Assembly: GCA_017882185.1 (NCBI GenBank) | Contig: JADGQA010000009.1 | Coordinates: forward strand, 1 to 34,801 | Length of the DNA stretch: 34,801 nucleotides | Reading direction: 5' to 3' | DNA from: Bacteroidota bacterium | GTDB lineage: Bacteria; Bacteroidota; Ignavibacteria; UBA10030 | Shown: positions 1-34,801 of the stretch, in pieces | Position numbering within the stretch: position 1 is the first letter of the stretch | How the letters are laid out: every line of letters starts with the position of its first letter | Notes under the pieces: generated by a model | Database searches by the model: none | What the model saw: only the letters and a program-made list of their open reading frames with translations | Told to the model about the DNA's origin: nothing | Program-made: the position numbers and the translations under genes

Positions 1-634
1 AAGTTCAAATCGTCGAAACCATCCGATGGGGTGGAAAGACAAGTCATTTTGTAGTCGAAGTCTGATGAAACCAATCTTGATGATTTGAGACAGAAAGAGA
101 TCCGGCGTTATGCCCGATTCGCAGCAAACCTCGTTGCTCAGAAGGGCAATCGGTCTAACAAAGTCACATCCGACTGAATAGCTCCGTGAAAGGCTTCATT
201 CTTTTCAAGGTGGAAATGTTGCTTGGATTCTTTTTTTGTAAAATAGCATCTTGTCCGCCATCACGTCAGCGTTTTTCCAAAACATGCGAACGGGAATCGA
301 GCCATCGATTTCTTGTAAGTTTCGCCATCTTGATTTCAATTTTCTCAACGATGAGAACCCGTTACACAAGGAATGTTATTTGCGTAAACACTTGAGCAAC
401 ATCGAGGTGAAATCGGCGTATAGCTTGAGTGAATTTTGTCGTGTGCCATTACCCTGAGGTTTCAGTGAATAAGGCGTTTTGGATGTAGAAGTTGTTGTGT
501 CGTCAATGAGAGACGACCGAAGAAGAAGATTTGATCCATAACGAAGTGGCGAGGTGAAGGCCAAGGTAGCTTTTCACCGCGCCATTTTGTGTTTCGTGAC
601 GGCGAGTATGGATTAGACTGCAAGGAACGAGACA
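1..634. other. Stretch without a convincing gene
   Basis: No reading frame here has a plausible start, ribosome binding site and protein-like composition together. The open frames between 186 and 564 on both strands are rich in Arg, Ser, Cys and Phe and look non-coding. Positions 3-62 (frame 3) and 55-177 (frame 1) read like protein on the + strand but are separated by a stop and a frame change, so they may be the decayed end of a gene lying to the left. No promoter or terminator could be defined. Confidence 0.5.
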
Positions 635-808
635 ATGAGATTGATCGTCACGCATGGAGTACTACTTGTGTCATTCGTATTGCTTCCGCACAATAAGACG
701 TTTTGTCAGAATTCTTGGACCCTGCGACAGGAACCGTATTACAGTACGCCGGGTGCGAGCATCCGGGTCAACGATTTTCACCACAGGGACATGAAATGTT
801 TCACTTGA
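635..808 (+). CDS. Small secreted protein of 57 residues, function unknown
   Basis: I do not recognise this short ORF. It starts at ATG 635, with AAGGAA at 622-627 giving a well-spaced ribosome binding site, and stops with TGA at 806-808. The first 25 residues look like an export signal: a basic MR start, the hydrophobic stretch VLLVSFVLL and a polar end before FCQ. The 32 remaining residues contain WTLRQEPYY and are polar. It ends 14 bases before the likely start of the DUF2807 lipoprotein gene, so the two could be co-transcribed. The mature part is very short, so it may be the truncated front of a once longer exported protein. Existence as an expressed gene is inferred only from the start signals. 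Confidence 0.4.
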   Translation: MRLIVTHGVLLVSFVLLPHNKTFCQNSWTLRQEPYYSTPGASIRVNDFHHRDMKCFT

Positions 809-822
809 TGAAAGGAATGCAC

Positions 823-1509
823 ATGCATACTTCCCGTAGTAAGAATCTTCTCTTTTTTGGAATGTCATTCGTTGTTGCCTTCATGTTTGGCTGCGCGAAA
901 GACGACACTGTTGTGAACAACAACCAGATTATTGGTTCAGGCAGGATCGTCTCGCAAGTTCGGACTATCGGCACATTCAGCGGAATTCAGGTGACAAACT
1001 TTGCAAAAGTCATCATCACGCAAGATACGGTCGAACAGCTTCGCATTGAGTCAGACGACAATATCATCGATCACGTGTTGACCTCTGTGAATGGGGGTAT
1101 CCTCATGGTTGGGCTGGACAATGGCTCGTACAACAATGTCACGGTCAATGTCTATACTTCGATGAAAACCATCAAGCGCCTGGAGTCTGTCGGGACGGCT
1201 GAATTCTCGACAACAAATCCCATTCAGACCGATTCCATCCTTTGTAGAATTACAGGAGCCGGAACCATCACTCTGGTCGGGACTGCAACGTTTGAGCAAG
1301 TGGAGATCATTGGGGCGGGGAGCATACACAATTTCGATCTCGTCGCTACGCGCTGCGTAACCACTATTTCGGGTTCCGGGACAATCGAAGTGAATGTGAC
1401 TTCCAGGCTCGATGCAATCATCGCCGGTACCGGGTCCATTGTGTACGCTGGCAATCCGCAGACGGTGCAACAATTGGTTTCGGGTGTAGGGAGTATCCGG
1501 CCGCGATGA
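823..1509 (+). CDS. DUF2807 (head GIN domain) lipoprotein
   Basis: Predicted envelope lipoprotein of 228 residues. The N-terminus has a basic start, a hydrophobic core and the lipobox FMFGC with Cys24, followed by Ala-Lys-Asp. The rest is a repetitive beta structure typical of DUF2807: the opening phrase GTFSGIQVTNFAKVII, a conserved glycine-rich strand pattern (GAGTITL, GAGSIHNF, GSGTIEV, GTGSIVY) and a closing GVGSIRPR. Such right-handed beta-solenoid proteins are common and uncharacterised in Bacteroidota. I prefer ATG 823 because AAAGGA lies six bases upstream (811-816) and this start puts the signal peptide at the N-terminus. A longer TTG start at 703 would add residues that precede the signal and overlap the small ORF. 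An inverted repeat follows at 1546-1570. Confidence 0.82.
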   Translation: MHTSRSKNLLFFGMSFVVAFMFGCAKDDTVVNNNQIIGSGRIVSQVRTIGTFSGIQVTNFAKVIITQDTVEQLRIESDDNIIDHVLTSVNGGILMVGLDNGSYNNVTVNVYTSMKTIKRLESVGTAEFSTTNPIQTDSILCRITGAGTITLVGTATFEQVEIIGAGSIHNFDLVATRCVTTISGSGTIEVNVTSRLDAIIAGTGSIVYAGNPQTVQQLVSGVGSIRPR

Positions 1510-1545
1510 CGGAGAGTAAACGCATCAATTAGAGGATCTGACCCC

Positions 1546-1570
1546 GGCTCAGCGGTCTACCGGCTGAGCC
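1546..1570. repeat. Inverted repeat between two genes
   Basis: GGCTCAGCGG and CCGGCTGAGCC can pair around a TCTA loop with one bulged base. No U-run follows on either strand, so it is not a standard intrinsic terminator. It lies between the DUF2807 gene and the GNAT gene and may separate their transcripts or act as an mRNA-stabilising hairpin. Confidence 0.5.
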
Positions 1571-1616
1571 CCTGTGGCCACCATCGAGGTGATTGTTCGT
1601 TATTCAAGGAGTGCGC

Positions 1617-2135
1617 TTGTCTGATATACTTTTCCACAGAGAAATCCCGGAAGACTTAGATACAGTCCGGAACGTCAATATGCTTGCATTTGGACAGTCG
1701 ACAGAAGGAGACATCGTCGATGTGATCCGATTGTCGTGTCCGGAAGCAATTTCATTCGTTGCTGTCGAGGGCGAATGTGTCGTTGGCCATATTCTTTTCA
1801 CGCCGGTCACAATCGACGGATCGTCCATTGCGGGTGGAATGGGACTCGCTCCCATGTCCGTCCTACCCGAGAAGCAACAACTCGGGATCGGATCCAATCT
1901 TGTCTACGCCGGTCTCGATCAATTTCGCAAAGCGGATTGCCCTTTCGTTATTGTCCTTGGCCATCCCGGATATTACCCACGGTTTGGGTTTAAACCTGCA
2001 TCGCAATATGGAATGTCCTGTCAATGGACCGGTGTGCCCGACGAGGCGTTCATGATTCTAGTTCTCAAGGAAGAGGTCCTCAAGGGCATCCAAGGCATCA
2101 TTCGATACCGGACTGAGTTTGACGTCGGATTGTGA
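1617..2135 (+). CDS. GNAT family N-acetyltransferase
   Basis: Probable cytoplasmic acetyl-CoA-dependent N-acetyltransferase of 172 residues, related to the YhbS group. The N-terminal phrase REIPEDLDTVRNVNMLAFGQ is typical of these proteins. The segment VLPEKQQLGIGSNLV carries the acetyl-CoA pyrophosphate-binding pattern (Q-x-x-G-x-G), and GHPGYYPRFGFKPA matches the conserved C-terminal YYxRFGF motif of YhbS-like enzymes. The substrate cannot be told from sequence. TTG 1617 is preferred because AAGGAG (1606-1611) lies five bases before it, and the conserved N-terminus begins just after. The longer TTG at 1593 has poorer spacing. Downstream is a strong terminator. Confidence 0.85.
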   Translation: MSDILFHREIPEDLDTVRNVNMLAFGQSTEGDIVDVIRLSCPEAISFVAVEGECVVGHILFTPVTIDGSSIAGGMGLAPMSVLPEKQQLGIGSNLVYAGLDQFRKADCPFVIVLGHPGYYPRFGFKPASQYGMSCQWTGVPDEAFMILVLKEEVLKGIQGIIRYRTEFDVGL

Positions 2136-2187
2136 CTCGGAAAACTTTACTGAGGTTTGCCCGGACGCTAGACCTTGTCGATCATAG

Positions 2188-2217
2188 AAAAGCCCGAACG
2201 TTCTGTTCGGGCTTTTT
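2188..2217. terminator. Bidirectional rho-independent terminator
   Basis: AAAAGCCCGAAC (2188-2199) pairs perfectly with GTTCGGGCTTTT around a five-base loop and is followed by T residues. The A-run on the left gives a T-run on the opposite strand. It sits between the convergent GNAT gene (ends 2135) and TPR gene (ends 2256) and should serve both. Confidence 0.9.
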
Positions 2218-2255
2218 CATAATCCTACGTTCTTGACGCGCTTGAGGATCGGACG

Positions 2256-3398
2256 CTATCCCTGTTGCTTCTTCAATTGTTCCAGTTCTGCGATTCGCTT
2301 TTCGAATCGATCCATTTCCGCGGGCTTGTTGATACAGAGCATTCGGTACGCTTTGATCGCGTCGTCGTACCAGCCTTGCTTCGCATAAATTTCGGCTAGC
2401 GTTGGAGTGACAAAACCGGTACTTGCGGGGGTGTCCGTTTCGCTTGCAGGGATCGTCTCTTTCGTCGAGAGATTGATGACGGGTGTGATTTTCTTTGCCG
2501 ACTGAAGTTTCTCTGCAAGGTTTTCAATCGTTTCACTCGACGTACTTCTGGGTTCCTCTTGCGTTGACGCCTGACCGGGCGGTGCTGTGTTCAAATATTC
2601 TTCAAGCGTCATCGTGTTTGCACCGCCGCCGAGCTCATCGCGCATCCGCGCGGCATAGACCTCAAATGTTTCTTCTCCGGGTACAACAGCCGGCCCTTCT
2701 TGCGATTGGAAGGGAAAATCGAAAATGCTTGCTGATTGAGATTCACCGCCGGTCGAAAATCCTTCGGGGATCGTTTGTGGTTCCGGCTGACCCGGGAATC
2801 CATCGAACGGATTTGGACTGCTTTCCGCAGTAGGCGTCTCCGTCGGCGGCGCATTTTCGGTGCCCGATCCACTTCCGAAACCAAACGGGTCATCAACAAC
2901 TTCCGGGGTTTGTCCGACCGCCTCAAACAGATTTACGGGCTCTTTTGGCTCGGGCATCTCTGGCACAGCTGTCGGCGGTGCAAAGTCTTCCGGAGGAGCT
3001 GGCTCAACGACCGTGGCGGTCGATGCACTTGCTTCCTCGGCTGGAGAGGACGCAGCCGACTCACCACCAGATGATGCCAGAGTCTCTCCTTCCCCGGGTT
3101 GAATGTTCGAAAGGATGAATGCAACCGTTTCATTTGCAGGCAGGAAATCTCCGACGATCTCGAACTCCCGCCGCGCTTCTGCATTCATTTTAAGAGCAAG
3201 AAGCGCTTTCCCCTTGATCAGGTGGCCGGTGGTGTAGTGTGGAAACACGGCAAGTCCTTCATCACACAAGCGCAACGCTTCTTTTGCCTTTCCCTCTTGA
3301 ACGTAGAAGCTCGCAAGCTGGGCAAAGAGAGGCGATTTTCCGCCGCCCCCTACCTTCTTTTCGAGTGACGCTATCTTCTTTTGTTGGACTTCAGCCAT
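2256..3398 (-). CDS. TPR-repeat protein with long acidic Pro-rich linker
   Basis: Protein of 380 residues with no signal peptide. Residues about 15-95 form tetratricopeptide-like helices (LFAQLASFYVQEGKAKEALRL and a following helix pair ending in ETVAFILSN). Residues about 100-335 are low-complexity, rich in Pro, Glu, Ser, Thr and Ala, and are probably disordered. The C-terminus returns to a TPR motif (PTLAEIYAKQGWYDDAIKAY) followed by a charged helix. The likely role is scaffolding or protein interaction. It is the last gene of the leftward cluster, starting six bases after the glycosyltransferase stop, so it is probably translated from the same message. A partner could be the membrane glycosyltransferase, but that is only inferred from adjacency. 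Confidence 0.75.
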   Translation of the reverse strand: MAEVQQKKIASLEKKVGGGGKSPLFAQLASFYVQEGKAKEALRLCDEGLAVFPHYTTGHLIKGKALLALKMNAEARREFEIVGDFLPANETVAFILSNIQPGEGETLASSGGESAASSPAEEASASTATVVEPAPPEDFAPPTAVPEMPEPKEPVNLFEAVGQTPEVVDDPFGFGSGSGTENAPPTETPTAESSPNPFDGFPGQPEPQTIPEGFSTGGESQSASIFDFPFQSQEGPAVVPGEETFEVYAARMRDELGGGANTMTLEEYLNTAPPGQASTQEEPRSTSSETIENLAEKLQSAKKITPVINLSTKETIPASETDTPASTGFVTPTLAEIYAKQGWYDDAIKAYRMLCINKPAEMDRFEKRIAELEQLKKQQG

Positions 3399-3404
3399 AC
3401 CCTA

Positions 3405-4922
3405 TCAAAGTTGGCGCAATTTTCGTGCGTCGAGTGCGTTCTTGATCGACAACAACGAAACGAAGAAGAATCCGAGAAAATACAGCAGTTGGAACGGCAC
3501 CGCTGCAAATTGCATATAATATAATGAAGAAATTACGCCGAAGAAGCAATAGACTGCAAGCACCATCTCGACGATGGAAACCCAGCCGATTTTCAGTCCG
3601 ACGTATTTCTTGCCCGCCCAGGAATCTTTTTTTGTATTGATTGCATATTTTGGTGTTCGAATGAATTCGCTTTTCCGTTTGAACAATCCTTCGAAGACTG
3701 CCCGCGAGTTATTGACGGCGAACCCCATGCTCCCCGCCATGAAAAGCGGAAAGAGAAGAATCCTTCGCCGCCAATCCGTGTACACCGCCTTTTGAGAGTA
3801 CAAATAGAACAGAAACGATCCGACAAAGGCCAGGACAAACACAGACATCATGGCGAAGTAGAGGTCGTGTCCCCCTTGTTGCTTGATGAACATGAGCGGT
3901 ACGTTGAGAATGCCGGCCAGCAAGATGAACGGAAACACAATATTGTTCGTCAGGTGAAACGTGGAATGAATTTTGACGCGCAACGGTATATTGGATTTCC
4001 ATACCTCCGGAAGGATCTTGCGAGCCGTCTCGATCGCACCTTTTGTCCATCTGAATTGTTGCGACTTGAGCGCATTCACTTCGGCCGGGAGTTCTGCAGG
4101 CGAAGTGACATCATTCAAGTATTTGAACTTCCAACCCTTCAACTGAGCGCGATAACTCAAATCAAGGTCTTCTGTAAGAGTGTCGGAATGCCAGTTTCCA
4201 GCATCCAGGATTGCCGCTTTGCGCCAGATACCCCCCGTGCCGTTGAAGTTGATGAAAAATCCCGCCTTGTTCCTCACATCCTGTTCAATCACAAAATGTC
4301 CATCAAGTGCAAATGCCTGAGTGCGCGTAAGGAGAGAATACTCACTGTTCAAATGTTCCCACCTTGTCTGGACCAACCCCACGTTCGGATTGGTATAGAA
4401 ATACGGGATGGTTTTTTGCAGAAATTCCTGCCTCGGTACAAAATCGGCATCGAAGATGGCAATGAATTCTCCGCGTGCTGTTGCGAGACCATTCTTGAGA
4501 GCACCCGCTTTGTAGCCGGTCCGGTCAATACGGTGTATGTGCTTGACGTCGTAGCCGAGTTCACAATAATGCTTGACCGCCTTTTCGACGACCTGGTAGG
4601 TCTCATCGGTCGAATCATCAAGAACCTGAATTTCCAGTTTCTCCTTGGGATAATCCAGCGCGCAGACGGAGTCGATCAACCTGTCGACCACATATAGCTC
4701 ATTAAACACGGGGAGCTGAACGGTGACCACCGGTTCAACGGTGAATGGGGGAACCACCTCTTCGATATGCCGCTGTTTGAGGTAGTGAAAAACCATCACA
4801 AAGCCGTGTGCCCCGAACGCAAAGAGAATGAGAAGACAAATGAAATAGAGATACATGACGAAATCGGAGAAAAAAGCGTTCTGGACGATTTCCTGGCGAA
4901 AGAAAAAAGCTGCTATGATCAT
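3405..4922 (-). CDS. Processive family 2 glycosyltransferase, membrane-bound
   Basis: Integral membrane glycosyltransferase of 505 residues resembling CslA/BcsA-type polysaccharide synthases. One N-terminal membrane span (about residues 20-45) precedes the GT2 domain. The visible catalytic set is complete: DDSTDET near residue 101, DAD near 157, TEDLD near 250 (ED acts as the base region) and QQFRW near 288, the QxxRW signature of processive enzymes. Four or more membrane spans follow (from about 330), then a short basic tail ending ARKLRQL. It should extend a polysaccharide from a nucleotide sugar at the inner membrane; the sugar cannot be assigned. It begins seven bases after the lptE stop, consistent with one operon for envelope or exopolysaccharide work. 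A BcsA-like PilZ domain is absent. Confidence 0.85.
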   Translation of the reverse strand: MIIAAFFFRQEIVQNAFFSDFVMYLYFICLLILFAFGAHGFVMVFHYLKQRHIEEVVPPFTVEPVVTVQLPVFNELYVVDRLIDSVCALDYPKEKLEIQVLDDSTDETYQVVEKAVKHYCELGYDVKHIHRIDRTGYKAGALKNGLATARGEFIAIFDADFVPRQEFLQKTIPYFYTNPNVGLVQTRWEHLNSEYSLLTRTQAFALDGHFVIEQDVRNKAGFFINFNGTGGIWRKAAILDAGNWHSDTLTEDLDLSYRAQLKGWKFKYLNDVTSPAELPAEVNALKSQQFRWTKGAIETARKILPEVWKSNIPLRVKIHSTFHLTNNIVFPFILLAGILNVPLMFIKQQGGHDLYFAMMSVFVLAFVGSFLFYLYSQKAVYTDWRRRILLFPLFMAGSMGFAVNNSRAVFEGLFKRKSEFIRTPKYAINTKKDSWAGKKYVGLKIGWVSIVEMVLAVYCFFGVISSLYYMQFAAVPFQLLYFLGFFFVSLLSIKNALDARKLRQL

Positions 4923-4929
4923 AGTTGTC

Positions 4930-5478
4930 TTACCATCCTGCTACTGTTTCGTTAAGTATATCTTCTGTGAGTTTTCGCACTGCTTCGTTGATACCGTCGT
5001 TTCGTTGTGTCAAGCCGCCTCCCGACGCATAATCTCCCCAATTGCTGAAATCTTTTTCCCAAACCTTTTTCCGAAGTTTCAGATCTTCAAACGTTGCGCG
5101 CACGGTGACGGTGATTCGTCGTGCTGCAACCTGCTCGCCTCCCTGAACGACGGACGGCGCATCCTTCACGTCGACGATCACGCCTTCCAACATCGAGTCA
5201 GCCGTATTCCGATCGGCAATCTGCAATGTGTTATCATTGGTGAACCGGTCCACGAGCTGCTGTGTAAGATTGTCCCGTAGCGCCGGATCTCCATAACCGC
5301 TTTGGTCCTGAACAAGCGGTATTGCGACCGTTTTGAGATGAGCCGGGACCGACCCTCCTTTGAACGAGTATGTGCAGCCGGAAAAAAAGTGAACAATCAC
5401 CAGGAGCACTAGAGGAAAAGCCGGATGGCACACCTTTGTTCGATTGTTTTCAATTCTTTCCTCTTTCACTCGTTCCAT
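4930..5478 (-). CDS. lptE: LptE-type LPS assembly lipoprotein
   Basis: Outer-membrane lipoprotein of 182 residues, matching the LptE family that plugs the LptD barrel and helps deliver lipopolysaccharide to the cell surface. A long polar N-terminus leads to a hydrophobic stretch and the lipobox FFSGC (Cys35). The sequence after it, TYSFKGGSVPAHLKTVAIP, is the characteristic LptE start, with a conserved C-terminal helix ending RKLTEDILNETVAGW. I chose ATG 5478; the TTG six bases upstream has no clear advantage. The gene follows the sigma-54-type regulator closely and precedes the glycosyltransferase. The C-terminal half contains the expected alternating strands (ARRITVTVRATFEDL). Assignment rests on motif and neighbourhood, not on an alignment. 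Confidence 0.82.
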   Translation of the reverse strand: MERVKEERIENNRTKVCHPAFPLVLLVIVHFFSGCTYSFKGGSVPAHLKTVAIPLVQDQSGYGDPALRDNLTQQLVDRFTNDNTLQIADRNTADSMLEGVIVDVKDAPSVVQGGEQVAARRITVTVRATFEDLKLRKKVWEKDFSNWGDYASGGGLTQRNDGINEAVRKLTEDILNETVAGW

Positions 5479-5500
5479 TTCCAATTTTGCTTTTTCCCTG

Positions 5501-6631
5501 TTACTTGCTCCACTCCCCGAGCTTTAAGTCTTTGATCTTTCGGTAGAGCGTTCGCTCGCTAATGTTCAGTTCCTTCGCAGCGAGTCTTCGATTACCCCGA
5601 TGGCGTTCGAGAGAGTTTCGTATCATCCTTCGCTCCATCTCGTCAAGTGAAAGACCGCCGTTCACTTCAACCACTTCTTTGTGCCCGTTGTTGCCGGTTG
5701 TCGATGGCGTCCGTTGTTCAATAATGTCTTTAAGCTCAATGATATTTGTCCTGAGGTCAAGGAGAGCACGATAGATGAGTTCCCGCTCAGCTTGTTCGAC
5801 TGTCTTGTTGGAACGGACGGGGAGATTGCGTTCTGCAGACTCAACACGTTGCGGATGCAGGTATTTGCGAACATCGTCTCCGGTGATCGTTCTGCCGTTT
5901 TCAAGGACAACCATGCTCTCGAGCACGTTCCGTAATTCCCTCACGTTCCCGGGCCAGTCATAATTGAGGAGCACCTCGGTCGCCTCATCGGTGAATCCCT
6001 GGAATGTTATGTGATTCTTGTCCGTGAACTCCTTGATAACGTGGTCAACGAGCAGCGGAATGTCTTCTTTGCGGTTCCGCAGCGGCGGAACATAAATATT
6101 GACCGAACGTAATCTGAAATACAAATCAGCTCTGAACCGTTTCTGTTGGACTTCGTGTTCGAGATTCTTGTTCGTCGCCGCGATGACGCGGACATCTGCC
6201 TTGCGGGGAACCGAAGCGCCGACGCGCATGAACTCACCGTTTTCCAGCACCCGAAGAAGCTTCACCTGCGTTCCGAGCGGGGTTTCGCCAATTTCATCGA
6301 GAAAGATCGTTCCACCATCCGCAATTTCAAAGTACCCCTTCCTCGTGTCCATCGCGCTGGTAAATGAGCCTTTCTCGTGTCCAAACAGCTCACTTTCTAT
6401 AAGTCCTTCCGGAATTGCGCCACAGTTGACGGTGACAAGAGCCTTATTTGAACGTTTGCTCGCCGCGTGAAGTGCATTCATGATCACTTCTTTGCCGACG
6501 CCGCTTTCGCCCGAAATAAGCACGGTGATGTCGGTTGGCGCGACCTGGCGGACGACGTCGACTATCTCCTGTATTTCCGGAGACTGACCGACGATCCCGT
6601 AATCTTGCTGGAATTGCTCTCTGTCCGTCAT
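5501..6631 (-). CDS. Sigma-54-type AAA+ transcriptional activator with Fis-type HTH
   Basis: Transcription regulator of 376 residues with no receiver or GAF domain, only a very short N-terminal tail. The AAA+ core has Walker A GESGVGKE (41-48), an activator loop region FGHEKGSFTSA (84-93 for the last residues), Walker B GGTIFLDEIGE, and the sensor/arginine region RFRADLYFRL. The C-terminal helix-turn-helix reads GNRRLAAKELNISERTLYRK, a Fis-type DNA-binding domain. The loop that contacts sigma-54 is normally GAFTGA; here it is GSFTSA (88-93), so sigma-54 contact may be altered. Homologues between miaB and lptE are common in Bacteroidota. Its targets are not visible here. Without a sensory domain its activity may depend on its level or on a partner protein. 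Confidence 0.88.
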   Translation of the reverse strand: MTDREQFQQDYGIVGQSPEIQEIVDVVRQVAPTDITVLISGESGVGKEVIMNALHAASKRSNKALVTVNCGAIPEGLIESELFGHEKGSFTSAMDTRKGYFEIADGGTIFLDEIGETPLGTQVKLLRVLENGEFMRVGASVPRKADVRVIAATNKNLEHEVQQKRFRADLYFRLRSVNIYVPPLRNRKEDIPLLVDHVIKEFTDKNHITFQGFTDEATEVLLNYDWPGNVRELRNVLESMVVLENGRTITGDDVRKYLHPQRVESAERNLPVRSNKTVEQAERELIYRALLDLRTNIIELKDIIEQRTPSTTGNNGHKEVVEVNGGLSLDEMERRMIRNSLERHRGNRRLAAKELNISERTLYRKIKDLKLGEWSK

Positions 6632-6643
6632 ATTCCGACCCGA

Positions 6644-7354
6644 TTAGCGGGCCACAACGATCGACTCCAGGGTGAATTTCTTCTTGATCTCTGCACCGAA
6701 CCGCCTCGCATCATCCTGATTTTGAAATTCTCCAACCCATACTTTGTGGAGCTTTTTACCGTTTGTGACCATCGTGAAAATATTGGAAGAGTATCCTTTT
6801 CCTTCAAAGAAACTCTTCAATTCCTCCGCTCTCTGCAATGTGGAAAATGCGCCAACCTGAACAGTGAAGCTCGTCGAAAATTTCTGGACCGTGCTCTTCG
6901 GCTTAACGATGTCGGCGATTTGTGTTGATGTATCTTTTACGGTCTCTTTGGACGCCGAGGACTGGTCAACCGCATAGGCAGAATAGGGATAGTCCTGCTT
7001 CAACTGGGCCATTTTTTGATCTGCAGTTTTGTACAGACCGATCGAATAGTAGTATTGATAGAGCTTGTACAATGCATCATCCGCCCATTCACTTTTTGGG
7101 AAGTTGTCGACGATGCTCTGGAAGAGCTTCGCTGCTTCTGTTCCATCGGTCGTGAGCACCCCCTGCAAATACATCACTCCGGGATTGTTCTGATAATTCG
7201 TTAACAATGTCGGCAGCTCGGCCTTGACTTGTTCCACTTGTCCCTTCTCGATCATCTCGAGCCTCTTCTGTATGTCGGGACCGCCGGACTGGCCGAACGC
7301 AGGTACGACCATCCAGAGGAGGAGTACAATCGCAGAATATTCTCTGATTCTCAT
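6644..7354 (-). CDS. Exported SPOR-domain protein with TPR-like region
   Basis: Periplasmic or envelope protein of 236 residues. A signal peptide (hydrophobic AIVLLLWMVVPAFG, cleavage near Gln) is followed by helical TPR-like repeats, about residues 25-130 (EAAKLFQSIVDNFPKSEWAD and DDALYKLYQYY). A Ser/Thr-rich linker leads to a C-terminal SPOR domain from about residue 160, with the typical opening FTVQVGAFSTLQRAEELKSF and a closing VWVGEFQNQDDARRF. SPOR domains bind denuded peptidoglycan strands. ATG 7354 is preferred over the TTG at 7360 because a perfect AAGGAGG (7361-7367 on the plus strand as CCTCCTT) sits six bases before it. It lies between miaB and the sigma-54-type regulator, an unusual insertion in that otherwise conserved order. 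Confidence 0.85.
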   Translation of the reverse strand: MRIREYSAIVLLLWMVVPAFGQSGGPDIQKRLEMIEKGQVEQVKAELPTLLTNYQNNPGVMYLQGVLTTDGTEAAKLFQSIVDNFPKSEWADDALYKLYQYYYSIGLYKTADQKMAQLKQDYPYSAYAVDQSSASKETVKDTSTQIADIVKPKSTVQKFSTSFTVQVGAFSTLQRAEELKSFFEGKGYSSNIFTMVTNGKKLHKVWVGEFQNQDDARRFGAEIKKKFTLESIVVAR

Positions 7355-7387
7355 AGTCAACCTCCTTAACCGTTCTGAAAAGCACGA

Positions 7388-8716
7388 TCAGCAGGAAACG
7401 TGCGCGCCAAACAACGTCGCTGAATTTGCCCGCTCAATGCGGACGTGAATATAATCCCCCGCCCCAAAGCCGTTCTTGGGAAACACCACCATCTTGTTCG
7501 TCTCGGTACGACCACAATACTCACTCGTTGATTTCCTGCTCTCCCCTTCAACCAGCACTTCGACTGTGCCGCCGACCATTGTTCGGTTCTTGCGAAAAGA
7601 AATTTCACGCTGCACGTCGATAATCTCGTTGAGGCGCTCTACTTTCAACTCCTCCGGTACATCGTCAGCCATGTTCCACGCTTTCGTGTTTTCGCGTGGG
7701 GAGTACTTGAACGTAAACGCACCATCGTATCCGACTTCCTTCAAAAGTTCGATCGTCGTTCGATGATCCTCCGCCGTTTCTGTGGGAAAGCCGGCAATAA
7801 TATCGGTCGAAAGGCTGACACCGGGAATTGTCTGCTTGATTTTGCCGACGAGTTTCAGATAGTGTTCGGCCGAGTAGGTTCGGTTCATCAACTCCAGAAC
7901 CCGGTCTGAACCCGACTGGACCGGGAGATGGATATAGTTGCACACATTGGAGTTCTGCACTATCGTATCGATGAGCTTGTCGGACATATCCTGAGGATGG
8001 GAAGTCGTAAAGCGGATCCTCATGCTCTTATCAACCTTTGCCACAGCGGCGAGCAAATCGGCGAAATCCCACGACTGATCGAGGTAAGAATTCACGTTCT
8101 GACCGAGAAGCGTAACTTCCTTGAATCCACGTTTCGAAAGGTCTTCCACTTCCCGCACTATGCTTGCCAAGGAACGGCTTCGCTCCCGACCGCGGGTAAA
8201 CGGGACGACACAGAAGGTGCAGAACTTGTCGCAACCTCGCATGACCGAAATCCATGCACTGATGCCGTCCGCACGAAACGGAATGATATCGTCGTAATTC
8301 TCGACGCGCGAGAGCCTTACGGCAATGCCTCGCTCTCCCGCAACAGCGTTGTCGACAAGTTTTGGAAGATTTCGATATTCGTCGGGTCCCACCACGAGAT
8401 CCACAAAGCTCTCACTTTCCATCAAATCCTTGCGCAGTCGCTCTGCCATGCATCCAAGCACCCCCACAATCACCCCGGGATTGGCTTTCTTCAAATGCTT
8501 GAAATCGCCGAGCCGGCCATAGACACGCGCTTCCGCGTTTTCCCTGACAGCGCATGTGTTCACGAATATGACATCCGCCTGATCAAGGGTAGGGGTCTGC
8601 ACAAAGCCAGCGGTCGACATAATGCTCGTTACTACCTCGCTATCGGCCACGTTCATCTGGCAACCGTAGGTTTCGATGTAGAAATTCTTATTTTCTCCAA
8701 TCGCACTTGTAATCAT
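7388..8716 (-). CDS. miaB: tRNA-2-methylthio-N6-dimethylallyladenosine synthase
   Basis: Radical SAM methylthiotransferase of 442 residues that adds the 2-methylthio group to i6A37 of tRNAs reading UNN codons. Domains in order: an N-terminal MTTase domain with cluster cysteines in YGCQMN (Cys19), NTCAVRE and LGCMAERL; a radical SAM domain with CDKFCTFC (Cys162, Cys166, Cys169) followed by PFTRGRERSR; and a C-terminal TRAM domain (TVEVLVEG...). All six cluster cysteines are present. The TTG at 8749 would give 11 more residues, but it lies in the predicted -35 element, so ATG 8716 is chosen. The message is then leaderless or nearly so, because the -10 box ends eight bases before the ATG. It is the first gene of the leftward cluster. 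Confidence 0.95.
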   Translation of the reverse strand: MITSAIGENKNFYIETYGCQMNVADSEVVTSIMSTAGFVQTPTLDQADVIFVNTCAVRENAEARVYGRLGDFKHLKKANPGVIVGVLGCMAERLRKDLMESESFVDLVVGPDEYRNLPKLVDNAVAGERGIAVRLSRVENYDDIIPFRADGISAWISVMRGCDKFCTFCVVPFTRGRERSRSLASIVREVEDLSKRGFKEVTLLGQNVNSYLDQSWDFADLLAAVAKVDKSMRIRFTTSHPQDMSDKLIDTIVQNSNVCNYIHLPVQSGSDRVLELMNRTYSAEHYLKLVGKIKQTIPGVSLSTDIIAGFPTETAEDHRTTIELLKEVGYDGAFTFKYSPRENTKAWNMADDVPEELKVERLNEIIDVQREISFRKNRTMVGGTVEVLVEGESRKSTSEYCGRTETNKMVVFPKNGFGAGDYIHVRIERANSATLFGAHVSC

Positions 8717-8724
8717 TCCGTTGA

Positions 8725-8753
8725 AATATAGTGAAAGAATGTCAGTCAAACAA
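8725..8753 (-). promoter_or_regulatory. Predicted miaB promoter
   Basis: On the minus strand TTGTTT (8748-8753) and TATATT (8725-8730) are separated by exactly 17 bases. The start of transcription should fall at about 8718, one to three bases before the ATG at 8716, so the messenger would have almost no leader. Confidence 0.55.
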
Positions 8754-8764
8754 TTGCGGGTAAT

Positions 8765-8776
8765 GAGATTAATCTC
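8765..8776. promoter_or_regulatory. 12-bp perfect palindrome, possible operator
   Basis: GAGATTAATCTC is a perfect palindrome without a loop, which suits a dimeric DNA-binding protein better than an RNA hairpin. It lies 12 bases upstream of the miaB -35 element and about 100 bases upstream of the pta promoter, in the divergent region. No regulator is identified. Confidence 0.3.
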
Positions 8777-8876
8777 TTTTAATATTTAGGGTTTTCTCGA
8801 TATTTGGAACCCGAAGGCTTGGTGTGGTTGACAAATAGTCAGTGCATCCTTGCACCGTCAGCTGCAATAATAGAAA

Positions 8877-8905
8877 TTGATTGAAACATGAACCTATGGT
8901 ATATT
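8877..8905 (+). promoter_or_regulatory. Predicted pta promoter
   Basis: TTGATT (8877-8882), a 17-base spacer and TATATT (8900-8905) form a good sigma-70-type promoter. Transcription would start near 8912, leaving a leader of about 78 bases before the pta ATG at 8990. No Shine-Dalgarno sequence is evident directly before that ATG. Confidence 0.55.
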
Positions 8906-8989
8906 ATTCATGCAGGTTTCGCTCAATAACCAACCGTGACTTGAAACACTGTCCAAGATCCATTCCCACACAATACCACTGAGACAACC

Positions 8990-9970
8990 ATGAAAAACTT
9001 ACTCGATGAAATAAAAGGAAAAGCCATAAAATTGAAACGACATATTGTTCTTCCTGACGCAACAGATGAGCGCGCAATTCGGGCAGCACGGATTTGCGTC
9101 GATGAGGGTCTGGCCACAATTTCTCTCATCGGGGATGAGAACGAGATACAGGGTAAGGCGAAGCAGATTGCAATCAGCCTCGATAAGGTTCGAATTGTTG
9201 ATCCGTCCAAATCAGAAAAGCTGAGCGATTTTTCCCATGTCTACTACAACTTACGCAAAGCCAAAGGTCTTCAGTTCGAAGAAGCACAGAAGGCCATGAA
9301 ACGTCCTCTCTTCTTCGGTGCGATGATGGTACACGAAGGGATCGCCGATGGAAGTGTTGCCGGATCTCTTTCAACCACGGGCGACGTTTTGAGAGCTGGG
9401 ATTCAAATCATCGGAGTGGCCGACGGAATCAATATTGTCTCCAGCTTTTTTCTGATGATATTTCCATACACCACATATACGTTTGCTGACTGTGCGGTGG
9501 TTCCCGATCCTGACGCCGATCAACTGGCCGATATTGCAATCGCATCCGCTGAAAACCACACGAAGTTGACCGGCGAAGAGGCGCGGGTGGCCATGCTTTC
9601 ATTCTCCACGAAAGGCAGTGCACAACATCCCGATGTCGAAAAGGTTCAAAAGGCAACCGCGATCATCAAGAAGAAGAAACCCAGCCTGAATGTGGATGGT
9701 GAGCTTCAGCTCGATGCTGCTATTGTTCCCTCCGTTGCCCAACACAAGGCCCCGGGCAGCTCCGTCGCGGGAAGTGCCAATGTTCTGATTTTTCCCGATC
9801 TGAATTCCGGAAATATTGGCTACAAGCTTGCCCAACGCATGGCAAATGCGGAGGCGATCGGCCCCGTGGTCCAGGGTCTGAAGAAGCCTGCGTTTGACCT
9901 ATCCCGTGGCTGTAGCGTTAGCGACATCGTCAACGTCATTGCCATCAATGCTGTCGTCGGAGCTGTTTAG
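8990..9970 (+). CDS. pta: Phosphate acetyltransferase (short form)
   Basis: Enzyme of 326 residues interconverting acetyl-CoA and acetyl phosphate in the cytoplasm. It is the short form consisting of the PTA/PTB domain alone, without the DRTGG-type regulatory region of the long enterobacterial type. Diagnostic segments are RHIVLPDATDERAIRAA at the N-terminus, GSVAGSLSTTGDVLRAG in the middle, LSFSTKGSAQHPDVEKV, GELQLDAAIVP, and PGSSVAGSANVLIFPDLNSG near the end. The partner acetate kinase gene is not in this window. It has its own promoter upstream and a possible terminator downstream, so it looks monocistronic. A phosphate butyryltransferase is less likely given the STTGDV and PDLNSGNIGYK motifs. 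Confidence 0.93.
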   Translation: MKNLLDEIKGKAIKLKRHIVLPDATDERAIRAARICVDEGLATISLIGDENEIQGKAKQIAISLDKVRIVDPSKSEKLSDFSHVYYNLRKAKGLQFEEAQKAMKRPLFFGAMMVHEGIADGSVAGSLSTTGDVLRAGIQIIGVADGINIVSSFFLMIFPYTTYTFADCAVVPDPDADQLADIAIASAENHTKLTGEEARVAMLSFSTKGSAQHPDVEKVQKATAIIKKKKPSLNVDGELQLDAAIVPSVAQHKAPGSSVAGSANVLIFPDLNSGNIGYKLAQRMANAEAIGPVVQGLKKPAFDLSRGCSVSDIVNVIAINAVVGAV

Positions 9971-9993
9971 CCACCGCATTCAAATAACGAAGA

Positions 9994-10038
9994 AGGGTGG
10001 GTTTCTGTGAGTGGGATTTGTAACTCGCCCTACTTTTT
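9994..10038 (+). terminator. Possible pta terminator
   Basis: AGGGTGGG (9994-10001) can pair with CTCGCCCT (10024-10031) through two G-U pairs; a five-T run follows at 10034-10038. The loop is long (22 bases), so the call is weak. Confidence 0.35.
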
Positions 10039-10153
10039 GTTACCATTTTGCAATGTCTCATGATTTTGAAGACAAGGTACGGGAAACGGCATTCCATCCA
10101 TTCAGGGTTTCCTTGTGCTTCTATACCAGAATAGTTCAAACCCTTCGAGTGCT

Positions 10154-12619
10154 ATGAAAAAGAAAACGTTGCGTCCTCCCCATCGATCACTCAAACCGGC
10201 TCTGAAGCACCTTCCGGTACCACCCGAAAAACTCCGTTGGCAGTGTGATCCCAAGTCCTTGAAAGTGAAATCCACTGATGATGTCGTCCCCTCGCGGGAA
10301 ATCATCGGACAGGAGCGTGCTCTGCGTGCACTCCGCGTGGGACTGGAAATGAACCATTTCGGCTACAACATATTTGTAACGGGACTTTCGGGAACAGGCC
10401 GAACGACCACGATCAAGCGTATGCTCCAGGATTTTGAGCAGAAACAATCCGATCTCCTGGATCATTGCTATGTCAACAACTTCAAGAATCCGGACAACCC
10501 GCTGGTAATATCCCTTCCTGCAGGTCAAGGGCGCGCTTTGAAGCAGGATATGGACAGTTTCATGAAGGATTTGTTACGAGACATCCCAGCAGTTTACGAG
10601 AGCCAGCGGTTCCAACAGGAGAGGAAGATCCTCCTGCAGCATTTCCAGGACAGACAAAAGAGTGTCCTGCAAGACTTTGAAAAAAAAGTCAAGGAACGCG
10701 GATTTGACCTCGTGCAAGTGCAGGTGGGTAATGTGATGCGGCCGGATATCGTACCGGTTGTGAACAATAATCCCACGAATCTCGACCAGGTGGAGCAACT
10801 CGTCCAGAAAGGTGAGTATACCAAAGAGCAATATCAGGTGCTTCGTGAAACGCAGGCAGATCTGGAAAAGCAGATGACGAATGTCTTCCGGGAGCTGCGC
10901 AACATCGAAAAGAAGGTTCAGCAGTCGCTCACGGAACTCGAAGACAAGCTCATTATGCCGGTGGTCAAAGAATTCATCGCCATCATCCGGGCGACATATG
11001 ATAGTGAGAAGGTGCATTCGTACCTCAATGACGTGACGGACTATATCCGACAACATCTCGACCGTTTCCGAAAACAGCAACCACAGCCTGCTGCTGAAGA
11101 TACTGAGGAACCGGAAGAGGATAATTACATTGAGTTCCAGGTCAATGTCCTGGTGGATAATTCCGAAGAACGACATAATCCAATTATCATTGAGACGAAC
11201 CCAAGGTTCAAGAACATCTTCGGAACGATCGATCGCGAGCTCGACAAGGCCGGCGTCTGGCGAACGGATTTCACAAAAATCAAAGCCGGATCATTGTTGA
11301 AAGCGGACGGTGGTTATCTTGTCCTGAATGCTCTTGACACACTTATCGAGCCCGGTGTTTGGCAGGATTTGAAACGAACGCTTCGCACAGGAAAGATTGA
11401 GATTCATACGTACGAGACAATGTACGGCTTTGCCCCGACCGCTATGAAACCCGAGGCAATCGACATTCACGTCAAGGTGATCATCATCGGAGAGACGGAC
11501 CTCTATTATCTTCTCTATTACCGCGACGAAGATTTCAAGAAAATATTCAAAATCCGCGCCGATTTCGACTTCGAGATGTTGAAGAATGCCAACGCGATCA
11601 ACCAGTACATGCGGTTCATCAAGATGCTTTGCGACGACGAACATTTGCGACCATTCAGTGCGACCGCATTGGCACAGATCATCGAGTTTGGTGTCAGGCT
11701 TGCAGGGCAGCAGAAAAAGATATCGACAAGATTCAACATCATCGCGGACGTGGCCCGTGAGGCCAATTACTGGGCTTCGAAAGCCAAATCGACCGTCGTG
11801 AGCGGCAAGGAAATTGAGAAAGCAATCGAAGAGCGCGTGTATCGTGTCAAACTTGTGGAGGACAAGTTGCAGGAGATGATCGTCGACGGGTCGATTATGA
11901 TCGATATGACAGGGGCTGTGGTGGGCCAGGTCAATGGATTGTCGGTGTTTGAGGTGGGCGAACATGCATTCGGGAAACCGTCGCGGATCACCGCGAAGAC
12001 TTCCCTGGGGAGATCGGGGATCATTAACATCGAGCGAGAGGCGGAGTTGAGCGGACCGACTCACACCAAGGGCGTTGCCATCATCAGCGGATACTTTCGC
12101 AGCAGGTTCGCCCAGAAGAAACCCTTGGTTGTCGATGCCAGTGTTGCGTTCGAACAGTCGTACGGCGGTATCGACGGAGACAGTGCGTCTTCAACCGAAA
12201 TCTACGCGATTCTCTCAAGTCTTTCTGGGGTTCCCCTCCGCCAGGAAATTGCAGTCACCGGTTCGGTCAATCAGAAGGGAGAAATACAACCCATCGGAGG
12301 TGTGAACCTCAAAATAGAAGGGTTCTACGACGTTTGCAGAGCCGTGGGCCTGACCGGACGCCAGGGAGTGATGATTCCCGAAAAGAATATCCCCGACCTG
12401 ATGTTACGAGAGGATGTCATCGCTGCTATCCGACGAAAGAAGTTTCACGTGTATTCTGTTCGTACGATCGATGAAGGCATTGAGATTCTCAGCGGAGTTA
12501 AAGCCGGAAAACAGCGTCCAGACGGGGCATTTGAACCTGAGACCGTCAGTTTCATGGCGGCAGAGAAATTGCATGAATATGCCGACGCCTGGCGCGAATT
12601 CGAGGCTGCGCGCAAATAG
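10154..12619 (+). CDS. Lon-like ATP-dependent protease (LonB-like, AAA_32 type)
   Basis: Cytoplasmic Lon-related protease of 821 residues. The N-terminal AAA part contains VPSREIIGQERALRALRVG and a nucleotide-binding loop GLSGTGRTTT, where Arg replaces the usual Walker Lys, as is normal in this subfamily. A helical insertion (about 150-330) rich in Glu, Gln and Lys follows, then the second AAA half with GGYLVLNALDTL. The C-terminal Lon protease domain has both catalytic residues: Ser677 in DGDSASS and Lys720 in GGVNLKIEG. Residues 600-650 hold AHTKGVAIISGY-like Lon strands. ATG 10154 is chosen over the TTG at 10115 because the basic start MKKKTLRPPHR fits. It lies between pta and an outer-membrane gene with no obvious functional link. 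Confidence 0.92.
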   Translation: MKKKTLRPPHRSLKPALKHLPVPPEKLRWQCDPKSLKVKSTDDVVPSREIIGQERALRALRVGLEMNHFGYNIFVTGLSGTGRTTTIKRMLQDFEQKQSDLLDHCYVNNFKNPDNPLVISLPAGQGRALKQDMDSFMKDLLRDIPAVYESQRFQQERKILLQHFQDRQKSVLQDFEKKVKERGFDLVQVQVGNVMRPDIVPVVNNNPTNLDQVEQLVQKGEYTKEQYQVLRETQADLEKQMTNVFRELRNIEKKVQQSLTELEDKLIMPVVKEFIAIIRATYDSEKVHSYLNDVTDYIRQHLDRFRKQQPQPAAEDTEEPEEDNYIEFQVNVLVDNSEERHNPIIIETNPRFKNIFGTIDRELDKAGVWRTDFTKIKAGSLLKADGGYLVLNALDTLIEPGVWQDLKRTLRTGKIEIHTYETMYGFAPTAMKPEAIDIHVKVIIIGETDLYYLLYYRDEDFKKIFKIRADFDFEMLKNANAINQYMRFIKMLCDDEHLRPFSATALAQIIEFGVRLAGQQKKISTRFNIIADVAREANYWASKAKSTVVSGKEIEKAIEERVYRVKLVEDKLQEMIVDGSIMIDMTGAVVGQVNGLSVFEVGEHAFGKPSRITAKTSLGRSGIINIEREAELSGPTHTKGVAIISGYFRSRFAQKKPLVVDASVAFEQSYGGIDGDSASSTEIYAILSSLSGVPLRQEIAVTGSVNQKGEIQPIGGVNLKIEGFYDVCRAVGLTGRQGVMIPEKNIPDLMLREDVIAAIRRKKFHVYSVRTIDEGIEILSGVKAGKQRPDGAFEPETVSFMAAEKLHEYADAWREFEAARK

Positions 12620-12667
12620 CGAAACTTTCCTTATGTTGTCTTCGTCCTTGAGCAAGGAGGGATTTCC

Positions 12668-13282
12668 ATGAAATATTTCATAATCTTTACCTTTCTATTC
12701 TCCGGCATTGTCTTCGCTCAGAACCCTCATCGGCCATCCTTCGCTCCCATGGTAGGAGTCACCCACTACGTTCTCGATAATCAGGCAATCACGGGACCGA
12801 CGATGGGCTTGCGATTCCTTACCCGTGAATTTTCTTCCAGCAGGTTCAGCTTATTCGCAGGTGCTACGCTGAAGCAAAACGGTTTCGGATACTATCGCAC
12901 GGAGCCATTCATCTATTCTGAGGAATCGCAACCGTACCGTCTTCAACCTCCCGTCTATAATGGCGCAATCCGTGCGTCTCGTTTCGCTTTCGGACTTGCA
13001 TTCGCGGGGTTTGACTGGCGTACCTATCTTGCCGATGGAAGCGTGCGACCCTACGTGGGTGTCGGTGCGCAAATGGTGAGCTGGTCTTCGAGCAGCACCT
13101 GGACGGGCACGATTATGCCCACGGCAAACGCCGGTCTCGATGTTCATCTGTCTTCCGGATTCAGTGCGTTTGCGGAGAGCCAATACGCTTTCGGGATGCC
13201 CACACTGTTCGGTTCCCGTTCTTCAAGTCTTGAGAACCTCTTCTCTTTCGGGGTTGGTGTAAACTTCGTGCCCCAGTGGTAA
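12668..13282 (+). CDS. Small outer-membrane beta-barrel protein
   Basis: Exported protein of 204 residues. The signal peptide is clear (MKYFIIFTFLFSGIVFA, then Gln). The mature part alternates hydrophobic and polar residues with many aromatics (FGLAFAGFDWRTYL, YVGVGAQMVSW, GFSAFAESQYAFG) and ends in FGVGVNFVPQW, a final strand closing with an aromatic residue as in outer-membrane barrels. About eight strands seem possible. The start is firm: a full AAGGAGG at 12654-12660 stands seven bases before the ATG. It follows the Lon-like gene by 48 bases and may be co-transcribed with it. A strong terminator lies downstream. No ligand or enzymatic function can be inferred. Confidence 0.75.
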   Translation: MKYFIIFTFLFSGIVFAQNPHRPSFAPMVGVTHYVLDNQAITGPTMGLRFLTREFSSSRFSLFAGATLKQNGFGYYRTEPFIYSEESQPYRLQPPVYNGAIRASRFAFGLAFAGFDWRTYLADGSVRPYVGVGAQMVSWSSSSTWTGTIMPTANAGLDVHLSSGFSAFAESQYAFGMPTLFGSRSSSLENLFSFGVGVNFVPQW

Positions 13283-13313
13283 TGTTCCAGTAGCGATTTG
13301 TCGTTCGTCACAC

Positions 13314-13347
13314 AAATTCCCTTCGGGGTTCCGATCGGGGATTTTTT
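13314..13347 (+). terminator. Rho-independent terminator
   Basis: AAATTCCC (13314-13321) pairs with GGGGATTT (one G-T pair), and the loop holds an inner TCGG/CCGA stem. A six-T run closes it (13342-13347). It ends the barrel-protein transcript just ahead of the channel promoter. Confidence 0.8.
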
Positions 13348-13358
13348 GTTTCATTTTC

Positions 13359-13367
13359 TGCTATATT
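13359..13367 (+). promoter_or_regulatory. Extended -10 promoter of the K+ channel gene
   Basis: TGCTATATT is an extended -10 element (TGnTATATT). No good -35 is seen. A start 7 bases after the -10 falls at 13374, exactly the GTG initiation codon, so a leaderless transcript is predicted. Confidence 0.45.
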
Positions 13368-13373
13368 TCCCCC

Positions 13374-14402
13374 GTGGAATTTAAAACCTCTTTTTCGGAG
13401 ATGGACCAGACCGTACGAAGGGCTTTTCAACTCTCCGGACTCCTCCTCTCCATTTTGTGTGCAGGCGTGTTGGGATATCACTACATCGAAGGTTGGCCGC
13501 TCTTCGATTCGCTGTACATGACAGTGATTACGCTCGCCACTGTGGGGTACGGCGAAACACATCCTCTTTCGTTACCCGGTCGCGCGTTCACGATGTTCCT
13601 CATCCTGGGGGGCATGAGTATTATCTTCTATGCCATAACGGAGATCACGACTTTCGTGATCGAAGGTGAGATGACCGGCATTATAAGGAGACGACGAATG
13701 AATCGACAGATCAACAAACTGAAAAACCACTATATCCTGTGTGGAGCCGGAAGAAGCGGATCTCATGTTTTGAATGAGCTTCGCAAAACGGGACGCAATT
13801 GCGTTGTCATCGAAAAGGATCCGGAAAAGGTCAGGCATCTTTTGAGCGAGCACGTACCCGTCGTCGAAGGCGAGGCAACGGAGGATCATGTGCTGCGATC
13901 AGCCGGGATCGAACGTGCTGCCGGACTCGTGAGCGCATTACCCAACGACAAAGATAATCTTTTCGTCGTCATTACAGCGCGGGGATTGAACCCATCCCTC
14001 CGGATTGTCTCCAAAGTGGAGGAAATTGCCGCGCGCGATAAATTCCTTCGGAGTGGCGCAAATACTGCAGTCTCGGCAAATTTCATCGGTGGTATGCGGA
14101 TGGCTTCCGAGCTCATTCGACCAGCCACCGTCTCCTTCCTCGATACGATGTTGTATGGAACCCCTTCATTGCGGGTCGATGAGGTGGTTATCGCATCCTC
14201 TTCCAAGTACATCGGCACGTCTCTCGATCGGTGCGAACCGCTCCGGACATCCGGCGTCGTTCTTGTCTCGCTCAAAGACGACAGTAAGGATGGATTTCGA
14301 TTCAACCCCGCACTGGATACGCGCCTTAAGTCGGGCGACACACTCATCATCATTGGTGATCGCCCTCAAATTGAACACCTCAGAAATGGGTTGAACGGTT
14401 GA
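13374..14402 (+). CDS. Two-span potassium channel with RCK (TrkA-N/TrkA-C) domains
   Basis: Inner-membrane K+ channel subunit of 342 residues, of the Kch/MthK-like class. A first span (about 21-40) and a pore helix with the selectivity filter TVGYGETHP (near residue 55) precede a second span (about 70-92). A basic linker (RRRRMNRQ) joins an RCK domain whose Rossmann loop is GAGRSG (124-129) with an acidic residue at the end of strand 2 (VVIEKD). A TrkA-C-like domain fills the last 80 residues. Four copies should form the pore, gated by a nucleotide or ion bound to the RCK ring. GTG 13374 is used; the ATG at 13401 has GGAG directly abutting it and would trim the N-terminus by nine residues without affecting the spans. 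Confidence 0.92.
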   Translation: MEFKTSFSEMDQTVRRAFQLSGLLLSILCAGVLGYHYIEGWPLFDSLYMTVITLATVGYGETHPLSLPGRAFTMFLILGGMSIIFYAITEITTFVIEGEMTGIIRRRRMNRQINKLKNHYILCGAGRSGSHVLNELRKTGRNCVVIEKDPEKVRHLLSEHVPVVEGEATEDHVLRSAGIERAAGLVSALPNDKDNLFVVITARGLNPSLRIVSKVEEIAARDKFLRSGANTAVSANFIGGMRMASELIRPATVSFLDTMLYGTPSLRVDEVVIASSSKYIGTSLDRCEPLRTSGVVLVSLKDDSKDGFRFNPALDTRLKSGDTLIIIGDRPQIEHLRNGLNG

Positions 14403-14716
14403 TTCCAGCATTGTGACTTGCCGGGACGATGAGACCGTTCACCAACCGTTCATCTGATGTTTCACAAGCCGTGTACTCCCATTTTTCGGAATTCAGTTCA
14501 AATCGAGAATAAAATGGCCCTCAGCACGGGGATTATCACGACTGTGCCCCGCGGTTCACCCAGCGTTTTGGTCGAGGGTATCTTGGGTGAGTTCAACAGA
14601 GTGATGGGTTAGTTGCAGGTGGGTGCACGTAACAATACGAGATAGGGGCAGAAATAGCGAACGCGGGAAGAAGCTTCCCGCGTTCGATAAGAGATCTTAC
14701 AAGAAGAAGATCTGAA
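14403..14716. other. Intergenic stretch between convergent genes
   Basis: No recognised gene. An open frame from ATG 14457 to TAG 14612 (51 codons) ends in a protein-like segment (PSVLVEGILGEFNRVMG) but has no clear ribosome binding site. The strong hairpin at 14658-14686 is listed separately. No repeat or promoter was identified in the remainder. Confidence 0.4.
14658..14686 (-). terminator. Strong hairpin after the Lys-rich gene
   Basis: CGAACGCGGGAAG (14658-14670) pairs perfectly with CTTCCCGCGTTCG (14674-14686) over 13 base pairs with a three-base loop. On the minus strand it is followed by CTATTTCTG, only a poor T-tract, so termination could be inefficient. It lies 30 bases past the stop at 14717. 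Confidence 0.6.
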
Positions 14717-14944
14717 TTACTTCATTTCCTTCTGCTCTTCTTTCTTCTCCGCTGCTTTCTTGGCTGCCTTCTTGGCTGCTGCCTTCTTGGCTGCTGCTTT
14801 CTTGGCTGCTGCTTTCTTTGTTACCTTCTTCGTCTCTTCCTTCTTTGTCTCCTGCTTCGTCTCGTCTTTCTTCATCTCTTGCGAATACACGGTCGTGCTC
14901 ACGACTGCGAATGCAAGAGCTAACATAATCATCAGCTTCTTCAT
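14717..14944 (-). CDS. Exported Lys/Ala-repeat protein, histone-H1-like tail
   Basis: Small secreted or periplasmic protein of 75 residues. The first 22 residues are a signal peptide (MKKLMIMLALAFAVVSTTVYSQ), followed by a Lys/Glu/Thr segment with the KKEETKK pattern and then a run of KKAAA repeats like those of histone H1 or HctB/AlgP-type proteins. The tail ends in KKEEQKEMK. An H1-like composition with an export signal points to an extracytoplasmic role rather than DNA packaging, but function is unknown. AGGAG (CTCCT at 14953-14957) lies eight bases before the ATG. A good promoter with an AT-rich upstream element precedes it, suggesting high expression. A five-residue tandem repeat in the DNA underlies the KKAAA units. 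Confidence 0.7.
   Translation of the reverse strand: MKKLMIMLALAFAVVSTTVYSQEMKKDETKQETKKEETKKVTKKAAAKKAAAKKAAAKKAAKKAAEKKEEQKEMK
14749..14820. repeat. 15-base tandem repeat within the Lys-rich gene
   Basis: Nearly identical 15-base units of the form TTCTTGGCTGCTGCC/T repeat about four times (plus-strand reading) and encode KKAAA on the minus strand. Such units can expand or contract by slippage, so copy number may vary between strains. Confidence 0.75.
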
Positions 14945-15009
14945 CGTACTATCTCCTAATTAAAATGGTGAATTGTTACGTTGTTTTTGTATCCATTTCT
15001 GGCGGTGTT

Positions 15010-15038
15010 ATGATAGCCAACCCTGCGAGGAAAGTCAA
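15010..15038 (-). promoter_or_regulatory. Predicted promoter of the Lys-rich gene
   Basis: On the minus strand TTGACT (15033-15038), a 17-base spacer and TATCAT (15010-15015) form a good promoter. An AT-rich inverted repeat (15047-15066) lies just upstream and could act as an UP element. The leader is about 59 bases. Confidence 0.6.
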
Positions 15039-15046
15039 TCAATACG

Positions 15047-15066
15047 CAATTAAATTTTCTTAATTG
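15047..15066. repeat. AT-rich inverted repeat upstream of a promoter
   Basis: CAATTAA and TTAATTG flank ATTTTC, a perfect 7-bp inverted repeat. It lies between the end of the aminotransferase gene and the -35 of the Lys-rich gene. It may be an UP element, an operator, or a weak hairpin ending the aminotransferase transcript. Confidence 0.4.
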
Positions 15067-15093
15067 ACAATGCATATACGAGTGGTTGCGCGG

Positions 15094-16275
15094 TCACAAA
15101 GAAGTTTCCGCTGTCGCACGCATACACTCCAAAACTCTCCCAATTCCATTCGAGAATATGCTCTCTTCGGGAAGCAGGCTCATGACAAAACAAGCCTCTT
15201 GTTCAATCTCAAAAAAGTGTCCGGGATGGAGAAGGACATTACATTCTTTTAATATTCGGAGCGCCCACGCATCATCGGACATAATGCGGGGGAATTGCAC
15301 GATCGCATTCCATCCACCCTCAGCGTTGAAGAGAGAAACAGGACTCTGAGCCGTCATCGATCGGAGTGAATGATAATTCGCTTTGATCCTCTTGCTGATT
15401 TGATCGGTGACACGTCGACCTTCATCCAGAAACGATGGCAGCGCTTGTTGAATCGGGGTCGCTGTCGAAAGGTACGTATCGTAGATAACTTCCAAGCGGT
15501 CCATCGCGTTCCGTACAACGCCCGATTCGCCCGAGACCGCAACCCATGCAAGTTTCATTTGCGGCATCCCCAACAGCTTGGATATGCCGTTCAACGTGAA
15601 GACGAGGAATCTTCCTTCTGATGCGAAGGATTCGTACTGCCCTTCGCTTTCCGTAAGCGAATACTCCGCAAACACTTCATCGGCAATCAATGCCAGGCCG
15701 TGACGTTGAACCAATTCCAGGATTTTTTCTTTCTCCTGGTTCTTCACGAACGATCCCGTCGGATTATTTGGATGCACGAGCAAAAGTACCTTCGTCGATG
15801 GATCAATGGCAGCGCGAATTGATTCAAAGTCAATGCGCCATTCATCGTCATACATGAGCCTGTAATGGCGGACCTCCACGTCGTTCAGCGCGCACAGGTA
15901 GTCGAATAGAGGGTAACTGGGTTTCGGGACGAGCACGCTTTCACCCGCATTGCAGAGGAGTCTGAACAGGTGTGAGTACGCCTCGCTGGTGCTGGCTGTA
16001 AGAAAGAGGTTGGAAGGATCAACCAGAGTGGCCCGCCGGCGATAATACTCAGCAATTGCTTTCCGCGCGGAGAGAAGGCCGTGAGGATCGGGTTCGTACT
16101 TGAACGAACGTTCTGAAGAAAGCGCTTGCAGTAGTTCTAGATTGTAAGAAAAGCCACAAAGGGTGGGGTTGGATTCGGTCAAATCCAGGATCTTCTCGCC
16201 CCTTTTACGCTTCTCCGCCAGAAGCTGAGAAAGTGCATTGGGCGTCAGGTTCCAGTCAGTTCGGGATGAAAACAT
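15094..16275 (-). CDS. PLP-dependent aminotransferase, class I/II
   Basis: Cytoplasmic fold-type I aminotransferase of 393 residues. Visible family signatures are LDLTESNPTLCGF near the N-terminus, HPNNPTGSF (about residue 165), ADEVFAEY, and GISKLLGMPQMKLAW, in which Lys233 is the predicted Schiff-base lysine. A C-terminal Arg-containing segment (EACFVMSLLP) matches the substrate carboxylate region. The amino-acid substrate cannot be named; the SNPT motif resembles aspartate or alanine aminotransferase-like enzymes. ATG 16275 is preferred to TTG 16281. It is about 180 bases downstream of typA on the same strand, with no linking function obvious. An N-terminal truncation is unlikely, since the length matches the family. 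Confidence 0.85.
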   Translation of the reverse strand: MFSSRTDWNLTPNALSQLLAEKRKRGEKILDLTESNPTLCGFSYNLELLQALSSERSFKYEPDPHGLLSARKAIAEYYRRRATLVDPSNLFLTASTSEAYSHLFRLLCNAGESVLVPKPSYPLFDYLCALNDVEVRHYRLMYDDEWRIDFESIRAAIDPSTKVLLLVHPNNPTGSFVKNQEKEKILELVQRHGLALIADEVFAEYSLTESEGQYESFASEGRFLVFTLNGISKLLGMPQMKLAWVAVSGESGVVRNAMDRLEVIYDTYLSTATPIQQALPSFLDEGRRVTDQISKRIKANYHSLRSMTAQSPVSLFNAEGGWNAIVQFPRIMSDDAWALRILKECNVLLHPGHFFEIEQEACFVMSLLPEESIFSNGIGRVLECMRATAETSL

Positions 16276-16459
16276 GGTCAAGAAGGTACAGGCTCGGTGG
16301 AAGGCGGAAACTAATGCGGAACGGACGAGAAGCAGGGGTTCTCAATTGGCCCGGTTGTGTTCTTTCGTGCCTCAACGCCTGATACCAAACGGTTCGCGCT
16401 GGATTCCGGGCTTTGGGCCTTGGCCGGAACATTCTCACTGCTTCGCCGAAATCGTTCTC

Positions 16460-18310
16460 CTATTCCTCGTCAACCACTGCTTTTTTCTTGGACATCCGAT
16501 TGCGTTCGTTTTGATCCAGGTACCTCTTTCGCAACCTGATGTTCTTTGGTGTCACCTCCACATACTCATCATCGCCGATCCATTCGATTGCCTGTTCCAG
16601 TGTAAGGAGACGGGGAGGCTCAAGTCGCACTGCCTCATCGGACCCCGAGGCACGCATATTCGTGAGCTGCTTCGTGCGGCAAACGTTGACGACCATATCG
16701 TACTCGCGCGAGTTTTCACCCAGCACCATGCCCGCATAGACCGCAAGTCCCGGCTCGATGAAAAATGTGGAGCGCTCCTGGAGTTTCCACATTCCGTATG
16801 CGACGGACTCGCCGTCTTCGAGCTGGATAAGCGCCCCCTTCGTGCGATGCGGCACTTCACCTTTGTTTGGCTCATAGCCGTGAAAATTATGATGGAGAAT
16901 GCCCGTTCCCTTGGTCTGCGTGAGGAATTCCCCACGGAAGCCGATCAATCCGCGCGCAGGCACAAGAAACTCAATACGCGTGTTCCCCTGCGACTGAAGC
17001 ATGTTCCTCATCTCACCCCGGCGCTTGCCGAGGTTCTCGATCACGGCCCCGACGAACTCGTCGGGCACATCGATGATGACGTGCTCCACCGGTTCGCACA
17101 TCACGTCGTCAATCCGTTTGTAGATTACTTCCGGCCTCGAGACCTGGAATTCGTACCCTTCTCGCCTCATCGTCTCGATCAGGATGGCGAGATGCAATTC
17201 TCCACGACCACTCACGCGGAAAACATCCGGTGAATCTGTCAGCTCGACGCGCAACGCCACGTTGGACCGCAACTCACGCTGTAGTCGTTCTCCAAGATGG
17301 CGCGTGGTAACGTACTTGCCTTCCAGTCCCGCGAAGGGTGAATTGTTGACCATGAAATTCATCGAGAGGGTCGGTTCTTCGATCGAAACGAAGAGCAGCG
17401 GCGTGGGATCTGCCGCATCCGCTATGGTCTCGCCGATATCGACGTCTTCCATTCCGGCAATGGCGATGATGTCCCCCGCGTGCGCTTCTGTCACTTCCAT
17501 CCGCTTCAGACCTTCGAACGTATAGATCTTTGTGACGCGTGCATCCTCCACCGTCCCTTCCCGGTGAATGATTTTCATCGGAGAGCCGAGACGAATTGTT
17601 CCGCGGTGGATCCTTCCAATCCCGAGACGTCCGAGGTAGTCGTTGTAGTCGATCGTCGTGACAAGCATTTGAAAAGGGAGATCGCTGTCGCCTGGGGGAG
17701 GCGGGATTTTATTCACAATTGCTTCGAACAAAGGTTCAAGCGATGATCCTTCGTCCTCCAACTCAGTCTTGGCAATTCCCTGTTTGGCGATACAGTACAG
17801 GATTGGGAAATCAAGCTGCTGGTTATTGGCGCCCAGAGAGAGGAACAATTCAAAGACTTCGTCCAGCACCTCGTGAGGCCGGGCGTCTTTCCTGTCAATC
17901 TTGTTGATGACGACAATCGGCTGGAGGTTGAGCTCAAGTGATTTTTTTAGTACGAATTTTGTTCCCGGCAACGGTCCTTCGGCCGCATCGACAAGAAGGA
18001 GCACACCGTCCACCATTTTGAGCGTACGTTCCACCTCCCCGGCAAAGTCCGAGTGGCCGGGGGTATCAACGATATTGATCTTGAACGTTGATTTGTGCGC
18101 TTTTGATTTGTAAAAGACTGAGGTGTTTTTCGCAAGAATGGTAATCCCGCGTTCGCGCTCCAACTCGTTGGAATCCATGACCCTCGTCACCATTTCCTGG
18201 TTCGCCCGGAATGTCCCTGTTTGGCGTAACATGTAATCTACCAGCGTCGTTTTGCCGTGGTCGACGTGGGCAATGATGGCGATGTTGCGTATTTCTTCTC
18301 TTCGATGCAT
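16460..18310 (-). CDS. typA: Translational GTPase TypA/BipA
   Basis: Ribosome-associated GTPase of 616 residues, the usual BipA length, involved in 50S assembly and stress or low-temperature growth in other bacteria. All G motifs are visible: AHVDHGKT (14-21), ERGITI, DTPGHSDF and NKID. EF-G-like domains II, III and V follow, and the BipA-specific C-terminus carries NFHGYEPNKGEVPHRTKGAL and ends with a Lys-rich tail. ATG 18310 is preferred because GGAG (CTCC at 18316-18319) is well spaced. A GTG at 18346 would lie inside the leader hairpin and is rejected. The leader of about 43 bases begins with a terminator-like stem-loop, so expression may be controlled by attenuation or mRNA stability. 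Confidence 0.96.
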   Translation of the reverse strand: MHRREEIRNIAIIAHVDHGKTTLVDYMLRQTGTFRANQEMVTRVMDSNELERERGITILAKNTSVFYKSKAHKSTFKINIVDTPGHSDFAGEVERTLKMVDGVLLLVDAAEGPLPGTKFVLKKSLELNLQPIVVINKIDRKDARPHEVLDEVFELFLSLGANNQQLDFPILYCIAKQGIAKTELEDEGSSLEPLFEAIVNKIPPPPGDSDLPFQMLVTTIDYNDYLGRLGIGRIHRGTIRLGSPMKIIHREGTVEDARVTKIYTFEGLKRMEVTEAHAGDIIAIAGMEDVDIGETIADAADPTPLLFVSIEEPTLSMNFMVNNSPFAGLEGKYVTTRHLGERLQRELRSNVALRVELTDSPDVFRVSGRGELHLAILIETMRREGYEFQVSRPEVIYKRIDDVMCEPVEHVIIDVPDEFVGAVIENLGKRRGEMRNMLQSQGNTRIEFLVPARGLIGFRGEFLTQTKGTGILHHNFHGYEPNKGEVPHRTKGALIQLEDGESVAYGMWKLQERSTFFIEPGLAVYAGMVLGENSREYDMVVNVCRTKQLTNMRASGSDEAVRLEPPRLLTLEQAIEWIGDDEYVEVTPKNIRLRKRYLDQNERNRMSKKKAVVDEE

Positions 18311-18330
18311 CAATTCTCCGAAATAAAAAT

Positions 18331-18353
18331 GCCTCAGGTTGCACACCTAAGGC
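18331..18353 (-). promoter_or_regulatory. typA leader hairpin, terminator-like
   Basis: On the minus strand GCCTTAGGT pairs with ACCTGAGGC (nine pairs, one G-U) around GTGCA, followed by ATTTTTATTT. The predicted transcription start coincides with its base, and the typA ribosome binding site lies 11 bases after it. It may be an attenuator, a 5'-end protector or a second terminator. Confidence 0.5.
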
Positions 18354-18359
18354 ACTCAC

Positions 18360-18387
18360 AAGATACGGAAATTCGGCTTCAAATCAA
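18360..18387 (-). promoter_or_regulatory. Predicted typA promoter
   Basis: On the minus strand TTGATT (18382-18387), a 16-base spacer and TATCTT (18360-18365). The start would lie near 18353. Its -35 overlaps the T-tract of the terminator for the upstream gene. Confidence 0.5.
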
Positions 18388-18415
18388 AAACGGTCCCCAC
18401 CCATTGGATGAGGAC
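18386..18415 (-). terminator. Rho-independent terminator of the upstream outer-membrane gene
   Basis: On the minus strand GTCCTCATCC pairs with GGGTGGGGAC (ten pairs, two G-U) around an AAT loop, followed by CGTTTTTGATTT. It lies about 90 bases after the stop codon at 18506. Confidence 0.75.
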
Positions 18416-18505
18416 TGATTGAATCACCTACAGGAGCGGGTTTTTACCTCCGACCTTACTTCACGGTGCGGATTCTCCCAGCTCCCTACGCTGCTAACAA
18501 GTTCT

Positions 18506-19621
18506 CTAGATGATGAACATAATACCCGCGGTAGCGGAATTATACTTCCCGATATTGTAATCTGCGTTGATGTTCACGATGAGAACCTTGAAGCTTAAAC
18601 CAAGCACAAGGCGCGATTTGTTGGCGCTTTCAAGGTCAAATGTCACGGGTGTAGAAACGGCGAGACCGTTGCTGCCAGGTACCGGGCCGATGTAAGTGTA
18701 AGAAAACGACATTGTTGACTTCTCGAACATGAACCCAGCGTACGGAGTAAGGTTCAGGAACCCCCAGCCGAGACGTTTACTGACGTTTACTCCGAACGCG
18801 GTGGCCTTTGTCTCAAAAGTTGTACCGACCTTCAGTTTCTGCGTAAAGAAACTCAGCGAGAAGTCGACGGGAAGCACATCGACGGGTCCGAGCCAGATTG
18901 CTGGATTATGTTGGATGCCCCAACCAAAATACGACGCTTTTCCCAGGTTCTGTGTGTTCGTGGAAGGCAGGTAGCGGAACGTAAACTGCGATCCTACGAA
19001 TGTACCGAGCGTGAGCTGTGGAGCTGCGAGCGGCAATGCCTTCAACTCCCCAAGATAACCTGTCACCGGCAAAACAATTCTCTGACCTGGCACGGTCACG
19101 GATCCGCCGGGTGCATTCGCAACAGCGAATGTCTTCGAGGCGAATGCAATTGCAACGCTGTCCAAGCTTGATCCCACGATGGTCGGCCCAGAGATTCCCA
19201 GGGTAAAGGATTGGGCTGTGATTTGATTCTGGAGGCTGAGTTTGATGTTGTCCCTCTGGAGCTGAGTTAGGGGCGCAAACTGAGGGTCCCTATCGACGAA
19301 GGTTGTCAGTGAGCCCGCCTGCACATCGCTGAATGAAAATGTTCCATTGCTGCTGAATTTTTTTGCATCCTCTTTAAAGAATGTTTCCATCGCAACGACG
19401 CCTACTTCCAGGTCGAATCCGAACATAGTCGTGCTGGGAGCCCGATGAAACCATCCTCCATTCAGGTCCACTCCAAATCCCGACACAATCGGATTGACAT
19501 ACGCCTTCGCGGCATCCAACGAAAGCTTATTAAGCGTTTCTTCGAACGTCTGCGCCTTGGCAGAGGAAAAAGCGCCAGCAAGCAGCGCAATGCCAACAAG
19601 AAAACAAGTAACTCTGCGCAT
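18506..19621 (-). CDS. Outer-membrane beta-barrel protein, DUF6588-like
   Basis: Exported protein of 371 residues with signal peptide MRRVTCFLVGIALLAGAFSS, cleaved near AKAQ. The rest has alternating strands with barrel-like aromatics (GVDLNGGWFHRAP, FGFDLEVGVVAMETFF, FGWGIQHNPAIW, LTPYAGFMFEK) and ends NADYNIGKYNSATAGIMFII, a final strand with an aliphatic end. The YFGWGIQHNP phrase resembles the family I recall as DUF6588, but I am not certain of the name. A good GGGAG lies about eight bases before the ATG. It is followed by a structured region and a terminator before typA, so it is a separate transcription unit. Substrate or structural role is unknown. Confidence 0.72.
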   Translation of the reverse strand: MRRVTCFLVGIALLAGAFSSAKAQTFEETLNKLSLDAAKAYVNPIVSGFGVDLNGGWFHRAPSTTMFGFDLEVGVVAMETFFKEDAKKFSSNGTFSFSDVQAGSLTTFVDRDPQFAPLTQLQRDNIKLSLQNQITAQSFTLGISGPTIVGSSLDSVAIAFASKTFAVANAPGGSVTVPGQRIVLPVTGYLGELKALPLAAPQLTLGTFVGSQFTFRYLPSTNTQNLGKASYFGWGIQHNPAIWLGPVDVLPVDFSLSFFTQKLKVGTTFETKATAFGVNVSKRLGWGFLNLTPYAGFMFEKSTMSFSYTYIGPVPGSNGLAVSTPVTFDLESANKSRLVLGLSFKVLIVNINADYNIGKYNSATAGIMFII

Positions 19622-19840
19622 GTAGATGTCTCCCTATGTAATGAGTGAAAAAGAATCGAGATTCTGGATTGGTCAAAACCCTGCGGTTTCCAGCACGGGA
19701 CTGCGCTTAGGTAAAGAAAAGAACCAACAAAAGCAAGCTTCGATTCTCACACAATGGTGTGGTTTGTGGCACTGGTCACGAATTTATGGAGGGATACCTG
19801 TTCCCGGCCGTTGTGGTCCAGGAACATCGCTCTATTTGCA

Positions 19841-20560
19841 TCATTCGTCTTCCATGTAATTCCCGAACAGTTTCTCAAGATCGTCGAGACCTTTTTTGAC
19901 TGAGAACCTGAGGGCATCTCCGAAGGTATTGAGGACAATCAGAGCGTTGACATTTGCATCAAAACTGGAGGCAGCGGAGAGCCTGTTCCACATTCCCTTG
20001 TTCACTTTTGAGATTTCCTTGTAGATATCCACGAGTCTCTCCAATTCCCAGTCCGGCGTCTTGCCTCTCTGTTTCTTGAAATACTGTGCAAGCAGATACA
20101 TTGTGATCGAACGATACACCGATTCCGTAGCAGAGGCAAATGGAAGATGGAAACGGACCATGGGCCGAAGCTTGTCGAGAATGGGGCAGTTACTGGTGAC
20201 CATGTAGATTCCCATCAGGGAACTGAGCGCGTTTTGGATTGTGCTCTGTTTGGCATAGCTTCGCTCGGGCGTTTCCACGACGACGAACACGCTTTCATAC
20301 GAGGTTGAGAATTTGAAGGCTTCGATGAGTCCGGAGAGATTGGCCGCCACTGGACAATGCTCGACCTCGCTTCTCAGGGGACAGTTCTCGCATTGATTGA
20401 ACGAGAGTTTCGTCCACCCCGGCAAGTGTGGCGGGATGTCATTCCGAAGGCCCAGTGTTTTACCGTCGAGGACCGTTTCAAATTCCTTTTCGGTACCGTC
20501 TTCGGCCTGGAACTTGTACAGAATGCGGATTACCTCCGTGCTGTGTTCGTCAATGCGCAT
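19841..20560 (-). CDS. Protein with CxxC...C motif, function unknown
   Basis: Protein of 239 residues that I do not recognise with certainty; the cysteine pattern faintly recalls DUF families of unknown function found in environmental bacteria. Three close cysteines (CENCPLRSEVEHCPVA) could bind a metal or form an iron-sulfur site. No signal peptide is visible. The remainder is helical, with FHLPFASATESVYRSITMYL and QYFKKQRGKTPDWELERLVD, and ends in an acidic MEDE. ATG 20560 is preferred; a TTG at 20635 would overlap a possible small ORF. It lies downstream of mogA with an intervening candidate ORF, so the three may share a message, which could hint at molybdenum or metal biology, but that is speculation. 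Confidence 0.7.
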   Translation of the reverse strand: MRIDEHSTEVIRILYKFQAEDGTEKEFETVLDGKTLGLRNDIPPHLPGWTKLSFNQCENCPLRSEVEHCPVAANLSGLIEAFKFSTSYESVFVVVETPERSYAKQSTIQNALSSLMGIYMVTSNCPILDKLRPMVRFHLPFASATESVYRSITMYLLAQYFKKQRGKTPDWELERLVDIYKEISKVNKGMWNRLSAASSFDANVNALIVLNTFGDALRFSVKKGLDDLEKLFGNYMEDE

Positions 20561-20819
20561 TGTGGGATAGAATAGAAGAAGCGTTTCCCTCAGTTTGTTC
20601 CGGGTGGTTTGCGATTCTTCGCCTGAATGTAGCAAGGTATGGAAGAAAAAACAATCTGCCCGCCACAGGGTCCGTCACCGTATGAAAGTCATTTCTATCG
20701 CTGACGATGATTCCAGGCAAGAACATTCGCCGGTTCCTCGTGCTGAGTACGCTTTCTAAGAACTTGTTTCGAGCGATGTAGTGGAGTACCGCGGCAAAGT
20801 CTATGGCCGAATATGGCAT
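20550..20819 (-). CDS. Possible small ORF of 89 residues
   Basis: Starts 18 bases after the mogA stop, with AGGA four bases before ATG 20819, and ends 11 bases inside the next gene's chosen start. This tight spacing suits an operon member. The first half (MPYSAIDFAAVLHYIARNKF) looks protein-like, while the C-terminal part (RIANHPEQTEGNASSIL) does not, and no domain is recognised. It may be a chance frame or a decayed gene. Confidence 0.3.
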   Translation of the reverse strand: MPYSAIDFAAVLHYIARNKFLESVLSTRNRRMFLPGIIVSDRNDFHTVTDPVAGRLFFLPYLATFRRRIANHPEQTEGNASSILSHNAH

Positions 20820-20837
20820 AGCTTCCTGCGCAACCTG

Positions 20838-21359
20838 TTAGACCTGGTATACTTTGATCAAGTCCGCATTGATTTCGAGGCGGGGCCCCCCGATGAGCGC
20901 CACGCAATCCGGAATTGCCGGGAACACGGCTTCGAGGCACACTTTGATGGATTTTGGCTTGCCGGGCAAATTGACAATGAGTGCACGTTTGCGCACTCCG
21001 GCCAACTGGCGGGAGAGGATTGCTGTCGGGACTTGTTTGACCGAAACCGCACGCATCAGTTCGCCAAATCCCGGAAGCATCTTATCGCATACTGATTCGG
21101 TTGCTTCGGGAGTAACATCGCGCGGGGCCGGACCCGTACCGCCCGTGGTGATAACGAGACAGCATTTCTTTTTGTCGACCATCGATCGCAGCTCGCCGGC
21201 AATGCGCATCCTGGTGTCGGGAACGATCTTGTAGACTTCCTCCCACTCGGTACGCAAATAGGTATGAAGGATTTCCCTGATAGCTCTCCCGGACAGATCT
21301 TCATAAATACCTTTGCTTGCCCGATCCGAGGCAATGAGTATTCCGATTTTTACTTTCAT
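20838..21359 (-). CDS. mogA: MogA/MoaB-type molybdopterin biosynthesis protein
   Basis: Enzyme of 173 residues of the MoCF-binding fold, which adenylates molybdopterin before metal insertion. The diagnostic phrase VITTGGTGPAPRDVTPEAT is complete, and the C-terminal NLPGKPKSIKVCLEAVFPAIP matches the family. The N-terminus KIGILIASDRASKGIYEDLSG is standard. MogA and MoaB cannot be separated with confidence from sequence alone, but the length and the SxGxYED start favour MogA-like. No other molybdenum-cofactor gene is in the window. It is divergent from the PPIase operon, with about 320 bases between their starts. Confidence 0.9.
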   Translation of the reverse strand: MKVKIGILIASDRASKGIYEDLSGRAIREILHTYLRTEWEEVYKIVPDTRMRIAGELRSMVDKKKCCLVITTGGTGPAPRDVTPEATESVCDKMLPGFGELMRAVSVKQVPTAILSRQLAGVRKRALIVNLPGKPKSIKVCLEAVFPAIPDCVALIGGPRLEINADLIKVYQV

Positions 21360-21678
21360 AGCGATTGGGGGGCCGGGTTACATAGATTCTTTTTCTCCTC
21401 TTCACACATGAAGCACCCTCCTCGGGTGTACGGTAGCGAAAGAACCGCTGGAAATCAATTGCGGCGAACGGAAGAACTCTCGCCGGACTGTTCCAGTCAA
21501 TGGTGTCTTCGGAGCGAACCAACGTTATTGCGAGTCCCCCCTCCGAGTCCTGAACATTGGGATGATTGTGTGCAAATCTGAAGGAAGATCCCCGATTCCC
21601 TGCTTGATTGGCACCCTATTTTTGGTTAAGTTTTTAGTTCATCAGGGGTTTTTCTGGATATCTTGTAAGGTTCTGCGC
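21360..21678. other. Divergent intergenic region
   Basis: Separates mogA (leftward) from the PPIase operon (rightward). The right end holds the predicted promoter for the operon at 21604-21632. Open frames across 21360-21600 show no ribosome binding site or protein-like composition. No clear mogA promoter or operator was found. Confidence 0.5.
21604..21632 (+). promoter_or_regulatory. Predicted promoter of the PPIase operon
   Basis: TTGATT (21604-21609), a 17-base spacer and TAAGTT (21627-21632). The -35 is identical to those of pta and typA; the -10 is weaker. The start at about 21639 would give a 40-base leader before ATG 21679, with AAGG at 21667-21670. Confidence 0.4.
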
Positions 21679-23673
21679 ATGAAACACGTGAAAGCATTGT
21701 TCCTGGGCATTCTCTTGGCGGTTCTGCTCGTCGGTTGTGGCACCTCCAATCCCGTCGTCGCCACGATAGGCAGTGAGAAAATCACGCTGGAAGACTTTGA
21801 GAATAATTACGCCAAGAATAACAGTGGTTGGGCGAATTCTGTCTCTTCCTCCCTGGAAGACCGTCAGCACTTCCTTGACCTCCTTATCAAATTCCGGCTG
21901 AAGGTGGAAGAAGCGAAGGCTCGCGGTCTCCTGCTCGACTCAGCGGTCACCGGAGAATTGGACCAGTACCGTGTTACGGTATCTCAATCGTACATGCTGG
22001 AAAAGGAACTCATTGTCCCTCACGTAAAGGAAATGTACGATCACAAGCTTGAGGAAATTCGCGCTGCTCACATTTTTTTCCGACTGCCGCAGAATCCCAC
22101 TCCGGCTGATACGCTCGCAGCGTATAACAAAGCTCAGAAGGTGATTGCACTTCTTCCCACCGTCAGTTTTGATTCCCTGGCACGGCAGTACTCAGAGGAT
22201 CCTCAAAATGCTCCCAACGGAGGTGACATCGGCTGGATCATACCCGGAAGGATTCCCCAAGACTTGGAGAGCACGATTTATTCACTCAAAGAAGGTCAAT
22301 ATGTGAAAGCCGCCATCCGGAGTCCTTATGGATACCATATTTTCAAGGTGCTTCAGCGGGAGCCTGCAAAAGGAGGAATCCGCATAAGTCATATCCTCAA
22401 ACGGTTTTCCCGGGATATGAAGGACACGACTGCCGTTCAGGATACAATCTGGCAGATCTATGATAAACTCAAGCACGGTGCTGATTTCGCAGCGCTTGCC
22501 CAGAAATTCTCCGACGATCCTCCGAGCAAAGAAAAAGGTGGAGACATCGGGTTTTATGAACGTGAGGCCCTCCGCCCGGACATTGCCAACCTTTTGTTTG
22601 AGTTGCCCCTGGACACGATTTCCACGCCATACCGACAGCCCTATGGATACCATGTCTTCAAGATAACGGGCCGACGCGCCGTTGCCCCCTTCGGCGATTT
22701 GGAAAAAGACCTCCGGTCGCAATACCAACAAAGGTATTACCAACAGGACTACGCCAAGTACATTGAGGGCTTGAAGCATCTGTACGTCATTGCTGTGGAT
22801 AGCGCCGTAGAGACGAGACTTAAGCAATCATTCGACACATCGAAGACCCCCGGTACTGCCGGGTGGAGCGACACACTTTCCTCCGATTTACTTGCAAAGA
22901 CTCTCCTCACGTGTGCCGGAAAACCCTTCGCCGTGAAAGATTTTGTTGAATCGGTCGAGAGCAGCACTGAGTTGAAGGCGATGCCTTTGAAACCAACCAA
23001 TATCGAAGTGATGGTTGACCGAGTCACCGAAGCAAAGATCCTCAAAGAACACGCCATAGCGGCTTCCGACCGATACCCCGAACTCAAGAGCTTGATGAGT
23101 GAGTATCTCGACGGTATACTGCTTTACCGCATCGAGCAGGATGAGATCTGGAAAAAGGTCGTCGTCAACGATTCATTACTAAGAATCCACTACGACACAA
23201 CGAAGAACAATTACCGGTGGCCGAACCGTGTCAACTTTGCGGAAATTTTCGTGACGAGCGATAGTGCAAAGAAAGCTGTCCAATGGAAATTGTCATATGA
23301 AGAAGATTTTCTGTCCGTCGCGGAAGAATACACCGCCCGGGCCGGTTACCGTGACAAACTCGGCATCTGGGGTCTTCAACCGTACGATCTCAATGATCTG
23401 TCCCAGAAAGCCTCAAAAATGCAGGTTGATAGTATCAGTGACTTCTTCCAGTTTCAAAACGGATGGTCGATCATCAAGGTGCTGGCAAAAGACAGTTCTC
23501 GTGCGAAGACGTTTGAAGAAGCCGCGCCGGAGCTTGCAAGCTCCTATCAAGAACAAGCTTCCAAGATACGTGAACAGGAATGGATTGATGGTCTCAGGCA
23601 AAAATACGGGGTCATTGTGGACAGCTCTTCGCTTTCACAAGCTTTCGAGAAGAAGCCGATTGAAACAAAGTAG
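21679..23673 (+). CDS. Lipoprotein peptidyl-prolyl isomerase with two parvulin domains
   Basis: Periplasm-facing folding factor of 664 residues. The signal peptide ends in the lipobox LLVGC (Cys20). A SurA_N-like helical region (ITLEDFENNYAKN, then SLEDRQHFLDLLIKFRLKVEEAK) precedes two parvulin domains: about 125-220 (RAAHIFFRLPQN to YGYHIFKVLQ) and about 234-330 (ISHILKRF to YGYHVFKITG). Each keeps the GGDIGW/F and YGYH marks. A further C-terminal helix-rich part with another PPIase-like fold (IFVTSDSAKKAVQW...WSIIKVL) may be a third, degenerate domain. It probably assists outer-membrane protein folding. ATG 21679 is chosen because AAGG precedes it and the lipobox follows correctly; an earlier start at 21562 would bury the signal. 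Confidence 0.88.
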   Translation: MKHVKALFLGILLAVLLVGCGTSNPVVATIGSEKITLEDFENNYAKNNSGWANSVSSSLEDRQHFLDLLIKFRLKVEEAKARGLLLDSAVTGELDQYRVTVSQSYMLEKELIVPHVKEMYDHKLEEIRAAHIFFRLPQNPTPADTLAAYNKAQKVIALLPTVSFDSLARQYSEDPQNAPNGGDIGWIIPGRIPQDLESTIYSLKEGQYVKAAIRSPYGYHIFKVLQREPAKGGIRISHILKRFSRDMKDTTAVQDTIWQIYDKLKHGADFAALAQKFSDDPPSKEKGGDIGFYEREALRPDIANLLFELPLDTISTPYRQPYGYHVFKITGRRAVAPFGDLEKDLRSQYQQRYYQQDYAKYIEGLKHLYVIAVDSAVETRLKQSFDTSKTPGTAGWSDTLSSDLLAKTLLTCAGKPFAVKDFVESVESSTELKAMPLKPTNIEVMVDRVTEAKILKEHAIAASDRYPELKSLMSEYLDGILLYRIEQDEIWKKVVVNDSLLRIHYDTTKNNYRWPNRVNFAEIFVTSDSAKKAVQWKLSYEEDFLSVAEEYTARAGYRDKLGIWGLQPYDLNDLSQKASKMQVDSISDFFQFQNGWSIIKVLAKDSSRAKTFEEAAPELASSYQEQASKIREQEWIDGLRQKYGVIVDSSSLSQAFEKKPIETK

Positions 23674-24526
23674 TGTTTTCCTTGCACCCTTTTTGTTGTT
23701 GACGATCGGCTGCCAGCAGAAGACTTCGACGAATGCCGCCCTCGCCCGCCTCGACAACAGAACACTTACCGCTGAGGATATCCACGTCCGATTCGACTCA
23801 TCGCAAGGGATTACCGAGCCGCAGCTTCAGCAGTATGTTCAGCGTTGGCTGAAGGACGAGTTGCTGTACCGCGAAGCGCTTACACGCGGCTTCGGCAATT
23901 CGAAGGAGATCAACGACCGCCTGGACGACGTCCGCCGGCAGCTCGTGATCAATGATTTCCTCGACAAGACAATTTACAGTGACAAGGCCGCATCGAGCCT
24001 GCCCGGGGAAGTACAGACCTATTACGACGCACACAAGAGCGAATTCGTCCTCCACAATGATGTCGCCCTCTTAAGTTACGTTGTATTCTCGGATCGTGAT
24101 GCTGCCAACAAATTTCGAAATACCGTCTTACGGGGGACGGAGTGGTACGATGCGCTTCGTCAATTGTTGAACGATCCCAGGCAAGGGACAAAGATTCTCA
24201 CAAAAGGAGACTCTCTCTATCATACGCAAGGTTCGCTGTTGCCGGCGGATTTGTGGCGGGTGGCTTCTGCGGCAAACCTGAGAGAGCCGTCGTTCCCGAT
24301 CAGCACCACAGAAGGGTATTACGTCCTGATCGTTTGGCAATTCGGCAAGCAGGGGCAGCCGGCTGACATCCGCCTGGTGGATGGAGAAATCAGGAGCAGA
24401 CTTGCGATCGAACGCCGATCGCATTTGTACGATTCCCTCGTCGAGAACCTTCGGACGAAACATTCTGTTGAAATATTGATGGGATCTGCCGTGAATGATT
24501 CGACACGATCGAAATCCTCGGAATAG
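23660..24526 (+). CDS. SurA-like lipoprotein with degenerate PPIase region
   Basis: Predicted lipoprotein of 288 residues starting at TTG 23660 inside the end of the preceding gene, overlapping it by 14 bases with GAGAAG just upstream. The short signal reaches the lipobox LTIGC (Cys18). The N-terminal half resembles a SurA_N chaperone region (RTLTAEDIHVRFDSS, LQQYVQRWLKDELLYREAL, INDRLDDVRRQLVINDFLD). The second half (VALLSYVVFSDRDAANKF to EGYYVLIVWQF) aligns in pattern to a parvulin domain but lacks the GGDLGW mark, so isomerase activity is doubtful. Overlap suggests translational coupling. A much longer upstream frame to 23264 is only a shadow of the preceding gene. It likely works with its neighbours as a chaperone. 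Confidence 0.75.
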   Translation: MKQSSVFLAPFLLLTIGCQQKTSTNAALARLDNRTLTAEDIHVRFDSSQGITEPQLQQYVQRWLKDELLYREALTRGFGNSKEINDRLDDVRRQLVINDFLDKTIYSDKAASSLPGEVQTYYDAHKSEFVLHNDVALLSYVVFSDRDAANKFRNTVLRGTEWYDALRQLLNDPRQGTKILTKGDSLYHTQGSLLPADLWRVASAANLREPSFPISTTEGYYVLIVWQFGKQGQPADIRLVDGEIRSRLAIERRSHLYDSLVENLRTKHSVEILMGSAVNDSTRSKSSE

Positions 24527-24545
24527 GTTGAGTGGAACAGACATC

Positions 24546-25814
24546 ATGACAAAAAAGACGCTGATTCTTGCCGGGTTTTTGTTGAGTAGTGCGTCGCTGC
24601 ACGCACAGACAGTTATAGACCGGGTTGTCGCGGTTGTCGACAAAGAAATTATCACCGAGTCGGAGCTTAACGAACGCGTGGCCTTCTACGCTTACCAGAA
24701 CAAGCTCGATCCATCGACCGTAGGCCTCCGACGACAACTGCTGGAGAGCATGATTGCAGAAAAGCTTGTTCTCGCACAAGCAATTATTGACAGCGTTCAG
24801 GTAACCGATGACGACGTGACACAGGCTCTCGATCAACAGATCCAGAGGCTGGAACGCCAATTCGGTTCCGACAAAGCGATCGAAGAAGCCTATGGCAAGC
24901 CGATCGGAAGGATCAAGCGTGAGTATCGGGATGAAATGCGGAAGCAGTTGCTTGTCCAGCGAGTTGAACAGTCCCGACAGAGCTCAATCCAGGTCACTGC
25001 GAACGATGTTGCTGAATTCTATGCAACATACAAAGACAGCCTCGTCGAAGTACCGGAGACGTATACGATCAGCCACATCTATGTTGTTCCCAAGCCCGAT
25101 ACTTCCATCGAACGCCAGACATTCATGAAGGCAAAGGCTATTCTGGACAGTATTCGTGCGGGCGGGGACGTTGCTGATTTTGCCAAACGTTATTCTTCGG
25201 ATGCGACAGCTGCCAGCGGAGGGGATCTCGGCTGGTCCAAACGTGGTGACTTCGTGCCGGAGTTCGAGGAAGCCCTCTTTGGGCTCAAGGAAGGGCAGGT
25301 CTCGGACGTCGTCAAGACACAATTTGGTTATCACATCATCCAACTTATCGGACGCCGCGGTGAATCGGTTCATGCACGTCATATTCTTTTTCGCGTCGAA
25401 AAGGGGGCGGCAAGCGATTCAGCGACGGTACAGGAAATGCGTGCAATCCGGGAGCGCGCAATCAAAGGGGAAACCTTTGCTGAGCTTGCAAAACAGTACT
25501 CCGAGGATGAACAAACTAAACCCCTCGGCGGAGATCTTGGCGAGGTAACATCCAAAGATATAACTTCGGATTTCGCGGACGAAATCAAAGCTCTGAAGGT
25601 GGGTGAAATCAGTGAACCGACCAAAATAGCAGTAGGGAACAGCTACGGCTATCAAATCGTCTTGATGAGGAAGCGGTCTCCGGCTCATATGCCGACACTC
25701 GCGGGTGATTACAAGCAATTGGAACGACTTGCGCTCTATCTGAAGCAAACACGGTTGAATAATCAGTGGATCGAAGAATTGAAAAAGAACATCTACCTCG
25801 ACGTCCGTCTCTGA
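24546..25814 (+). CDS. surA: Periplasmic peptidyl-prolyl isomerase, SurA type
   Basis: Exported protein of 422 residues with the standard SurA layout: signal peptide (LILAGFLLSSASLHA), SurA_N chaperone domain starting TVIDRVVAVVDKEIITESEL, then parvulin domains at about 173-266 (YTISHIYVVP to FGYHIIQLIG) and 275-371 (VHARHILFRV to YGYQIVLM). Both retain GGDLG motifs (ASGGDLGWSKRGDF, PLGGDLGEV). A short C-terminal helix follows. It should assist outer-membrane protein assembly in the periplasm. ATG 24546 is used; the preceding frame from 24495 overlaps the upstream gene and carries no signal. Position directly after two lipoprotein relatives and before moxR is typical of an envelope-biogenesis operon in Bacteroidota. 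Confidence 0.93.
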   Translation: MTKKTLILAGFLLSSASLHAQTVIDRVVAVVDKEIITESELNERVAFYAYQNKLDPSTVGLRRQLLESMIAEKLVLAQAIIDSVQVTDDDVTQALDQQIQRLERQFGSDKAIEEAYGKPIGRIKREYRDEMRKQLLVQRVEQSRQSSIQVTANDVAEFYATYKDSLVEVPETYTISHIYVVPKPDTSIERQTFMKAKAILDSIRAGGDVADFAKRYSSDATAASGGDLGWSKRGDFVPEFEEALFGLKEGQVSDVVKTQFGYHIIQLIGRRGESVHARHILFRVEKGAASDSATVQEMRAIRERAIKGETFAELAKQYSEDEQTKPLGGDLGEVTSKDITSDFADEIKALKVGEISEPTKIAVGNSYGYQIVLMRKRSPAHMPTLAGDYKQLERLALYLKQTRLNNQWIEELKKNIYLDVRL

Positions 25815-25927
25815 TTCTCACAATCACCACATCGCAGCCGGAGGTATTCGGCGGTTTCGTTCGTCTGATGTGGATTGCCAATTCTTTCTTTTCCTGAAGC
25901 GTCGATAACAACACCAAGGACTATTGC

Positions 25928-26932
25928 GTGCCCGTACTCGAATTTCAGAAATCCGGTGATGTAGAATCTGTCAGACAGCTTTCCGAATCCTACCGTGCCC
26001 TCTGTTCCGAGATCGGCAAGGTTATCGTTGGACAGCAGTCGATCATCGAGCATCTTTTAATTTCCCTCCTCTCCCGCGGGCACTGTCTGTTGATTGGCGT
26101 CCCGGGACTTGCAAAGACTCTGCTCATCAAAACGCTCGCCGAGACTCTTGAGCTCAAGTTCAGCCGGATACAATTCACACCGGACCTGATGCCCAGCGAT
26201 ATTACAGGAACAGAAATTATCGAAGATAATCGGGCCACAGGTCAAAAATCATTTAAATTCGTTCACGGACCGGTGTTTGCCAACATTATCCTGGCAGATG
26301 AAATCAATCGAACTCCTCCGAAAACGCAAGCTGCACTCCTGGAAGCCATGCAGGAACACCACGTGACTGCCGCGGGTGAAACATATCAGTTGAAAGAACC
26401 ATTCTTTGTTCTCGCTACTCAGAATCCCATCGAACAGGAAGGGACGTACCCTCTGCCGGAGGCCCAGCTCGACCGATTTATGTTCGCGCTCTGGCTGGAT
26501 TACCCCTCCGCTGATGAGGAACTGCAAATCGTAAAATCCACCACCAGCCCATATGTTCCAGAGCTGAAGCACGTGCTGGGTGCAAGCCATATCATAGCGT
26601 TTCAGGACCTGGTCCGTCGTGTTCCCGTCGCCGACAACGTAATCCAGTACGCCGTACAGCTCGTCAGCAAGACGCGCCCGCATTCATCATCCACTCCCTC
26701 GTTTGTCAAGAACTGGATTCAATGGGGTGCGGGACCGCGAGCGTCTCAATATTTAATCCTCGGCGCCAAAACGCGCGCCATCCTGCAGGGACGCCACACG
26801 CCCGATATCAACGATGTCCGTTCCATCGCTGCACCGGTTTTGCGCCATCGACTTGTTACCAGTTTTAACGCAGAGGCAGAAGGCGTCAGCACGGTTCAGA
26901 TTGTCGATAAGCTTCTTGCAGAATCGGCATGA
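25928..26932 (+). CDS. MoxR family AAA+ ATPase
   Basis: Cytoplasmic AAA+ chaperone of 334 residues. Walker A is GVPGLAKT (57-64), Walker [10 protein letters not shown], followed by the sensor segment [20 protein letters not shown], diagnostic for MoxR, and a C-terminal lid with [15 protein letters not shown]. MoxR proteins usually act with a VWA-domain partner to mature or activate another protein; a VWA gene lies two genes downstream. GTG 25928 is supported by AAGGA (25916-25920) seven bases upstream. The final ATGA overlaps the start of the subtilase gene, so the two are translationally coupled. The DUF58 gene that often follows moxR is missing here. Confidence 0.95.
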
Positions 26933-29037
26933 TTGCCGCTCAAACGACACACGCTCGGCGAATCCTTCTTCTCGCCATATTCGTCTTTGCCTCCGGTTCA
27001 CTTTCTCAAGTATCCGCACAGACAACGAACCCCCGCCACTACTGGATCTACCTGAACCAGCGAACGGCAGCCGATCTGTCGCCACAGGCGTTGGGAATTT
27101 CAGAGCGTGCGATGAAACGGCGCGCGAAAGTTCTTCCGGTCGACAGACTCATTGACAAGTTTGACTACCCCATATCCCAAGCGATCATCGATCAAATCCG
27201 GTCGACGGGGGCAAGAATTCGAACGATGTCCCGTTGGCTCAATGCGGTCTCTGTAGAAGCAACGGACCAGCAACTTCGCTCTATAGCAGCGGTTCCTTCC
27301 GTTGTATCGACCGTGCCGGTATTTAATCTGGTGTTTCGAAAACCCGAATTCGCTGCCCCACCCTCCTTGCCACACTATCCCAGACTCCAAAAAGGGACGA
27401 CGTTAGGATATGGCCAGTCCTTCGATCAGTTGAACAACATCAACATTGTTGCGCTCCATAGTATGGGAATTATCGGTTCGGGCGTCATGCTCGGTATGCT
27501 GGATGATGGCTTCAACAATCACACAACGCACGTTGTGCTGAAGAACATCCACGTCGTCGCTGAATACGATTTTGTTCAGCAAGACAGCAATACCTCTCTT
27601 GCTCCGGGGGAGTACATAGAAGAAGGAATCCACGGTGCCGGCACTCTCTCCTCCATCGCCGGATTCGACAACGGGACTCTTATCGGAGGTGCATATGGCG
27701 TTTCGGTGATTTTGGCGAAAACAGAAATCGACAGCGTTGAAATTCACCAGGAAGAAGACAATTTCGTCGCTGGTCTCGAGTGGATGGAGCGCCTCGGTGC
27801 AGATATAGCCTCCTGCTCCCTCGGATACCGCGATTTCGATACGTCCACGTATAGTTACCTTTACACGCAACTCGACGGGCATACTGCCATCGTCTCGAAG
27901 GCTGCTACGGTTGCTGCCCAAAAGGGTGTTTTGCTTGTTACTGCAATGGGCAATGAAGGACAAGCGACGGGAAGGGATTCGTTCCTCTTGGGCACAATCC
28001 TCACTCCGGCGGATGCCGATAGTATCGTTTCCGTCGGGGCCGCATCATTGGATGGGTCTGCCCTTGCCTCATTTAGCGGGACCGGGCCAACAACCGATGG
28101 TCGCACCAAGCCCGAAGTCGTCGCACCCGGCATCAATGTGTTCTGGGCATTCGGGAACAGCACGAACATCTACTGGAACGTGAACGGCACATCCGCAGCC
28201 ACTCCCCTTACGGCAAGCGCCGCTGCTCTTGTCCTCTCGGCACATCCCGAGTTCACTCCGATGCAAGTGCGCCAGGCCTTGATGAGCACCGCCATTCCAC
28301 TGAGCGCTTCGTACCCTTCGTTCGACGTGCCGAATAATTTCTATGGTCACGGCTTCATCAACGCGTACGACGCGGCTCTATCCAGCGGCCTCGTGTTCAG
28401 CAACATACCAATCATTACGGCAAGAGACAGCGTGTACGTCGTGACGACGTGGATTGCCTCAAAGACTTCACTCGTCGCAGATTCCCTGGCATTCTATTAT
28501 CGATATCCCAACGACGCCTTCTTCACACGCGTTGCGCTTGTCCCAAATCTCAATCCACACGAATATCGCGCGATCATCCCGAGGCCGCCAGCGGGCGTTA
28601 TTCCTGTCGGTTACTTCTCTGCCAGGGATGCATCAGGCATACGCACGAGCCCCTTCAGTGCGCCGGATAGCCTTTTCAATGTTCAACTTACGTCTGATTC
28701 CTTGCGTCAGTTCTATCCCACCGTGGACAGCGTCCTGCCTCCAAATTTCGTTCCCGCTGACTTTGCGTTGGAACATAATTTCCCCAATCCGTTCAACGCC
28801 ACAACCACGATACAATTCTATACACCGACAACTGCGAATGTGGAGTTGACTGTTTTCAATCTGCTCGGTCAACGGGTGAAAACACTATTCGTCGGTGCGC
28901 CTGTTCCAGGCTGGAATACCGTTCGGTGGAATGACGCAAAGGACGATTACGGTCGTTCGGTCGCTTCCGGCGTCTATTTTGCCAGGCTCAACACCTCCCG
29001 ATCGGTACTCACCCTGAAGATGCTTTATGTGAAGTAA
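26929..29037 (+). CDS. Secreted subtilisin-like serine protease with T9SS sorting domain
   Basis: Extracellular S8 peptidase of 702 residues. A signal peptide ([19 protein letters not shown]) is followed by a pro-region and the catalytic domain with D192 (MLDDGF), H235 ([13 protein letters not shown]), oxyanion N342 (AMGNEG) and S422 (NGTSAATP); the full triad is intact. The His region reads HGAG rather than HGTH, in line with a divergent S8 subgroup. A beta-rich linker precedes the C-terminal T9SS type A sorting domain from about 605, with [17 protein letters not shown] and SGVYFARL. It should be exported across the outer membrane and anchored or released. The ATG lies in the overlapping ATGA of moxR, an unusual tight link for a secreted protease. 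Confidence 0.94.
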
Positions 29038-29048
29038 GCATCACGACG

Positions 29049-31208
29049 ATGCCTGATTTCCATCTTGCGTTCACGCTTAGGACCGTATTCCTCGTCGCGG
29101 CAATTCCGGCTTCGATCCTCCTTGCAGTGTGGTTTTACCGCTTCACCGTGCCCCCGATATCGAGATCACTCAAGACAGTACTCGTTTCATTGCGGGCTCT
29201 GGGGCTTTTCTTCTTGTTCATGTTGCTCGGCGAGCCCCTCCTATCGCTGTTTATGCATTCCATTGAAGAACCCATTGTTGCTCTCTTGATTGACAACTCA
29301 AAAAGCATGTCCATTCGCGAGTCGCACGGGGATAGGAAACAAATGCTAACCAAAACACTGTTGTCCCCGCCAGTGTCCAATCTTCGTACTATCGGCGTGC
29401 CTCAGTATGTCCTGTTCGATGTGGCATCCAAGACACTTTCATCGTTCTCCCCGGACTCAGTGACAACGAACGGCGATGGCACCGACATTGGCTTTGCGTT
29501 GAAACGGCTAAAGGAAGCCTCAGCCACCCAGAACATTCAGGCAGCAGTCTTAGTCACCGACGGGGAATCTACAGTCGGGACAAGTCCATTGTACGAAGCA
29601 GACGAGCTCGGTTTGCCTGTTTTCACCGTCGGCATTGGCGACTCGAGCGAACAAAAGGACGTTCAAATCCGAAGGGTGCTCGCCAATGAGATAACCTACC
29701 TTGGGAATCGTGTTCCTGTCAATGCTACAGTCAAAAGTACGGGCTTCAATGGTGAACGGGTGGAAGTGACTGTTGGGCAACGGGGAACGATCCTCGACAG
29801 AAAAATGCTCGTTCTCGAACAGGGCACGCGCGAATATTCTGTCCCCCTTTCCGTTGTTCCCGCAAAAGAAGGTATACAGAAATTCACCGTCGTGGTTTCG
29901 AAGCTTGCTGGTGAGCTGACCGAGAAGAACAACGCCATGGGTTTCTTCACAAAGGTATTGAAGAGTAAGATGAAGGTGCTCTTGGTTGCCGGGAGCCCAA
30001 GCCAGGATGGTGCCTTCGTCCGGCGTGCGCTGGAAGGCGACAAGAATGTGGATCTCGAATCGTTCATCGAGAAAAAAGACGGAGATTTCTTTGACAATCC
30101 ACTGACAGCCCGGGCGATCGGCAACGCCGATTGTCTTGTGCTCATCGACTATCCGAATGATGCGACGTCTGCAGCGTCACTCGCATTGATTCAGGAGGCG
30201 GTCAACGGATTAAAGCCGTTCTTGTTTTTGTTGAGTCGGACGGAGGATTTTACAAAGCTCCGCGCGCTGGAAGCCGCGTTGCCGTTTACGATTGGAGAGA
30301 CGAGCACGAATGAGTACCAGGTTTTCGTCACCATTCCGGATGCCCAGAACACCAACCCCATTCTCAGGCTTTCCTCGGGATCCGTCGACGCGTGGTCAAA
30401 GCTGGCGCCGATTTTCAGAATCCAGACACTATTCCGGGTGAAACCCGAATCAGAAGTTCTGGGAACGGTCCGCCTCCAGACAACCACGACCACCGATCCT
30501 GTGCTCATCAGCCGGAACGTGAACAGGAAGAAATCGTTTGCCGTTCTTGCCTACGGACTCTGGCGCTGGAAAATGTATGGCGACCCGGGGAGTGGCACGG
30601 AAAACCTGCTTGATGAGTTTCTCTCCAACGCCGTTCGCTGGCTTACAACGCGCGAGGACGACCGCCGCTTCAGAGCTCAGCCGGTGAAATCCATCTTCAG
30701 TGGTCAGGACCCGATCGAATTCGCCGGCCAGCTCTATGACGAGAGCTACAAACCGGTTGACGACGCCACGATCCAGGTCACGATTACGCAGGGCACGCAA
30801 ACGAACGATATCATACTCAATTCGCTCGGCAATGGTCAATACGACGGATCGCTTGACAGGCTTAGTGAGGGAGACTATTCCTTCACCGCCAGGGCACAAC
30901 AAGACGGAAAGAGCATCGGGGAGGACAAGGGAACGTTTTCTGTCGGTGGACTTAATGTCGAGTTTCTTGACACTCGCATGAACAAGCTTCTCCTTCAACA
31001 AATTGCCGCTCGGACTGGCGGTAAATATTACGATAGCGACGCCCTTGAGAATCTTCCCAACGATATTGCCTCTCTTCCGAACTTCAAACCACGTGAGTTG
31101 ACCCGGACGAACGAAATCGAGCTCTGGAATCTTAAGTGGACTCTTTCCTTGATCATTCTTCTGTTTGCACTCGAGTGGTTTCTGAGGAAGAGAAGTGGGA
31201 TGATTTGA
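29049..31208 (+). CDS. Membrane-bound VWA-domain protein
   Basis: Inner-membrane protein of 719 residues. Two N-terminal spans (about 5-27 and 37-60) precede a von Willebrand A domain with a complete MIDAS: D82, S84 and S86 in DNSKS, T145 in GDGTD and D171 in VTDGE. A beta-sandwich region follows, then a glutamine-amidotransferase-like fold (MKVLLVAGSPSQDGAFVRRA) without a recognisable catalytic Cys, and a further beta-rich part. One C-terminal span ends in a basic tail (FLRKRSGMI). BatA/BatB-type partners of MoxR have similar spans, but this protein is larger. It begins 11 bases after the subtilase stop, so it is probably co-transcribed. It likely partners the MoxR ATPase. Confidence 0.85.
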   Translation: MPDFHLAFTLRTVFLVAAIPASILLAVWFYRFTVPPISRSLKTVLVSLRALGLFFLFMLLGEPLLSLFMHSIEEPIVALLIDNSKSMSIRESHGDRKQMLTKTLLSPPVSNLRTIGVPQYVLFDVASKTLSSFSPDSVTTNGDGTDIGFALKRLKEASATQNIQAAVLVTDGESTVGTSPLYEADELGLPVFTVGIGDSSEQKDVQIRRVLANEITYLGNRVPVNATVKSTGFNGERVEVTVGQRGTILDRKMLVLEQGTREYSVPLSVVPAKEGIQKFTVVVSKLAGELTEKNNAMGFFTKVLKSKMKVLLVAGSPSQDGAFVRRALEGDKNVDLESFIEKKDGDFFDNPLTARAIGNADCLVLIDYPNDATSAASLALIQEAVNGLKPFLFLLSRTEDFTKLRALEAALPFTIGETSTNEYQVFVTIPDAQNTNPILRLSSGSVDAWSKLAPIFRIQTLFRVKPESEVLGTVRLQTTTTTDPVLISRNVNRKKSFAVLAYGLWRWKMYGDPGSGTENLLDEFLSNAVRWLTTREDDRRFRAQPVKSIFSGQDPIEFAGQLYDESYKPVDDATIQVTITQGTQTNDIILNSLGNGQYDGSLDRLSEGDYSFTARAQQDGKSIGEDKGTFSVGGLNVEFLDTRMNKLLLQQIAARTGGKYYDSDALENLPNDIASLPNFKPRELTRTNEIELWNLKWTLSLIILLFALEWFLRKRSGMI

Positions 31209-31303
31209 ACAAGTAAAAAGGCAAAAGTGTTAAGGAAAAAGTGGGAGATTCAAAAGAAATGAAGCATGGGGGAACAATGAAGGGTGGGAAAAGGACGAGG
31301 GTT
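31209..31303 (+). other. Purine-rich intergenic leader
   Basis: Almost entirely purines, with AAGGAAAAAGTGG at 31232-31244 that recurs on the minus strand at 33750-33762. Several ATG and GTG codons lie within it, but the signal peptide favours a start at 31304. It may be a leader or a remnant of a dispersed sequence. Confidence 0.45.
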
Positions 31304-32353
31304 ATGAAAAACAGGATTGGGTGTTTCATTGGATGGTTCCTGGCTATCCTGCTCTTACAGTGTGCTGGCTCATCGGCGGGAATTTGCCAGACGCAGGCGT
31401 CTCAAATTGCACCCAAGCCACCGGATGCACCCGAGCAATGGAAGAATCTGATCGGAGTCTACGCTTCATCACACGACACCATCTACGTCGCAGAGAGGGA
31501 GACTCAACTTGTTCTGGTGACGAAGAAACCGCAGCACGTGAAGTTGACAGAATACGCCCACAATCTATTCGGATTCAGCAAAGAACGGCTATTCGACGAC
31601 ACCGCACTGGTGTTCAACTGGGATGGAAATCTTCGCCCCCAATCGATGACGATCGGCGCGGTGTCCTTCCAACGACTGATCCTGGGAAATGAAAACGGAG
31701 CTTCATTCCGAATCGAACCTCTCAAGCCCGCCGATGAGCTGCGCAAGATTGCGCTTGCTGCGACTCCACCCAAAGAAGAGGGCAACTTCTCGAAGCCGGA
31801 TCTTGTCGATCTCTCGACGCTCGAAAAGACCATCAAGTTTGACATCCGGTATGCCACGACAAACAATTTTGTCGGAGAGAAGTTCTACACCCAGGCGAAG
31901 GCGTTTCTCCAGCGTCCGGCCGCCGAGGCGGTTCTGCAGGCTCACCGTTGGCTGAGACAATTCGGGTTCGGTCTGCTCATCCACGACGCCTATCGACCCT
32001 GGTACGTCACCAGGATGTTCTGGGATGCGACGCCGGATGACAAGAAGATCTTTGTGGCCGACCCATTGCAAGGCTCCCGACACAATCGCGGTTGCGCTGT
32101 GGATTTGACTCTCTACGATCTTAACACGGGAAATCAAGTCGAAATGACGGATGGCTATGATGAAATGTCTGAACGGTCGTATTCGAGCTTTCCGGGAGGG
32201 ACTTCACTTGAGCGCTGGCACCGGGATCTCCTGGGACAGGCAATGTCGATGCAGGGGTTTACTGTCTACCAGTACGAGTGGTGGCACTTCGATTATAAGG
32301 ACTGGAAGCAATATCCTATCGGCACGAAGACATTTGAAGAAATCTCAGAGTAG
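31304..32353 (+). CDS. VanX-like D-Ala-D-Ala dipeptidase with beta-rich N-terminal domain
   Basis: Exported zinc metallopeptidase (M15D) of 349 residues. A signal-like start (hydrophobic IGCFIGWFLAILLLQ, then CAGSSAG) is followed by a beta-rich domain of about 100 residues (LIGVYASSHDTIYVAE to DGNLRPQSMTIG) that recalls DUF3471. The dipeptidase domain has LIHDAYRPWYVT, the zinc motif SRHNRGCAVDLTL with His and Asp, and EYEWWHFDY with the catalytic Glu and zinc His, all intact. It would cleave D-Ala-D-Ala or similar peptides from cell wall. ATG 31304 has GAGGG just upstream; three earlier starts in the purine-rich leader lack a signal. Cys20 might be lipidated, but Q at -1 is unusual for a lipobox. 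Confidence 0.87.
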   Translation: MKNRIGCFIGWFLAILLLQCAGSSAGICQTQASQIAPKPPDAPEQWKNLIGVYASSHDTIYVAERETQLVLVTKKPQHVKLTEYAHNLFGFSKERLFDDTALVFNWDGNLRPQSMTIGAVSFQRLILGNENGASFRIEPLKPADELRKIALAATPPKEEGNFSKPDLVDLSTLEKTIKFDIRYATTNNFVGEKFYTQAKAFLQRPAAEAVLQAHRWLRQFGFGLLIHDAYRPWYVTRMFWDATPDDKKIFVADPLQGSRHNRGCAVDLTLYDLNTGNQVEMTDGYDEMSERSYSSFPGGTSLERWHRDLLGQAMSMQGFTVYQYEWWHFDYKDWKQYPIGTKTFEEISE

Positions 32354-32443
32354 AGGCCGATTCCTAATCGGCCTAGAAAAGCAAACACACGACGGACCAT
32401 CCTTCTAAGACCAAAACAGGTCGCATTGCGAATGCGACTCTAC
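32350..32443. repeat. Two-hairpin palindromic element
   Basis: Two perfect hairpins, AGGCCGATT-CCT-AATCGGCCT (32354-32374) and GTCGCATT-GCG-AATGCGAC (32420-32438), lie 45 bases apart. Each has three-base loops flanked by ATT/AAT. GTAGAG (32350-32355) and CTCTAC (32438-32443) are reverse complements and bracket the pair. No T-run follows, so it is unlike a terminator and recalls REP or BIME elements. The VanX-like stop codon lies within its left arm. Confidence 0.55.
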
Positions 32444-32453
32444 ACCATTGTCC

Positions 32454-33695
32454 ATGAACATCTCCATCATAATACTCCTTGCGGTCTTTGTCTTGATCGC
32501 CGTCAGACAGGTCGGGAACGTTCGACTCCAGATCTGGCAGATTATGCTCCTCGGAGCAGCGGCCGTTCTGGTTACCGGACAGATTTCTCCCCGCGATGCC
32601 CTGTTCTCGATCAACCTGGATGTGATGCTGTTCCTTTTCGGAATGTTTGTCGTGGGGCAGGCGCTGGACGAAAGCGGTTATCTTTCTCACGTTTCGTACA
32701 AATACTTCCGAAAGGCCAAATCCGTCGATGCGTTGATGCTGTTCACCCTCTTTGGATTCGGGTTCGCTTCCGCGATCCTGATGAACGATACGCTGGCAAT
32801 CATCGGAACGCCCGTAGTCCTCTTGCTTGCCAAAAAGCACCAAATGTCGCCGAAGCTTTTACTGTTGGCTCTCTGTATTTCAGTGACGACGGGGAGCGTT
32901 TTGAGTCCCATCGGCAATCCGCAGAATCTGTTGATTGCGGTTAATGGGATTCGCAACAACGCATTTGTCGATTTCTTCCGCTGGCTGTTCATACCCACGA
33001 TGCTCAATATATACATCGCATTCCGGTTCCTGAAACATTATTACCCGGGAGACTTCCACGACGTGGAACTTACGCACTCGCAGGAACCGATACGGAACCA
33101 CGACCTTGCCCTCCTTACAAAGATCTCGCTCAACATTATTCTGATCCTCGTCGGACTCAAGATCGTGCTCTTCTCCTTCGGGTCGACATTCGATTTCCGG
33201 TTAACCTACATTGCGCTGGTGGCTGCTCTGCCGATTCTTGTGGGGAGCTCACGGCGATTCCACATTCTCCGCCGGGTCGATTGGCAAACGTTGATTTTTT
33301 TTGCGGCTATGTTTGTTCTGATGGAAAGCGTCTGGCTGTCCGGATTTGTGCAGAGATTGCTACAGGAGTGGAAGCTGAATATCGTGTCGGTGCCTGCGAT
33401 ATTGTCAACGAGTGTTCTCTTGAGCCAGCTTATTTCAAACGTGCCACTAGTGGCGTTGTTTCAGCCGATGCTCTCACACGCGGGGGCATCAACCAAGGAG
33501 CTGATCGCACTGGCGGCGGGCAGCACGATAGCGGGCAATCTGTTCATACTCGGGGCGGCGAGCAATGTCATCGTCATCCAGAACGCCGAAAAGAAGGCGC
33601 ATCAGACGATCACATTCTGGGAATTTGCGAGGATCGGGATACCGCTGACGCTGATTCAGACAGCGGTCTATTGGCTGGCGTTTGAGCTTTTGTAA
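32454..33695 (+). CDS. ArsB/NhaD-type permease
   Basis: Inner-membrane transporter of 413 residues with about eleven hydrophobic segments. Two inverted halves carry the paired signatures of the ion transporter superfamily: SPIGNPQN (151-158) and LGAASNVIV (from 366), each in a re-entrant position. The cytoplasmic start is short and there is a charged loop (KHYYPGDFHDVELTHSQEP) mid-protein. Members exchange Na+ for H+ or transport arsenite, dicarboxylates or sulfate; the substrate cannot be assigned from sequence. ATG 32454 is chosen over TTG 32448. It follows the two-hairpin element, so it may be transcribed separately from the VanX-like gene. Confidence 0.85.
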   Translation: MNISIIILLAVFVLIAVRQVGNVRLQIWQIMLLGAAAVLVTGQISPRDALFSINLDVMLFLFGMFVVGQALDESGYLSHVSYKYFRKAKSVDALMLFTLFGFGFASAILMNDTLAIIGTPVVLLLAKKHQMSPKLLLLALCISVTTGSVLSPIGNPQNLLIAVNGIRNNAFVDFFRWLFIPTMLNIYIAFRFLKHYYPGDFHDVELTHSQEPIRNHDLALLTKISLNIILILVGLKIVLFSFGSTFDFRLTYIALVAALPILVGSSRRFHILRRVDWQTLIFFAAMFVLMESVWLSGFVQRLLQEWKLNIVSVPAILSTSVLLSQLISNVPLVALFQPMLSHAGASTKELIALAAGSTIAGNLFILGAASNVIVIQNAEKKAHQTITFWEFARIGIPLTLIQTAVYWLAFELL

Positions 33696-33777
33696 GGAGG
33701 CGCATTAGCAGGAATATCCGGTACGATATCCCAGTTCTTTCCTTCTCCTCCACTTTTTCCTTTTGCCCTTCACCTTT

Positions 33778-34801
33778 TTATTTGATCAGTACCATCTTTT
33801 TTACATCAACAAATCTCTTTCCTGCATTGTCGACCGGAACTGCCTCAATCCGGTAGAAGTAGATACCGGAAGACACCGTCCCCCCCCAGACCTGCTCATA
33901 CGAACCTGCACCGAACTCCTTGTTTACCACTTCCGCAATCTGTTGACCCAGCATATTGTAGATAGCAAGCCTCACCCTGCTCCTTGACGGAACCTGAAAT
34001 CTAATATTCGTTGTGGGATTGAACGGATTCGGATAGTTTTGCTCCAACGCAAAGCTTGTCGGCGTATTGGATCCCGTTGACACCGTGAACGTCGGTATCT
34101 CTCCATGGTAGAGCAACACTTCTCCGAAACTCGTGACCATCCAACCCGCGGAAGTATCATTGAATGTTCCGTGCAATATCGACCCTGCGAACGGAAACGC
34201 CGCTTGAGACACCCAAGTGCTCCCTCTGTCTCTGCTCAGGTATGGGCCATATGCATCTGAAATCCAGGCGTACGACGTCCCGGGCACATAAGACAGGCTT
34301 GTGATTGGCTGCGTTGTTGGGCTGGTACGTGCTGACCATGTTGCTCCGCCGTCGGTTGTCACCGAGAGAGAGCCGTCAAGATATCCTACCATGCCATTTG
34401 TGTTGTCTGCAAAAGAAATTGCGACACTGCCGGCATCCGGCGTTGTTCCCGGGAGCCAAGTTGCTCCTCCGTTCGTGGTTCTCCATACCTTGCTCTTGTT
34501 CGTGCCGAACCAACCGTGCGTTTGGTCTGTCCAGGAAAAAGCGTTGTTCCATCCAGCTTCATCCGATAATCCTACTGGCTCATTCGCAAGATGCGACCAA
34601 TGCTGTCCGTCCATCGTGCTGAGGACGACAAACTTGCCACCCGCGGCAGGATCGCCAAGAGCATATCCGTTGAGATTCGGGAAAATCTTGATTCCATCGA
34701 TAAACGGACTTTGGGGGGCAGGATACGCTTGAGCAGACCAGGTTGATCCGCCATCCGTTGTGGCAAAGATCCTGCCGTCTCCTGTGCCAACCCAGGCGCG
34801 G
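33778..34801 (-). CDS. YCF48/BNR-repeat protein with T9SS sorting domain, start beyond the window
   Basis: C-terminal 340 residues of a secreted protein; the frame stays open to the right edge, so the start lies outside. ATG 34614 is internal and not the true start. The visible part repeats a beta-propeller pattern with W and TTDGGSTW, TTNGGATW and VTTDGGATW, typical of YCF48-like or BNR repeats. The C-terminus is a T9SS type A sorting domain, LEQNYPNPFNPTTNIRF, LGQQIAEV and SGIYFYRIEAV, so it is exported across the outer membrane. Binding function is unknown. It is convergent with the permease gene. The upstream residues translated to the edge (RAWVGTGDGRIFATTDGGST) extend the same repeats. 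Confidence 0.9.
   Translation of the reverse strand, partial: RAWVGTGDGRIFATTDGGSTWSAQAYPAPQSPFIDGIKIFPNLNGYALGDPAAGGKFVVLSTMDGQHWSHLANEPVGLSDEAGWNNAFSWTDQTHGWFGTNKSKVWRTTNGGATWLPGTTPDAGSVAISFADNTNGMVGYLDGSLSVTTDGGATWSARTSPTTQPITSLSYVPGTSYAWISDAYGPYLSRDRGSTWVSQAAFPFAGSILHGTFNDTSAGWMVTSFGEVLLYHGEIPTFTVSTGSNTPTSFALEQNYPNPFNPTTNIRFQVPSRSRVRLAIYNMLGQQIAEVVNKEFGAGSYEQVWGGTVSSGIYFYRIEAVPVDNAGKRFVDVKKMVLIK

Follow-up and report, generated by a model that had tools for sequence, protein, structure and literature searches.

What is a terminator-like hairpin doing at the very start of the message for a translational GTPase? This question is raised by the leader of typA (bipA) in a bacterial DNA stretch of 34,801 nucleotides, which is called the window here. 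A preliminary description of the locus had placed a nine-pair hairpin directly after a predicted promoter and followed it with a T-tract, GGAG and an ATG, and this arrangement was confirmed on the minus strand. The identity of the gene is given by its Pfam GTP_EFTU and BipA_C matches. The features of the locus are as follows.

19621-18506, minus strand: DUF6588 gene, upstream of typA and co-directional with it
18393-18415, minus strand: terminator 1, the hairpin at the end of the co-directional DUF6588 gene upstream
18382-18387, minus strand: -35-like TTGATT, weak, 16 nt from the -10 element
18360-18365, minus strand: -10-like TATCTT, a hexamer conserved in leaders
18331-18353, minus strand: nine-pair hairpin GCCTTAGGTGTGCAACCTGAGGC, with a longest form at 18327-18357 (13 pairs)
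18321-18330, minus strand: T-tract ATTTTTATTT of the terminator-like hairpin
18316-18319, minus strand: GGAG, Shine-Dalgarno-like
16460-18310, minus strand: typA (bipA) translational GTPase, ATG at 18310-18308, stop at 16460

The promoter part of the minus strand reads TTTTTGATTTGAAGCCGAATTTCCG-TATCTT (18365-18360)-GTGAGT and then GCCTTAGGTGTGCAACCTGAGGC (18353-18331), and 3' of the hairpin the strand continues with ATTTTTATTT (18330-18321), a C, GGAG (18319-18316), AATTG and ATG. The T-tract of terminator 1 (18384-18392) reaches into the typA -35 region. Farther upstream, the 3' region of the DUF6588 gene (18416-18505, minus strand) shows a stable-looking fold for which no Rfam match and no relatives by blastn were found. 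Transcription usually starts seven bases after a -10 element, and because of this geometry the predicted +1 of typA falls on the first base of the hairpin, the first G of its stem.

Within the window, the hairpin with its T-tract (18353-18321) has nine pairs, a folding energy of -16.2 kcal/mol and a z-score of -4.8, with none of 200 shuffles as good; were the RNA to start six bases earlier, it would form 13 pairs at -19.9 kcal/mol. Scans of the whole window were far less discriminating. The terminator scan includes the typA-leader hairpin (13 pairs) among its sites but was not significant (8 sites against 6.8 expected), and promoter-like and terminator-like sites were no commoner in the window than in shuffles. 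For this reason no weight was given to consensus scans. The typA promoter itself scores only 8 of 12 against the Escherichia coli consensus, and neither it nor its TTGATT appears on the list from the consensus promoter scan of the window, so its reality rests on conservation. Taken alone, the window scans would suit the reading that a chance hairpin lies near a chance TATCTT, and it is the comparison with relatives that bears on this.

The comparison set comprised 98 genomes of the order in six families (f1-f6), with the genus of the window represented by the window genome alone. A blastn search with the intergenic stretch returned best relatives that cover the promoter and hairpin and lie before typA. 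A total of 72 typA leaders were collected: typA was matched in 82 genomes, 71 of which contributed a leader, and G016 was added. Outside this set are ten leaders truncated or incomplete around the start of the gene and that of G039, which also carries the hairpin. A fixed test was then applied. It asked for TATxTT or TACxTT (x not G) as the -10 element, a hairpin with seven or more pairs and -10 kcal/mol or better no more than 40 nt downstream, and then five or more T in eight positions. Fifty-one of the 72 leaders passed (f1, 24/27; f2, 2/2; f3, 1/1; f4, 7/13; f5, 5/13; f6, 12/16), compared with a mean of 1.95 of 72 for shuffled leaders (20 rounds); among 520 control gene starts with 50 nt or more of intergenic DNA, 24 passed. 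These 24 include one leader each of typA, rimP, lepA, trigger factor and rpmH-rnpA, as named from translations. Among the 21 typA leaders that fail, some keep the hairpin with another -10 element or a weak match (e.g. G015, G072 and G054), and others show none (e.g. G061, G068, G070, G086 and G087). The preliminary description had named a lack of hairpin conservation, or a promoter downstream of the hairpin, as grounds for abandoning its proposal. The hairpin is kept in relatives, and sequence comparison of the typA leaders revealed no conserved promoter element downstream of it.

A stricter search used the exact pattern GTATCTT, 2-30 nt, GCCTC, 4-28 nt, GAGGC, N, TTTT. It gave 21 matches across the order, in single copy in 21 of the 98 genomes and all before typA by coordinates, while the reversed pattern gave none in the same genomes; the window is not among the matches because its 5' arm reads GCCTT. 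Extended to the class (391 genomes), a version starting with TATCTT matched 30 times, in 29 genomes; 24 of these matches lie at typA in this order, and the reversed pattern matched 6 times. The promoter-hairpin unit is associated with one gene, typA, and with its sense strand. In a more distant set of typA leaders (21 parsed of 22), none has TATxTT close before a terminator-like hairpin. Two leaders of this set (L186 and L189, 78-82% identity) have a hairpin and T-tract without the TATxTT hexamer, and they probably belong to the order itself. Leaders from Kryptoniota and similar genomes (L176-L188) keep a TTATCTTAT-like typA promoter and have a long leader with no proximal hairpin.

Covarying pairs in orthologous leaders, proposed at the outset as a check on the hairpin, were looked for in an alignment running from the -10 element to the T-tract of 50 of the 53 leaders with a hairpin match (G022, G023 and G079 were left out). 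Pairing was found in 92.2% of 398 cells at eight pairs, a percentage inflated by the selection of rows for having a hairpin, compared with 82.6% when the 3' letters were shuffled and 33-45% when the arms were slid. Both sides of a pair had changed in 65 cells against 22.7 in shuffles, with none of 500 shuffles as high, and three stem pairs show double-sided change in 10 to 20 sequences. On the other hand, the count of further pair types was no higher than in shuffles (486 of 500 reach it). Given this null result and the preselected rows, the covariation is taken as support for the fold and not as proof. RNAalifold, unaided, recovers seven of the eight pairs. The stems are mainly GCCTC..GAGGC in f1, f2 and f4 and GTCCC..GGGAC in f6, and in part GCTTC..GAAGC or GAGGC in f5. 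Taken together, conservation, covariation and controls indicate that the unit of promoter, hairpin and T-tract is not chance, and we regard the chance reading as refuted.

A second possibility is that the hairpin belongs to the neighbour, either as the terminator of the upstream gene or as an insulator against read-in, as the co-directional DUF6588 gene of the window might suggest. The DUF6588 gene, however, is closed by a terminator of its own (18415-18393). Moreover, when neighbour orientation was typed by longest open frames for 45 of the 50 unit-bearing leaders, 19 neighbours were divergent and 26 co-directional. In 14 of the co-directional cases a second terminator precedes the promoter, as it does in the window, which leaves 12 without one. 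The neighbour reading is largely refuted by these figures and we consider it very improbable. The same figures bear on the idea that promoter and hairpin form an independent gene for a tiny sRNA that sits before typA by accident. The distance from hairpin to ATG (10-186 nt, median 67) and the presence of other sequences in between in some genomes would fit such a gene, but in one family after another the unit accompanies typA whichever way the neighbour points, and the letters of the stem vary between families with the fold kept, which fits a terminator better than a base-pairing sRNA. This reading therefore appears improbable as well.

The reading we favor is that the typA leader acts as a riboswitch-free attenuator built on a promoter-proximal intrinsic terminator, read-through of which would make the typA mRNA; judged from sequence, we give it a probability of roughly 0.6. 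A predicted promoter, a hairpin and a U-tract in the 5' UTR are what such an attenuator calls for, and the 51 passing leaders have them. Its main competitor is a 5'-terminal stabilizer, in which a blunt hairpin would shield the 5' end of full-length typA mRNA from decay and the U-tract would be incidental or a ribosome standby site. The two readings differ in what they ask of the U-tract, which is needed by termination and not by mere stabilization. When a -10 element and hairpin were picked without any T criterion, they were found in 52 of 72 typA leaders and 30 of 520 controls; at least five T in the eight positions after the hairpin then followed in 39 of the 52 and in 7 of the 30. The U-tract thus favors termination. 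Spacing, for its part, gives the stabilizer some support. In f1 the -10 element is exactly 6 nt from the stem G in 15 of 24 rows and 5 nt in two, and the 6-nt spacing recurs in three of five f5 rows; this places the stem at +1, and many f1 RNAs may have the hairpin as their very first bases. Elsewhere the spacing is 9 to 36 nt, and in f2, f3, f4 and f6 the hairpin lies downstream of the expected start. We therefore consider the stabilizer unlikely as the principal role, while noting that where an f1 RNA does start with the hairpin, protection of the read-through mRNA could come along with termination. The start at the base of the hairpin put forward in the preliminary description is likewise a prediction from the -10 geometry.

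Other kinds of leader control were considered and set aside. A start-masking RNA thermometer has to cover the Shine-Dalgarno sequence or the start codon, but in the window leader the Shine-Dalgarno sequence falls outside the nine-pair hairpin, and the variable distance to the ATG makes such a device unlikely. For a riboswitch or T-box attenuator, the 5-36 nt from -10 element to stem leave no room for an upstream aptamer and antiterminator, and Rfam gave no match for the window or for ten leader loci. A possible leaderless mini-ORF (ATG CCT CAG ...) at the start of the hairpin is broken in the window and absent from many relatives, and its ATG is explained by the closing T-A pair. The original suggestion of cis-regulation through a structure at the RNA start is supported by conservation and covariation, with the U-tract favoring termination as its form. 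For its temperature component direct support was not found: the position of the hairpin relative to the Shine-Dalgarno sequence and ATG speaks against a start-masking thermometer, and the sole link to temperature is that BipA in E. coli serves as an assembly factor required in the cold (PMC8313970). This role also prompted a look at antitermination by cold-shock proteins, which is not preferred because PMC6511841 reports data at odds with the idea for the E. coli nusA-infB operon.

Conservation, order, strand and covariation of the promoter-like element, hairpin and U-tract were computed directly, and from them we infer a start site, termination, read-through and an acting factor in the following way. 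RNA polymerase would start at the TATCTT promoter, and the first transcribed bases would fold into the hairpin. On reaching the U-tract, a sizeable share of the complexes would let go of a tiny RNA, about 33 nt long in the window genome. Across leaders, RNAs of about 30-60 nt would be the outcome of many starts, and the fraction reading through would yield typA mRNA. The hairpin has hardly any transcript ahead of it from which an antiterminator could be built, so control would have to target either the polymerase or the hairpin itself. NusA or another elongation factor, a protein binding the hairpin, or the speed of elongation could provide it, and NusA is our first guess for the factor tuning typA read-through.

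The same layout was found before other genes. Among rimP leaders, at the head of rimP-nusA-infB, the fixed test was passed by 28 of 30 loci, these being the best-scoring from 83 genomes with a match, and one of the two misses (L316) does carry a hairpin. Their stems are gene-specific (AATAGCCCG..CGGGCTATT or AAGTCCCGC..GCGGGACTT). The rimP-nusA-infB leaders concerned are L295-L324, L426, L428 and L429, and the genome of the window has the same succession of promoter, hairpin and T-tract before its own rimP. For lepA, 17 of 20 leaders passed, the 20 (L325-L344) being our own choice from 90 genomes; most f1 leaders share a long GGAGTAAAGRGTG..CACTCTTTACTC hairpin right after a TATATT or TATCTT promoter. 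The lepA leader of the window genome has a GGAGTAAAG hairpin after TATATT and fails the strict test. Since typA, rimP-nusA-infB and lepA share this layout, read-through may be set in common for ribosome-related genes.

Results were sparser at other genes. With a looser test, the layout was seen in 6 of 20 tex leaders, all of family f6 (L348, L351, L355, L359, L361 and L365), where TATCTT is followed after 1-7 nt by a GCACCGCAGAAATG..TTTCTGCGGTG hairpin and a TTTATTTGTAC-like tail. The looser test was also passed by 6 of 29 trigger factor leaders, and some of these matches look accidental. Around 15189 of L252 (minus strand), a promoter, hairpin and T-tract lie about 190 nt before rnpA, and this unit is probably the rpmH-rnpA leader.

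Attenuators of this kind are already known. PMC6829880 describes GraL in the E. coli greA leader, where a terminator forms in the 5' UTR 19 nt after the promoters, the RNAs are 37-59 nt long and about one third of starts read through. The typA leader resembles GraL in having an intrinsic terminator, here a predicted one, in the 5' UTR straight after the promoter; it differs in gene and phylum, and in f1 the hairpin is predicted to start from +1 and to give RNAs of about 30 nt. Termination so close to the promoter may be inefficient, with f1 RNAs shorter than those of GraL. A second precedent is the rimP leader, which PMC2965389 calls the most ubiquitous transcription attenuator, with a short terminator, no visible antiterminator and NusA as the best candidate factor. 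Like it, the typA leader has a predicted 5' terminator without a visible antiterminator, conserved before a ribosome-related gene. The rimP motif given there is GGGc..gCCC in most species, whereas the rimP leaders of this order have CCCG..CGGG. The typA stems (GCCTC..GAGGC, GTCCC..GGGAC and similar) do not match the published rimP motif, nor did the window or the ten leader loci give an Rfam hit, and neither typA nor lepA is mentioned in the main text of PMC2965389. Third, PMC12288461 reports that NusA in Bacillus subtilis autoregulates by intrinsic termination in the nusA leader. In that case, termination in a leader sets the supply of an elongation factor which in turn promotes termination, and rimP-nusA-infB has such a hairpin in this order, whereas at typA or lepA a role for NusA would be an extrapolation from these cases. 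In the openly available literature, as far as it could be viewed, no report linking typA or bipA to attenuation or early termination was found. What appears new is the membership of typA and lepA, and this lineage.

More speculatively, a single elongation-stage checkpoint, most simply NusA, might set the supply of several ribosome-related factors at once. It would act through terminators lying no more than about 50 nt into the transcripts of typA, lepA and rimP-nusA-infB. The choice of start site could in addition tune termination at typA, where the hairpin would start from +1 and the RNA be about 30 nt long. We give this idea a low probability. If such control is conserved at typA, a single elongation-stage control would link three ribosome-related transcription units in a lineage that metagenomes have mostly made known, and the typA leader would raise the question of how close to its promoter an intrinsic terminator can lie and still work.
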